This document shows positions 1-64,000 of a stretch of 64,000 nucleotides of DNA, piece by piece (the stretch's first letter is position 1; every line of letters starts with the position of its first letter). The translations under genes were made by a program, and so were the position numbers. Origin of the DNA: Aquabacterium sp. (GTDB lineage Bacteria; Pseudomonadota; Gammaproteobacteria; Burkholderiales; Burkholderiaceae_C); NCBI RefSeq assembly GCF_016195855.1, contig NZ_JACPYU010000027.1, positions 1-64,000 on the forward strand, in the 5' to 3' direction. A model generated the notes under the pieces. It searched no databases. It was given only the letters and a program-made list of their open reading frames with translations, and was not told the origin of the DNA.

Positions 1-334
<334 letters not shown>

Positions 335-636
335 TTGTTTCTCCAACAAAGAACAGTTGCCCATGCGTGTTTTAGGTCTCCAGCACTGGCTCGCCATGGG
401 CAGCAAGCCAATCACACCCTTTGACAGAGGTGACGCCAAAGACCGGCGTTAATTTGGTTCCCAACAAAGGGAAGGGGCCGGATGTTACCACCCGAACCCG
501 AGGCCATCAACGATGACCTGAAGCACACCCCACCGCGCCACACCACCTAGATCCAGCGACAGCCACAGATCCGGCTTTGCCGGTCTGTAGGCTGTGCCCC
601 CTTGAGGGGGCGCGCGAAGCGCGTAGGGGGTGGGCC
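335..636. other. fusA-tuf intergenic region with short hairpins
   Basis: About 300 bp without a gene. It holds two compact inverted repeats: CCGGC-TTT-GCCGG at 571-583 and GCCCCC-TTGA-GGGGGC at 596-611. The second resembles a small palindrome that I recall being common between genes in Burkholderiales. Neither is followed by a T-run on the minus strand, so neither looks like a simple terminator for fusA. Confidence 0.5.
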
Positions 637-2739
<2,103 letters not shown>

Positions 2740-2823
2740 GGTGTCACTCCAGATTTGACAAAGCGCCGGCCGTGACAGCACGGGCCGGACGCTTTTTTTG
2801 CGGCCGAAGCCGCAGGTGGTGGA

Positions 2824-3294
2824 TTAGAAGCGGAAGTGCGAGAAGGCCTTGTTGGCTTCAGCCATACGGTGGACTTCGTCACGCTTCTTCATCGCGCCGC
2901 CGCGGCCTTCAGCGGCTTCCAGCAGTTCGTTGGCCAGACGTTGGGCCATCGACTTCTCGGAGCGCTTGCGCGACGATTCTTTCAACCAACGCATGGCCAG
3001 GGCCATACGACGAGCAGGGCGAACTTCAACGGGAACCTGGTAGTTCGCACCACCCACGCGGCGGGATTTCACTTCCACCACGGGCTTGATGTTGTTCAGA
3101 GCGACGTTAAAGATTTCCAGCGGATCCTTGCCGGCCTTCTTTTCGACTTGTTCGAGGGCACCGTAAATGATGCGCTCGGCCACAGCCTTCTTGCCGGATT
3201 CCATGATCACGTTCATGAACTTGGAGAGGTCCACAGATCCGAACTTGGGATCTGGGAGGATTTCACGCTTGGGTACTTCGCGACGACGAGGCAT
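2824..3294 (-). CDS. rpsG: 30S ribosomal protein S7
   Basis: Primary 16S rRNA binding protein that nucleates the head of the small subunit, 156 aa. The start ATG at 3294 gives [20 protein letters not shown], the conserved S7 N-terminus; a longer reading from 3309 would add five residues and is less likely. Conserved patches [16 protein letters not shown] and [13 protein letters not shown] are present. It sits between rpsL and fusA. In E. coli S7 is the translational repressor of this operon; whether that holds here is inference. Confidence 0.98.
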
Positions 3295-3495
3295 TTCGTT
3301 TCCTTTCAATGCTTCAGTTGATGCTGACTTTCGTCTGCATCTGGAGCGCCATCAAAAATTGAGGCTGAACACTCCACTTACTCGGTTCATGCCGGACAAC
3401 CCGGACACAACCGCCACCTCGGCCTTCTCGACAACAGCTTGCGCCAACTTGGTGACGCGCCGATGAAGAGGACCGACAAATTCTCAACAGGCTGA

Positions 3496-3873
3496 TTAGG
3501 CCTTCTTCGGGCGCTTGGCGCCGTACTTGGAGCGGGACTGCTTACGGTCCTTGACGCCTTGCAGGTCAAGGGAGCCGCGCACGATGTGGTAACGCACACC
3601 GGGCAAGTCCTTCACACGACCGCCGCGAACCAGCACGACGCTGTGTTCTTGCAGGTTGTGGCCTTCACCGCCGATGTAGGAGATCACCTCGAAACCGTTG
3701 GTCAGGCGCACCTTGGCGACCTTACGCAGAGCGGAGTTAGGCTTTTTAGGAGTCGTGGTGTACACGCGGGTGCACACGCCACGGCGCTGCGGGCAGTTCT
3801 GCATCGCAGGCGACTTGGATTTCGTGACCTCGACCTGACGGCCTTGGCGCACGAGCTGATTGATCGTTGGCAT
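3496..3873 (-). CDS. rpsL: 30S ribosomal protein S12
   Basis: Decoding-centre protein of the small subunit, 125 aa, first gene of the str operon. It starts [13 protein letters not shown] and contains [17 protein letters not shown] and [14 protein letters not shown]. The lysines equivalent to E. coli K42/K87, where streptomycin-resistance substitutions usually fall, are unchanged, so the allele looks drug-sensitive (inference). The 201 bp to rpsG contain no gene. Confidence 0.98.
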
Positions 3874-4036
3874 TTAGTTGGTTCCCGTTGAAAAAACACT
3901 TGAAAATCAAGCACTTGCGGCGTGTTTGAACGAACGCGCCGCGGCCCATGAAGACCACTTGAAACAAGCACAAAACGGCCCTCACCCTCGCTTCCCGCAA
4001 AAACGGGACGCCCAGGCGAAAGCCGAAAAGCTTTCC

Positions 4037-4066
4037 ATTGTAACGCCAGCAGCCTTTGGGGCGCAA
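4037..4066 (-). promoter_or_regulatory. Candidate sigma-70 promoter of the str operon
   Basis: On the minus strand TTGCGC (4066-4061) is followed after 18 bases by TACAAT (4042-4037), a good -35/-10 pair. Transcription would start near 4030 and give an rpsL leader of roughly 155 nt. Confidence 0.5.
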
Positions 4067-4149
4067 GCACCCGTGATCAGGCGTGACATTGTTCGCGCTT
4101 TACCCCCTTCTCCCCCACCTACCCCCGTGACAATGGGGATGCGGAACAT

Positions 4150-4163
4150 AACCAGATCTGGTT
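4150..4163. repeat. 14-bp perfect palindrome upstream of PEP-CTERM gene
   Basis: AACCAGATCTGGTT is its own reverse complement. It lies in the divergent region before the gene at 4235. A dimeric regulator could bind here; no partner is identifiable. Confidence 0.4.
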
Positions 4164-4234
4164 AAAGTGGAAACCCTTGAAGGGCGAGCCTGAATCGTGT
4201 CAGGTGTCGCACCATTTCATCTACAGGAGAGAGC

Positions 4235-4867
4235 ATGTCTCTGATCAAGAAGAATCTGTTGTTGGCCCTGGCCGTTGTGGCGCCCTTGTCTGCCCACGCC
4301 ACCGTGCCCAACAGCACCTTCCAGTTCTATTTTGAAGGCCCGTTTTTCGACGAGGTCAGCACCGCCCCCACCTTCGTGTCCGGCGACCTGGGTGTGACCA
4401 TCCGCGCCTACAACGGCTCGGGCCAGCAGATTGACGTGGACAAGCGCTGGGATGGCATCGGTGCCAGCGGCGGCTTCCTGGAGCCGGGTGAACTCAACAG
4501 CAGCCTGTTTGCCAACCCTGGTGAAAAGCTGGTGCTGACCTTCAACAAGGCCGTCAAGCTGGGCAGCCTGCGTTTCTCGATGTGGGAAAACGACTACCTG
4601 TTCAACACCTTCGACCACGCCACGGTGAGCTGGGCCGGCGGCTCCAAGCAACTGAGCACCAACAACGACAATGGCCTGCTCCTCAAGACCTTTGACCTGG
4701 GCAATGTGGTGAGCAACACCTTCACCATCCAGGCAACAGGCAACCTGAGCGCCTTCCGTCTGGCCGGCATCAATGCTGTGGCAGCCGTGCCGGAGCCTGC
4801 CAGCTACGTGCTGATGGGGCTTGGCCTGGTGGGTCTGGCGCTGGTCAAGCGTCGCCGCCAAGGCTGA
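4235..4867 (+). CDS. PEP-CTERM sorting-domain secreted protein
   Basis: 210 aa. The N-terminus (about residues 1-22, LLLALAVVAPLSAHA) is a Sec signal peptide. The C-terminus has the three-part PEP-CTERM signal: VPEPAS near residue 185, a hydrophobic helix, then KRRRQG. Such proteins are cut and anchored by an exosortase in exopolysaccharide-producing bacteria. The middle is a beta-rich domain of unknown role. ATG at 4235 follows a strong ribosome binding site. A perfect terminator follows the gene, so it is probably monocistronic. No exosortase gene is in the window. Confidence 0.9.
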   Translation: MSLIKKNLLLALAVVAPLSAHATVPNSTFQFYFEGPFFDEVSTAPTFVSGDLGVTIRAYNGSGQQIDVDKRWDGIGASGGFLEPGELNSSLFANPGEKLVLTFNKAVKLGSLRFSMWENDYLFNTFDHATVSWAGGSKQLSTNNDNGLLLKTFDLGNVVSNTFTIQATGNLSAFRLAGINAVAAVPEPASYVLMGLGLVGLALVKRRRQG

Positions 4868-4887
4868 TCGCGTCCCGCGCACATCAG

Positions 4888-4912
4888 AAAGCCGCCTTCG
4901 GGCGGCTTTTTT
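4888..4912 (+). terminator. Intrinsic terminator of PEP-CTERM gene
   Basis: GCCGCC-TTCG-GGCGGC stem with the stable TTCG tetraloop, followed by six T, 20 bases after the stop codon. Confidence 0.9.
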
Positions 4913-4952
4913 GTGGGGAAACGGACGCAGCCCTGTCCGCATCACCCGCCTG

Positions 4953-4991
4953 GAAAGCAAAACGGCCCGGTCTGATCAGGACCGAGCCGTT
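4953..4991 (-). terminator. Intrinsic terminator of the small membrane protein gene
   Basis: A 12-bp stem with one mismatch (4961-4972 with 4980-4991). Read on the minus strand it ends in TTTTGCTTT. It lies downstream of the gene that stops at 5047. Confidence 0.7.
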
Positions 4992-5046
4992 CGCTCTGGA
5001 GAACCGCGCGTTGCAAGCAAAACGCGCGAGATGCAAGCTCGGTGCG

Positions 5047-5319
5047 TCAGTTGCGCTTGCCAAGCAGGCCGGCGATGGCCGCGCCCACACGCAAACCGAC
5101 CGAGGTGGTGGCCGCGACGGTCATGATCATGGCCAGACCCGTCAGCCAATCCGGTGCGCCATGCGCGAGAAGCGCCTCGTGGACGGTGCCCACAGCCAGC
5201 GGCAAGCCAGCGAGGAAGCCGACGATCACGCCAACCTTTTCCACTTCCAATTGCTTGTGCGCCAGATCAGCCGGGCTCTGGTGCGAGACTTGATGCAGCT
5301 TGAAACCAGTCTGAGCCAT
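5047..5319 (-). CDS. Small hypothetical membrane protein
   Basis: 90 aa, no family recognised. The first 25 residues are polar and His/Gln-rich. Two hydrophobic stretches follow, about residues 29-45 (VGVIVGFLAGLPLAVG) and 62-85 (LAMIMTVAATTSVGLRVG), so it probably sits in the inner membrane. An AAGGAG ribosome binding site precedes the ATG at 5319, and a terminator follows. It stands alone between convergent and divergent neighbours. Confidence 0.75.
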   Translation of the reverse strand: MAQTGFKLHQVSHQSPADLAHKQLEVEKVGVIVGFLAGLPLAVGTVHEALLAHGAPDWLTGLAMIMTVAATTSVGLRVGAAIAGLLGKRN

Positions 5320-5436
5320 GATGGGACTCCTTGAGTTCGATGGGGCCCAGTCTAGGGGAAAACACTCGGTAGTGGGTAAAAACCCTAGGTAACAGATTGC
5401 AATTTTCCGGACTTCCGTGCCGAGTGTTGTTAAACG

Positions 5437-7953
5437 TCAATCCAATGGGGCCAGGAGCGCCACGAGGTCGGCCTCACTGAACTTCACGGCCCCCTGCGCG
5501 TCCTGCCCGAGCACGCCATCGGCCAGCGCGGCCTTGCGCGCCTGCAGCGCCTGGATGCGCTCCTCGATGCTGCCGGCCACCACCAGTTTGTAAACCGTGA
5601 CGGCCTGATCCTGCCCGATACGGTGGGCACGGTCGGTGGCCTGCTGCTCCACGGCGGGGTTCCACCACGGGTCCACATGGATCACGGTGTCGGCCGCCGT
5701 GAGGTTCAGGCCCACACCACCAGCCTTGAGGCTGACCAGCATCAGCGGCAGCTCGCGCGCCTGGAAGGTCCGCACCACCTCGGCGCGCTGCGCAGGCGGG
5801 GTCTCGCCGGTGAGCATCGCAAAGGGCAGGCGCAACTCGACCAGCTCGTCGGCGATCAGGCCCAGCATCTCGGCGAACTGGGAAAACACCAGCACCCGCC
5901 GCCCGTCTTCGACCAGGGCGGGCAAGGTGTCCACCAACCAGGCCAGCTTGGCGCGCTCCATGGCGCGGGGCATCTTGCGGCCCTTGACCAACCAGGGGTC
6001 GCAGCAGACCTGGCGGAGTTTGAGCAGGGCGTCCAGCACGGCGATCTGGGCCCCTTCAAAACCCTGCCTGGTGAGGGCGCGGCGCACCATGTCGTCGGCG
6101 GCCACGCGCACGCTTTCATACAGCGCCTTCTGGTGGCCTTCGAGCTGGAGGCGCTGCACGACCTCGGTCTTGGGCGGCAGCTCGGCCAGCACATCGGCCT
6201 TGCGGCGGCGCAGGATGAAGGGCCGCACGCGCTGGGCCAGCAACTGGGCACGCAGGGTCTCGCCGTTCTGCTCGATGGGGTCGCGCCACTGGCGCTGGAA
6301 GCTGCGCATGTCCCCCAGGAAACCGGGCATCAGGAAGTCGAACTGGGCCCACAGCTCGCCCAGGTGGTTTTCCAGCGGCGTGCCGGTGAGGCACAAGCGG
6401 TGGCGGGACTGCAGGCGGCGCACGGCCGCGGCGCTCTTGCTGGTGGCGTTCTTGACGGTCTGGGCCTCGTCAAGGATGACGGTGTGGAAGGGCTGGCCGG
6501 CGAGTTGATCGATGTCGCGCCACAGCAAGGGGTAGGTGGTGAGCACCACGTCGTGCTCGTCGATGCGCTTGAAGTGCTCGGCGCGATCAGGCCCTTGCAG
6601 CACCAGCACGCGCAAGGCAGGCGCCATGCGTTGGGCCTCGGCCAGCCAGTTGAAGACCAGCGAGGTCGGCATGACGATCAGCGCGGGGCGGTCCAGCCGG
6701 CCGGCTTGCTGCTCGATCAACAGGTGGCTCAAGGCCTGTGCGGTCTTGCCCAGGCCCATGTCGTCGGCCAGAATGCCGGCCAGTTGCTGTTCGCGCAGGT
6801 ATTGCAGCCAGGCCACGCCCTGCTGCTGATAGGGGCGCAGCTGGATGCCCAGCCCCTGAGGGTCCGGCACGGGCTGCGGGCTGCCGGCCGCGCGCAGGCG
6901 CTCTGTCAAGGCGCGCAAGCCGGCATCGCCCTGCAGTTGCCAGTGGCCATGCTGGCCGGCGCGTGCGGCCTGGCTGTCGGCCAGTTGCTCGCGCAGTTTC
7001 TCCAGCCGCATGGCGTCCCAGTCGTGCAGCTTGAGCGGGCCTTCGCGGCGACGCGGGTCGGTCAGCAGGTCCACCATGGCGCCCACGATGGCCTTGAGCG
7101 GCGCTGCCGGTGCCTCGATGCGTTTGCCCCCGGGGGCCTTGAGGATGATGATGGCCTGGTCGTCGATGTCGGCGATGTCGCTGGCGTTGAGCCAGCGCTT
7201 GTCGCGCTTGATGAGGTCGGCGATCAAGGGGGCGAGATCGAGCTGCTGGCCATCGACCTCCACACCCAGGGTGACCAGCCAGGAGCCCTCGCGGCGGGGC
7301 GCGCCCAGCGCCTGCACGGCCCTTGGCGGGGCGACGATGGGCTCGACCAGCTCCCGCCCGGTCGCCTCGCCGGGTTCCGGGCTGATGAGCAGCCGCCAGG
7401 CGGACACGGGGGTGCTCTGGTGCGCAAAGCCGGGCCGCACGATGACGGACCAGCCACGGGCCTGCAAGCGGGGCAGTTGCTCGACCCAGTAGTCCGAGAA
7501 CTGGTCCTCCTGGTGCAGGGACCACAAGGGTTCATGCGGCTGTCCCGCAGCCTGGGCGAGCTGGGGAGCACGCCATTGCAGGGTATCGTCAGGCAAGGGG
7601 CGCAGGCCGCTGTCCAGCAGCTCACCCAGTGCATCGGCCTCGGCCTGCACGTCGCGCTGCAGGGTGTGCAGGCGGCCCTGGGCGTCGGGCACGTCCACGG
7701 TCAGGCCCTGGCGGACGTAGAGCACGCTGATGGGCGCAGGCATGGCCCAGTAACGGCCTTGCGGGCCGGTGTACGTCCAGTCCACGCGCGCCAGCGTCAC
7801 CTGCGGGCCACGTGGCCCGAAGCGCCCGTGCGCCTGCATGCCCAGCAGGCCATCCCCCCGGGTCAGGGTCTGCAAGGTCAGACGGGGGCGAAAGCGCCAG
7901 CCACTGGTCTGCTGCGACGCCGGCAGGGAAGTGGGAGGAGACAGGGCAGGCAT
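5437..7953 (-). CDS. SNF2/DEAD-box-type helicase (HepA/RapA-like)
   Basis: 838 aa from the ATG at 7953 (MPALSPPTSLPAS); longer readings would run into the divergent gene upstream. The C-terminal half is a complete SNF2 motor: motif I DDMGLGKTAQAL, motif II LDEAQ, motif III LTGTPLENHLGELW, then VFSQFAEM, GGVGLNLTAAD and motif VI QATDRAHRIGQ. The N-terminal half (about residues 1-380) is a bacterial SNF2-associated region. Such proteins move along double-stranded DNA, remodelling bound protein; the specific target is unknown. It is divergent from the small gene at 8002, with 48 bp between starts. Confidence 0.93.
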   Translation of the reverse strand: MPALSPPTSLPASQQTSGWRFRPRLTLQTLTRGDGLLGMQAHGRFGPRGPQVTLARVDWTYTGPQGRYWAMPAPISVLYVRQGLTVDVPDAQGRLHTLQRDVQAEADALGELLDSGLRPLPDDTLQWRAPQLAQAAGQPHEPLWSLHQEDQFSDYWVEQLPRLQARGWSVIVRPGFAHQSTPVSAWRLLISPEPGEATGRELVEPIVAPPRAVQALGAPRREGSWLVTLGVEVDGQQLDLAPLIADLIKRDKRWLNASDIADIDDQAIIILKAPGGKRIEAPAAPLKAIVGAMVDLLTDPRRREGPLKLHDWDAMRLEKLREQLADSQAARAGQHGHWQLQGDAGLRALTERLRAAGSPQPVPDPQGLGIQLRPYQQQGVAWLQYLREQQLAGILADDMGLGKTAQALSHLLIEQQAGRLDRPALIVMPTSLVFNWLAEAQRMAPALRVLVLQGPDRAEHFKRIDEHDVVLTTYPLLWRDIDQLAGQPFHTVILDEAQTVKNATSKSAAAVRRLQSRHRLCLTGTPLENHLGELWAQFDFLMPGFLGDMRSFQRQWRDPIEQNGETLRAQLLAQRVRPFILRRRKADVLAELPPKTEVVQRLQLEGHQKALYESVRVAADDMVRRALTRQGFEGAQIAVLDALLKLRQVCCDPWLVKGRKMPRAMERAKLAWLVDTLPALVEDGRRVLVFSQFAEMLGLIADELVELRLPFAMLTGETPPAQRAEVVRTFQARELPLMLVSLKAGGVGLNLTAADTVIHVDPWWNPAVEQQATDRAHRIGQDQAVTVYKLVVAGSIEERIQALQARKAALADGVLGQDAQGAVKFSEADLVALLAPLD

Positions 7954-8001
7954 GGCGAGATTGTCCAACGTTGCAGGGGCAGCATGAGGTACAAAGCCTG
8001 C

Positions 8002-8334
8002 ATGTCGGATGAATACCAAATCGAGATCCCGCCTTCGTTCATCGCGCTGCACAGCGATGCGCGCAAGCGGCTGACGATCCCCTTGCGTGAATTGCGCGAC
8101 CGCTACGAGGTGTGCGAGGACCTGGCCCAGCAACTGACCGAGCACTGCCGCAGCATCCATGTCGAGATCGGTGTGGACGAGCAGGAGGTACTGGACCGCT
8201 GCCTCAAGGGCCTGTTGTCGCCCGATGGCGCGGTGCAGGAGGCCGAGGCCGTGTGGGTGGTGACGCGCCTGGCCGAGTTGCTGGGCTGGCCGCATCCGGG
8301 CCTGCCCAGCCCCGAGGATGTCGAGCGCCGCTGA
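8002..8334 (+). CDS. Conserved-looking hypothetical protein, 110 aa
   Basis: Starts MSDEYQIEIPPSFIALHSD; an in-frame ATG at 7984 would add six residues. The protein is acidic, soluble and mostly helical in appearance, with no signal peptide or membrane segment. No family recognised. It is divergently paired with the SNF2 helicase, so a functional link is possible but unproven. Confidence 0.75.
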   Translation: MSDEYQIEIPPSFIALHSDARKRLTIPLRELRDRYEVCEDLAQQLTEHCRSIHVEIGVDEQEVLDRCLKGLLSPDGAVQEAEAVWVVTRLAELLGWPHPGLPSPEDVERR

Positions 8335-8452
8335 AGCGCACCGCTTACAAGCTGCAATACCTCTTGCCATTGCTGGCGGTCATACCCTGATGTCGTTGAC
8401 CGGATCGGCGCCTATATTGCGCGGCACAACCCACGCCATGGAGGCCCTCATC

Positions 8453-9169
8453 ATGATCAAACGACTGACCCTGAGCGCATGGAGCGCACTGACTTTGCTT
8501 GGCAGCCCGATGTTCGCCAGCGCACAAGATGCCACCACGCCCACCCTGCAGACACGCGACGGCTACCTGATCGTCACGCGCTTGGACACGCGCAAGTGCG
8601 CCTACCCGATGTGCGGCGGCTACTTCGTGAAGGCCGTCAACCAGGCCCTGACGCGCTGCGCCGATGGCAGCCTGCAGAAAGAGTGTCACGCCGTGCAACT
8701 GAATGCCAATGCCCTGGGCTGGACCAGTGAACAGCGTACCGCCTTTGACGCCGAGTTCGCGCAAGGCCATGCCCTGGTGCGCGGCCTGCTGGAGCCCGCG
8801 CCAGCCGGCTTCTACACCGCCGAGCAGTTGACCATCACCGAAGCCTGGCAAGGACAGGGGCTGCGCAACAAGCCGCTGGGCAGCTTCTATGGCGTCAAGA
8901 GCACGGGCATCGTGTGCATCACCACGCCCTGCCCCTCGCTGGCGGCCACCAAGCTCAATGTGATCGCCCCGGTGCTCCACCCCGATCTGGACCTGAGCCT
9001 GACCGGCGCCAGCGACAAGCAGATCCAGGCCGGCTATGAGGCATTGGGCAGCACGGGCATCCTGGCGGTGGGCGCCATCGTGCCGGTTCGCCTGCCTGCG
9101 CTCGACGGCAGCACGCGCAAGGGCAGCAAGCTCCTGGCCAGCGAGTTCTACCTGCCGGCCAAGCCCTGA
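8453..9169 (+). CDS. Secreted hypothetical protein with Cys-rich motif (DUF6748-like?)
   Basis: 238 aa. Signal peptide about residues 1-24 ending ASAQ. The mature part begins DGYLIVTRLDTRKC and has the motif KCAYPMCGGYFVKAVN, then later CITTPCPS. The paired cysteines suggest disulfides in the periplasm or outside. The CxxPxCGGYFV pattern recalls secreted proteins annotated DUF6748, but this is from memory and uncertain. The start at 8453 was chosen for the GGAG site eight bases upstream; ATG 8438 is an alternative. Confidence 0.8.
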   Translation: MIKRLTLSAWSALTLLGSPMFASAQDATTPTLQTRDGYLIVTRLDTRKCAYPMCGGYFVKAVNQALTRCADGSLQKECHAVQLNANALGWTSEQRTAFDAEFAQGHALVRGLLEPAPAGFYTAEQLTITEAWQGQGLRNKPLGSFYGVKSTGIVCITTPCPSLAATKLNVIAPVLHPDLDLSLTGASDKQIQAGYEALGSTGILAVGAIVPVRLPALDGSTRKGSKLLASEFYLPAKP

Positions 9170-9181
9170 GGCATTGAGGTA

Positions 9182-9997
9182 TCACGCTACCTGCTGGACC
9201 TTGTGGATCTGCGTGAGTGCCGGAGCGGGCCAGCCGGCCTCCGCGCAGACCTTGACGATGGCCTCGTTGGTGGCGAAGTAGACCTGCCAGTAGTTGGCAT
9301 TGGCCGTATAAGGGCGCACGGCGATCTGCGGGCCTTCCAGCTTCATGTCCAGCAGGTTGACCTCAGGCGCGGGGGACTGCGCCACATTGGGAATCTGGGC
9401 CACCGCGGCCTTCAAGCGCGCGATGGCGTCGAGCGGGTCCACCCCATTGGCCAGTTGGGCCACGCGCTCCACCCGGCGCACGGGCAGCGCGTCGAAGTTC
9501 TGGATGGTCTCGCCAAAAATCCTGCCATTGCCCACCACGGTGAGCACGTTGTCGGGCGTGACGATGGTGGTGCCGAACAGGCCCAGTTCATGCACGGTGC
9601 CGACCACGCCCCCGATGGACACGAAGTCCCCCACCTTGAAGGGGCGCAGCACCAGCATGAAGGCGCCCGCCGCAAAGTTGCCCAGCAAACCGCTCCAGGC
9701 CGCACCGATGGCGACACCTGCGCCAGCCAGCATGGCGGCAAACGAGGTGGTCTGGATGCCGAAGTAGCCCAGGATGCCCAGCACCAGAGCGATGTTGAGG
9801 GCCACGGCCACGATGGAGCCCAGGTACTTGGTCAGCGTCGGGTCCACATGGTTGCGGCTCATGGTCATCGACATGAGGCCGATCACCTTGCTGATCAGCC
9901 ATCGCCCGATGACCCAGAACAGAATGGCGGCCACGACCTTGATGGCCAGCTCCGTCACCGTGGTGCTGAGAAACTGTTGTAACGCGTGCATGTCCAT
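9182..9997 (-). CDS. Small-conductance mechanosensitive channel, MscS family
   Basis: 271 aa, close to E. coli MscS (286). Three N-terminal hydrophobic segments (about residues 15-40, 55-85 and 87-110) precede the pore-lining helix rich in Gly/Ala (GAGVAIGAAWSGLLGN), then the beta domain FKVGDFVSIGGVVGTVHELGLF and a C-terminal alpha/beta part. The channel opens on hypo-osmotic shock to release solutes. The start at 9997 follows AGGGGTGAG; a longer reading from 10051 is not needed. It converges with the gene ending at 9169, with a 12-bp gap. Confidence 0.93.
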   Translation of the reverse strand: MDMHALQQFLSTTVTELAIKVVAAILFWVIGRWLISKVIGLMSMTMSRNHVDPTLTKYLGSIVAVALNIALVLGILGYFGIQTTSFAAMLAGAGVAIGAAWSGLLGNFAAGAFMLVLRPFKVGDFVSIGGVVGTVHELGLFGTTIVTPDNVLTVVGNGRIFGETIQNFDALPVRRVERVAQLANGVDPLDAIARLKAAVAQIPNVAQSPAPEVNLLDMKLEGPQIAVRPYTANANYWQVYFATNEAIVKVCAEAGWPAPALTQIHKVQQVA

Positions 9998-10142
9998 CTG
10001 CTCACCCCTTTTGGTCTTGATCGGGCTCCGCCTATGGCGCCCGGACGCCACACTCTAGTCAGAGCAAGGCCATAGCCCATGACAAAGCCCGAGCATTCCA
10101 TAAGGTTTAGGCTTGAGCCCTGCGTCAACACAGGAGGACCGC

Positions 10143-10670
10143 ATGAGTGATCGCCCACCGCAAGCACCATGGGATCTGCGCGACTACGCCACCACCATGG
10201 CCCGCTACAACCGCTGGATGAACGAGAAGGTCTACGCCGCGGCAGACGCCTTGGCGGACGAGCAGCGCAAGGCCGATCGCGGCGCCTTCTTTCGCTCCAT
10301 CCACGGCACGCTCAACCACCTGCTGCTGGCCGATGAAGCCTGGATGCAGCGCCTGCATGGCCAGCCGGTCACGATGACCTCGCCTGACCAGGAGGTGCAC
10401 AGCGACTTTGCCGCCTTGCGCGCCGCCCGCCAGGCCATGGACCAGCGCCTGATGGACTGGGCCGAGGGCCTGGAGGTGGCAACACCCTCGCGCCTGCTCA
10501 GCTTCTTCAGCGTGAGCTATCAAAAGGAAATCACCATGCCCTACGTGGTCGCCGTGATGCAGGTCTTCAACCACCAGACACACCACCGCGGCCAGGTCAC
10601 GACCCTGCTCACCCAGCTCGGTGCAGAGGTCGGGCCGACCGACCTGCCCGTGATGCCAGGCTGGCAATGA
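10143..10670 (+). CDS. DinB-family protein
   Basis: 175 aa. A four-helix-bundle protein with the three metal-ligand histidines expected of DinB/YfiT-like proteins: H in FRSIHGTLNHLL, and the C-terminal NHQTHHRGQ. Some members are bacillithiol or mycothiol S-transferases; in proteobacteria the role is usually unknown. ATG at 10143 is preceded by aggagg. It stands alone. Confidence 0.88.
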   Translation: MSDRPPQAPWDLRDYATTMARYNRWMNEKVYAAADALADEQRKADRGAFFRSIHGTLNHLLLADEAWMQRLHGQPVTMTSPDQEVHSDFAALRAARQAMDQRLMDWAEGLEVATPSRLLSFFSVSYQKEITMPYVVAVMQVFNHQTHHRGQVTTLLTQLGAEVGPTDLPVMPGWQ

Positions 10671-10810
10671 AACGGCCGCTCCAGCCGCGCCCGCCTGAGG
10701 CCAAAGTGCGACACCGGCGACACTGGACCGCTGGTCATTTTTAGCGCAAAGTGCTGTGGTGACTAACTAGGGACGACAAGGCGGAAGTTGCGCTCCTTGC
10801 GGGATCGGCA

Positions 10811-12634
10811 ATGCGCCCACCACCACGCCCGGACTGGTATCGACACAAGATCAGCGACGAACAGCTGGACATGGTCTGGACCCATGCACGGCTCGGGATG
10901 GTCGTTGCCACCGCTTTTGCCATGGTGCTGGGCATCGCCTTGCGCGGCATCGTTGCCTCCAGCATGCTGGTCGATGCCTGGCTGGTCACCAAACTGGCCG
11001 TTTCGGCCTTTCGGCTCACCCAGGGTTGGCTGTACGCCTCACGCGCCACACACCGGCCATCCTGGGCCAATTGCACCCTGGTGGCGCTCGTTGCCGATGG
11101 TGCGGTCTGGGGCGTCGCCGGGCTGTATGTGATCAGCACCGCGCCCTGGCCCGTGGCCTCATTTTTCGGGGCGGTGCTGGCCTGCATCTCCTGTGTGGCC
11201 ACCTTCGGGCTCCAGGTCAGCGCGCGTTTCACCATGGGGTACGCCATCCCGATCATGGCGCCCGCCGCGCTGGGGCTGTTCCTGCGCGGCGAAGTCTATG
11301 GCGAGCTGGGGGGCATCGGCCTGCTGCTGCTGCTGGGCCTGCAGGTTGCCACGGCTGCACGCACCGAAAAGCGGATTCAGGAGGGCATCCAGCTGCGGCT
11401 GCAAGCCGAGGCCCTGGCCCAGGACAAGGCAGAGGCCCTGAAAGTGGCCATGCGCCAGAGCGCCGTGCGCACGCAATTCCTGGCCAACATCAGCCACGAG
11501 TTGCGCACGCCCCTGCATGGCATTCTGGGCGTGGCCCGGTTATTGCGCGATGCCGTGCCCGAACCAGCGTTGAGCCGCCGTGTCGAGTTGATCGAAACCT
11601 CGGGCTCCCACCTGCTGTCCCTCATCAACGACCTGCTGGACATCTCCCGCATCGAATCGGGGCAGTTCCTGATCCGCAGCGAACGCAATGATCTGGCCGC
11701 ACAGATCGAACAGATCGCCGGGATCTACGCGGTGCGGTGCGAGGAAAAAGGGCTCACCTTTCAGTTGCAGGATGACTTGCCCAACCCCTGCTGGGTGATG
11801 GTCGACCCCGGCCGCTTCAGGCAGGTGCTGCACAACCTGCTGGGCAATGCCGTCAAGTTCACCCGGGAAGGTGGCGTGACCTTGAGCATCAGCCGCGACG
11901 AGGCCAGTGGCATGGTGCGAGCCGATGTGCACGATACCGGCCCCGGCATCCCACCAGCCGACCTGGGCCGGATTTTCGAGGCCTTCCAACAATCCGATTC
12001 GGCAGAAGGCTCGACCGAGGGGGCCGGACTGGGGCTCACCATCGCCCGCGACATTGCCAGGGCCATGGGGGGCGACGTGAGCGCACGCAGTGTGCAAGGC
12101 CAGGGCAGCACGCTGACCTTCACGGCCCGCCTGCCCTCGGCCAGTTCGCAGGCCAGCGGCCCGCCCCCCAGCTCAACGAGCTCCCCGGTCAGCATGCCAG
12201 GCTCCTGCCGCGTGCTGCTGGCCGAAGACAACGACGTCAGTGCGCTGGTGGCCATGAACTTCCTGGAGATCATGGAGGTGTACACCGTGCGGGTGAAAGA
12301 CGGCGGGGAAGCCGTGCGCCAGGCCTTGCCTGACGGCCTGCGACCCGACCTCATCCTCATGGACTGCCAGATGCCGGTGATGAACGGTTACCAGGCCTCA
12401 CGCATGATCCGCGAAAGAGAGCGCGCCCTGGGTCTGCCGCGGGTACCCATCCTGGCCTTGACCGCCACAGCCAGCGACTCCGAACGCCAGGACTGCCTGG
12501 ATGCCGGCATGGACGACTTCCTGTCCAAGCCCTGCACACTGGAAGAGCTCTCCAGTGCGATTGCCCGCTGGACCAGCGGCTCGCTCAGGCCACCAGAGAC
12601 TGCGAGTGCGAAGCCACAGCAGGCAGAGGCCTAG
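10811..12634 (+). CDS. Hybrid sensor histidine kinase / response regulator
   Basis: 607 aa. About six hydrophobic helices in residues 28-180 form a membrane sensor without a large periplasmic loop. A HisKA domain follows with phospho-accepting H229 in ISHELRTPLHG, then an HATPase with N-box HNLLGNAVKF, G1 DTGPGI and G2 GAGLGLTIA, then a receiver domain with phospho-acceptor D518 in LILMDCQMPVMNG. No output domain and no partner regulator are nearby, so it probably signals through a separate phosphotransfer protein. Its last 50 bases overlap the convergent gene ending at 12585. Confidence 0.95.
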   Translation: MRPPPRPDWYRHKISDEQLDMVWTHARLGMVVATAFAMVLGIALRGIVASSMLVDAWLVTKLAVSAFRLTQGWLYASRATHRPSWANCTLVALVADGAVWGVAGLYVISTAPWPVASFFGAVLACISCVATFGLQVSARFTMGYAIPIMAPAALGLFLRGEVYGELGGIGLLLLLGLQVATAARTEKRIQEGIQLRLQAEALAQDKAEALKVAMRQSAVRTQFLANISHELRTPLHGILGVARLLRDAVPEPALSRRVELIETSGSHLLSLINDLLDISRIESGQFLIRSERNDLAAQIEQIAGIYAVRCEEKGLTFQLQDDLPNPCWVMVDPGRFRQVLHNLLGNAVKFTREGGVTLSISRDEASGMVRADVHDTGPGIPPADLGRIFEAFQQSDSAEGSTEGAGLGLTIARDIARAMGGDVSARSVQGQGSTLTFTARLPSASSQASGPPPSSTSSPVSMPGSCRVLLAEDNDVSALVAMNFLEIMEVYTVRVKDGGEAVRQALPDGLRPDLILMDCQMPVMNGYQASRMIRERERALGLPRVPILALTATASDSERQDCLDAGMDDFLSKPCTLEELSSAIARWTSGSLRPPETASAKPQQAEA

Positions 12635-13265
12635 CCTGGAAGTCCGGCAGGTCCCGCAGCGACCTGTCCATCATGAAACCCAGCAGACGGTGGCCTGACT
12701 GGCGCCACGATGGTTCTGCATCCTGTACGTCAAAGGTGAAGACGTAGTGCGGCAAGTTGCCGGCATAGGGCAGAGGCAACATCTGCCCGGGTGCCAGAAA
12801 ATCCTTGAAGCCCAGGCCACGGTAGGCGCGGCCCAGCGCATCGTTGCGAGCGGCGATGACCAGCCAGTCGATGCCGTTGGCCAGGCAGTAGTGGTACACC
12901 GCCTTCATCAGGCACAGCTTGACCAGGCCATTCGCACCGGGCAGCACGGCCAGGCGTGTCACCTCGGCGCGCAGCCGAGAGGCGATCTGACGAGGCAGGA
13001 TCACATGGCGCTCGATGAGCAGGGCATGGGCGTCATGGCCCACGTTGATGCGCGCCGTGCCGACCGCCTCACCCGTCACCTTGTCCCGACACAGCAGCAC
13101 CACCGTGCCGGGTGTGCGGTCCAGCGCCTCAACCGACGAGAAGCCCGCAACGGCTTCGTCCCCGAGGTGGTGGCCGTAAGCCACCTTGCGCACGATGCAG
13201 GCCTGCTGCAGTTCGGCCTCCGTGCTGGCAATGCAAACCTCGAAGTTGTGGGTGAGTGTGCTCAT
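12585..13265 (-). CDS. FeeM-like / GNAT-fold acyltransferase
   Basis: 226 aa from MSTLTHNFEVCIASTEAELQ; the ATG at 13265 follows caggaa. The layout is that of autoinducer-synthase-like or N-acyl amino acid synthase (FeeM) proteins: an early VRKVAYGHHL segment, then TARINVG, a central EVTRLAVLPGANGLVKLCL core, and RAYRGLGFKDF. Such enzymes transfer acyl chains from acyl-ACP to amino acids or similar amines. The substrate here is unknown. Related acyltransferases often accompany PEP-CTERM/exosortase systems. The C-terminus overlaps the histidine kinase gene convergently by 50 bp. Confidence 0.75.
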   Translation of the reverse strand: MSTLTHNFEVCIASTEAELQQACIVRKVAYGHHLGDEAVAGFSSVEALDRTPGTVVLLCRDKVTGEAVGTARINVGHDAHALLIERHVILPRQIASRLRAEVTRLAVLPGANGLVKLCLMKAVYHYCLANGIDWLVIAARNDALGRAYRGLGFKDFLAPGQMLPLPYAGNLPHYVFTFDVQDAEPSWRQSGHRLLGFMMDRSLRDLPDFQARPLPAVASHSQSLVA

Positions 13266-13421
13266 AAAGTTGCATTCCTGTGAATTGGTTGGAATGCGTC
13301 GAACGATATGAGAGGCCACACCTGCGCCATGGGCAGAAAAACCGGCTCTTTCCGGCCGCTTGTGAACAGTCGGCAGAGCAGGCCCTGACTGCCGTGACGA
13401 AATGCACAGATCGTGCGCGCC

Positions 13422-13460
13422 CAAAGAAAAAGCGCCAGCACCCTTTCGGGCCTGGCGCTT
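13422..13460 (-). terminator. Intrinsic terminator of rpoBC operon
   Basis: AAGCGCCAG/CTGGCGCTT stem (13430-13438 with 13452-13460). On the minus strand it is followed by TTTTTCTTT, 37 bases after the rpoC stop codon. Confidence 0.85.
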
Positions 13461-13496
13461 GGCGCTCGCTTGAAAAGCGATCAGGGCAGCTGGCGA

Positions 13497-16400
13497 TTAC
13501 TCGGCAGCGGCACCGCCTTCAGCAGGTGCGGCGTCCACGTCGTCACCATCCAGGGCAGCCAGTTCGAGCGCAGCGCGCTCCTGGGCTTCCTGCATGGCGA
13601 TGGCGCGGCGTTCGCTGTCGTCCATCTCTTCCTTGGCCTTGCGAGCCTGGTGGAAGGCCATGCCGGTACCGGCAGGGATCAGGCGACCCACGATGACGTT
13701 TTCCTTCAAGCCGCGCAGCTCGTCGCGCTTGCCCATGATGGCAGCCTCGGTCAGCACGCGGGTCGTTTCCTGGAAGGAAGCGGCCGAGATGAAGGAGTCG
13801 GTCGACAGCGAAGCCTTGGTGATACCCAGCAGCACATCGCTGTGCGTGGCGATCATCTTGCCTTCGCCGCGCAGGCGGTCGTTGGTGTCCAGCAGTTCCG
13901 AACGTTCGACTTGCTCACCAGCGATGTAGCTGGAGTCGCCCGGGTTGGTGATTTGCACACGACGCAGCATCTGGCGAACGATCACCTGGATGTGCTTGTC
14001 GTTGATCTTCACGCCCTGCAGACGGTAGACGTCCTGCACTTCGTCGACGATGTAGCGCGCCAGCTCTTCGATACCCAGCAGACGCAGGATGTCCTGCGGA
14101 TCGGCCGGGCCGTCGACGATGGATTCGCCCTTGTTGACCACCTGGCCTTCGTGCACCAGGATGTTCTTTTCCTTCGGAACGAGGTCTTCCCAGACCTTGC
14201 CTTCGGGATCGGTGATCTGCAGGCGAACCTTGCCCTTGGTTTCCTTGCCGAAGGACACGGTACCCGTGATCTCGGCCAGCGAACCCTTGTCCTTGGGCGA
14301 GCGGGCTTCGAACAACTCGGCCACACGCGGCAGACCGCCGGTGATGTCGCGGGTCTTCTGGCCTTCGATTGGGATACGGGCCAGCACTTCACCAGGCGAC
14401 AGATCCTGGCCGTCGCGCACTTGAATCAGCGCGCCAACCTGGAAGCCGATGGTCACGGCGTGGTCGGTACCGGGGATCTTCACTTCGGCGCCAGAGGCGT
14501 CCAGCAGCTTGACCTGAGGGCGGATGACCTTGGCAGCGCCACGGCGCTTGGGGTCGATCACAACCAGGGTCGACAGACCGGTCACTTCGTCCACCTGCTT
14601 GGCCACGGTCACGCCTTCTTCGACGTTCTCGAAGCGGGCCTTACCGGCGAATTCGGTGATGATCGGACGGGTCAGCGGATCCCAGGTCGCCAGGATCAGG
14701 CCAGCCTTGATGGTCTGGTCAGCCTTGACGTTCAGGATCGCGCCGTACGGCACCTTGTGACGCTCACGCTCACGGCCGTGCTGGTCGGAGATGATGATTT
14801 CGCCGGAACGCGAGATCACCACCAGATCGCCCTTGCCGTTCGTGACGTAACGCATCGTGGCATTGAAGCCGATGATGCCGTCCGACTTGGCTTCCACGCT
14901 CGACGCGATGGCGGCACGCGAAGCGGCGCCACCGATGTGGAAGGTACGCATGGTCAGCTGCGTGCCGGGTTCACCGATGGACTGCGCAGCGATCACGCCC
15001 ACAGCTTCACCGGAGTTCACCAGGCCACCGCGGCCCAGGTCGCGGCCGTAGCACTTGGCGCACAGGCCGAAGCGTGTGGCGCAAGTCAGCGGTGTGCGGA
15101 CCTTGACTTCGTCGACGCCAGCGGCTTCCAGCACGTCCAGGGCGTCTTCGTCCAGCATGGTGCCGGCCGTGATGACGATCTGTTGGGTCTCGGGGTGCAG
15201 CACGTCGATCGCGGGCACGCGGCCCAGGATGCGGTCGCGCAGCGACTCGATGACTTCACCACCTTCAACCAGGGCGCGGGTAGCGATACCTTGATCGGTG
15301 CCGCAATCGACTTCGGTCACGACCAAGTCTTGCGTCACGTCCACCAGACGACGGGTCAGGTAGCCCGAGTTCGCGGTCTTCAACGCCGTATCCGCCAGAC
15401 CCTTACGGGCACCGTGGGTGGAGATGAAGTACTGCAACACGTTCAGACCTTCACGGAAGTTCGCCGTGATGGGGGTCTCGATGATGGAGCCGTCAGGCTT
15501 GGCCATCAGGCCGCGCATACCGGCCAGCTGGCGGATCTGAGCAGCAGAACCACGGGCACCGGAGTCAGCCATCATGTAAATCGAATTGAACGATTCCTGA
15601 TCGACTTCCACGCCGTTGCGGTCAATGGTCTTTTGCTTGGACAGCTGCGACATCATGACCTTGCCGACTTCGTCGCCGGTCTTGCCCCAGATGTCCACCA
15701 CCTTGTTGTAGCGCTCGCCAGCGGTCACCAGACCGGAGACGTACTGCTGTTCAATTTCCTTGACTTCCTTTTCGGCGCGCTCGATCAGGCCGTGCTTTTC
15801 CTTCGGCACGAGCATGTCGTCGATGCCAATGGAGATACCAGCGCGCGTCGCCAGGCGGAAGCCGTTCTGCAGCAGCTTGTCAGCCAGCACCACCGTTTCC
15901 TTCAGACCGCACTTGCGGAACGAAGTATTGATGAGGCGGGAGATTTCCTTCTTCTTGAGCGCCTTGTTGATGTTCGCGAAAGGCAGGCCCTTGGGCAGGA
16001 TCTCGCTCAACAAAGCACGACCAACAGTGGTCTCGACCAGCTTGGTCTCGGGTGTGAACTCACCAGTGACCTTGTCCTTGACGTACTCGGTCAGGCGGAT
16101 GTTGATCTTGGCGGTGATTTCGACGACACCGTTGTCCAGCGCGCGTTGCAGCTCGGGAATGTCGGCAAAGACCATGCCTTCACCTTTGCCGTTGATGCGC
16201 TCGCGGGTGGCGTAGTACAGGCCCAGCACCACGTCTTGCGACGGGACGATGGAGGGCTCGCCGTTGGCAGGGAACAGCACGTTGTTGGAGGCCAGCATCA
16301 GCGTGCGGGCTTCCATCTGTGCTTCGATGGACAGCGGCACGTGAACGGCCATCTGGTCACCGTCGAAGTCGGCGTTGAAGGCCGCACAAACCAGCGGGTG

Positions 16401-17741
16401 CAGCTGAATGGCCTTGCCTTCGATCAGCACGGGCTCGAACGCCTGGATGCCCAAACGGTGCAGCGTAGGCGCACGGTTCAGCATCACGGGGTGTTCCTTG
16501 ATCACTTCTTCAAGGATGTCCCACACGACGGGCGTACCCGATTCGACTTCCTTCTTGGCAGCCTTGATCGTGGTGGCGATGCCCATGGCTTCCAGGCGCG
16601 CAAAGATGAAGGGCTTGAACAGTTCAAGCGCCATCAGCTTGGGCAGACCGCACTGGTGCAGCTTCAGGGTTGGGCCCACGGTAATGACGGAACGACCGGA
16701 GTAGTCGACGCGCTTACCCAGCAAGTTCTGACGGAAGCGACCGCTCTTACCCTTGATCATGTCGGCCAGCGACTTGAGGGCACGCTTGTTCGCGCCGGTC
16801 ATGGCCTTGCCACGACGGCCGTTGTCCAGCAGCGAGTCAACCGATTCCTGCAGCATGCGCTTTTCGTTGCGCACGATGATTTCAGGCGCCTTCAGCTCGA
16901 GCAGACGGGCCAGACGGTTGTTGCGGTTGATGACGCGGCGGTACAGGTCGTTCAGGTCGGAGGTCGCGAAACGACCGCCGTCCAGCGGCACCAGAGGACG
17001 CAGATCGGGCGGCAGCACAGGCAGCACGTCCATCACCATCCAGTTGGGCTTGATGCCGGACTTCTTGAACGCTTCCATCACCTTCAGGCGCTTGGCGTTC
17101 TTCTTGATCTTCAGCTCGCTGCCCGTCATGTCGTTGCGCAGCTTGTCGATCTCGACGTCCAGGTCCATCTCTTCGAGCAGCTTCTTGATGCCTTCGGCGC
17201 CCATCAGGGCCTCGAATTCATCGCCGTACTCGATGCGCTTGGCGTCGTAATCGTCCTCGGACATGATGCTGAATTTCTTCAGCGGCGTCATGCCGGAGTC
17301 CACCACCACATAGGCTTCAAAGTACAGCACGCGCTCGATGTCGCGCAGCGTCATGTCCAGGACCAGGCCCAGACGCGAAGGCAGCGACTTCAGGAACCAG
17401 ATGTGGGCGCAAGGCGCAGCCAGCTCGATGTGGCCCATGCGGTCACGACGGACCTTGGTCTGGGTCACTTCGACGCCGCACTTCTCGCAGATCACGCCAC
17501 GGTGCTTCAGGCGCTTGTACTTGCCGCACAGGCACTCGTAATCCTTGATCGGGCCAAAGATCTTGGCGCAGAACAGGCCATCACGCTCAGGCTTGAACGT
17601 ACGGTAGTTGATGGTTTCGGGCTTCTTCACTTCGCCGAAGGACCACGACCGAATCTTCTCGGGCGAGGCCAGGCCGATCTTGATGGCATCGAAATGCTCA
17701 TCAGGGGTGAATTGCTTAAAGAGATCCAACAAGCCTTTCAT
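13497..17741 (-). CDS. rpoC: RNA polymerase beta' subunit
   Basis: 1414 aa, typical for Betaproteobacteria. Catalytic centre NADFDGDQM lies at about residues 456-464 with the three Mg-binding aspartates. The N-terminal zinc finger cysteines are in [21 protein letters not shown], split here as CLCG and CEKC. The second zinc site is in [20 protein letters not shown] ([13 protein letters not shown]). The C-terminal tail is acidic and Ala-rich. It is last in the rplJL-rpoBC operon and followed by a strong terminator. Confidence 0.98.
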
Positions 17742-17809
17742 GGCTTTCTCCTAAATTTCAGTGCTCAACGGTGGAGGAAAAATGACGCCGGTAAAGGCGC
17801 GCCAGGCAA

Positions 17810-17853
17810 GGCGGGTGGGTGAGCCGCATAGCATCGCTATGCAAGCACCCGCC
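17810..17853. repeat. rpoB-rpoC intercistronic hairpin (REP-like)
   Basis: A nested inverted repeat: outer arms GGCGGGTG (17810-17817) and CACCCGCC (17846-17853), inner arms GCATAGC and GCTATGC around ATC. It fills much of the 140 bp between rpoB and rpoC. It resembles short dispersed palindromes of Comamonadaceae-type genomes, but only one copy is visible here. Confidence 0.55.
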
Positions 17854-17881
17854 CAACGCCGCATGGCGGGGCTTTAACAAG

Positions 17882-22009
<4,128 letters not shown>

Positions 22010-22355
22010 AAACTCTCCGTTTCGGGCACCAAAAGTGATGCGCCGTTTCGAATTCAGCCCGCCCCCTGGCCGTGGGGGCACGCTGTTGTTCGGCGACTGG
22101 CCATTCGGACCTTGCGTCCGAGGCTTGGTGGTTGGCCACTACCAACCGCTGGCAGACAACCCCCGCGTTGCACGGGGGCTCGACCAAACCGGTTCTCCGC
22201 AGTCGGTTCAGAGAACACTCGAAAAGCCCTCCAGTGTACTACTGGATGGCTTTTCGGCTGTTCTCAGGGAATTTCTTCCCTGAAAAGCCGAAAGCCGCCC
22301 TCTTGAGGAGGGCAGCTCAGCGTCTTCCAAACTCGCCCGAGGGCGAGCCATGGAA
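22010..22355 (-). promoter_or_regulatory. rplL-rpoB intergenic leader with several hairpins
   Basis: 346 bp without a gene. Inverted repeats include CAGGGAA-TTTC-TTCCCTG (22265-22282) nested within CGGCT/AGCCG arms, and GCCCTC/GAGGGC (22297-22313). No T-run follows on the minus strand. In E. coli this position holds a partial attenuator and an RNase III site that set the RplL:RpoB ratio; a similar role here is inference. Confidence 0.5.
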
Positions 22356-22736
22356 TTACTTCATTTCGGCAGTGGCGCCAGCTTCGACCAGCTTCTTCAC
22401 AGCGGCTTCAGCGTCAGCCTTGGCAACGGCTTCCTTCACGTTCTTGGGAGCGCCGTCGACCAGGTCCTTGGCTTCCTTCAGACCCAGACCGGTGATTTCG
22501 CGCACGGCCTTGATCACGCCAACCTTGTTGGCGCCAGCGCCGGTCAGCACGACGTTGAATTCGGTCTTCTCTTCAGCGGCAGCAGCACCACCACCAGCGG
22601 CGCCGCCAGCAGCGGGAGCAGCCATTGCAGCGGCGGACACGCCGAACTTCTCTTCGATGGCCTTGACCAGCTCGTTGAGTTCCATCACGGACATGCTGTC
22701 CAGGGCGGTCAGGAATGCGTCTTTATCGAATGCCAT
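22356..22736 (-). CDS. rplL: 50S ribosomal protein L7/L12
   Basis: 126 aa stalk protein that recruits translation factors. N-terminal dimerisation helix [20 protein letters not shown], an Ala/Gly-rich hinge at about residues 36-56, and the C-terminal domain with the conserved [16 protein letters not shown] that contacts EF-Tu and EF-G. It follows rplJ in the usual order. Confidence 0.98.
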
Positions 22737-22795
22737 TTTGGGTTCCTAAAATCGGTTAAATGTTGAATACGGTCGTTGATCGCTCAGGGAGCAGA

Positions 22796-23329
22796 TCAAG
22801 CAGCAGGAGCTTCAGCAGGTGCTTCTTCAGCAGCAGGCGCGCCGCCACCCTTTTGCTCGGACACTGCAGCCAGGACGCGGGCGAAGCCCGAGATCGGCGA
22901 TTGCAGCAGACCGCAAATTTGGGCCAGCAGAACTTCCTTGCTGGGAATCGATGCCAAGGACTTGACGCCATTGGCGTCCAGGGCCTTGCCAGCGTATGCA
23001 CCAGCCTTGATGACCAGCTTGTCATTGCCCTTGGCAAAGTCAGCGATCACCTTTGCTGCAGCCACGGCGTCTTCAGAGAAGCCGTAGATCAGCGGGCCGC
23101 TCATGCTCTCGGCGGCGACTTCAAATGGGGTGCCGGCAACAGCGCGACGTGCCAGGGTGTTCTTCAGCACGTGAAGATACACACCTTGGGCGCGTGCGGT
23201 TTTGCGCAGCTGATCCAGTTGAGCCACCGTGAGACCGCGGTACTCAGCCAGTGCAAGCGTCTGCGACTTGCCCGCCTGGGCAGCCACTTCAGCAATGACG
23301 GCTTCTTTCTCGTTGCGATTGAGACTCAA
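22796..23329 (-). CDS. rplJ: 50S ribosomal protein L10
   Basis: 177 aa, base of the ribosomal stalk. The start is TTG at 23329, supported by an AAGGAG site six bases upstream and by the family N-terminus [15 protein letters not shown]. The body has [10 protein letters not shown] and the C-terminal helix that binds L7/L12 dimers, then an Ala/Pro/Glu tail. In E. coli the L10-L12 complex represses its own mRNA; the long leader here fits that. Confidence 0.97.
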
Positions 23330-23680
23330 GGTCTACTCCTTAAAACATGCCTGTCGACACCCGCCCCTTGGGGAGCGAAGGCCTTGAGGCACACCCAGTT
23401 TCAGCGACCTTCTGCCTCGGAACCCATGCCATCCAACCCAGATGAGGTTGCACAACACGAACACTTCAACAGCGGGTACGCCATCTGCGTAGGCTGGGGG
23501 ATTAAGCCTGGCCACTCAGGTACTGCTTGAGCGGCTTGGCGCCTACGGTCTTTGATAGCCTGAGACTCGACTCGCGTCGGGCCTCAGCCCACCAATTCAT
23601 TTCAGATACCCCGCACCAGACTCGCGCGGGATCTGGTCAGCGTCCGGCTTGCGCCGTCGGCCGACAGTGTCTTGTGACGA
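23330..23680 (-). promoter_or_regulatory. rplJ leader region (probable L10 autoregulatory leader)
   Basis: 351 bp between rplA and rplJ with no gene, the place where the L10 leader RNA lies in other bacteria. I did not resolve its secondary structure; the assignment rests on position and length. A separate promoter for rplJL-rpoBC may also lie here. Confidence 0.45.
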
Positions 23681-24379
23681 TCAGGCGCCCGTGATGCTGT
23701 TGACGTCCACGCGCACGCCCACACCCATGGTGGACGACACGGCGACCTTCTTCAGGTACACGCCCTTGCTCGAAGCAGGCTTGAGCTTGTTCAGCGCGTC
23801 CAGCAGGGCAGCCAGGTTACCCTTGAGCTTGTCAGCGTCGAACGAACGGCGACCGATGGTGCCGTGGATGATGCCGCCCTTGTCAACGCGGAACTGGACT
23901 TGACCAGCCTTGGCGTTCTTGACAGCGGTCGCGACGTCAGGGGTCACGGTGCCGACCTTGGGGTTAGGCATCAGGCCGCGTGGGCCCAGAACCGTACCCA
24001 GGGTACCGACGATGCGCATCGTGTCCGGCGAGGCAATGACCACGTCGAAGTTGATGTTGCCGCCCTTGATCTGCTCGGCCAGGTCTTCCATGCCGACGAT
24101 GTCAGCACCGGCGGCCTTGGCTTCTTCAGCCTTGGCGCCTTGGGCGAACACGGCGACGCGCTTGGTCTTGCCGGTGCCGTTGGGCATCACGACAGCGCCA
24201 CGAACCACTTGGTCCGACTTCTTGGCGTCCACACCCAGTTGCACGGCCACGTCGATGGATTCATCGAACTTGGCAACGGCAGCTTCCTTGATCAGGGTCA
24301 GGGCTTCTTCGAAGGCGTACAGCTTGGTGGTGTCCACCTTGCCAGCGAAAGCCTTTTGGCGTTTGGTCAGCTTTGCCAT
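23681..24379 (-). CDS. rplA: 50S ribosomal protein L1
   Basis: 232 aa, L1-stalk protein. Starts [16 protein letters not shown] and contains [20 protein letters not shown] and the signature [21 protein letters not shown]. It overlaps nothing and begins 2 bp after the rplK stop codon, so the two are translationally close. L1 represses the rplKA mRNA in E. coli. Confidence 0.98.
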
Positions 24380-24381
24380 GA

Positions 24382-24813
24382 TTAAACACCTTCCACGATG
24401 ATGCCCATCGAACGAGCCGAACCGGCGATCGTGCGAACAGCAGCGTCCAGATCAGCAGCGGTCAGGTCCTTCTGCTTGGTCTTGGCGATTTCTTCCAGTT
24501 GCTCACGGGTCAGCTTGCCGACCTTGTCAGACTGAGGACGGGGCGAGCCCTTGTCAATCTTGGCAGCCTTCTTCAGCAGCACCGTCGCGGGAGGCGTCTT
24601 GATGATGAAGGTGAAGGACTTGTCAGCAAACGCCGTGATCACCACGGGCAGCTTCAGACCGGGTTCGACACCTTGGGTCTGGGCGTTGAACGCCTTGCAG
24701 AACTCCATGATGTTCAGACCGCGCTGACCCAGCGCGGGACCGACTGGAGGCGAAGGGTTTGCCTTGCCAGCCGGGATTTGCAGCTTGATGAAGCCGATAA
24801 TCTTCTTGGCCAT
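24382..24813 (-). CDS. rplK: 50S ribosomal protein L11
   Basis: 143 aa. Starts [20 protein letters not shown] and has the signature [18 protein letters not shown] and the C-terminal RNA-binding AGSARSMGI. It binds the GTPase centre of 23S rRNA. It follows nusG after 182 bp, with rplA directly downstream. Confidence 0.98.
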
Positions 24814-24995
24814 AACTTTCTCCTAGAACCGCCTGACGGCCACGTCAGTACGGTTGAGTCAAACGCCAGGCTTGTTCAACAAAGAACTTCCTGGCTCCTC
24901 TTGACGCGGTCTCGTTCGCGTCTGGTACGGCAGGTGAAAACCATCTTGCGATGGCGGCCTCACCTACAAGGCCTGAATTCGATACGAACCGCGGA

Positions 24996-25565
24996 TCAGA
25001 TCTTCTCGACCTGACCGAAGTCCAGCTCGACCGGGGTGGCACGACCGAAGATCGTGACCGACACGCGCAGCTTGGACTTTTCGTAGTTGACGTCTTCGAT
25101 CGAGCCATTGAAGTCCGTGAACGGGCCTTCCTTGACACGAACGACTTCGCCGTTTTCCCACTCGACCTTGGGACGGGGCTTCTCGATGCCCTCTTGCATC
25201 TGGTTGACGATCTTCATGACTTCGTCTTCCGAGATGGGCACCGGACGGTTCTTGGCGCCGCCCACGAAACCGGTCACCTTGGAGGTGTTCTTGACCAGGT
25301 GCCAGGTGTCGTCGCTCATCACCATTTCGACCAGCACGTAGCCAGGGAAGAAACGGCGCTCGGTCACGGACTTCTTGCCGTTCTTGACTTCGACGACTTC
25401 TTCGGTGGGCACCAGGATGCGACCGAACTGGTCTTGCATGCCGGCGCGGTCAATGCGCTCGCGCAGGTTGCGTTCGACGGCCTTTTCCATGCCGGAATAG
25501 GCGTGCACCACGTACCAGCGCAGCGGTACGGCGGCGGTGGCGGGGGTGGTTTGAACGTCAGTCAT
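24996..25565 (-). CDS. nusG: Transcription termination/antitermination protein NusG
   Basis: 189 aa. N-terminal NGN domain beginning near [18 protein letters not shown], with [10 protein letters not shown], and the C-terminal KOW domain around [16 protein letters not shown]. It couples RNA polymerase to the ribosome or Rho. It follows secE by 37 bp. Confidence 0.97.
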
Positions 25566-25602
25566 GGGATCAACCTCGCTTCGATGTGTCTGCTTGCAGA
25601 AA

Positions 25603-25986
25603 TCAGTGCTTCCAGCCCAGGATCAGGCCGTAGATCACCCACTCCAGCGTCTTGTCGGTCAACCACAGGAACAGCGCCATGATCACCACGAAGGCGAACA
25701 CATAGGCGGTCATCTGGGTGGCTTCCGGACGGCTGGGCCACACGACCTTGCGCAATTCCTTGGTGGAGTCCTGACCAAAAGCGATCAGCTCCTTGCCTTG
25801 CGCGGAGGTGAAAAACACACCCACGGCTGCCGCAATCAGGACCAGCAAGGCCAGAACGCGCAACCACAGGTCCTGCTTGCCCAGCAGGTAGAACACGGCC
25901 ACGGCGCCCACCACCAGCAGGCCCGTGACGGCCAGCTTGGCTTTGTCGGCACTTGTCGTGACGGTTTCGATTTGCGTAGTAGCCAT
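25603..25986 (-). CDS. secE: Preprotein translocase subunit SecE
   Basis: 127 aa, three-helix form like that of E. coli: hydrophobic segments at about residues 17-35, 42-60 and 92-118, with the conserved [15 protein letters not shown] before the last helix. It stabilises SecY in the Sec translocon. Placed between tRNA-Trp and nusG, the standard order. Confidence 0.96.
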
Positions 25987-26071
25987 GAATGTCGTATTTG
26001 AGGCGCCAAAGCCCGCGGACCTCTCGGCCTGCGGGCTGCTGTAAACAGCGGCAGTGTCGTTGTTCAGTGTC

Positions 26072-26147
26072 TGGCAGGGGCAGTAGGAATCGAACCTACA
26101 ACCTTCGGTTTTGGAGACCGACGCTCTGCCAATTGAGCTATACCCCT
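26072..26147 (-). tRNA. tRNA-Trp (CCA anticodon)
   Basis: 76 nt including encoded CCA. Acceptor AGGGGTA pairs with TGCCCCT (one G-U), anticodon loop CTCCAAA, T-arm GTAGG-TTCGATT-CCTAC. It lies between tuf and secE as in many Proteobacteria. Confidence 0.97.
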
Positions 26148-26173
26148 ACTGGCCAAAAACTGAACTGCGTATT

Positions 26174-27364
<1,191 letters not shown>

Positions 27365-27438
27365 GTTTCTCGCTCCTGGCGCCCTGATTGGCCCGAATGA
27401 AAAGCCGAATGAAAAGAAGAAAAAAGGGATGGGGTGTG

Positions 27439-27513
27439 TGGTGCCCATGGGCAGGATCGAACTGCCGACCTCCCCCTTACCAAGGGGGTGCTCTACCACT
27501 GAGCCACATGGGC
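27439..27513 (-). tRNA. tRNA-Thr (GGT anticodon)
   Basis: 75 nt with encoded CCA. Acceptor GCCCATG/CATGGGC, anticodon stem CCCCC/GGGGG around loop TTGGTAA, T-loop TTCGATC. It is 74 bp upstream of tuf and probably co-transcribed with it. Confidence 0.97.
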
Positions 27514-27644
27514 ATCGACACAGGTTTGAATTCAGCCACCAGGGCCTGAACGCAAACCAGTGCCGACCTGACACTTTTGCACCCTTCGCATTTTTCTGCG
27601 AAGACCGCGACTGTAGCATGCCTGCCGTGACAGAACCATGACCT

Positions 27645-27718
27645 TGGAGCGGGAGACGGGAATCGAACCCGCGTCATTAGCTTGGAAGGCTAAGGTTCTA
27701 CCATTGAACTACTCCCGC
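27645..27718 (-). tRNA. tRNA-Gly (TCC anticodon)
   Basis: 74 nt with encoded CCA. Acceptor GCGGGAG/CTCCCGC, anticodon stem TTAGC/GCTAA around CTTCCAA, T-arm GCGGG-TTCGATT-CCCGT. Part of the tRNA-tuf transcript. Confidence 0.97.
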
Positions 27719-27803
27719 TCGGGAGCCTTCACATGGCCATCGGCTTGCTTTGCGCAAACCGACCAACCTGGTCTGACGTTCAGCATGTACGAATTAGTTT
27801 GCC

Positions 27804-27889
27804 TGGTGGAGGAGGCTGGATTCGAACCAGCGTACGCGTAAGCGGGCAGATTTACAGTCTGCTGCCTTTAACCACTCGGCCACCCCTCC
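27804..27889 (-). tRNA. tRNA-Tyr (GTA anticodon)
   Basis: 86 nt, class II with a long variable arm and encoded CCA. Acceptor GGAGGGG, anticodon stem CAGA/TCTG around CTGTAAA, T-arm GCTGG-TTCGAAT-CCAGC. First gene of the tRNA-Tyr-Gly-Thr-tuf unit. Confidence 0.97.
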
Positions 27890-27902
27890 AGGCAAGCCCA
27901 AG

Positions 27903-27932
27903 ACTTTAGCACAGCTTTTCAGGCCATGCCAA
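27903..27932 (-). promoter_or_regulatory. Candidate promoter of the tRNA-Tyr-Gly-Thr-tuf unit
   Basis: On the minus strand TTGGCA (27932-27927) and TAAAGT (27908-27903) are separated by 18 bases, with a TG before the -10 (extended -10). Transcription would start about seven bases before tRNA-Tyr. Confidence 0.55.
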
Positions 27933-27956
27933 GCTTTTGTGGTTTTTTGCGTGATT

Positions 27957-29369
27957 TCAGCGCCGTTGCCATGGGCGCAACCAGAGCGCCATGCTCAGCA
28001 GGCAGGCGAGCCCGGCCACGCTGGCCTCGGCCAGTTGCCACCACACGTTGGCGCTCAGCCAGGGCTTGAGGCCCCACCAGGCCAGCACCAGCCAGACGGC
28101 CGACCCCAAGGCCTGAGGCAGCAGCCCCAGGCCCTGCTGGAGGCCGGGCGCACGCAGCAGGTAGCGCCCTGTCAGCAAGGTACCCAGCAGGAGCGCCCAC
28201 ACGATGCCCAGCGAGCCAAACGCCCAGGCCAGCGGCGCCAGCGTCAGGGCCTGCAGGAGGCTGCCTCGCAGCTCGGCCACCACCGGGCCACGCGTGTCAC
28301 CTTCTGCGTAGTGATAGCGCGCCAGCAAGGTGTTCCAGCTGGCCAGCACCAGGACGGCGGCATAGCCGGCCAGCAGCGGCACCACCATCGCCGTGCCTTG
28401 CACCTTGGGGAACAGCATGCCGACCAAGGCTGGCGCCCCCAGCATCAGGCCCACTGCGGCCGGCAAGGACACCACCGTAACGGCAGCCAGGCCTTTTTTC
28501 AGCAGGACGACACGCTCGCTTTCGCTGCGACTCATCAGGCTCAGGAGCACCTGGTTGAGGCTTTGCAGCGCGATCAGCGGCAGGTTTATGAGCTTACGCG
28601 CCAGGTTGACGGCGGTCACCCCCCCCTCCCCCAGGTAGGACGCCACGATGCGCTCCAGCAAGGTCAGGCCTTGACCCGCCAAGGCGCTGCCCAGCAAGGG
28701 CGCCAGCTTGTGCCCCAGCTCGGCCATGGCAGCACGGCTGCCCTGCAGGGACACCAGGCGCAAACCACCTTGCACGGCGGATGGCAGCATGATCAGGCCC
28801 ATGGCCAGGCTGCCCCCGACGAAGGCCCAGGACAGCATGGCCTCTTGCGATTGCTGGCGCTGCCACAGGAGGTAGAGCATCGCGGGCAGGTTGTAGAGCA
28901 GCGAGCCCATGCCGGCGAGCAGGAAGTGACCCGCAGCCTGTCTGGGCACAGCCCACCAGGCCTGCAGCACCAGCCCGGGCAGGCTCCAGGCCAGGATGCG
29001 CAAGGCGCCCACGGTATCGGCTTGCTGCGCCACGGACAGCCCGGGGCCCATGAGGTGCACGAGCCCCGGCGAGGCCAGGCAGATCAGGCCGGCCAGGGCG
29101 ACGCTGCCCAGGCCCAGCACCATGCTGAGCTGGCTGAACCAGTGCGCCCGCTGAACGGGCGTTCGCCCTTGCCACAAGGCCAGTGCGGACGAGGTCAACA
29201 AACCGGCCGCCAGCATGCTGCGGATGGCCTCGGGCAGGAACATGGCGATCACAAAGGCATCGGTGCGTGCGCCCGCGCCCCAGTTGGCGACCAGCAGCCA
29301 CTCACGGGCAAAGCCCGCCACCAGGCCGGCCAGCGTGACCAGGGTCAGCAGCGAGGCCGCGCCCAACAC
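27957..29369 (-). CDS. MurJ/MviN-type lipid-linked oligosaccharide flippase of the EPS operon
   Basis: 470 aa integral membrane protein with about 12-14 hydrophobic segments and the MATE-like/MOP arrangement. The N-terminus has GFAREWLLVANWGAGARTDAF, here read as AREWLLVANWGAGARTDAF, typical of MurJ-like flippases in polysaccharide clusters. It probably moves undecaprenyl-linked repeat units across the inner membrane. The start is GTG at 29369, 12 bp after the acyltransferase stop. Because it sits at the end of an EPS operon I assign it to that pathway rather than to peptidoglycan; the essential MurJ is expected elsewhere. Confidence 0.82.
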   Translation of the reverse strand: MLGAASLLTLVTLAGLVAGFAREWLLVANWGAGARTDAFVIAMFLPEAIRSMLAAGLLTSSALALWQGRTPVQRAHWFSQLSMVLGLGSVALAGLICLASPGLVHLMGPGLSVAQQADTVGALRILAWSLPGLVLQAWWAVPRQAAGHFLLAGMGSLLYNLPAMLYLLWQRQQSQEAMLSWAFVGGSLAMGLIMLPSAVQGGLRLVSLQGSRAAMAELGHKLAPLLGSALAGQGLTLLERIVASYLGEGGVTAVNLARKLINLPLIALQSLNQVLLSLMSRSESERVVLLKKGLAAVTVVSLPAAVGLMLGAPALVGMLFPKVQGTAMVVPLLAGYAAVLVLASWNTLLARYHYAEGDTRGPVVAELRGSLLQALTLAPLAWAFGSLGIVWALLLGTLLTGRYLLRAPGLQQGLGLLPQALGSAVWLVLAWWGLKPWLSANVWWQLAEASVAGLACLLSMALWLRPWQRR

Positions 29370-29381
29370 GTCGTCGGCCGC

Positions 29382-30206
29382 TCAGTGGAACAAGGTGAAC
29401 AGGCCTTTGCCCCCCACCTTGTAGTTGAGGCCACGCACGCGCTCGCCCAGCACTTTCGGGCCTACACCACCAACGATGGTGTAGGGTGCCACAGGCCTGG
29501 CCACCACGGTATTGGCTGCCACCACAGCCCCTTCACCGATGTGCGCGCCCGTCAACAGCGTGACGCGGGTGGTGATCCATGCGTAGTCTTCAATGACGAT
29601 GGGGCCCCCCACCGCCCAGAACTCCGGCGCGTTCATGTCGTGGCCGCCCGCAATCATGAGTGTGTGAGAAGCGACGGTCACGTGGTTGCCAATGCGCAGA
29701 CCGCCCCGGGCGTCGATCTGGCAGTGCCAACCGATGCAGGTGTCTTCACCGATCTGCAACCCCTCCAGCCCCAGCACTTCTGTGTTGCGCCACACGGTGG
29801 AGCCCTTGCCGATCTTGGCACCGCCGATGCGCAACCAGGCCAGGCGGATGGTATGGCTGGGGATCTTGTTGATCAGCATGTTGTAGACCTGCTCCCAGGC
29901 CCGACGCCAACGGTCCACCAGGGTCGGCCAGTTGATGCCGTACAGGGGCACGAAACCGGCGGGAATCTCGTCGCGCAACATCGCGTAAAAGCGCCGGCCA
30001 AGCGGATGCTCGATGCGCTTTTCGATGTTGACGTAAGCGATGTAGGTCTGTGTCACGCCGCCACGACCAGGCTGCTCGAAGACCACGTTGTTGGCACACA
30101 TCCAGTCATAGGCTTCAGCCAGGGTGGGCAGGTCCACGCTCAGGCGTGGTGCGTAATCGGCCAGGCGTGCGTGCAGGTCATTGCTGTGAAGGATGCGGTG
30201 TTTCAT
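29382..30206 (-). CDS. Hexapeptide-repeat acyltransferase (WcaF-like)
   Basis: 274 aa. A unique N-terminal half (about 1-135) is followed by left-handed beta-helix repeats: AKIGKGSTVW, LQIGEDTCIG, LRIGNHVTVAS and AHIGEGAVVAANTVV, ending VGGVGPKVLGERV. Such enzymes O-acetylate sugars of exopolysaccharide. The ATG at 30206 overlaps the stop of the upstream gene (ATGA), indicating translational coupling. Confidence 0.85.
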   Translation of the reverse strand: MKHRILHSNDLHARLADYAPRLSVDLPTLAEAYDWMCANNVVFEQPGRGGVTQTYIAYVNIEKRIEHPLGRRFYAMLRDEIPAGFVPLYGINWPTLVDRWRRAWEQVYNMLINKIPSHTIRLAWLRIGGAKIGKGSTVWRNTEVLGLEGLQIGEDTCIGWHCQIDARGGLRIGNHVTVASHTLMIAGGHDMNAPEFWAVGGPIVIEDYAWITTRVTLLTGAHIGEGAVVAANTVVARPVAPYTIVGGVGPKVLGERVRGLNYKVGGKGLFTLFH

Positions 30207-31609
30207 GACGTTGTCGTTTCGCGGACAGGCTGCGGCAAGGGGCGCGAGGCCTGCAGGCTGATGGCCATGGTCAGCCAGAACAAGGCGATCAGGACCTGGG
30301 TGAAGCTGAAGTAGTGATCGATGAAGCCGGTCAACAGCGCAGCAAGCATCGCGCCAACGCTGCCCACGTGCAGGGCCTGGTCGACCTTCATCTTCGAGAG
30401 ATCCCCCATCTGGCGGACTTCTCGCCACCAGGCCACGGTCACGGCGATGAAGAACAACATGCCCGGCAGGCCCAGCTTGTACCAGTAGTTGAGCCAAAGG
30501 TTGGAGATGCCATACACGCCACCACCGGTGGCCGGCGTTTCGACCTTGAAACCCAGGCCCAGCGGGTAGCGCTCGACGGCACGGTGGAAGTTGCGGTACT
30601 CGTCAAAGCGCACGCCGGTGCTGGCGTCCTGCGAGCCCTGGGTGAGCGAGGCCAGGCGTTCGCGGGCTGGGGGGTAGGCCACCAGCATCGTGGCAGCCAG
30701 CAAGGCTCCGATCAACAGGGCGCGCCCGGCCATGGGCACACGGCGCCAGGCCAGCCAGACCACGAGCGCGGTCAGGCACAACAGGGCCCCACGCGAACCG
30801 CTGAACACGATGCCGGCCGAGCCGCCCAAGGCCACGAACAGGCTCAGCGCGCGTCGCCAGCCCTTTTGCGACACACCGTAGAACATGGCCAGCGGCACGC
30901 CCAGCAAGAGCACACCGCCGGTGGAGTTGGGGTGCACCCAGGGTGAGGCCATGCGGTTGTACATGGACGAGAAGATGTCCATCAGGGCCTCGGGGTGGGC
31001 GTAGTGCAGGCTGGCCAGCACGGGGATCATGGTGCGGGCGTCAGGGCTCTTGATGAACACACCCAGGGACAAGGCCAGCATGGCCGTGAAGCCGATCACC
31101 AGGCAGTCCATCATGCGTTGGCGCAAGGCCGGCGTCGGGGTCAGGATGGGGACCAGAAACAGCGTGGACACGTTGAGCAGCCAGCGCACCCAGTTGACCG
31201 GGCCATTGCCTTCTTCGTGGACCATGAACTGCCCGGCCACCAGGGGCACGACGCTCCAGGCCATGAGCCACAGCATCCGCCGCTCGGTGGGGCCGGCCTG
31301 CCAAGACGGCAAGCGGCCCATGAGCCATTGCATGAAGACCCCTGCCCAGGTCAGCGCCAGCAAGGCTTCGGAGACCGTCATGCGGATGCCGATGGTGACC
31401 GTGGTCCAGGGCACGAAGGGCGCGATCAGGCAGAACAGCAGCAGGCCACGCACCGGCTTGGCCAGGACCGCCACGGCCGCGAGCACGGCCAGCAGGGCGC
31501 CCACCAGCGCAGGCGGGCCACCCAGCAGCATCAAGCTGCCAAACAGCAGCCCGGCGAGCACGGGCAGCACGGTGGACGCGCTCAGGGGCAGGCGCGACAG
31601 CAGGCTCAT
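30203..31609 (-). CDS. O-antigen ligase / Wzy-type polysaccharide polymerase
   Basis: 468 aa with about 11-12 hydrophobic segments and one larger periplasmic loop (about residues 310-365) containing RFDEYRNFHRAVERYPLGLGF. The GSRGALL motif in a membrane-proximal loop fits the Wzy_C/O-antigen-ligase fold. Within a Wzx/Wzy-type operon it is most likely the polymerase of the repeat unit. It overlaps both neighbours by ATGA junctions. Confidence 0.85.
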   Translation of the reverse strand: MSLLSRLPLSASTVLPVLAGLLFGSLMLLGGPPALVGALLAVLAAVAVLAKPVRGLLLFCLIAPFVPWTTVTIGIRMTVSEALLALTWAGVFMQWLMGRLPSWQAGPTERRMLWLMAWSVVPLVAGQFMVHEEGNGPVNWVRWLLNVSTLFLVPILTPTPALRQRMMDCLVIGFTAMLALSLGVFIKSPDARTMIPVLASLHYAHPEALMDIFSSMYNRMASPWVHPNSTGGVLLLGVPLAMFYGVSQKGWRRALSLFVALGGSAGIVFSGSRGALLCLTALVVWLAWRRVPMAGRALLIGALLAATMLVAYPPARERLASLTQGSQDASTGVRFDEYRNFHRAVERYPLGLGFKVETPATGGGVYGISNLWLNYWYKLGLPGMLFFIAVTVAWWREVRQMGDLSKMKVDQALHVGSVGAMLAALLTGFIDHYFSFTQVLIALFWLTMAISLQASRPLPQPVRETTTS

Positions 31610-32626
31610 GCCAGCTCCCGCAGGAGTTCGTCGACACGGCTGGCGTAAGTGGGCAGGTCATAACGACGGGCCCATTGGTGCAGGGCGTCTGGCAGCTCAT
31701 CTTCGCTGCGCGCCTGCCGCGCCACACGGTGCATCAGCTGGACCAGGCCCACGCTGTCCTCGGGGTCGAAGCGTGGGGCGCCATGCGGTGTGACCTCATC
31801 GAGCGAGGAGCCCCTGGCCGTGGCCACGGGGGTGCCGCAGGCCGCCGCTTCAAGCACGGGCAGACCAAAGCCTTCGGCCAGCGAGGGATGCCACAGGCGC
31901 TCGGCCTGGCGGTACCAGTTGCCCAGTTGGGCATCGTTGATGCCGTGCACGAAACGCACCTGAGACGGCACCTCGGGCACATCGCGTGGATGGCCGATGA
32001 CCACCAGCTGCGGGATCAGGTCTGGCCAGGTCTCGCGGGCTTGCTGCCAGGCCTGCAGGAACCAGGCGATGTTCTTGCGCGGCGCGTGTGTGCCCACCAT
32101 CAACCAGTAACGAGGCGGCGCGAACACGTCCTGCTGCAGGCATTGCCAGGCCTCAAAGGGCACGGCGCCAGGCAAGAGGCGGATGCGTTGCCGCGTGTCA
32201 GGGAAACCAGCGGTGGAACAACTCCTTCACACCCGATTGCGGCTGGTCACGCTGGGTGATCTGAAAGACATCGTGCAGCTGCAGCACCCAGCGTGTGCGC
32301 TGGCGGCGCACGTCGCTGAGACCAATGGGCAGTCCCATGTTGCCGGTGGCCACGTACACGTCGATGGCCAGGGCGCTGAGTGCATCGGGCAGGAAGTCAC
32401 GCTCGAAGCGCAGGCGCTCGCGGGGACTGCGCAGGCCCTCGATGGCCGCCGGGCGCTGCGGCGCACAGGCCCAGGTGCGGTGCTGGTGCGTCAAGGGTGC
32501 GTTGGTGAAGGGCACGACCTCGGTGTCCGCACGCAGGCGCACGGTGTTGTAGAGCGCCAGGGCCTGACGGCCCACACCGGAGTACGGTGCCGCGGTCAAG
32601 GGGCGGATGTCCAGTCCTACGCGCAC
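31606..32626 (-). pseudogene. Glycosyltransferase family 4 gene, broken by a frame change near 32198
   Basis: The 5' part (GTG start at 32626, MRVGLDIRPLTAAPYSGVG) reads 142 codons to a TGA at 32198 after KELFHRWFP. The next frame continues as PDTRQRIRLLPGAVPFEAW and reads 189 further codons, including GTHAPRKNIAWFLQA and the donor-binding EX7E motif in SLAEGFGLPVLEA, to a stop at 31606. One extra base in TTTCCC explains the frame change. The segment between HDVFQI and RIRLLPGAV is also shorter than I expect for this family (about 30-45 residues missing), so an out-of-frame deletion is as likely as a one-base error. Confidence 0.75.
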
Positions 32627-33846
32627 GCTTGCTCCCTTCTGTCATCGGCCAGCACGGCGGCGTAGGCCGCTTCGAGTTGCGTGGCACAGGCCTGCCAGTC
32701 AAAGCGCGCAGTGACGTGTGCGCGTGCGCGCAAACCCATCTGCACCGCTTGCTCGGGGTGATCGAGCAAGTGGGACACGGCCTGGGCCATGGCCTCGGCG
32801 TTGTCGGCCACCATGGCCTGCTCACCCGCGGTCACACCCAGGCCGGACAGGCCTTCGGTGGTGCTGACCACAGGCAGGCTGGCGGCCAGGGCCTCCAGCA
32901 CTTTGAGCTTGGAGCCGCCACCAAAACGCAGGGCCGCCAGGAACACGGCCGACTGGGACTGCACCGTGGGCAGGTGATCAACATAACCGCGCCATTCGAT
33001 GCGCGGATCCGTCCAGCGCTGGCGCCAGGCTGGTGGCAAGGCATGGCCGCACACCACGAAGCGCGCCTCGGGCTGCAAGGCCCACAGGCGCGGCCAGATG
33101 GCCTCCATGGCCCACTCGACGGCATCTACATTGGGCGCGTATTCGTAGTTGCCCACGAACAGCACGCGCTTGCTGGCGAGATCGGGCTGAACGCCGGCAA
33201 AGCCCTGGATGTCGGCCCCATTGGTGACGACGTGAGGCGGGCGCTGCGTCCAGGCGCCCAGCTTGTGCGCATCGGACTCGGTGACGGCCACGACCAGGCT
33301 GGCCTGGCCCAGCACATGCTGCTCCCAGCGCCGACCACGCCATTGGTCATAACGTGCGAAGGGCCTGGCCCATACCGGCCATTTACCATAGGTCGCCGCA
33401 CCGAGCTCGGACTCCACGTTGTGCTCGACCAGGACAAAGGGCTGGCGGTGGCGCTGCAATGCGGCCTCGAAGGGCTGGAAGCCGTAGCTGTGCTCGATCT
33501 GGACGATGTCCCAGTGCTGACGCGCCAGCAGCTGCTCGAACTGCCGCGTCAAGGCGGGTGCGTGGCCATTGACCGTGGTCAGCAAGGGCAAGGATGAGAA
33601 AGCGGCTCGCCACAAGGTGCGCGGGTCTTTCAGCGAACGGCGCGGCAGGACGACGAGCTCTTTCACCCAAGGGGCCAGCGCCGCCTGCACATCGGCATCG
33701 GCTTGCGTCTTGGCCTGCACGAGCAGGGTGATCTCATGGCCGCGCTGCGCCAGCGCACGCAGCAGGTGGTACTCGCGTGCCTTGCCGCCACTGGTGATGG
33801 GCCAGGGCAGATAAGGCATGGTCAACAAGATGCGCAAAGGCTTCAT
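32617..33846 (-). CDS. Glycosyltransferase family 4 (GT-B fold)
   Basis: 409 aa. N-terminal MKPLRILLTMPYLPWPITSGGKARE resembles many EPS glycosyltransferases; key residues SGGKARE precede the acceptor domain, and VLVEHNVESELG follows. The donor domain has VLFVGNYEYAPNVDAVEW and FGGGSKLKVLEALAASLPVV. It would add a sugar to the lipid-linked repeat unit at the cytoplasmic face. ATG at 33846 overlaps the upstream stop (ATGA); the gene overlaps the start of the next by 10 bp. Confidence 0.9.
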   Translation of the reverse strand: MKPLRILLTMPYLPWPITSGGKAREYHLLRALAQRGHEITLLVQAKTQADADVQAALAPWVKELVVLPRRSLKDPRTLWRAAFSSLPLLTTVNGHAPALTRQFEQLLARQHWDIVQIEHSYGFQPFEAALQRHRQPFVLVEHNVESELGAATYGKWPVWARPFARYDQWRGRRWEQHVLGQASLVVAVTESDAHKLGAWTQRPPHVVTNGADIQGFAGVQPDLASKRVLFVGNYEYAPNVDAVEWAMEAIWPRLWALQPEARFVVCGHALPPAWRQRWTDPRIEWRGYVDHLPTVQSQSAVFLAALRFGGGSKLKVLEALAASLPVVSTTEGLSGLGVTAGEQAMVADNAEAMAQAVSHLLDHPEQAVQMGLRARAHVTARFDWQACATQLEAAYAAVLADDRREQACA

Positions 33847-35222
33847 GCACACACCAGCATTTGCAAGTCGGTGCCGATGTCCAGCACCAGGCCCTGGTCG
33901 CCCGCCTTGAGTGCACGCTGCGTGCCGCGCTGTGGGTCATGCCAGACACCGGCCTTGACGTCGGGCAGGGTCACGCGCATGGGCTCGTGCGCCCAGGCCA
34001 TCCACAGCCGCTTGCCATCGGCACGTTGCCACTGGACGCTGACCAGGCCGGCGGGCAGGCCTTCGGCCAGGCGCATGGGTGGGGCCGGCTCCAGGCGCGC
34101 GCCACAGATCGACAGAAAGCGCTGCAAGGCCGTGTAGACAGGCTTGGGCTGGCCATTGGCGCGCAGCAGGCCATAGCGTTTGTCGCGCGGGCCAACGCGA
34201 GGGTCATCGAGATCGGCCAGGGTGAACAGGAAGACGCGGTCGAAGTCCTGCGTGGCCATGAGGGCCAGGCGCTTGAGCGTGTGGCTGGCCTGGCCGTCTT
34301 CGCCCACCAGGGGCTGCTCTTCCACCGGGCCGTCGTAGCTGGACCAACCCCATTCCGTGGCCCAGATCTGTTTGACGCCGTAGGCGCGCAGGCCCTTGTT
34401 GAGGAAGGGCACATGCGTGAGCAGATCACGCGAGCCATCGTCAGCGCCTTCGGGCTCGGCGGTGTAGGGGTGATAACAGGCGATCAGCTTGAGCTGGTAG
34501 GCGCCCAGCTTGCCCATGGCATCGAGCATCAGGCCTTCGCGGCCCGCCATCTGGCTGTAATAGGCCATGCCGGCCATGGCCACAGGCTTGTCAGGCGCGG
34601 CCTGGCGCAAGGCGGCCACAGCGGGCTGCAGCAAGCGGCCATAGCCTTCGGGGTCGATGCGCGGCTGCCAGAAGGCGGGGATGTTGGGCTCGTTCCAGAC
34701 CTGCCACACGTCCACATTGGGGTAGCGCTTGACCAGGCCTTGCAGGCGCTGCGCATACACGCCCGGGTCTTTGGGTGGGTACTTGTCGCTGTAAGGCGCA
34801 CCAGCGGGCGCCGAGCTGGCAAAGCGCGGTGTGCCCACCACATAGGTCAGGCTGTGCAGGCCGGCCTGCTTGACCAGGCTCATCATGCGGTCGGTGGCAT
34901 CGAGCTGCCACTGGCCGGCTTCGGGCTCGATCAGCATCCAGTGCAGCGCCAGGCGCACCCAGTTCAGCCCCAAGGCCTTGAGCCGCTCGACCTGCAGGCG
35001 CGCCACATCGGGCGGGAACCACTGCAGTTGGGCATTGACGCCCAGGAAGTCCTGCCACACCACAGGGCGCATGGGCTGCAAGGCGAGCGCAGGCGGCGTC
35101 TTGCGGGGCCACATCGACCACCCGGCCCGTGCCTGGCCACCCAGGCCCATACCGACGGCACCGAGCGCCAGCGCGCCACCGAGGCGCAACTGCTGGCGCC
35201 GGGTGGCGGCCGGCAAGGTCAT
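33843..35222 (-). CDS. Glycoside hydrolase of clan GH-A (GH39/GH5-like), exported
   Basis: 459 aa. The N-terminus TRRQQLRLGGALALGAVG with RR followed by a hydrophobic run and ARA suggests a Tat-type signal. The TIM-barrel shows the acid/base in VWQVWNEPN (E178) and the nucleophile in IWATEWGWSS (E290), the clan GH-A pattern. A C-terminal beta region follows. Within an EPS operon it may trim or release the polymer in the periplasm or act outside. ATG at 35222 overlaps the upstream stop codon. Confidence 0.85.
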   Translation of the reverse strand: MTLPAATRRQQLRLGGALALGAVGMGLGGQARAGWSMWPRKTPPALALQPMRPVVWQDFLGVNAQLQWFPPDVARLQVERLKALGLNWVRLALHWMLIEPEAGQWQLDATDRMMSLVKQAGLHSLTYVVGTPRFASSAPAGAPYSDKYPPKDPGVYAQRLQGLVKRYPNVDVWQVWNEPNIPAFWQPRIDPEGYGRLLQPAVAALRQAAPDKPVAMAGMAYYSQMAGREGLMLDAMGKLGAYQLKLIACYHPYTAEPEGADDGSRDLLTHVPFLNKGLRAYGVKQIWATEWGWSSYDGPVEEQPLVGEDGQASHTLKRLALMATQDFDRVFLFTLADLDDPRVGPRDKRYGLLRANGQPKPVYTALQRFLSICGARLEPAPPMRLAEGLPAGLVSVQWQRADGKRLWMAWAHEPMRVTLPDVKAGVWHDPQRGTQRALKAGDQGLVLDIGTDLQMLVCA

Positions 35223-36469
35223 AGGGATTCCTTTTGTGACCACACCGAAGCGGGGCCGCTGCTGGACACACCGCGTGCGCGCGGCGCACGGGCCATGGCA
35301 CGCTGGAAGTGGCCGACAAAACGTTGACCCGTCATGGGCCAGGCGCGCTCCTGAGCCAGGGCGCTGGCGCGATCGGCCCACTGCGACAGGATCTCGGGCT
35401 TGTTGAGCACGCCTTCGATCTGCGCGGCCAAAGCGGCGACGTCGCCCTGGCGGTAGGACGAGCCATTGCCATGGCTGATCTCTTCGGCAAAGGCGCGGGC
35501 GTCCGAGGTGATGGCGCCGCGTCCACAGGCAATGGCCCAGGCCAGCGAGCCGCTGGTGCCGCGCATCTGCCCCAGCAGCGCCAGCTTGCGCGACTCGCGG
35601 TAGGGCAGCACCATCAGGTGGTGGCGCTGGATGAGGTAGGGGATGTCGCGCTCGTCAACATCGAGCTCCCAGTCGACCTGGGGCGTCAGGCCGCGGCGCT
35701 CGACGCGGGCACGCAATTGGTCGAGGTAGCTGCCTTGCGCACCGAACGCGATGTCCGGCGAGGTGCCACCCGCAATGGTCAGACGCAGGCGCGAAGCCAG
35801 CTCAGGTTGCTGCGCCTTGACCTTGCCCACGGCGTCAATCAGGTCCTCGATGCCCTTGCCGCTGTAGATGAAACCAAAGTACAGCAGCCGGATCGGGTCC
35901 AGCGGTGGCAGCGGCTTGTGCGGCAGGGTCAGGGCACCATGCGAGATGACACTGACGCGGTCCACGGGCAGCTTCATGCGCTTGACCAGGCGGCCAGCGC
36001 CGGTTTGGGTCAGCGTGACCAGGCCATCGAGCTGGCGCGCCAGCTTGCGCTCGGCCATCAGCGTGGCCGGGTCCGACAGCAAGGCCACGGCCTGCTTGGC
36101 CGGACGCGGCATGGCGGACATGCCGTTGACCATGGTCCACACGCGGTTGATGGGCTTCCAGATCAGGCGCTCGGGGTCGTGCACGGTGGCCGACAGGGCC
36201 GGCCGATTGGGCAGGCTGGCCAGGGCACACAAGGTGAGAAATTCGCTTTGACGACCGCCGCCCAGCTCGGCATGGACGACGTCCACACGGCGCCAGTCGC
36301 GCTCGGCCACCCAGGCGCGTGCAGCGGCCAGGGAGTCGATCGGACGCTGCCCCGCCAAAGGCGTGAGCACATCGACCCCCGCCTGGTTGAGCGAGGTCCG
36401 GAAATGGGCCGCGTAATCGGCGATCCCGTTCTGTTCAGGTGGCAAAGGCGACAACAAGGCCAGACGCAT
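35219..36469 (-). CDS. Glycosyltransferase (GT4-like) of the EPS operon
   Basis: 416 aa from MRLALLSPLPPEQNGIADYA, the common start of this family, with AGGGG just upstream; a TTG at 36481 would add four residues. It contains SVISHGALTLPH and the donor-domain start IRLLYFGFIYSGKGIEDLI. A clear EX7E motif is not seen; the equivalent place reads SGSLAWAIACGRGAITSD. It starts 8 bp after the Wzc-like gene's stop codon. Confidence 0.85.
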   Translation of the reverse strand: MRLALLSPLPPEQNGIADYAAHFRTSLNQAGVDVLTPLAGQRPIDSLAAARAWVAERDWRRVDVVHAELGGGRQSEFLTLCALASLPNRPALSATVHDPERLIWKPINRVWTMVNGMSAMPRPAKQAVALLSDPATLMAERKLARQLDGLVTLTQTGAGRLVKRMKLPVDRVSVISHGALTLPHKPLPPLDPIRLLYFGFIYSGKGIEDLIDAVGKVKAQQPELASRLRLTIAGGTSPDIAFGAQGSYLDQLRARVERRGLTPQVDWELDVDERDIPYLIQRHHLMVLPYRESRKLALLGQMRGTSGSLAWAIACGRGAITSDARAFAEEISHGNGSSYRQGDVAALAAQIEGVLNKPEILSQWADRASALAQERAWPMTGQRFVGHFQRAMARAPRARGVSSSGPASVWSQKESL

Positions 36470-36477
36470 AACGCCCC

Positions 36478-38454
36478 TCAACGTTGCAGCCAGCGAAGCA
36501 CTTTCGGGGGAAGCTCGAATCGCCGGCGGTTGACAATGACGCCGTCCACTTTGCGGAAGGCGGTGCGCAAGACACCCAGCGCATTGTCCACCACGGGGAT
36601 GGTGCTGGCACGTGCTTCCACCACCAAGACGATGAGATTGGCCTGACTCAGTCGCACAAATGCCTCACGGTTGCTGTGCAAACCCGAAGCTTCGAGCAAA
36701 ACGACCTCGCCCGGGCTGGCCTGGACCACCTCAGGGTTGACACGCACCCGCAGTTCCTGCGCCTCCAGCAAGGTCTTCAGGCGAGCGGCGATGAAGCTCA
36801 CCCCCTCGCCGGCGCGCGCCGAGGCCAGGCCCAGCACGAGGCCCTCCCGCTTGATGCGCTCCAGCGGCAGCGTGCCGTAGATGCGGTAGAGGCTGGCATG
36901 GAAGTCGTTGTCCGGCCCGCCTTCGGTGATGTCCTTGACGGTGGACCACAGCGGCACGCCAAAGCGCTCCTCGAAACGGCCACCATCGTGGATGCGCTGG
37001 TCAAACAGCGAGCACAGGTACACCACCAGCAAGCCCACCATGCCACCGGCCGGCAAAGCCATCAGGATCAGCAGCAGGCTCTTGGGCGAGCTGCGCGTGG
37101 GGTTCAGCGTGGCTTCCTGGATCTCGGCGATGTTGTTGATGCGCTGGTCGTCCAGGGCCTGGTCGATGCGAGCCTTCTCCAGGCTGTCCAGGTACAGGCC
37201 GCGGCTCTTCTCGGCCACCGACAGCACCTGCTCCAAACGGGCCAGCTCGGGCTCGTGCTCCAGCACCTTGCGGCGGGTGGCTTGCAGGTCGGCGATCTCC
37301 TTGTCGAAGGCCGCGTACAGGGTGTTGAGCTCCTGCAGGCGCACCGACTTCTCCAGCTGGTTGCGCTCCATGCTCACATTGAGCTCATTGGGCGTGCGCT
37401 TCTCGGAGCGCTGCACCACGCGGTCTTCGGCCTTGAGCTGCGACTCCAGCGTGGCGATGCTCTCGTTGAGCGCCAGGATGGTGGGGGCCGTGTCCTTGAA
37501 CACCCGCAGGGCATCGGCGCGTTGGCGCTTGAGTTCGGCCAGTTGCGCACTCAGGGCCTGCCAGCTGGCGCTCTGGCTCAGGTCACGCTCGGACACGGAC
37601 TCCTTGGGCAGGGCGCGTGCGCGGCCCGCGGCAAAGCTGATGCCGTTCTGCAAGGCATTGCGCTCGGCCACGATCTCGGCCAGGCGGGTACGCAGGTCAT
37701 TGAGGCGCTTGCCCAGGTTGTCCAGGCGCTCCTGGGCGCTGGTGCCGTTGATCTCTTCCAGGCGCGTGCGCAACAGGGACTTGGCCGACTCGATCTGCTG
37801 ATCGACATCACGCACCTTGCCCTCGTAGAACAAGACCAGGCCCTTGCGCCCCAACGCAGCCGTGCGCTGGTCCAGGTAGACGCGCACCCAGGTCTGCAGC
37901 ACGCGTTGCGCCTGCTGCGGGTCGCTCCAGGTGAAGCTCAGCTCCATCACATTGGAGCCCGGCCCGTGGCTGACCTGAAAGCGCGCGGCCAGCAACTCGG
38001 CCAGGGCCTCTTCCTCGCTTTGCACCTCGGCCAGACCGATGAGCGACAGCCCTTCGGCCACGGCCTTGCCCACGGCCCGCTTGGCGGCCTTCAGCCCAGC
38101 CTTGATCGAGGCGAACACGCCTTCCTTGGGCTTCTCGGCGCTCATCTCGCTCAGGTACAGGCGCGCCACCTCCAGCAACACGGGGCGGCCGGTGATCATC
38201 TTCTCTTCGTCGATGATCGGGTCACGCGTGGTGCTTTGCGGGTAGATGGTCTGACGGTCGCCCGCATCGATGGGCACGGTCATGTTCTCGCGCCCGGGCT
38301 TGACCAGCAGGCGCGCGTCCGACACGTATTTGTGCGGCAGCAGGAAGGCGCCAAGCACCGCCAGCACCGCGGTGCTCACGAGGGCCAGGCGGAACTGGCG
38401 GTTGAAGATGTAGAACAGGCGAATCAGATCGCGCAAAGAACGAATATCGATCAT
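36478..38454 (-). CDS. Wzc/GumC-like polysaccharide co-polymerase with defective P-loop
   Basis: 658 aa. Two membrane segments (about residues 22-42 and 455-478) flank a large periplasmic region rich in coiled-coil (about 215-440), the Wzz/Wzc arrangement that controls chain length and contacts the Wza channel. The cytoplasmic C-terminus resembles the BY-kinase fold, but the P-loop reads ARAGEGVSF: the Walker A lysine is replaced by V552. There is no Tyr-rich tail. It is therefore probably not an active kinase. It starts 13 bp after the Wza-like gene. Confidence 0.9.
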   Translation of the reverse strand: MIDIRSLRDLIRLFYIFNRQFRLALVSTAVLAVLGAFLLPHKYVSDARLLVKPGRENMTVPIDAGDRQTIYPQSTTRDPIIDEEKMITGRPVLLEVARLYLSEMSAEKPKEGVFASIKAGLKAAKRAVGKAVAEGLSLIGLAEVQSEEEALAELLAARFQVSHGPGSNVMELSFTWSDPQQAQRVLQTWVRVYLDQRTAALGRKGLVLFYEGKVRDVDQQIESAKSLLRTRLEEINGTSAQERLDNLGKRLNDLRTRLAEIVAERNALQNGISFAAGRARALPKESVSERDLSQSASWQALSAQLAELKRQRADALRVFKDTAPTILALNESIATLESQLKAEDRVVQRSEKRTPNELNVSMERNQLEKSVRLQELNTLYAAFDKEIADLQATRRKVLEHEPELARLEQVLSVAEKSRGLYLDSLEKARIDQALDDQRINNIAEIQEATLNPTRSSPKSLLLILMALPAGGMVGLLVVYLCSLFDQRIHDGGRFEERFGVPLWSTVKDITEGGPDNDFHASLYRIYGTLPLERIKREGLVLGLASARAGEGVSFIAARLKTLLEAQELRVRVNPEVVQASPGEVVLLEASGLHSNREAFVRLSQANLIVLVVEARASTIPVVDNALGVLRTAFRKVDGVIVNRRRFELPPKVLRWLQR

Positions 38455-38467
38455 GTAAAGAGCGCGA

Positions 38468-39253
38468 TCAGTGGTTCAGATTGACATTGCCGTTGAGGCC
38501 CACGCCCACGGAGCGCGAGAAGGGCAGCAACTGATTGAAGTACAGGTCCACCCCATCGGCCTTGCCTCCGGCCGTGGACTTGGGCACGAACACGATGTCG
38601 CCGCGCTGCAGCGCGATCGAGGTGCGCCCGTCCCCAACTTGTTGCAGCGCGTTGCTGAAGTTCACGTAGTAGACCTGGTAGCGGTCCTTGTCGTCCAGGC
38701 GCAGCAGGGCCACGCGGCTGGGGTCGGCCGACACGGCCAGGCCGCCTGCGGCAAACATGGCCTGCTCCAGATTGGCCACGGCGTTGAGGTCGATGGTCAA
38801 GGGGTTGCGCACCGCCCCACCGATCACCACCTTGCTGGTCGGCGATGACACGATGTTGACCGTCACGCCCGGCTCACGGTAGTAGGCGTCGAGTTTGCTT
38901 CGCAACAGGGCTGCCAGCTCCTCGGGGGTCTTGCCTGCGGCCTCGACCGTGCCCGCATAGCGGAAAGAGAAAGTGCCATCAGGGCGCACCACATAGATCT
39001 GCGTCTGGCTGTCTTCCACCAGGTTGCGCAGGTCCAGCGAAGCCGAGTCCTGGGCGTCGCGCACGATGCGCAGGGTGTCGCCCGCGCGGATGCGTGTGGG
39101 GGCCTTGGGCATGGCGGCCAGCTGGGCTGTCGACAGCATCACCACGTTCAGCGTGGCGTCGTCCGGTGTTTCGAGCACGCTCATGGGCGTGCAGGCACAC
39201 AGGCTGCATACAGCAAGCACAAAGGTCAGCAGGCGTACAAGGTACAGCTTCAT
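38468..39253 (-). CDS. Polysaccharide export lipoprotein, Wza/GumB-like
   Basis: 261 aa. Signal peptide with lipobox LCAC, cleaved before the second cysteine (about residue 21), so it is an outer-membrane lipoprotein. A polysaccharide-export domain begins at RIRAGDTLRIV and runs through VRPDGTFSFRYAGTVEAAGKT, here VRPDGTFSFRY, then SLBB-like repeats VVIGGAVRNPLTI. It would form the outer-membrane channel for the polymer. Confidence 0.92.
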   Translation of the reverse strand: MKLYLVRLLTFVLAVCSLCACTPMSVLETPDDATLNVVMLSTAQLAAMPKAPTRIRAGDTLRIVRDAQDSASLDLRNLVEDSQTQIYVVRPDGTFSFRYAGTVEAAGKTPEELAALLRSKLDAYYREPGVTVNIVSSPTSKVVIGGAVRNPLTIDLNAVANLEQAMFAAGGLAVSADPSRVALLRLDDKDRYQVYYVNFSNALQQVGDGRTSIALQRGDIVFVPKSTAGGKADGVDLYFNQLLPFSRSVGVGLNGNVNLNH

Positions 39254-39340
39254 GAGACACAGACGGGGCTGGGCACGAGCGAACGCCCGTGCGCGGATGA
39301 TAAGAGGTCGAAACCCGGCGGGCTACCCGCATGGAGGGGC

Positions 39341-40258
39341 TCACCCCCCATGTTGTGGCTTCGTGATGTGCGCGGCGGCGCCGATCGAGTGTTGCCAGCG
39401 CACCAGCGCCGCGGCCATGCGGTTGCGCGAGGGGCGCCGCACCCAGGGCACGCCGAACTTGGCGAAAAAGCGCGCCATGCTGCGCAGATGGGTCTTGCCC
39501 GAGCGCGACAGGAGGCCGGCGCCACTGGCGCGCTGGTGGTCGTGCACCAACTCGACCTCGGGCACGGCCAGCACACGCCAGCCGTAAGCCCACATGCGGG
39601 CACACAGGTCCACTTCCTCGAAGTACAGGAAGTAGCCCTCATCCATGCGGCCCACCATCTCGAAGGCGCTGCGGCGCACGATGAAGCCCGTGCCCATGAC
39701 CCAGTCTGCCTCGAAGGGCTCGTCGCGCCATTTGCGGGTCAGCAAGTGCGAGCTTTCCAGCTTGCGCATGGGCGCCAGGCGGCCCAGCGGGGTGCGCCGC
39801 GCCAGGATGTCGGGCAGGGAATAGAAACGACGGGCCGAGTACTGCAGGCTGCCATCGGGGTTGATGAGCTTGAGGCCCACCACACCCAGCCGGGGGCGCT
39901 GGTCGAACAGGCGGCGCACCACGTCCATGTTGTTGCGCAGGAAGTGCGTGTCCGGGTTGAGCACCAGCACCAGATCGGTTTTCAGGGCCGCGGCCCCCAG
40001 GTTCACGCCTGCACCAAAGCCCCCATTGACTTTGGACAAGACGCGCACCACGCCATCGGGCAAACTTTGGTTCAGACGCTGGCCCGAGCCATCCGGTGAG
40101 TCGTTGTCGACGACAACGATGTGTTGCGGCAGGGCAATGCGGTGCGCGAGCAGCGACGCCACACACTGCATGGTCAGGTCGTAGGTCTGGTAGTTGACGA
40201 TGACCACGCCCAGGCTGCTTGAGGGCGGCTGAAGGCCAGAAAACGAGTTTTCGGTCAT
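39341..40258 (-). CDS. Glycosyltransferase family 2 (rhamnosyltransferase-like)
   Basis: 305 aa, GT-A fold. LGVVIVNYQTYDLTMQCVAS opens the domain; VVVDNDSPDGS, GGFGAGVNLGA and LVLNPDTHF (the metal-binding DxD-like aspartate) follow, with EVDLCARMWAYGW downstream. It resembles dTDP-rhamnose transferases of EPS clusters. First gene of the operon; the start ATG at 40258 is preferred to 40330 because the extra residues are not family-like. Confidence 0.9.
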   Translation of the reverse strand: MTENSFSGLQPPSSSLGVVIVNYQTYDLTMQCVASLLAHRIALPQHIVVVDNDSPDGSGQRLNQSLPDGVVRVLSKVNGGFGAGVNLGAAALKTDLVLVLNPDTHFLRNNMDVVRRLFDQRPRLGVVGLKLINPDGSLQYSARRFYSLPDILARRTPLGRLAPMRKLESSHLLTRKWRDEPFEADWVMGTGFIVRRSAFEMVGRMDEGYFLYFEEVDLCARMWAYGWRVLAVPEVELVHDHQRASGAGLLSRSGKTHLRSMARFFAKFGVPWVRRPSRNRMAAALVRWQHSIGAAAHITKPQHGG

Positions 40259-40631
40259 GGTGTGGGTACCTCTGTAAGCAATGCCGGCGCGCACAGCGCC
40301 AAGGACGACGTACGCAGCCCATGCGGACATGGATGCGCGCCGCCTCTTGGGCGATGAGCAAAATCGAGCCCCACCATCGAATGCGTCGGGCCGACAAGAC
40401 CGTTTGGGGTCGTGGCCACCGCCGTCAGGGCGCTGAGGTGGATTTTCCGACTTTTTCGGTCAAATGAGGGTGAACCCTAGGCCCCGCGAATGGGTGGTAC
40501 TTGTGCGCATCGGTTTCATTCCTCGCGAAATGACCCCTTATTGCCATCCGATCAACGGATTCCGTTTCATTTGTGTTGTGCTTACCTCACACCCGTGCGC
40601 CACACATTTGAATGGCGCAGGCAGCAACGGG
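40259..40631. other. Intergenic region upstream of the EPS operon
   Basis: 373 bp between the GT2 gene and the end of ung. It must hold the operon promoter, but I see no convincing -35/-10 or sigma-54 pair. No gene supported. Confidence 0.5.
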
Positions 40632-41453
40632 TCAGGCCAACGACCAATCCAGGTGCTCGCCTTGGCCTTGCCAGAATTTGCAAGCTTGGCTGAAGTGGCC
40701 ATTGCCCACAAAGGGCACCGGCCCGCGCGTGGCCGACAAGGGTGAGGGGTGGTTGCTTTGCAGGATCAGGTGCCGGGCCGCGTCACCACCAAGCTGATGC
40801 GCCGCCTGCGCGATCAAGGGCGCCTTGCGTTGTGCATGGGCGCCCCAGAGCATGAACACCTTCGGGCCCGCGTCTGCCGCCACGGCGGAGATGAGGGCAT
40901 CGGTCAGCAGCTCCCAGCCCCAGCCGGCATGACTGGCTGCCTCGCCGGATTTGACGGTCAGCACGGTGTTGAGCAGGAGCACGCCCCGCTCGGCCCAGGC
41001 CTGCAGGCAACCGTGCACCGGCGGCGTCAAGCCCAGGTCACGCTGGATTTCCTTGCGGATGTTGCGCAGGCTGGGCGGAATGGGCACCCCTGGCTGCACC
41101 GAGAACGCCAGGCCATGCGCCTGGCCCGGCCCGTGATACGGGTCCTGCCCCAGGATGACCACCTTGATCTGCGCGCGACGCGTCAGGCGCAGGGCGGCGA
41201 ACACGTCCTGGGGAAAGATGGCGTCACCCGCCTGGCGCGCGGCTTCCACCTTGTCTACCAGGGCCGTGCCTGCTGCGCTGGCCCGGAACGAAGCCGTGAG
41301 CGCGTGCCAGTCAGCGGGCACCTCGTCGAACAACTGGCTGAGCGGTCGGCTCAATTGGGGGTTCAATTGGTGGCCCAGGTTGTGGCCTTGCGGCTCGGTC
41401 AGCTCGGCAGAGGCCGATGCGTCCCCATCAAACAGGGCCTGTTGGCTGCCCAT
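40632..41453 (-). CDS. ung: Uracil-DNA glycosylase, family 1
   Basis: 273 aa. The water-activating loop [16 protein letters not shown] and the C-terminal HPSPLSA loop with the catalytic histidine are intact. The N-terminus carries about 45 extra residues, common in Burkholderiales. It removes uracil from DNA to start base excision repair. It follows trpC by 15 bp and is probably co-transcribed. Confidence 0.97.
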
Positions 41454-41468
41454 GTGCGCGCCGCCGGC

Positions 41469-42269
41469 TCAGGCGAACAAGGTGGCCAGCGCCACACCCG
41501 GATCAGGCTGGCGCATGAAGGCCTCGCCCACCAGGAAGGCGTGCACGTTGGCATCGCGCATGCGCTGCACATCGGCGGCGCCCAGGATGCCCGACTCGGT
41601 CACCAGCAGGCGGTCAGCCGGCACGCGCGGCAGCAGGCCCAGCGTGGTGTCGAGCGTGACCTCGAAGGTGCGCAGGTTGCGGTTGTTGATGCCCACCAGC
41701 GGTGTCTTGAGCTTGAGCGCGCGGTCCAGCTCGGCGCCGTCATGCACCTCGACCAGCACAGCCATGCCCAGCTCGAAGGCACAGGCTTCGAGGTCGGCCA
41801 TCTGGGCGTCGTCCAGGCAAGCGGCGATCAGCAAGATGCAATCGGCGCCCATGGCACGGGCCTCGTAGACCTGGTAGGCGTCCACCATGAAGTCCTTGCG
41901 CAGCACGGGCAAGGCGCAGGCGGCGCGGGCTTCCTGCAGGTAGCGCTCGCAGCCCTGGAAGAACTGCGCATCGGTCAGCACGCTCAGGCAGGCCGCGCCG
42001 TGGCTGGCGTAGCTGGCGGCGATCTCGGCCGGCACGAAATGCTCGCGCAGCACGCCCTTGCTGGGGCTGGCCTTCTTGACCTCGGCGATGACCCCGGCCC
42101 GGCCCGCCGCGATCTTGGCGCGCAAAGCGCCAACAAAGTCACGAACATCGGCCAGATCGCGGTTGCGCGCCTCGGCTTGCGCTCGCACAGTGCTCAATGA
42201 TTTGAGCTGGAGGGCGGCGGCGATTTCTTCGTGCTTGACAGCAACGATCTTGTTGAGGATGTCGGACAT
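41469..42269 (-). CDS. trpC: Indole-3-glycerol phosphate synthase
   Basis: 266 aa, single-function Trp[20 protein letters not shown] holds the catalytic lysine; [41 protein letters not shown] and VTESGI complete the TIM-barrel signature. It converts CdRP to indole-3-glycerol phosphate in tryptophan synthesis. It is separated from trpD by a plus-strand gene, so it needs its own promoter or read-through antisense to that gene. Confidence 0.97.
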
Positions 42270-42406
42270 GGGTGGGCCTGGATGCGGTCAGACCCGGATT
42301 ATCCGCGTTTGGCGCCCTTGCCGTGAAAGGCGACCGATTGGCGCCTGCCCGATGTCTGTAATCCCTCCGGTTCTGGCCGATAAGAGATCACCTCCTGTTT
42401 GAGAGT

Positions 42407-44335
42407 TTGCATTTGGCCTGGGCCACTTTTCACCGCTTGCTGACCCGTCTGCTGGCGCTCACGCTGTTGAGCCTGCTGGCCTTTGGCGTTCGCGCCAACA
42501 CGATCGCGCTGGACGAGCACTTCAGCAGCGAAGCCATCGGGCGCCACCTGCGCGTGCTGGAAGACCGCAGCGGGCGCATGAGCGTGCAGGAGGTCGCGGC
42601 CACCCACCAGGACAGCCGCTGGGAAGACCGCCGCAGCGAGAACCTGAACTTCGGCTACAGCAAATCGGCCTTCTGGCTGCATGGCGAGCTGCTCAACCAA
42701 AGCCAACAGACGGACTGGCTGCTGGGCATGCGCTACCCCTTGCTGGACTATGTCGACATCTATGTGGTGTGGCCCGACGGGCGCGTGCAACACCACGCCA
42801 GCGGTGACCGGCGCCCCTTCCACACCCGTGACCTGGACGACCGCAACTTCTACTTCAAGCTGAAACTGCAGCCGGGCGAACGCGTGCAGCTGTATGCGCG
42901 CATTGCCGGGCAAGGCTCGCTGCAGGCCCCGCTGGAGATCAGCACCCCACGCGCCTACGCGCAGCAATCACGCCAGGAGCAACTGCTGTTGGGTGTCTAC
43001 AGCGGTGCGCTGCTGGCCATGCTGCTCTACAACCTGCTGCTGTGCATTTCGCTGCGCGACAAGGCGCATGTCGACTATGTGATCTACATCGGCGTGTTCG
43101 GCATGGCGCAACTCACGCTCAGCGGCCTGGCGTTCGAGCACCTGTGGCCCAACTACCCCAACTGGGGCAATGAAGCGGCCCCCGTGTTCATGGGCCTGAC
43201 GGGCTGGTCGCTGGTGCTCTTCAGCCGCCAGTTCCTGAGCCTGGACAAGCACTGGCCCCGCGCCGACTTCGCCATGCGGGCACTGCAGTGGCTCTTCCTG
43301 GCCGCCGTGCCGGAAACCTATGTGCTGCCCTATGCCATCCCGATCAAGATCGTGACCCTGGCCACCATCGTCACGCCCATCTTGCTGCTGATCATCACCG
43401 TTGCCCTGTTGCGCCAGGGTGTGCGCCAGGCCAGCTATTTCCTGGCCGCTTTCACCGTGCTGCTGCTGGGCGTGCTGTTGACGGCGCTGCACATGTTCGG
43501 CATCGTGCAGCGCAACTTCCTGACCGAGTACAGCATGCAGATCGGCTCGATGCTGGAGTTCACGCTGCTGTCCTTTGCGCTGGCCCACCGCGTCAAGCTG
43601 GCACGCGAAGAAAACGAGCGCCTGCAGCAAGCGCATGCCGCCGAGCTGGAAGCCCGGGTGCTGTCGCGCACGCGGGAGCTCGACAAGGCCATGACCGAGC
43701 TGACCCAGGTCAATGAGCGCCTGCACGCCCTGACCGAGCAGGATGCGCTGACCGGCCTGAAGAACCGCATGTTCCTGTCCGAGCGCATGCCCGAGATGTG
43801 GCGCCAGGCCCAGCGCTGGCACACGCCCGTGTCGGTGTTGATGATTGACGTGGACCACTTCAAGGGCGTCAATGACCAGCATGGCCACCTGGCCGGCGAC
43901 GAGGCCCTCAAGCAAGTGGCCCAGGTGATCGCCCATACCGTGCAGCGGCCAGGCGACCATGCCGTGCGTTATGGCGGCGAGGAGTTCCTGGTGATCCTGC
44001 CGCAGACCCACACCGTGGGGGCCGCGCACATTGCCGAAACCATCCGCCTGGGCGTGCAAGCCCTGGACTTCCGCTGGGGCGATCAACGCATCCCGCTGAC
44101 GGTGAGCATCGGCCTGGCCAGCGTGGTGCCCAACGCCGATCTGCCGCCACAGGCCTTGCTCAATGCCGCAGACCGCCTGCTCTACCAGGCCAAGCAGGAA
44201 GGGCGCAACCGCTGCGCCCTCATCCCCGAAGCCCTGGCAACCTTGCCACGCAAGGCTGGTGCGTCAGGCGCTACAAGCCCGGCAGGCAAGCCGATCAAGC
44301 CTGCGGGGCAGCCAAGCCCTGCGTCGTCTGAATGA
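42407..44335 (+). CDS. Diguanylate cyclase with 7TMR-DISM sensor
   Basis: 642 aa. No ATG is available near the N-terminus; TTG at 42407 is the likely start and gives a signal peptide ending VRANT. A periplasmic 7TMR-DISMED2-like domain (about 35-185) precedes seven hydrophobic helices (about 195-390), a coiled-coil linker and a GGDEF domain with [12 protein letters not shown] and the active-site GGEEF at 523-527. The inhibitory site RPGD lies at the canonical distance before it. It should make cyclic-di-GMP, which often controls EPS. The last 41 bases overlap trpD convergently. Confidence 0.93.
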
Positions 44336-45338
44336 AGTTGAACAGCGCCTCGCCGGCCTTGCCGCTGGCGATGGCGTCACGGGCACGCTCGATGCCCTCA
44401 CTCAGCGAATCAGCCACATTGGCCGCATAAAGTGCCGCACCGGCGTTGAGCAGCACGATGTCGCGCGCCGGGCCCGGCTCGTTGTCGAACACACGGCGCA
44501 TGATGGCCACGGACATCTCGCGGGTGGGCGCCTTGAGCATGGAGCCATCGTGCTCGGCCAGGCCGAACTGGCCCGGGTTGATGCGGTACTCGCGCACGTC
44601 GCCATCTTTGAGCTCGGCCACGAGCGTGTCACCCGCCAGCGTGATCTCATCGAGCCCGTCACTGCCATGCACGACCAGCACGTGGTCAGAGCCCAGGCGC
44701 TGCAGCACGCGCGCCATGATGCCCACCAGATCGGGGTGGAACACGCCCATCAGCTGATTGGGGGCCCCTGCCGGGTTGGTCAGCGGGCCCAGGATGTTGA
44801 ACAGGGTGCGCACACCCAGCTCCTTGCGCACCGGCGCCGCGTGCTTCATGGCGCCATGGTGGTTGGGCGCAAACATGAAGCCCACATTGCTGGCCGCCAG
44901 ACACTGCGCCACCTGCTCGGGCACGAGGTTGATGGCCGCACCCAGCGCTTCGAGCGCATCGGCACTGCCCGTGCTGGACGACACACTGCGCCCACCGTGC
45001 TTGGCCACGCGTGCCCCGGCGGCGGCGGCCACGAACATGGCCGTGGTCGAGATGTTGAAGGTGTGCTGGCCATCACCACCGGTGCCACACAGGTCCACCA
45101 GGTGCAGCTTGTTGGAGATGTGCACCGGCGTGGCGAATTCGCGCATCACCTGGGCCGCGGCCGTGATCTCGCCGACGGTCTCTTTCTTGACGCGCAAACC
45201 CGTGATGAAGGCCGCCATGACGACGGGCGACATCTCGCCACGCATGATGCGGCGCATGAGGCCCAGCATCTCGTCGTGGAAGATCTCGCGGTGCTCGATG
45301 ACGCGCTGCAGGGCCTGTTGATCGCTCAGCTGGGACAT
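44295..45338 (-). CDS. trpD: Anthranilate phosphoribosyltransferase
   Basis: 347 aa. Signature motifs [32 protein letters not shown] and GPLTNPAG bind PRPP and anthranilate. ATG at 45338 gives [20 protein letters not shown]; a longer reading would run into trpG. Starts 14 bp after trpG, so the two are coupled. Its 3' end overlaps the diguanylate cyclase gene by 41 bp. Confidence 0.97.
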
Positions 45339-45352
45339 GTCAACAACCTCGA

Positions 45353-45937
45353 TTACATCTTCAGGAAATTGGCCAGCATGGCGTGACCATGCTCGGTCAG
45401 GATCGATTCGGGGTGGAACTGCACGCCTTCCAGCGGTGCGAAGTGCGGGTCCGTCTGCGGGCCCTTGTGGCGCACGCCCATGATCTCGCCGTCGTCCGTC
45501 CAGGAGCTGACCTCCAGGCAATCGGGCAGGCTGGCGCGCTCGATGGCCAGCGAGTGGTAGCGGATCACGGTGAACTGGCGCGGCAGGCCGGCGTACACAC
45601 CCTTTTCGTCGGTGGTGAGGATGCTGGTCTTGCCATGCATCTGCTCGCGCGCCCGGATGACCTTGCCACCCAGGGCCGCACCGATGCTCTGGTGACCCAG
45701 GCACACGCCCAGGATCGGCAACTGGCCTTTGAAACGCTGCAAGGCGGGCACACACACGCCGGCCTCAGCGGGCGAACAGGGGCCGGGCGACAGCACCAGG
45801 CGGTCGGGCTTGAGCGCAGCGATCTGATCGAGCGTGATCTCGTCGTTGCGGTAGACCTTCACCTCTTCACCCAGCTCGCAGAAGTACTGCACCAGGTTGA
45901 AGGTGAAACTGTCGTAGTTGTCGATCATGAGCAGCAT
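45353..45937 (-). CDS. trpG: Anthranilate synthase glutamine amidotransferase component
   Basis: 194 aa from [19 protein letters not shown]. Class I glutamine amidotransferase with nucleophile in [12 protein letters not shown] and the His-Glu pair in [10 protein letters not shown]. It supplies ammonia to TrpE. A GTG at 45943 would add two residues. It is the first gene of a trpGD pair; trpE lies 1.4 kb upstream beyond an opposite-strand gene. Confidence 0.96.
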
Positions 45938-46208
45938 GGGCACTATCCAGATTCGGGATGTGAGTCATGGGATGGTCTTGCACCATCCCTCAGAAGATTC
46001 CCCCTCGGAGACCCTTTTCAGCGGGTGCGCACCGGGGCGTGTGCGCATGCAGGGTCGAGCAGTGTCTGGCTGGCGTCACCGCCACCAGCGTACGTCCAGG
46101 CGAGAGAAGTCCGAGGGTTGCTGCATCGCATCGATTCTACATGGCCCCGCCCTGATTGAGGGGGCACCCACCGGCTTAGGCCTCGGCCCGCCATGACAAG
46201 ATGCAGGC

Positions 46209-47312
46209 ATGACACGCCCCGCTTCACCCGCAGCCAGCCCGGCGCACAACCTGCTTGGGCTGGAGCTGCTGCGCTTTGCCTGTGCCATCTCGGTACTGGT
46301 CTGGCACTACAACCACTTTTACGTGGTCGGGTCGGCGCATGTGGGCTTTGAGGTCACGCAGCAGCCGCTGTACGCCTTGCTCAAGCCCTTTTATGAAGCC
46401 GGCTGGCTGGGGGTGCAGGCCTTCTGGGCGCTGTCGGGCTTCATCTTCTTCTGGAAATACGCCCAGCCCGTGTCGCAAGGGCAGGTCAGCGCGTGGCGCT
46501 TTGCCGTGCTGCGCTTTTCACGCCTGTACCCGCTGCATCTGCTGACGCTGCTGGCCGTGGCGGGCCTGGCCTGGTGGTATCGCCAGCTGCAGGGCAGCGA
46601 CTACGTCTACCAGTACAACGACTGGCCGCACTTCGCGCTGCAGCTGGCCATGGCCAGTGATTGGGCGGGGCGCAGCGAGTGGTCGTTCAACGGCCCGATC
46701 TGGAGCATCTCCATCGAGGTGCTGGTTTATGCGCTGTTCTTCGTGCTGTGCAAGCTGGGCCTGACGCGCTGGTGGCAGGCGCTGGGCCTGGTCGGCTTGG
46801 CCGCCCTGGTCTACGCCTTGAAGCTCACGCCCCACCCCATCGTGCTGTGCGTGTTCTTCTTCTACCTCGGTGCGCTGACGCACCTGGCGCACGAGGCCTT
46901 GCTCAAACGGCCGCGTGGGCAACAGCACGCGGTGCTGGCCTTGGGCCTGCTGGCGGTGGCGGCGGGCACGGCCCTGGTGGCCAGCGGCAAGTTGCGCCCC
47001 ATGTTCTATGTGGCCCTGTTGACCCCGGTGGCGCTGCTGGTGCTGCTGGACTGGGTGCAGCCGACGTCACCCGCCGCAGTGCACTGGATCAACAAGCTGG
47101 GCAACACGACCTATGCCAGCTACCTGCTGCACTTCCCGCTGCAACTGCTGCTGGCCTGCCTGAGCAGTGCGCTGAGCTGGCACTGGCCTTTGCATGAGCC
47201 TGTGTGGCTGCTGGCCTATCTGCTGACCGTGTTCGGCCTGGCCTCGCTGGTGTACCAGGCGGTGGAGATGCCCGCCCAGACCTGGCTGCGCCAGCGCCTG
47301 GACAAGCGCTGA
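46209..47312 (+). CDS. Acyltransferase 3 family membrane protein (OafA/YrhL-like)
   Basis: 367 aa with about ten hydrophobic segments. LGLELLRFACAISVLVWHYN carries the catalytic-type histidine of the family, followed by GVQAFWALSGFIFFW and the RFSRLYPLHL motif. Such proteins acetylate or succinylate surface polysaccharides. It lies within the trp cluster on the opposite strand, ending 11 bp from the trpE stop. It could modify the EPS made by the operon to the left, but this is inference. Confidence 0.9.
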   Translation: MTRPASPAASPAHNLLGLELLRFACAISVLVWHYNHFYVVGSAHVGFEVTQQPLYALLKPFYEAGWLGVQAFWALSGFIFFWKYAQPVSQGQVSAWRFAVLRFSRLYPLHLLTLLAVAGLAWWYRQLQGSDYVYQYNDWPHFALQLAMASDWAGRSEWSFNGPIWSISIEVLVYALFFVLCKLGLTRWWQALGLVGLAALVYALKLTPHPIVLCVFFFYLGALTHLAHEALLKRPRGQQHAVLALGLLAVAAGTALVASGKLRPMFYVALLTPVALLVLLDWVQPTSPAAVHWINKLGNTTYASYLLHFPLQLLLACLSSALSWHWPLHEPVWLLAYLLTVFGLASLVYQAVEMPAQTWLRQRLDKR

Positions 47313-47323
47313 GCCGCCCGGCC

Positions 47324-48802
47324 TTACAAGCCCTGTTCGACCATCTCGGCCGCGCGCACCACGGCACGGGCCTTGGCCTCGGTCTCTTTCCATTCCAGCT
47401 CGGGCACGGAGTCGGCCACCACGCCGGCACCGGCCTGCACATACAAGGTCTGGTCCTTGATGACGCCGGTGCGGATGGCAATGGCCACGTCCATGTCGCC
47501 CGCAAAGCTCAGGTAGCCCACGGCGCCGCCGTAGACGCCCCGCTGCACGGGCTCCAGCTCGTCGATGATCTCCATCGCGCGGATCTTGGGCGCACCGCTG
47601 AGCGTGCCGGCGGGGAAGCTCGCGCGCAGCACGTCCAGCCCTGTCATGCCGTCCTTCAAGCTGCCTTCGACATTGCTGACGATGTGCATCACGTGTGAAT
47701 AGCGCTCGATGCCGAACTGCTCGGTCACCTTGACCGAACCCGTCTTGGCGATGCGGCCGATGTCGTTGCGGGCCAGGTCGATCAGCATGACGTGCTCGGC
47801 ACGCTCTTTCGGGTCGGCCAGCAGCTCGCGCTCGTTGGCCACGTCCTGCTCGGGCGTGGCACCACGCGGGCGCGTGCCGGCGATCGGGCGGATGGTGACC
47901 GTCTCGCCGCCATCCTTGTTCTTCTCCTGGCGCACGAGGATCTCTGGCGAGGAGCCCACGACATGGTGGTCGCCCATGTCGTAGTAATACATATAGGGGC
48001 TCGGGTTGAGCGAGCGCAGCGCACGGTACAGGTTCAAGGGCGAGGCGGTATAGCGCTTTTGCAGACGCTGACCGATGACGACCTGCATGCAGTCCCCTGC
48101 GGCGATGTAGTCCTTGCACTTGAGCACAGCGGCTTCAAAGTCGGCCTTGGCGAAATGGCGCTCGACCGGGTAGGACTCACTCGGCGTGATGGGCGGCACC
48201 GGCACGACCTCGTTGAGCTGGGCCTGCAGTTGCGCGATGCGCGTGGCGGCCTTGGCGTAGGCACCAGTCTGAGCGGGGTCGGCGTACACGATCAGGAAAA
48301 GGCGATCGGCCAGGTTGTCGATCACGGCCAGCTCTTCACACTGCAGCAGCAGGATGTCGGGCGTGCCGATGCCACCGGGCTTGTGTGTGTTGGCCAGGCG
48401 GTGCTCGATGTGGCGCACCGTGTCGTAGCCGAAGTAGCCCGCCAGGCCACCGCAGAAGCGCGGCAGGCCTTGCGGCACGGCCACCTTGAAGCGCTGCTGG
48501 TAGCTGGCGATGAAGTCCAGCGGGTTGCCCTCGAAGGTCTCGACCACGGCGCCATCGGTCACGACCTCGACATGGCGGCCACTCGAGCGGACCAGCGTGT
48601 GTGCAGGCAAACCCACGAACGAGTAGCGGCCAAAGCGCTCGCCACCCACGACGGACTCCAGCAGGAAGCTCAGCGGCTGGCCTTTGGTCAGCTTGAGGTA
48701 GAGCGACAGCGGGGTGTCCAGATCGGCCAAGGCCTGCGCGACCAAAGGGATGCGGTTGTGGCCTTGTGCGGCCAGGGCATTGAATTCGTGTTCTGTGATC
48801 AT
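47324..48802 (-). CDS. trpE: Anthranilate synthase component I
   Basis: 492 aa. The N-terminus has the tryptophan feedback motif [20 protein letters not shown], with the LLES element intact. The chorismate-binding core shows [31 protein letters not shown] and [18 protein letters not shown] at 48802 follows CGGAGG with good spacing; an earlier in-frame start at 48862 is less likely. It makes anthranilate with TrpG. Confidence 0.97.
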
Positions 48803-49273
48803 GGTGGGGGCCTCCGAGCCCGGTAGCGCAACCAGCAGTCTGCTTTGCGCCACATATGTCATCTTGTGAAACCCCCCATAGGGGCGAATCAGACCCGACC
48901 GTTAACGCCCGCTTACCGTTGTGACGTCAACGGATGCTTGCCGCCAGGGCACGCCGCTATGATCGCGGCGCACTGAGCGACAAGATAAATAGGGAGTCAG
49001 CGTCGCCAGGGCCATGCCCCCCGGTCGTGCGAACCTTTGGTCTGTTTGCGCGAGATGAACATCAAAACAGTGTAGCAGGGCGCTCTTTACAAAGCTTCGC
49101 GCCAGATGACCAGAAAACACCCCCCTTGAGTGAGCCATGGCGGCAAGGGCAAACCCAGATTGTGATTCGCGTTGAACGGGTAACAATCTCTTACCAGTAC
49201 AGTTCATGTCTGGCGTGAATCTGCCCTTGACGAGGCGCAGGTTTGCCATGCAGGACACATCCAAAGTATTCGT
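48803..49273. other. trpE / chalcone-isomerase-like divergent region
   Basis: 471 bp between two divergent genes. It should hold the trpE promoter and leader. A TTGACG at the minus-strand complement of about 48926 is a possible -35, but the -10 is poor. A short inverted repeat GGTAA/TTACC lies near 49180. No leader peptide rich in Trp was found, and no gene is supported. Confidence 0.45.
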
Positions 49274-49918
49274 ATGCTGTTGACTCTCGCTGGAATGGCC
49301 CGCATCGGGCGCAACGCCCTGCTTACTGCAGGCCTGACGCTGCTGACCGGGTTGCCGCAGTTGGCCCGCGCCCAAAGCGCCGACGTGGTGGGTGTGCACT
49401 ACCCCGCCGCCATCAAGGTGGAAGGCAACAACCTGACGCTCAATGGCAGCGGCATCAGCTACCGCGCGGTGGCCAAGCTCTACACAGTCGGCCTGTACGT
49501 GCCCCAGAAGGCCAGCAAATCCGACGCCATCTTCGCCACGGGCGGCCCCAAGCAACTGCGCTTCGTGATGCTGCAAGGCATGCGCGTGGACGAGTTGGGC
49601 AAGGTCATCACCAAGGGCATCGAGAACAACAGCAGCCGTGAAGAGTTCTTCAAGCTGATCCCCTCCATCCGCATGATGGGCGAGGAGTTCTCGCGCATCA
49701 AACGCCTGAACGCCGGCGACATCTTCGCCATCGAGTTCGTGCCCAAGCGCGGCACCATGTTCTTCGTCAACGGCCAGCCTGCCGGCCTGCCCCTGGAAGA
49801 CGTGGGCTTCTTCCCCGCCGTGCTGCGCACCTGGCTGGGCAACCGCCCGGTCACGCAAGACCTGAAAGATGCCTTGCTCGACTACAAGGCGCCGCCGGTG
49901 CTGGACGCGCTGCAGTAA
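49274..49918 (+). CDS. Chalcone-isomerase-like secreted protein
   Basis: 214 aa. An N-terminal hydrophobic segment ending LARAQ is a signal peptide; ATG 49295 (MARIGRNALL) is an alternative start. The mature part follows the bacterial chalcone-isomerase-like domain: LNGSGISYRAVAKLYTVGLYV, here GISYRAVAKLYTVGLYV, then QLRFVMLQGMRVDELGK and GMFFVNGQ-like FFVNGQPAGL. Bacterial members are not true chalcone isomerases; a ligand-binding periplasmic role is assumed. Confidence 0.87.
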   Translation: MLLTLAGMARIGRNALLTAGLTLLTGLPQLARAQSADVVGVHYPAAIKVEGNNLTLNGSGISYRAVAKLYTVGLYVPQKASKSDAIFATGGPKQLRFVMLQGMRVDELGKVITKGIENNSSREEFFKLIPSIRMMGEEFSRIKRLNAGDIFAIEFVPKRGTMFFVNGQPAGLPLEDVGFFPAVLRTWLGNRPVTQDLKDALLDYKAPPVLDALQ

Positions 49919-49962
49919 GCGGCCTTGCCCTGCGGCGGCTTATCGCCACCGCCTGATCACAT

Positions 49963-50667
49963 TCAATTGGCCTGCCCTAACACGGCAGGCCAATTCACTT
50001 GGTCCAGACGCGGCACGTGGGCCACGGCCGGCACCTCTTCAATCGGGTGGCCGTGGTTGTAGCCGTAGGTCACCAGCAGGATCTCGCAACCGGCCGCACG
50101 GGCAGCCTGCGCGTCGTTGCTGGAGTCGCCCACCATCAGCGTGGTGGCGGTGCTCGTGCCCAGGGCCTCGCAGGTCTTGATCAAGGGCAGAGGGTCGGGC
50201 TTCTTGCGCGCAAAGGCGTCCCCGCCAAACACCTGGTCGAAAAAGCCCAGCAAGCCCTTGCGCTCCAGCAACTGCTTGGCAAAGGCCGTGGGCTTGTTGG
50301 TCAGGCAGGCCAGCGGCACGCCCAGCTCGCGCAACTGCGCCAGGCCCTCGGCCACACCGGGGAAGACATCCGACGCCTCGCCATTGAGGCGCGGGTAATG
50401 CTCGTGATAGTGGTGCAGCGCCGCGGGCAGGGTTTCGGCCACCTCGGCGGCATCAGGCGACAGGCCCCAGGCTTGCGCCAGGCTGCGCCGCAGCAGGTCC
50501 TCGGTGCCCTTGCCCACCGTCAGCGAGATGAAGGCGCGGTCGACGCGCGCGATCTCGACCGGGTGGCAACCCAGATCGGCCAGCGTGTGCTGAAGGACAA
50601 CGACAAAGTCACCGATGGTGTCGACCATGGTGCCGTCAAGATCGATGATGGCGGCTTGAAAAGGCAT
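49963..50667 (-). CDS. gph: Phosphoglycolate phosphatase, HAD family
   Basis: 234 aa from MPFQAAIIDLDGTMVDT. HAD motifs: DLDGT (nucleophile Asp), CLTNKP (motif II), KKPDPLPL (motif III) and MVGDSSNDAQAA (motif IV). It hydrolyses 2-phosphoglycolate; in Burkholderiales it usually sits directly upstream of trpE, as here. Its start codon lies inside the target duplication of the mobile element at 50,669-58,891. The original 5' end reads in frame beyond the element as ATG AAC CAG CAC ATG (58907-58893), so the gene may have lost up to four codons and its native upstream region. Confidence 0.93.
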   Translation of the reverse strand: MPFQAAIIDLDGTMVDTIGDFVVVLQHTLADLGCHPVEIARVDRAFISLTVGKGTEDLLRRSLAQAWGLSPDAAEVAETLPAALHHYHEHYPRLNGEASDVFPGVAEGLAQLRELGVPLACLTNKPTAFAKQLLERKGLLGFFDQVFGGDAFARKKPDPLPLIKTCEALGTSTATTLMVGDSSNDAQAARAAGCEILLVTYGYNHGHPIEEVPAVAHVPRLDQVNWPAVLGQAN

Positions 50668-50668
50668 G
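50664..50668 (+). repeat. 5-bp target-site duplication, left copy (GCATG)
   Basis: GCATG directly abuts the left terminal repeat and is repeated in the same orientation at 58892-58896 directly after the right terminal repeat. Confidence 0.85.
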
Positions 50669-50763
50669 TGGTTCGACGTAATAGAGTCAGTAAACATGGA
50701 ATAGAGTCCGTAAATACTGGCGACTCAACCGACATCGCCCAAGAATAGAGTCCGTAACTATGG
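50669..50763 (+). repeat. Left end: terminal inverted repeat plus two internal sites
   Basis: Three copies of AATAGAGTCMGTAA begin at 50680, 50700 and 50744, followed by a loosely shared TGG. The first belongs to the terminal repeat. The 20-bp spacing of the first two resembles the closely packed sites of a Tn7 right end. Confidence 0.88.
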
Positions 50764-51015
50764 CCGAAGCCCCGCCAATCTGCATCGGGGTTCTATCTGT
50801 ATCCCGCCATGCTTCTGGGATGGCCGAACTCAGATGCGGTTGCCCGGAGCCCCTGCTTCACACCTGTCGCCAGAAAGCAATTCAAGCTTACAAAGCCCTC
50901 CCTAGACCACAGCCAATGGGTTAACCACTCGCTGCTCGCCGTTGCGAGCCGACACATCGAATTTGGAAGCCACTTGCGAATCAGGTAACAATCCGTCCCA
51001 AACGGGAGCGAAAAC

Positions 51016-52914
51016 TTGACAACGCAAGAAGATCCACAGATTGCCGAAATGCCCAGTAGTCCCTGGGTCAGGTTTCTTCGAAGCTATGGCCCGACGGCGA
51101 ACAACTTGACCATGTTCGACGAATATGTGACAAGTGCGTTGGGCAGGGCCAAGGTTCAGCCAATTCAGCTGTCGACACCCTTGCTCGACGACATGGTGCG
51201 GCACATTGAAGCTCGGGCGCCGGGATCGCTGTTGATCGCAGGAACAGCGGGTGACGGCAAAACATACCATTGCCGCTCCCTGTGGACTCGCATTGGCGGT
51301 GACCCGAAGGTCTGGGCGAGCAAGGGTAACGTGAAGGAGCATCTGCTGGCCGACGGGCGCCTGGCGGTGTTCATTAAAGATCTCTCTGAGTTCAATGGCG
51401 AAGAGAGCGACCTGCCGCTACAAAGGCTGGAACGGTCTGTTCTTGGCAACGACGATTCTGAAGTCGTGGTTCTGGCCGCCAACCACGGCCAGCTTCTTGA
51501 TCGCTTGCGTGATCTTGGCAAACGGCAAGGTCGAACCCACCCGCTCCGCAAGCCTTTGCAGGAGAGTTTTCTACAATCCGGGCCTGCCCCAGATCGTCTT
51601 GCCGTCTTTGACCTAAGCCGATCGACTAGCCGCAAGACACTCGACGAGGTTGCCATGGCGGTGGCTGGGCATTCCGAGTGGGCCAACTGCTCGCGCTGTA
51701 CTTTGAAAGCCGACGGGAAAGTCTGCCCGATCGACGAGAACCGTCTCCGGCTGCTTGGTAAAACCGATGACGGGCAGCTCGCGCGTCGTCTTGGCGATTT
51801 GGTAGAGATAGCTCGACTCAATGGGCTCCATCTGCCGGTTCGAGATCTATTGGCGCTTTGCGCCAACATGGTTCTCGGCTACGCCGATGCCAAGCTGGCC
51901 AAAGAGAACCTGATGACCTGTGCCGATGTGCCCAAGATTCAAGAGAGCGGGCAAGTCGGCAAGGCCAGTATCTACGCCAACGCCTTTGGCGCAAATTTGC
52001 CTAAGCGCAGGGCATCAGACCGCCCAGTATTCAGGGCCATGGCCAGCTTTGGTGTGGGTGAGGAGACCACCAATGCGGCTGATGGCTTACTTGTCTATGG
52101 CAAAGACGACTCCCGCATGCAAGCTGACTTTGAGCGCTTGGTGTCAGTCGATCCAATCTACGGTGCAACAGCGGAGTTCCGTGCAGCCCAAGATGCCTAC
52201 CTCGAAGGCCATGAGGGAGCTCGCTTGGAGGGCGGCTCTACCGAGTTCTTGGAAATGCTCGAAGCCCAGCGGCGCAGGCTCTATTTCTCTTTGCCTGAGT
52301 CCGAGCCGGGATATCCACGCTGGTCGATGACAGCCTTCCGCTTCGCTGGAGACTACTTGGACATGATCGGATCACTTAAAGCCAAGAAGCCAGTGAGCGA
52401 GATCACACGCGGTCGTATCACCCGCGGCCTCAACCGAGTCATGACGGGCTTGCTCTTGGAGAATGTGGATCGAATCTTCATCGCGAGCTCCGGCGGCTTT
52501 ACACAAAGTCGCGTGAGTGTGCTTTGCGACCACGAGACGCCTTCGCGCAGGCAGGGCGGTATTGGCATGGCCATCAAGCTTGATGAGGAGACCGGCCGCG
52601 CGCAGCTTGACGTGTCGCTCTCGCCTGTGCCTGGCAACTCGGTCGCGTTCGACCTCTCCCCCATCCGGTATGAATTTCTTTCCCGCGTGGCCGAAGGCGC
52701 GCTGCCAGCCAGCTTCTCCAATGAGTGCCTGGAAGATCTGCTGGCATTCAAGGCCAAGCTCCTGCGCAAGGCCGAGATTGTTCGAAAGGCTGGTTTCGCA
52801 GGGGACGACGACGAGGTAAGCGGAGAGGCATCCGCGTTGACGCTGAATTTCATCGACATTGAGCCTGGAGGCCGTGGCTTCACACGACCAGTGATCGTGA
52901 GGGTCCCGCAATGA
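51016..52914 (+). CDS. P-loop ATPase of an uncharacterised three-gene operon (DptF-like?)
   Basis: 632 aa. The start is TTG at 51016 with GGGAG eight bases upstream. Walker A is GTAGDGKT (76-83); a hydrophobic strand with D122 (LAVFIKDLSEF) may be Walker B; VVLAANHGQL near 151-160 looks like a sensor strand. A cysteine cluster C225-x2-C228-x8-C237 may bind zinc. The rest has no motif I recognise. The GTAGDGKT-YHCR P-loop and cysteine cluster recall DptF (DndF), the ATPase of phosphorothioate-dependent restriction, but this is from memory and no dnd genes are present. It overlaps the next gene by ATGA. Defence is the likely role, unproven. Confidence 0.85.
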   Translation: MTTQEDPQIAEMPSSPWVRFLRSYGPTANNLTMFDEYVTSALGRAKVQPIQLSTPLLDDMVRHIEARAPGSLLIAGTAGDGKTYHCRSLWTRIGGDPKVWASKGNVKEHLLADGRLAVFIKDLSEFNGEESDLPLQRLERSVLGNDDSEVVVLAANHGQLLDRLRDLGKRQGRTHPLRKPLQESFLQSGPAPDRLAVFDLSRSTSRKTLDEVAMAVAGHSEWANCSRCTLKADGKVCPIDENRLRLLGKTDDGQLARRLGDLVEIARLNGLHLPVRDLLALCANMVLGYADAKLAKENLMTCADVPKIQESGQVGKASIYANAFGANLPKRRASDRPVFRAMASFGVGEETTNAADGLLVYGKDDSRMQADFERLVSVDPIYGATAEFRAAQDAYLEGHEGARLEGGSTEFLEMLEAQRRRLYFSLPESEPGYPRWSMTAFRFAGDYLDMIGSLKAKKPVSEITRGRITRGLNRVMTGLLLENVDRIFIASSGGFTQSRVSVLCDHETPSRRQGGIGMAIKLDEETGRAQLDVSLSPVPGNSVAFDLSPIRYEFLSRVAEGALPASFSNECLEDLLAFKAKLLRKAEIVRKAGFAGDDDEVSGEASALTLNFIDIEPGGRGFTRPVIVRVPQ

Positions 52915-54470
52915 GCGAGATCTTCAAACGCCCCGAGATCAAGAGCGTCAACTTCTGTGTCGATGAGAACATTTGGGGACATCGACTCTACGACGAACAA
53001 CTGCCTCATTTGACGGTGCTCGAATTCCTAGGCGCGCTCGGCTCGAACTTGGACAAGCCGCTGCGCCCTCATGAAGGTTTGGGCGGTGCATTTAAGTTCC
53101 AGCCACAGCGCCAGATCCGCCTGCGCGGGTTGCTGTTCAATAACCCCTACGTCGACTCCATTTCGGAGAGCAAACTCGCCGACGAAGAGAAATGGCGACT
53201 GTGGTTCGAGCGGTTTAGCCAAGGTGCAACAGGCAACGGTGACGGCGTCAATGACATCGCCTACCTGCGCCACGCGTTTGCGAGCTTCGACGATTTCGCC
53301 AAAGCTGTGGAGCTCCTGCGCTCATCATCCTTCGAGTCCCGCAGCAACAAACGCTGGAGCTCCAAGTTCGTATTTCCCTTCGGCCCCGATGCCCTCTATG
53401 AAGATTTAGAGATCGACGCCAAGGGCAAGATGAGCAATGACCGGCGTTTCTTTGCTCGTACCGGCGAGCTGCTCTACATGATGCTAACGCGGGCCAAACG
53501 CGGCGCGGAGCTCGGCGACATGTTGGCGAAGCGACTGTTCGACCCTGAAGCGCCGATGAATCGACTCGCACGTGTGATGCAGGGCGCGCCACAGCGTGCT
53601 GAGGACTCGCGGCTATCAGGCTATCTGCCCGAGGCTGCCAACCCACGCTTCGATCAAATCTGTGATGACTGGCTTGCGGTTCTGTCCAAGGACATGCCAA
53701 TCTATGATGCCTTAGAGCACTTGATTGCCATCTCTGGCCTCAACATGCTGCTCTACTTCCTAGAACGTGCGAAACGCGTAGCTGGTGACGACGACCCTGT
53801 TGAAATCGTCTGCGAGATCGTCTCTAAGGAGCGCACGAAAGTTCGAGCGCTTTCTGGCGATAGCTACCTGCACAACCAAGGCTTGCCTGCCAAGGCAGTG
53901 CGGGCCCATGTTGAATCGATCAGGCAGGACGCTGCCTGGAGCAAAGCAGACGACTGCGACCTTCCCGAGGCCGAGCGAGTCAAACTCATGCGCGAGCGCT
54001 TCCAGTGGCCCTCGATTGACGGAGGGGACGACGAGGACTATTCGGGTGAAAGCCCAGACGCGTTAATCAACAAGCTGGTCGAACTCGCTCTAGCCCGCCA
54101 CGAGCAACACGTCGGCAAGATCCACGCATCTTGGTCGCGCGCGATTGGCCTCAGTTCCCGACGTCTGTCGCGCCGCACTCGCTACGCGCCCAATGACCGA
54201 CTATTGAAGTCGATCGTGGTGGCCATCGTCGACGACCGGATGCAGTTCGACGAGTTTTTGGCAGAGGCCAAGAGGCGCTATGGACTGATCCTGGGAGACG
54301 CCGAAGGTTCGCGCATGATCGACGCCAAGCTCGTCGACCAAGATGAACTCAGTGAGAACCGGGACAACCTTGAAGCCCGGCTCGTCGGGCTGGGCCTGGT
54401 GCGCAGACTTTCCGATTCCTGCTCTTTTGTTGAAAACCCGTTCGCCTTCAAGGGAGAGGCCGCATGCTGA
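52911..54470 (+). CDS. Uncharacterised protein, second gene of the ATPase operon (DptG-like?)
   Basis: 519 aa, soluble, no signal peptide. The N-terminal half is rich in aromatic and charged residues with no known motif. The last 100 residues, from APNDRLLKSIVVAIVDDRMQ through YGLILGDAEG to GLVRRLSDSCSFVENPF, read like a winged-helix domain often seen at the end of proteins in defence loci. Its place, ATGA-coupled after a P-loop ATPase and overlapping the third gene by 7 bp, means the three products are probably made together and form a complex. DptG-like is a guess. Confidence 0.82.
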   Translation: MSEIFKRPEIKSVNFCVDENIWGHRLYDEQLPHLTVLEFLGALGSNLDKPLRPHEGLGGAFKFQPQRQIRLRGLLFNNPYVDSISESKLADEEKWRLWFERFSQGATGNGDGVNDIAYLRHAFASFDDFAKAVELLRSSSFESRSNKRWSSKFVFPFGPDALYEDLEIDAKGKMSNDRRFFARTGELLYMMLTRAKRGAELGDMLAKRLFDPEAPMNRLARVMQGAPQRAEDSRLSGYLPEAANPRFDQICDDWLAVLSKDMPIYDALEHLIAISGLNMLLYFLERAKRVAGDDDPVEIVCEIVSKERTKVRALSGDSYLHNQGLPAKAVRAHVESIRQDAAWSKADDCDLPEAERVKLMRERFQWPSIDGGDDEDYSGESPDALINKLVELALARHEQHVGKIHASWSRAIGLSSRRLSRRTRYAPNDRLLKSIVVAIVDDRMQFDEFLAEAKRRYGLILGDAEGSRMIDAKLVDQDELSENRDNLEARLVGLGLVRRLSDSCSFVENPFAFKGEAAC

Positions 54471-56286
54471 CCGACCGCATCATCGGGCGCGTCGGCGCGG
54501 ACATCCTCGCCAAGCGCATTTCTAGTCCTGGACAGCCCGGAGACACTGCCGCATTGTTCCGGCTCGACAAGCTCTCGTCCAGTCAAATAGCGGCTGTGGC
54601 ACGGGCAATCCTCGCCAATCCAGACCTTCTCTCCCGCGTGGATCTCATGATCCCAGAGACCTTGGTTGACGGCCAAGGCCTGCCATCCGAGATCCTGATT
54701 TCACACAACGCAGGCTACGTACGCAACAACGCGACGACCGCCAAGGCAGCCATCCTGACCGCAAACGGCAACGAGCACAACTTGGCAGACACGCTGGGGC
54801 ATGTCATGGCCATTGGCGCCAAGGAGCTGCGCACCGACCCTGAGTTGTGGGTCGAGGCTACGTTGCACGCAGGTGGCCTCACTCCGGTGCCTGACGACCG
54901 CTTGGTGTTCCAGGCTGCGTTAGGCGGCCTCCTTGCGTCTTCTGAGCTCTCACTTGTTCAGCTCGGCGAGTTCTGCTCCGAGATCGTCGTTGCCATGTCC
55001 ACTCGCGGGCTTGCCATCCGCGATGCGGTGGGCTTCGCTATGCCACGAGCGGGGTTGCCTCGTGACAGCGCGTTCTTCTCCAACGCCAAGAGCTTTGGAT
55101 CTCTGCGCAAGCCTTGGCAGAAGGCCTTCGCTAAGCTCTTCACCCAGCGCGCACCGCTGCTGAAAAAACTTCGTCAGAACGGTCAACCTCTCGACCCCGA
55201 GGAGTTGAGCGAGCGTATTGAAGCCAACGCTGCTGAGATTGCTGAGGCAGCGCGCCTGGCGCTCGACGCATTCGCCGCTGCACCGGCGGGAGATCAGGAA
55301 GCGGCGCACGCTCTGGCTCAGTTTGAGTGGGAGGCTGATGGCGTCTACCTGGCCTTTGATAAGCCAAAGGAGAAGCAGCTCGGGTTGGCCGATGCAACGG
55401 TTCGCTTCTTCGACCATGACTGTGATCAAGAGAATTCGCTCGACTCTGAAGGCCGCAAGCTCCTTGAGGACTTGAAGTCCCGTGAGCGTCGCTCTGACTT
55501 CACCGAGGAAGATGAGGAGTTCTTCGTCAAGCATCGTCGGCTGCTTGAGCAAGACGTCAAACTATGCGCACGCTGGGAGAAGGCACTCTACGGCAAGCCC
55601 ATCGAGTGCAACGACTTTTTCGACGGCTTTGCCCGCGTAGTGAACAGCCTCCATGCGGGCCTGCGCGATGCAGAAGGCGAGCGCATCCTGCGCTTCACAG
55701 TGACCAAAGGTCGCAAGGAGTGGCGCGAGCGCTTCAATTACGACGCTGGCAGCTATTTTTCGGCCATGTATCGTGGGCTCAAGGAACTCATGGGGTCCAA
55801 AGCAGATTGGAAGGTCGAGCGACTTGGCAATGCCAACCTACCCGTGCAGCCGACGCGCCCCCCTGCTTGCGCGTGCTCTTGCCGGGCGATCGGCGTTCAG
55901 CGAAGGAGAGACTGGGCGTGTACTGGGATCATTTCCCGCGCCTGCTAGGCGCCGACGTGTCCCTGCTGCAGGGCACGTTAGAGCTATTGATCGTGCCTGA
56001 CATCCTCGTGTGTGCGTTATTTCATTTCCATCTGGCGCATCAGCCAATCGGCATCCCGATGGGGTTTGTCTCGACGCGCGAAGATCACATCCAGACGGCT
56101 GCAGCCATGTTGTCGGGGAAAGTGCTCGGCAAGCCTGATGCGCTTACGCCCGCACGTGAGGATGAGGGCAGCGAGGCCGTCAAGGACGTTAGGATGCTTT
56201 TGGAAAGGTGGAAGGGGCAGAGTACCTCGATACTTCCAACTCTGAACGGCCGGCCCCGCATCGTGCTGAAAAAGCCAGTGGCGTGA
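54464..56286 (+). pseudogene. Third gene of the ATPase operon, interrupted by a frameshift in a C6 run
   Basis: Reads 463 codons with normal appearance from MLTDRIIGRVGADILAKRIS to about RLGNANLPVQ, then a stop at 55948 in that frame. One frame over, the text continues sensibly as LRVLLPGDRRSAKERLGVYW to RPRIVLKKPVA and stops at 56286. Adding one C to the run CCCCCC at 55858-55863 would give one protein of 607 aa. No motor or nuclease motif recognised; an acidic coiled stretch lies near residues 325-370. The N-terminus vaguely recalls DptH but the FtsK/HerA ATPase part of that protein is absent. Either a real loss or a homopolymer sequencing error. Confidence 0.7.
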
Positions 56287-56656
56287 AGCCCGGCGTGGAG
56301 CGGCTGACCCAGCAGAGCTGGGTGGCGCCTCTCCCTGCTTGGAAGGGCGACTATCGCAGACTCATGTCAATGGGGACACTACCTCGGGAAATAGCATGTG
56401 GGCCCTCGTTTTCGGGGAGGGAAACGCGACGCGGGGCGGGCATTAGTAGCGACGCCATGAGCCGCTGAATGGACTTTGGTCAATGCCATCTTCTGGTCGG
56501 TAGCGGCATTGACCCGTTACAACCTTCACCGTCTGATCAACCCGGCCGCAATAGCGGATTTGAATTGGAATGCTTGGCCGGGTTGGCCCGGAATACGCAG
56601 TATTCAGTGTCAGTCGGTGTCGCCCAGGGGAACAGCCACATTCTTGGTACCCGAAT
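56287..56656. other. Unassigned stretch with inverted repeats inside the mobile element
   Basis: 370 bp between the two cargo modules with no supported gene. It has a perfect 10-bp inverted repeat GGTCAATGCC (56478-56487) / GGCATTGACC (56505-56514) around a 17-nt loop, and GAATAC-GCA-GTATTC at 56591-56605. Neither has a T-run. It may be a junction scar or a recombination site. Confidence 0.5.
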
Positions 56657-56872
56657 TCACCGTTTTCTCTTTCTTGACACCTTCAGGCCAAGCGCGGCCC
56701 CGAGCACTGCCGAGGCCAGCCATGCACTCAAGAAAAGCTGCAAGGCCAGCGGATCCCTGTCGAACAGGCTATCTCGCGGGTCAAGGTTCAATGCAGCCCA
56801 AGACAGCAAGCAGCCCCACGCCAGAGCAGAGCCGGCCAAGATGCCAAGAAGAGTGAAGAGTACTCGCTTCAT
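56657..56872 (-). CDS. Two-helix small membrane protein, candidate immunity protein
   Basis: 71 aa. Hydrophobic segments at about residues 4-28 and 45-64 joined by LNLDPRDSLFDRDPLAL, with a basic C-terminus KVSRKRKR. Its ATG overlaps the stop codon of the amidase gene (TGATG), so the two are translationally coupled. The gene after a T6SS amidase normally encodes its immunity protein; known Tai4 proteins are periplasmic and soluble, whereas this one is membrane-embedded. No family recognised. Confidence 0.72.
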   Translation of the reverse strand: MKRVLFTLLGILAGSALAWGCLLSWAALNLDPRDSLFDRDPLALQLFLSAWLASAVLGAALGLKVSRKRKR

Positions 56873-57447
56873 CAGTCAATCGGGAAGAACCGGATCTTCC
56901 TCGCCTTTCGCAGGTCGGACCAGACACCGAACGGAATGACGATGCCAAAGCGTGCACGAAGCCCTGAACCCGCAGCCGTCATCTTGCTGCCATTCCACAG
57001 GTCGATGTGATCCCCGCCAGATCCGCCTGACGGGGCATAGTAGTCCTCAAAGCAAATGATGCCTGTACGGTCTGCCACCTTGTCAAACCAGTCGGCGCCC
57101 GTCACCTGCTCCGACATCTTGCAGCCGACGAAGGGCTGCAACTCCAGCCAGTCCGCGAGCTCCGCTGCCGACAAGATGTGATCAGCCTCCGGATGGACCC
57201 AGCATTTGCGCTTGGCGGGGTATGACTTGAAGGTTACGCCCGACTTCTTCAAGGCGTAGCTCACCCTGATTGCGCATTGATTGGCGAACAGCTTCTTGCC
57301 GTCCTTGTCTTTGGCATCGCATGGATCACTGCCCGGATAGTTCCGCCACAGATCCTCAAACCGAACAGCCTGCACGTTGACCTTGCAGATCGAGCCCTTT
57401 TGCGGATTAGTCTTGATCTTCGCGGTTTGCTTGATTGCCGTGGTCAT
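56872..57447 (-). CDS. Type VI secretion amidase effector, Tae4-like
   Basis: 191 aa. The NlpC/P60-type catalytic residues are visible: C58 in LFANQCAIRVSYAL, H147 in GGDHIDLWNG with D149 close by. Tae4 enzymes cut the peptide cross-links of peptidoglycan in neighbouring cells after delivery by the T6SS. The start ATG overlaps the stop codon of the PAAR gene (ATGA) and the small membrane protein follows with a 1-bp overlap. No signal peptide, as expected for a T6SS cargo. Confidence 0.88.
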   Translation of the reverse strand: MTTAIKQTAKIKTNPQKGSICKVNVQAVRFEDLWRNYPGSDPCDAKDKDGKKLFANQCAIRVSYALKKSGVTFKSYPAKRKCWVHPEADHILSAAELADWLELQPFVGCKMSEQVTGADWFDKVADRTGIICFEDYYAPSGGSGGDHIDLWNGSKMTAAGSGLRARFGIVIPFGVWSDLRKARKIRFFPID

Positions 57448-58022
57448 GCCTTCGCAAGCTCCATTTCAACGATGGCTGCATCACCCCAGTAGGCTTCGTA
57501 CTGTTGCGCGCTATCGGTGATGACGCGGGGCAACTGCCCCTGGTCATCCAGCCGCCCGGAGAAGGTCCGGCCGTCTTGCGTTCGAATGAACCAGGGAACG
57601 CCGACCAGGGTAGCGGTATCGCAATCCACGACAAGCTTGGTCTGTTCGTCAAATTCGAAGGTGACCTCTTCTCGGACAGCCGGGCTTGAGAGGCCTGCGG
57701 CCGTGGCCGCTGCCTTCTGCGCCTGGCTTGCCGCAGCCGAGTTAGAGGCGCCTCCCTCCAGGGTTGTTGACACGACCTGGCTGGCAATCAAGGTCGCACC
57801 ACACGCACACTTGTCACCATGACGTGCGGCAGGCATGCCATCAATGATCATGGTCGGATCGCCTGAGACGATCACGGTCGTGCCGTGCCCCTTCTTCGGG
57901 CACGTTACTTGGTCGCCAACGCGGGCGATGCGTTTGCCGTGGGTGTCGGTCGTGCCGGAGGCACCGACCACGACGCCGCCGTGATCGGTCGGATCGCCGA
58001 TCACGATGAAGGGTCTGGACAT
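57444..58022 (-). CDS. PAAR-domain T6SS spike protein
   Basis: 192 aa. Residues 1-85 are a PAAR domain: RPFIVIGDPTDHGGVVVGAS, VGDQVTCPKKGHGTTVIVSG, DGMPAARHGDKCACGATLIA, with the His/Cys zinc ligands. A linker of Ala/Ser/Gln (about 90-110) leads to a 75-residue C-terminal domain with EVTFEFDEQTKLVVD. PAAR proteins tip the VgrG spike and carry effectors; the C-terminal part may bind Tae4. No VgrG, Hcp or other T6SS gene is in the window. Confidence 0.88.
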   Translation of the reverse strand: MSRPFIVIGDPTDHGGVVVGASGTTDTHGKRIARVGDQVTCPKKGHGTTVIVSGDPTMIIDGMPAARHGDKCACGATLIASQVVSTTLEGGASNSAAASQAQKAAATAAGLSSPAVREEVTFEFDEQTKLVVDCDTATLVGVPWFIRTQDGRTFSGRLDDQGQLPRVITDSAQQYEAYWGDAAIVEMELAKA

Positions 58023-58067
58023 TGAACAATCCCTGTGCTTTGAATTGTCCAGCACTCTAGCAAAGCT

Positions 58068-58289
58068 TCAGGAAGCGTCCTCCGGGCGCAACCTGCCACC
58101 CAAGTCAACTGGCTCGTCCATGATCTCGTTCATCGCCTGGTATGCCGATGGGGCATTGAGCGATGCGAGTTGTTGATCGATCCGCGCTCGCAACTCGGCC
58201 AGGTGCCTAGCCTCGGGCACCATCTCGCTCTGGGCCGTGCTCACATCGCGCTCGTGGACCTCAGGTGCGGACTTGCTTGATTTCTTCAT
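58068..58289 (-). CDS. Small hypothetical protein upstream of the PAAR gene
   Basis: 73 aa, charged and soluble: a Lys/Ser-rich start, then AELRARIDQQLASLNAPSAY, probably helical. No strong ribosome binding site. It is 45 bp upstream of the PAAR gene on the same strand and may be a chaperone or adaptor of the effector module. Not recognised. Confidence 0.55.
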   Translation of the reverse strand: MKKSSKSAPEVHERDVSTAQSEMVPEARHLAELRARIDQQLASLNAPSAYQAMNEIMDEPVDLGGRLRPEDAS

Positions 58290-58422
58290 CGCGCCATCGT
58301 CTCAAAAGTGGGAGCCTATCCAAAGCCTGGGGGGATTCACCCCCGAGCCTCGTGCGCAGTCTTGGAGCTTCAGATTGCACCTAACTCAAGTCCATCGATT
58401 CATGGCTGCCAGGAGGGAACGA

Positions 58423-58680
58423 ATGACATCCATGCGGAAACGAAAGGCTCGCCTCTGCCGAGCTCTGCTCAGCCCCAGCATACTCAGTACCGTCGACGAT
58501 CGGCTTTGGGATGAGATCCAGCCCGTAGGACGCGAGTTTGGTAGTCCAGACTTCGAACGGCTGGCTGACGAAGATCATCGCAACGGTGTAGGCGCCTTCG
58601 ACCCGACGTTGAGGGACATATTCCTCTCTGGAGTTGAGGTCCCAGAAAACATGCGCATTCAACACCGGAAGCCGCTGTGA
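58423..58680 (+). CDS. Short ORF of uncertain reality near the right end of the element
   Basis: 85 aa, MTSMRKRKARLCRALLSPSI onward, basic at the N-terminus. The only real support is a perfect AGGAGG six bases before the ATG. The opposite strand has a competing 107-aa reading (58704-58381) with somewhat better codon composition but no ribosome binding site. At most one is real. Neither resembles a transposase. Confidence 0.3.
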   Translation: MTSMRKRKARLCRALLSPSILSTVDDRLWDEIQPVGREFGSPDFERLADEDHRNGVGAFDPTLRDIFLSGVEVPENMRIQHRKPL

Positions 58681-58741
58681 ACTGGTGTCACCAGAGGCAA
58701 ACATTTAGGTGTAGCGGCGTGACACCTCACTGACACAAGGC

Positions 58742-58891
58742 TTTACCGACTCTATTACTCCGCCGAGCTATCCACCTTAAGCACGGCAGCGTCAATTTAC
58801 GGACTATCCGAGGTGCGGCACGTAGAGCACATTCCCACCATGCGTAGGGAATGCGAGAGTTCCAGTTTACTGACTCTATTAAGTCAGACCA
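58742..58891 (-). repeat. Right end: terminal inverted repeat plus two internal sites
   Basis: On the minus strand the terminal copy (58891-58865) is followed inward by a degenerate copy at 58808-58796 (GATAGTCCGTAAA) and a good copy at 58756-58742 (AATAGAGTCGGTAAA). The wider spacing, over 150 bp, resembles a Tn7 left end. Confidence 0.85.
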
Positions 58892-58896
58892 GCATG
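58892..58896 (+). repeat. 5-bp target-site duplication, right copy (GCATG)
   Basis: Identical to 50664-50668 and directly abutting the right terminal repeat. In the unoccupied site it contains the gph start codon (CAT on the plus strand). Confidence 0.85.
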
Positions 58897-59013
58897 TGCT
58901 GGTTCATGAACAGGTGACCGCGAAATTGCGCCGCCTATTCTGACCGCACTGCCCTCAAGCCGCCACGCGTGTTTCTCTGAGCCCCCATACGGGGTAGGCG
59001 ATCTCGTTCAGGC

Positions 59014-59910
59014 TCAGTAAGGACAGTTGCCCTTGTAGCCACTGATCACCTTGCCGAACAGGTCCAGCTGATGCGGCACGCCGCACAGGAAGGGGCTGTA
59101 GCGGGTGTCCTCGTCCAGGAAGCGCTTGAACCACGAGACGGTGTACTTGGCGGCCATGGTCTTGACCTGTGCGCTGGTGCCCAGGCTGGTCGTGCAGGGG
59201 TGGCCGCCGCCGCCTTGCAGCTCCAGATAGGCCTTGTCCAGTGTGGGCGACAAGCTCTTGTAGATCGGCTCGGAGTGGGCCGATGCCGTGGCCACCACAT
59301 CGCCCTTGCAAGCCAGGATCAAGGTGGGCACGGTGAGCTTGCTGTAGTCGGTGCCCCCCACCACATAGGGCGCCATGGGCACGATGGCCTTGATGGCCGG
59401 GTTGTCACGGGCCAGCTCCAGCGTGGCCCCGCCGCCCATGGAGTGGCCCATGGCCCCCAGGCGCGTGGCGTCCACCAGGCCGTGGAAGGGGCTGTCCGGC
59501 AAGGCGCTGCGGCGCACCACGTCCTTGAGCGCGGCCAGCTCTTCTCTGGCGCGGGCAGACGGGAACGCGAGTGTGGACATGGTGTCGATGTTGACCACCA
59601 CAAAGCCATGCGAGGCCAGATATGCGGCCCACCACGCGTTCCAGCTCTGGGTCTCAATGAAGCCTGGGGTCACCACCACCAGGCCAAATGGCCCGCTTGC
59701 ATTGCTGGGGTAATAAACGGTGCCCGCCTTGTAGCCAAGGGGTGCGGCGAGCACCGTGCTGGCCGTGCGGAATGGCCCGGCTGCGGCCTCCAGCGAGGCG
59801 ATCGTGGGGTCCGGGCCGCGCTGGTAGGCCTCGGCGACATCGGCGTGCGCCAGGGTAGACACGGCCAGCAAGGCGGCCGACAAACTCAAGGCAAGTGAAG
59901 TGTGTTTCAT
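59014..59910 (-). CDS. PETase-like secreted polyester hydrolase (dienelactone/cutinase-type alpha/beta hydrolase)
   Basis: 298 aa, signal peptide ending AHA near residue 23. It tracks the Ideonella PETase sequence along its length: RGPDPTIASLEAAAGPF, AGTVYYPSNA, LASHGFVVVNIDT. Catalytic triad S157 (GHSMGG), D204 (CKGDVV) and H237 (GGGHPC). Both disulfides of type II PETases appear possible: C201-C239 and C276-C296. Differences from IsPETase: oxyanion Tyr is F84, the Trp before the serine is H156, the wobbling Trp is Y182, and Ser238 is Pro. So it is a cutinase/polyesterase-like enzyme; PET activity cannot be assumed. Stands alone. Confidence 0.9.
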   Translation of the reverse strand: MKHTSLALSLSAALLAVSTLAHADVAEAYQRGPDPTIASLEAAAGPFRTASTVLAAPLGYKAGTVYYPSNASGPFGLVVVTPGFIETQSWNAWWAAYLASHGFVVVNIDTMSTLAFPSARAREELAALKDVVRRSALPDSPFHGLVDATRLGAMGHSMGGGATLELARDNPAIKAIVPMAPYVVGGTDYSKLTVPTLILACKGDVVATASAHSEPIYKSLSPTLDKAYLELQGGGGHPCTTSLGTSAQVKTMAAKYTVSWFKRFLDEDTRYSPFLCGVPHQLDLFGKVISGYKGNCPY

Positions 59911-60122
59911 GGTGTCCTGTCTGTCTCTTGGTTGAATGGTGTGGAGGCGCACCGCATGACACGGCCCGCGCACCATGCAAATTCTTTCGATATACGATCG
60001 ATGGAGATTGCGGCTCGATGCAGTTGTCTTGCTGGTGGGCGCAGCACCTTGGGTATGTCCGCATAGGACTTACGCGATGCGGGCCGGCCCACTTACACTG
60101 CCCGTTTCACCTGGACCCCGCC

Positions 60123-61301
60123 ATGTGCGCAGCCTCACTTCACTGGACCGGCCCGGACGGCCAACCCGCCCACGCCCTGTGGCGCTCCGAAGCCGGCGTG
60201 CCCGCGCACCAGAAGGTCGTGCTGGCCGATGACACGATGCCGGCCAACACCGCTTACAAGCTGGCTTGCGAGGGCACGGCCCTGCTGTGGCAAGGTGACT
60301 TCCAGAACGCACGCCACCTGCTGCAGGCCTTGACCCGGCGGCTGGCGCCTCCTGCTGGCCGCGCGGCCAGCAAAGGCAAGGGCAGCAAGGGCAAGCAGCC
60401 CCCAGAGTCAGTCAACGCCGGCCAGGCCTTCAACCAACACCGCCAGAACCTGGCACACCGCGCCCGCATCCTGGGCATGCTGCTGATCCCCTTCGAGGCC
60501 GATCACACCATCCCCTTACGGCGCGCGCCCGATGTGAAACAGGCTTGCGAGGAGGCCTATGGCGCCGCCAGCGAGCCCTATGTGGCCTCCCTGCGCGAAC
60601 TGCTGGGCTTGATCGGGGCGCATGAGTGGCGCAAGAAGGGCGTGGCGATCGAGGCCCTCAAGGGCAAGGGATCCGGCCGCATCCATGCGCACTACGGTGT
60701 GTTCTCACCCGTGCGTGGTGAATATGTCGACCTGGTCCAGCAGGCGCCCTTGCCCGCAGGCGTCCAGGACGCAGTCGATGTCGGCACCGGCTCCGGTGTG
60801 CTGGCCGCCGTGCTGGCCTCGCGCGGCATCGCCCGGATCACCGCCACGGATCAGGATGCCCGCGCCCTGGCTTGCGCCAAAGAGAACCTGCATCGACTCA
60901 AGCTGGACAAGCAGGTCAAGGTCATCGAGGCTGACCTGTTCCCCCCTGGCCAGGCGCCTTTGATCGTGTGCAACCCACCGTGGCTGCCTGCGCGCCCCAG
61001 CTCGCCCATCGAGTACGCCGTGTATGACCCCGACAGCCGCATGCTGCGCGGCTTCCTGGCCGGCTTGAAAGCCCACCTGACACCTGGTGGAGAAGGCTGG
61101 CTGATCATGTCCGACCTGGCCGAGCACCTGGGCCTGCGTGGCCCCGACACCTTGCAAGGCTGGATCAAGGACGCAGGCCTGCGTGTGGTGGGCAAACTCG
61201 ATGCCCGGCCCCGCCACCCCAAGACACAAGACGCCTCCGACCCCTTGCACCAGGCGCGCGCAGCCGAGGTGACTTCCTTGTGGCGATTGGCTGCCGCATG
61301 A
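60123..61301 (+). CDS. SAM-dependent methyltransferase (HemK/PrmC-like fold)
   Basis: 392 aa. The C-terminal half has SAM motif I AVDVGTGSGVLAAVLA near residue 220 and the catalytic NPPW (LIVCNPPWLPAR) typical of N6-adenine or glutamine methyltransferases. The N-terminal half (1-200) is unfamiliar, with a Lys/Gly-rich loop SKGKGSKGKQ near 80-90. The target is not predictable. The stop overlaps the next gene's ATG (ATGA), so the two are an operon. The ATG at 60123 was chosen because longer readings cross the divergent promoter region. Confidence 0.88.
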   Translation: MCAASLHWTGPDGQPAHALWRSEAGVPAHQKVVLADDTMPANTAYKLACEGTALLWQGDFQNARHLLQALTRRLAPPAGRAASKGKGSKGKQPPESVNAGQAFNQHRQNLAHRARILGMLLIPFEADHTIPLRRAPDVKQACEEAYGAASEPYVASLRELLGLIGAHEWRKKGVAIEALKGKGSGRIHAHYGVFSPVRGEYVDLVQQAPLPAGVQDAVDVGTGSGVLAAVLASRGIARITATDQDARALACAKENLHRLKLDKQVKVIEADLFPPGQAPLIVCNPPWLPARPSSPIEYAVYDPDSRMLRGFLAGLKAHLTPGGEGWLIMSDLAEHLGLRGPDTLQGWIKDAGLRVVGKLDARPRHPKTQDASDPLHQARAAEVTSLWRLAAA

Positions 61302-61825
61302 ACATGAAGCTGATCGCCTGCACGCCCGGGCGCCACGCCGAGGCGATCCTGGCCATCCTCAACGAGGCCATCGTGCACTCGACCGCGCTGTACGACTACC
61401 AGCCGCGCAGCATGGCCCAGATGGCCACGTGGTTCGACACCAAGCGGCAGCACGGCTGGCCCGTCATCGGCATGGAGGACGAAGCCGGCAGCCTGCTGGG
61501 CTTTGCGAGCTATGGCAGCTTTCGCAACTTCCCGGCCTACAAATACAGCGTAGAGCACTCGGTCTATGTGCACCAGGGCCACCGTGGCCAAGGCGTCGGC
61601 CGCCTGCTGATGCGCGCGCTCATCGACGCCGCACGCGCACAAGGCCTGCACATGCTGGTCGGCGTCATTGACAGTGCCAACGAGGGCAGCAAGCACCTGC
61701 ATGCCGACCTGGGCTTCGTGCATGGCGGCACGCTCCGGCAGGCCGGCTTCAAGTTCGGACGCTGGCTGGACATCGACTTCTACCAGCTCATCCTCGACAC
61801 ACCGATTGACCCGGTGGACGGCTGA
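61298..61825 (+). CDS. GNAT acetyltransferase, phosphinothricin/methionine-sulfone type
   Basis: 175 aa. Begins MNMKLIACTPGRHAEAILAI with AIVHSTALYDYQPRS, the signature of the Pat/YncA group, then the acetyl-CoA loop HRGQGVGRLLMRALI and GVIDSANEGSKHLHADLGF. Members acetylate L-amino acid analogues such as methionine sulfone. Coupled to the methyltransferase gene by ATGA; a terminator follows. Confidence 0.92.
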   Translation: MNMKLIACTPGRHAEAILAILNEAIVHSTALYDYQPRSMAQMATWFDTKRQHGWPVIGMEDEAGSLLGFASYGSFRNFPAYKYSVEHSVYVHQGHRGQGVGRLLMRALIDAARAQGLHMLVGVIDSANEGSKHLHADLGFVHGGTLRQAGFKFGRWLDIDFYQLILDTPIDPVDG

Positions 61826-61870
61826 CGCGCTGGGCGCCAGGCAATCGTCAAGCGCCCGACAAACAAGCGA

Positions 61871-61908
61871 AAACCCCTTGGCCCCCCGCTCCCTCGGGCA
61901 AGGGGTTT
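61871..61908 (+). terminator. Probable terminator after the GNAT gene
   Basis: Perfect 10-bp stem AAACCCCTTG (61871-61880) with CAAGGGGTTT (61899-61908), then a moderately T-rich TTTGACGCTTTT. Lies 46 bp after the stop codon. Confidence 0.65.
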
Positions 61909-62011
61909 GACGCTTTTGCGCCCCCTGCCGCGGCACTTGACGCGACACCGCCGCATGTCAACCAGGTGCCCATCACGATAATCAATTCGCACCAGGCCAC
62001 CCACCCCCACC

Positions 62012-62725
62012 ATGAACAGCCCTCAGGACGAGCTCGCCAGCCCCGCATCGACCCCGGTCGTGCCGGCGCGCCGTTATGGCGGGCTGTCCGCACAGGAGCG
62101 GCGTGACCTGCGCCGCCGCAAGCTGCTGGACGCGGCGGTGCATGTCTTTGGCACGCTGGGCTTGCACCGCGCCACGATCCGAGACATCTGCAACGAGGCG
62201 CGCATCACCGAGCGTTATTTCTCCGAGCACTTCGCCAGCATCTCGCACGCGTATGAGGCCGCCTTCAAGTTGATCAGCGAGCAAGCCTTGCTGGCCACAG
62301 GCCGTGCCATGCTGCAAGCCCCCATGGACACCCTGGAGCTGGCCAAATCCGGCCTGCAGGCCTTTCTGGGCTTTGTGCAGGAAGACCCGCGCCGCGCACA
62401 GATCCTGCTGGTGGACGCCTCCAGCTACTGGCGCAACGTCACCAGCCGCAACAACCTCGAACTCAAGCGGCACGCCCAGGCCATGCGCTATTTCTGCAAG
62501 CGCATCTACCCGGACCTGCCCGAGCACATCGACCTGGAGGTCATCGGCGCCTCGCTGGTTGGCGCCTCGCTGCAGGCCTGCCTGACCTGGGCGCAAAACG
62601 ATTTCAAGCAACCTGCCGATTTGATCGTGTCGCACCTGCTGTACGCCTGGGAAGGCCTGGACAGGTGGTTCCACGCGGAGATCAAGGCGCACCGGCTGGC
62701 CTCCTTGAGCCAAGCGGCATCGTGA
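62012..62725 (+). CDS. TetR-family transcriptional regulator
   Basis: 237 aa. The DNA-binding domain is at about residues 33-80: RRRKLLDAAVHVFGTLGLHR, then ATIRDICNEARITERYFSEHF. The C-terminal ligand and dimer domain shows no recognisable specificity. A basic, Pro-rich N-terminal arm of about 30 residues precedes it. No obvious target gene lies divergent from it, so its regulon is unknown. Confidence 0.93.
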   Translation: MNSPQDELASPASTPVVPARRYGGLSAQERRDLRRRKLLDAAVHVFGTLGLHRATIRDICNEARITERYFSEHFASISHAYEAAFKLISEQALLATGRAMLQAPMDTLELAKSGLQAFLGFVQEDPRRAQILLVDASSYWRNVTSRNNLELKRHAQAMRYFCKRIYPDLPEHIDLEVIGASLVGASLQACLTWAQNDFKQPADLIVSHLLYAWEGLDRWFHAEIKAHRLASLSQAAS

Positions 62726-63105
62726 TCCGTTCGCTCACGCGCTCATCCAGCGCTGGTCAAAAAAAAACCGACCGGCAGAACCGATCGGTTTGATTGCCAC
62801 GGATACGTTGCCCGCAGCCTCTCCTCCCCTGCAATCCCGCCATGTCTAGGTGCTTGCGGTGATGACAGCGTTTTTCCCTCTAACCTTTGTTGTTCTATCC
62901 ACCCTTTGGTTTTTGTTCTTCACCCTCGGCGTGATTTGTTAATTCGCCGCTGATGAAGAGGGACTATACGGACTCTGCTTGCCAAGGCCGCCCCCCCTGA
63001 AGAGGGCTCTGTGTAAGCAAAAGCAAGCCATGGGCTAGCATGGGCACCTGCATCAACAAGGCGTGACATGACTTTCATCCAGGGCGACCTTCGCCGAGTG
63101 CTCCA
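62726..63105. other. tetR / RIO kinase intergenic region
   Basis: 380 bp with no supported gene. It contains a hairpin terminator (62766-62790) and a pyrimidine-rich stretch around 62870-62925. No clear promoter for the kinase gene was found. Confidence 0.5.
62766..62790 (-). terminator. Intrinsic terminator, stronger on the minus strand
   Basis: AACCGACCGG / CCGATCGGTT stem with one mismatch and a five-base loop. On the minus strand it ends in nine T; on the plus strand only TTTGATT follows. It may serve tetR as a bidirectional terminator. Confidence 0.6.
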
Positions 63106-63954
63106 TTGAAAACACCTCCACGACTGCAGCCCCTGCTGGAAGAAGGCCTGATCGACTCGGTCGTTCGCCAGCTCATGAGTGGCAAAGAGGCGATGGTCTA
63201 TGTCGTGCGCGTTGGCGACGAAACGCGCTGCGCCAAGGTCTACAAAGAAGCCACGCAGCGCAGCTTCAGGCAAGCTGTCGACTACACCGAAAACCGCAAG
63301 ACCAAGAACACACGGCAGGCCCGGGCCATGGCCAAGGGCACCAAGTTCGGCAGACAGGCGCAAGAAGCGGCCTGGCAAAGTGCCGAGGTGGATGCGCTGT
63401 ACCGGCTTGCCGCAGCCGGCGTGCGGGTGCCCAAGCCCTACAACTTCCTCGATGGCGTCTTGTTGATGGAGCTGGTGTCCGATGAGCACGGCGATGCGGC
63501 CCCACGCCTCAACGATGTCCTGTTCACCGCTGAAGAAGCGCGCACCCACCACCACACCCTGCTGATGGAGGTGGTGCGCATGCTCTGCGCAGGCGTCGTG
63601 CATGGGGACTTGTCGGAGTTCAACATCCTGATGGCCACCGATGGCCCGGTCATCATCGACCTGCCCCAGGCGGTGGACGCCGCCGGCAACAACCATGCGC
63701 AACGCATGCTGTTGCGTGATGTGGAGAACCTGCGCAACTTCTTCGGCGGTTTTGCGCCCGACTTGCTCAGCAGCCACTATGGCCCCGAGATCTGGGCGCT
63801 GTACGAGCAAGGCCTGCTGAGCACAGACACGGTGTTGACGGGTCAATTCAAGCGCCAGGCCAAGCCCATCGACCTGGAAGGCGTGATGCGCGAGATCGAC
63901 GATGCGGCGGATGAGGAACACGCCCGCCGCCTGCGGATGCAACAAGGTTCATGA
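63106..63954 (+). CDS. RIO-type serine protein kinase
   Basis: 282 aa. RIO1-like: SGKEAMVYVVRVGDETRCAKVYK supplies the ATP-binding Lys, the catalytic loop is VVHGDLSEFNIL and the metal-binding loop IIDLPQAVD. Bacterial members are rare relatives of the eukaryotic ribosome-biogenesis kinases with unknown substrates. No ATG fits the N-terminus; TTG at 63106 is the likely start, with a weak GAG upstream. An ATG at 63175 would remove part of the N-lobe. Confidence 0.9.
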   Translation: MKTPPRLQPLLEEGLIDSVVRQLMSGKEAMVYVVRVGDETRCAKVYKEATQRSFRQAVDYTENRKTKNTRQARAMAKGTKFGRQAQEAAWQSAEVDALYRLAAAGVRVPKPYNFLDGVLLMELVSDEHGDAAPRLNDVLFTAEEARTHHHTLLMEVVRMLCAGVVHGDLSEFNILMATDGPVIIDLPQAVDAAGNNHAQRMLLRDVENLRNFFGGFAPDLLSSHYGPEIWALYEQGLLSTDTVLTGQFKRQAKPIDLEGVMREIDDAADEEHARRLRMQQGS

Positions 63955-64000
63955 GGGCCAAAACCAGTTAGGATGGCTGCGGGCCGCACCCCATCGTGCG

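Follow-up and report, generated by a model that had tools for sequence, protein, structure and literature searches.

Does a PETase-like gene whose groove residues depart from those of IsPETase encode a polyester hydrolase, and which of its residues set it apart? The question is raised by positions 59014-59910 of the window, the whole stretch of 64,000 nucleotides of Aquabacterium sp. DNA that was analysed, and the host bacterium belongs to the same family as the plastic-digesting bacterium. Work to engineer PET hydrolases has concentrated on a few residues, namely those at 87, 159, 185, 214/218 and 238. A sequence-only reading had described the gene as a PETase-like polyesterase of type II layout, with Phe at the oxyanion position as its headline.

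Reading frame, family and fold

The minus strand at 59014-59910 holds a single open frame of 298 aa, running from ATG at 59910-59908 to TGA at 59016-59014, and was assigned as a PETase-family (PF12740) hydrolase gene from the frame and the Pfam and phmmer matches. The plus-strand frame at the same place was rejected as antisense. The gene reported by the sequence-only reading, which named no strand, is real and its frame is the minus one. The GC content at codon positions 1, 2 and 3 was 60, 52 and 86%, and the four paralogues in the genome are alike in this respect. The Pfam PETase profile (PF12740) matched the protein with 293.4 bits (cut-off 28, E 1.9e-87) across residues 25-297 and profile positions 3-263 of 263. 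The score against NCBIfam NF051441, the equivalog profile of BHET hydrolase BdeA, was 267.5 bits for a cut-off of 520, so the protein is not BHET hydrolase BdeA.

The phmmer search of solved structures gave a best E of 1.9e-82; 7dzv, 7dzt, 7dzu and 7cwq (E 1.9e-82 to 9.7e-80) ranked before IsPETase and its variants, and the alignments with the solved PET-hydrolase-like chains cover residues 28-298. In the alignment made here the identity was 50.0% with 7dzt, presumably RgPETase, 48.5% with 7cwq and 46.7% with the IsPETase-type row L076, which we take to be IsPETase itself, and the Streptomyces lipase 1jfr (47.3%) is about as near as L076. The N-terminus, MKHTSLALSLSAALLAVSTLAHA|D, is hydrophobic across about residues 4-23, and residues 1-23 (59842-59910, minus strand) resemble a signal peptide by hydropathy, with a putative cleavage AHA|D placed by eye. 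This resemblance suggests that the protein is probably secreted.

The first structure prediction (5-row alignment, pLDDT 42.9) was unusable, and the better one, made for the mature part with a 4-row alignment, was of low confidence (mean pLDDT 57.3, pTM 0.67). Foldseek on this low-confidence model returned PET hydrolases as the best solved matches (E 1.1e-20, TM 0.67-0.72, rmsd at least 5.6 A), and PET hydrolases were also best in a second structural comparison of the same model, with Z 19-20 over 220-239 residues and rmsd 3.0-3.9 A. The loops carrying F84 and H237/P238 have pLDDT below 50. The active-site modelling proposed earlier thus returned the PET-hydrolase fold but not these loops, and the predicted model speaks for the fold only and not for active-site geometry.

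Active-site residues and their frequency among relatives

The residue positions were numbered on L076. F84, H156, S157, M158, Y182, D204, H237 and P238 align with positions 87, 159, 160, 161, 185, 206, 237 and 238, respectively, which bears out every letter and place that had been given for F84, H156, Y182, P238 and the triad. On the minus strand, F84 is at 59659-59661, the oxyanion-hole and clamp position (Y87 of IsPETase), and W90 at 59641-59643, the S93 position. The nucleophile elbow GHSMGGGA follows, with G155-H156-S157-M158 at 59437-59448, and then Y182 at the position of the wobbling Trp, W185 (59365-59367), the catalytic D204 (59299-59301) and I216 at the I218 position (59263-59265). 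The catalytic H237, P238 (S238 in IsPETase) and C239, whose expected partner is C201, are encoded at 59194-59202. The Ser157-Asp204-His237 triad is intact. Cys occurs just four times, at 201/239 and 276/296; the matching sites in L076 are 203/239 and 273/289, in agreement with the two disulfide pairs claimed earlier, the pairing itself being predicted. The extended loop from C239 to the conserved W260 (59131-59196, minus strand) has 22 residues here. It is shorter both in the IsPETase-type row and two related PDB rows (19) and in the four type I reference rows (16).

The published types fit the protein in part. The type II features given in PMC5785972 are present, namely an extra Cys pair near the active site besides the C-terminal pair and the extended loop. 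The lipase box GHSMG departs from the type II box G-W-S-M-G as quoted in PMC12442448, and Pro238 departs from the type IIa residues, Phe/Tyr at 238, as His156 and Pro238 do from the IsPETase-like subsite II of type IIb, Trp159 with Ser238 (both as worded in PMC5785972). Type I (one Cys pair, no extended loop) does not agree with two pairs and a 22-residue loop, nor type III (non-aromatic 87, G-H-S-Q-G box) with F84 and GHSMG. Since the type II box and the IIa and IIb residue rules are broken, the protein was assigned to PF12740 and to no PETase type, its skeleton being that of type II; the Cys pairs and extended loop of the earlier type II assignment stand, and its box and subtype residues do not. 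The M5-PETase elements that PMC12224614 writes as [PG]G[YF], Met after Ser and DxDxR(Y)xxFxC are present as PGF at 82, GHSMGGGA at 155 and DEDTRYSPFLC at 266, and the four-glycine element of that motif reads GGGA after S-M.

The frequency of each residue was counted in 65 natural full-length rows (53 from the genus, 9 from its family and 3 actinobacteria), a sample that leans to one genus and in which the counts are of sequences, not independent events. Six PDB reference rows were kept outside the count and three rows without the catalytic Ser (L045, L118 and L070) inside it; the fragment L044, a partial copy in L077, the distant phycisphaeral/planctomycete L009-L011 and duplicate or contained copies were dropped beforehand. 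The genus accounts for 54 PF12740 places read, 53 of them in the 65 rows and L044 apart.

Position 87 is Phe in 57/65 rows and Tyr in 5/65, and position 159 is His in 40/65 and Trp in 16/65, so F84 and H156 are ordinary, being the commonest states. The candidate feature Phe84 was rejected on this count. The efficient PET hydrolase PHL7 carries F63 at position 87 and its F63Y variant is slightly less active (PMC10076380), and in PMC5785972 the oxyanion hole consists of two backbone N atoms, that of Tyr87 and that of the residue following Ser; for these reasons together Phe at the oxyanion position is not notable. At position 185, 54/65 rows carry Trp and 6 carry Ala, of which two are Ser-less; Tyr and Val are found twice each and Gln once, the second Tyr row being Kribbella antibiotica L007, whose close relative L008 carries Trp. 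Pro at 238 was found once, beside Phe (29/65), Leu (22) and Ser (8). Residue 165 is Ala in the protein and in 8 other rows. All four positions named in the sequence-only reading differ from IsPETase, and of these Y182 and P238 are rare and F84 and H156 are not; the gene is a genuine natural variant in residues that line the groove.

Two further rare residues, I216 and W90, were absent from the sequence-only reading, which was a good reading with a misplaced headline. Position 218 is Phe in 51/65 rows, and its four Ile rows are this gene, L076 and two Ser-less rows. PMC10080609 describes Ser214 and Ile218 as peculiar to IsPETase, where the other known PET hydrolases carry His and Phe, and as jointly promoting clamp mobility and activity; the present protein has His and Ile, the His being shared by 51/65 rows. 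Trp at position 93 occurs in this gene alone, but it may mean little, as the site varies (Ser 26/65, Tyr 12, Val 9, Ala 8, Thr 6). PMC12442448 handles the Ser93 position under subsite II.

Genome, genus and phylogeny

Five divergent PF12740 genes were found in the genome at E 1e-20 (G000 C1:71397, C5:59017, C17:75763, C17:222926 and C20:495483; none in tandem), the top count among 42 genomes of the genus; the fragmented assembly G013, with four genes and a short partial match (E 7.8e-11), might tie. The residues at 87/159/161/185/238 are F/H/M/Y/P in the gene at 59014-59910 and Y/H/M/W/L, F/H/A/A/L, F/H/M/W/L and F/W/M/W/F in its paralogues L002, L003, L004 and L005. The genome is thus a natural panel of different residue sets on one scaffold, useful for asking what sets substrate choice. 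L003 belongs to an Ala161/Ala185 clade seen in four genomes (the others being L033, L036 and L078), and, outside this clade, one row in L057 and one in L084 combine Ala161 with Val185. Across the genus 28/42 genomes carried PF12740, with 54 genes in total. A survey of the wider family, scoring at most 8 candidates per genome, gave 8/299 positive genomes, of which 3 are in the genus; outside the genus, at most 295 genomes of the family were sampled and 5 had PF12740, and no PF12740 gene was found in 14 control genomes. With a single Pfam model, no PF07519 (Tannase) gene was found in the genome over the cut-off of 29.8 bits, one weak match reaching 20.9 bits; PF07519 is presumably the MHETase family, and a PETase/MHETase pathway is thus not evident.

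The neighbouring genes give no functional hint. On one side are genes for a methyltransferase, a GNAT acetyltransferase, a TetR regulator and a RIO kinase, and on the other PAAR and Tae4. The latter two lie at 56872-58055 on the minus strand, the gene for the PAAR protein coming first and that for Tae4, a type VI amidase effector, after it. At 51016-55948 on the plus strand, SspF and SspG defence genes precede an SspH match of 494 aa, which reaches no further than about position 450 in profiles with lengths of 1255-1766; the three seem to form a phosphorothioation-linked defence operon that has been truncated. The RIO-kinase gene lies 3.2 kb from the gene at 59014-59910. Its homologue (about 76% identity) adjoins the family gene in L028-L030 and in L122-L124 but not in L125, and no RIO gene was seen in the 12 kb around L031; the adjacency lends weak support to a shared descent of the place.

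No close orthologue was found in the genomes searched, and no relative in 49 candidate stretches of viral contigs. A scan of genome contigs with the single sequence as query gave 22 loci, three of them close and full-length (one Streptomonospora, two Kribbella), and L012-L027 from that scan had no open frame of at least 150 aa matching the family profile at E 1e-20. The plasmid search returned five records, all below 60% identity, one being annotated as poly(ethylene terephthalate) hydrolase, from Piscinibacter gummiphilus.

In the 63-row tree, which leaves out L044, L045 and L070, the gene falls within a 27-row genus-only set (SH-aLRT 99) apart from the IsPETase branch. The quick tree pairs it with L031 (SH-aLRT 90), a pairing for which the program flagged long branches meeting, and its own branch is long (0.73). 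In the topology tests on quick trees, from which L118 was also left out, forcing the gene with five rows of the IsPETase branch was 20.0 lnL worse (p-AU 0.097), and forcing its five-row group with them was 24.9 lnL worse (p-AU 0.044); the group of the gene with L028-L031 was not rejected (p-AU 0.515). On these quick trees separation from the IsPETase branch appears likely, and a type IIb placement by phylogeny is weakly disfavoured. The earlier reading had named a phylogeny outside the family as what would refute it; the PF12740 match and the trees keep the protein inside.

Other related genes were seen in passing. PF12740 proteins without the catalytic Ser occur in 3/42 genus genomes, at L045 700-2301 (plus strand, G006), L118 (G360) and L070 3-1454 (plus strand, G012). 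They are 534-codon open frames, about 480 aa from the likely start, with an N-terminal part of ~210 aa that has no Pfam match in L045 and L070. The catalytic Ser and His are missing and the clamp residues are altered too, while both Cys pairs are kept. The PETase domains of G006 and G360, the one pair compared, gave dN 0.015 and dS 0.159, and these proteins are apparently maintained PETase-fold pseudoenzymes. Four PETase-family genes are present in G271 (C1:1215924-1217884 and C1:2527300-2531988), which represents another genus of the family, and one of the four is 97.8% identical to L076, which belongs to a third genus.

Proposed function and comparison with known enzymes

The fold and the triad are near certain, and the substrate is less sure. 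The protein is probably a secreted PETase-family esterase that acts on polyesters or lipids, its aromatic clamp altered and its PET activity weak or absent; the name polyesterase stands for an activity that we infer from sequence. Weak or absent PET activity and a non-PET substrate are suggested by the clamp, F84/Y182 instead of an aromatic residue with Trp, together with Trp90 and Pro238. As in other members of the family, Ser157 would attack the ester carbonyl, with F84 and M158 holding the oxyanion through their backbone N; His237 would activate Ser and then water, so that the acyl-enzyme would be hydrolysed outside the cell in a two-step serine hydrolysis. The ester might be an aliphatic polyester, cutin/suberin or a lipid rather than PET. 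Counted for this reading are the spread of PF12740 in the genus (28/42 genomes, vs 5 of at most 295 family genomes outside it) and, by analogy, an Aquabacterium protein chosen as a PET-hydrolase homologue, which is reported to clear polycaprolactone (PMC10547765). A lipase of Aquabacterium parvum appears in the reference list of PMC12296185. Also counted for the reading of an esterase with an altered clamp are the loss of BHET activity to 5% in IsPETase W185A and Y87A (PMC5785972) and the lack of a PF07519 match over the cut-off. A Tyr at 185 does not by analogy forbid PET hydrolysis, since the type III HaloPETase1 has Tyr180 at this position and, as described in PMC12442448, degrades PET; this counts against the weak-PET reading, and so does the long branch, by which relaxed constraint is possible, against the preferred reading as a whole. 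No paper in the open-licence PMC literature linked W185Y or S238P to PETase or to each other.

A general secreted carboxylesterase or lipase kept for small esters, without polymer activity, is rather unlikely. The loss of the clamp Trp and the nearness of lipase 1jfr are in accordance with it, as is the long branch; the retention of both Cys pairs and of the extended loop and the keeping of family genes by most genomes of the genus argue against it. Also doubtful is a wider proposal, in which the gene would belong to an untyped PETase branch whose groove has been re-laid for a different natural polyester: the clamp Trp would have become Tyr, a Trp would stand at Ser93 of subsite II, and Ile218 and Pro238 would reshape the loops. 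The genus would then re-tool the scaffold repeatedly, as in the Ala161/Ala185 paralogue of the same genome, and would even maintain, by purifying selection, proteins of the PETase fold that lack Ser and that might serve to bind polymers.

It is quite unlikely that the protein truly hydrolyses PET as ably as IsPETase does, its odd residues being neutral or compensated and Tyr182 given room by Ile216. The type II skeleton, the precedent of HaloPETase1 and the Ile218 shared in the 65 rows only with L076 and two Ser-less rows speak for it, the last because Ile218 is half of the pair promoting clamp mobility; the other half is missing here, position 214 being His and not Ser. The single changes W159H and S238F are reported to reduce IsPETase activity dramatically (PMC5785972), though a double mutant with improved properties is discussed in the PHL7 paper (PMC10076380). 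In one study PET activity was seen only with the full M5 motif (PMC12224614), and the four-glycine element here is GGGA; the genome, moreover, has no PF07519 gene over the cut-off. A fast-evolving paralogue heading to catalytic loss, like the Ser-less members of the genus, is very improbable, for although Ile218 also occurs in two of the three Ser-less rows and a genus search with a Ser-less protein gave L029-, L030-, L028- and L031-type genes and the gene at 59014-59910 as best-scoring live genes, the open frame, signal-like start, triad, Cys pairs and codon-position GC are intact.

The secreted esterase with an altered clamp remains the preferred reading. By itself the gene changes little, Phe87 and His159 being common and Tyr185 having a characterised precedent (PMC12442448), and it is of interest as part of the panel rather than alone.

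Compared with known systems, the protein shares family, triad, Met after Ser, Cys pairs and extended loop with IsPETase (L076), the Burkholderiales cutinase 7cwq and 7dzt, all of type IIb, at 47-50% identity. It differs from them in having Phe and not Tyr at 87, His and not Trp at 159, Tyr and not Trp at 185, Pro and not Ser at 238, Trp and not Ser at 93, Ala and not Gly at 165 (93 and 165 of 7cwq and 7dzt being taken from phmmer alignments) and a loop of 22 and not 19 residues. Phe at 87 is shared with the type I enzymes PHL7 and PET40 and with lipase 1jfr of Streptomyces exfoliatus, and His at 159 with all of these and LCC; unlike the present protein these four, compared as PDB chains of which some are mutants, have no 203/239 Cys pair, a 16-residue loop and Trp at 185. 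HaloPETase1 resembles it in the Tyr at the Trp185 position; residue 87 of HaloPETase1, however, is Thr, its Ser is followed by Gln and its Cys pairs are placed differently, as described in PMC12442448. The same-genus L028-L031 (48-53% identity) share Phe, His and Met at 87, 159 and 161, but in all four position 185 is Trp and position 238 is Phe or Ser, and L031 is without the 203/239 pair. L028-L030, with both Cys pairs, His159 and a loop of 21 residues, are of the same mixed sort as the protein studied here, but with Trp185 retained.
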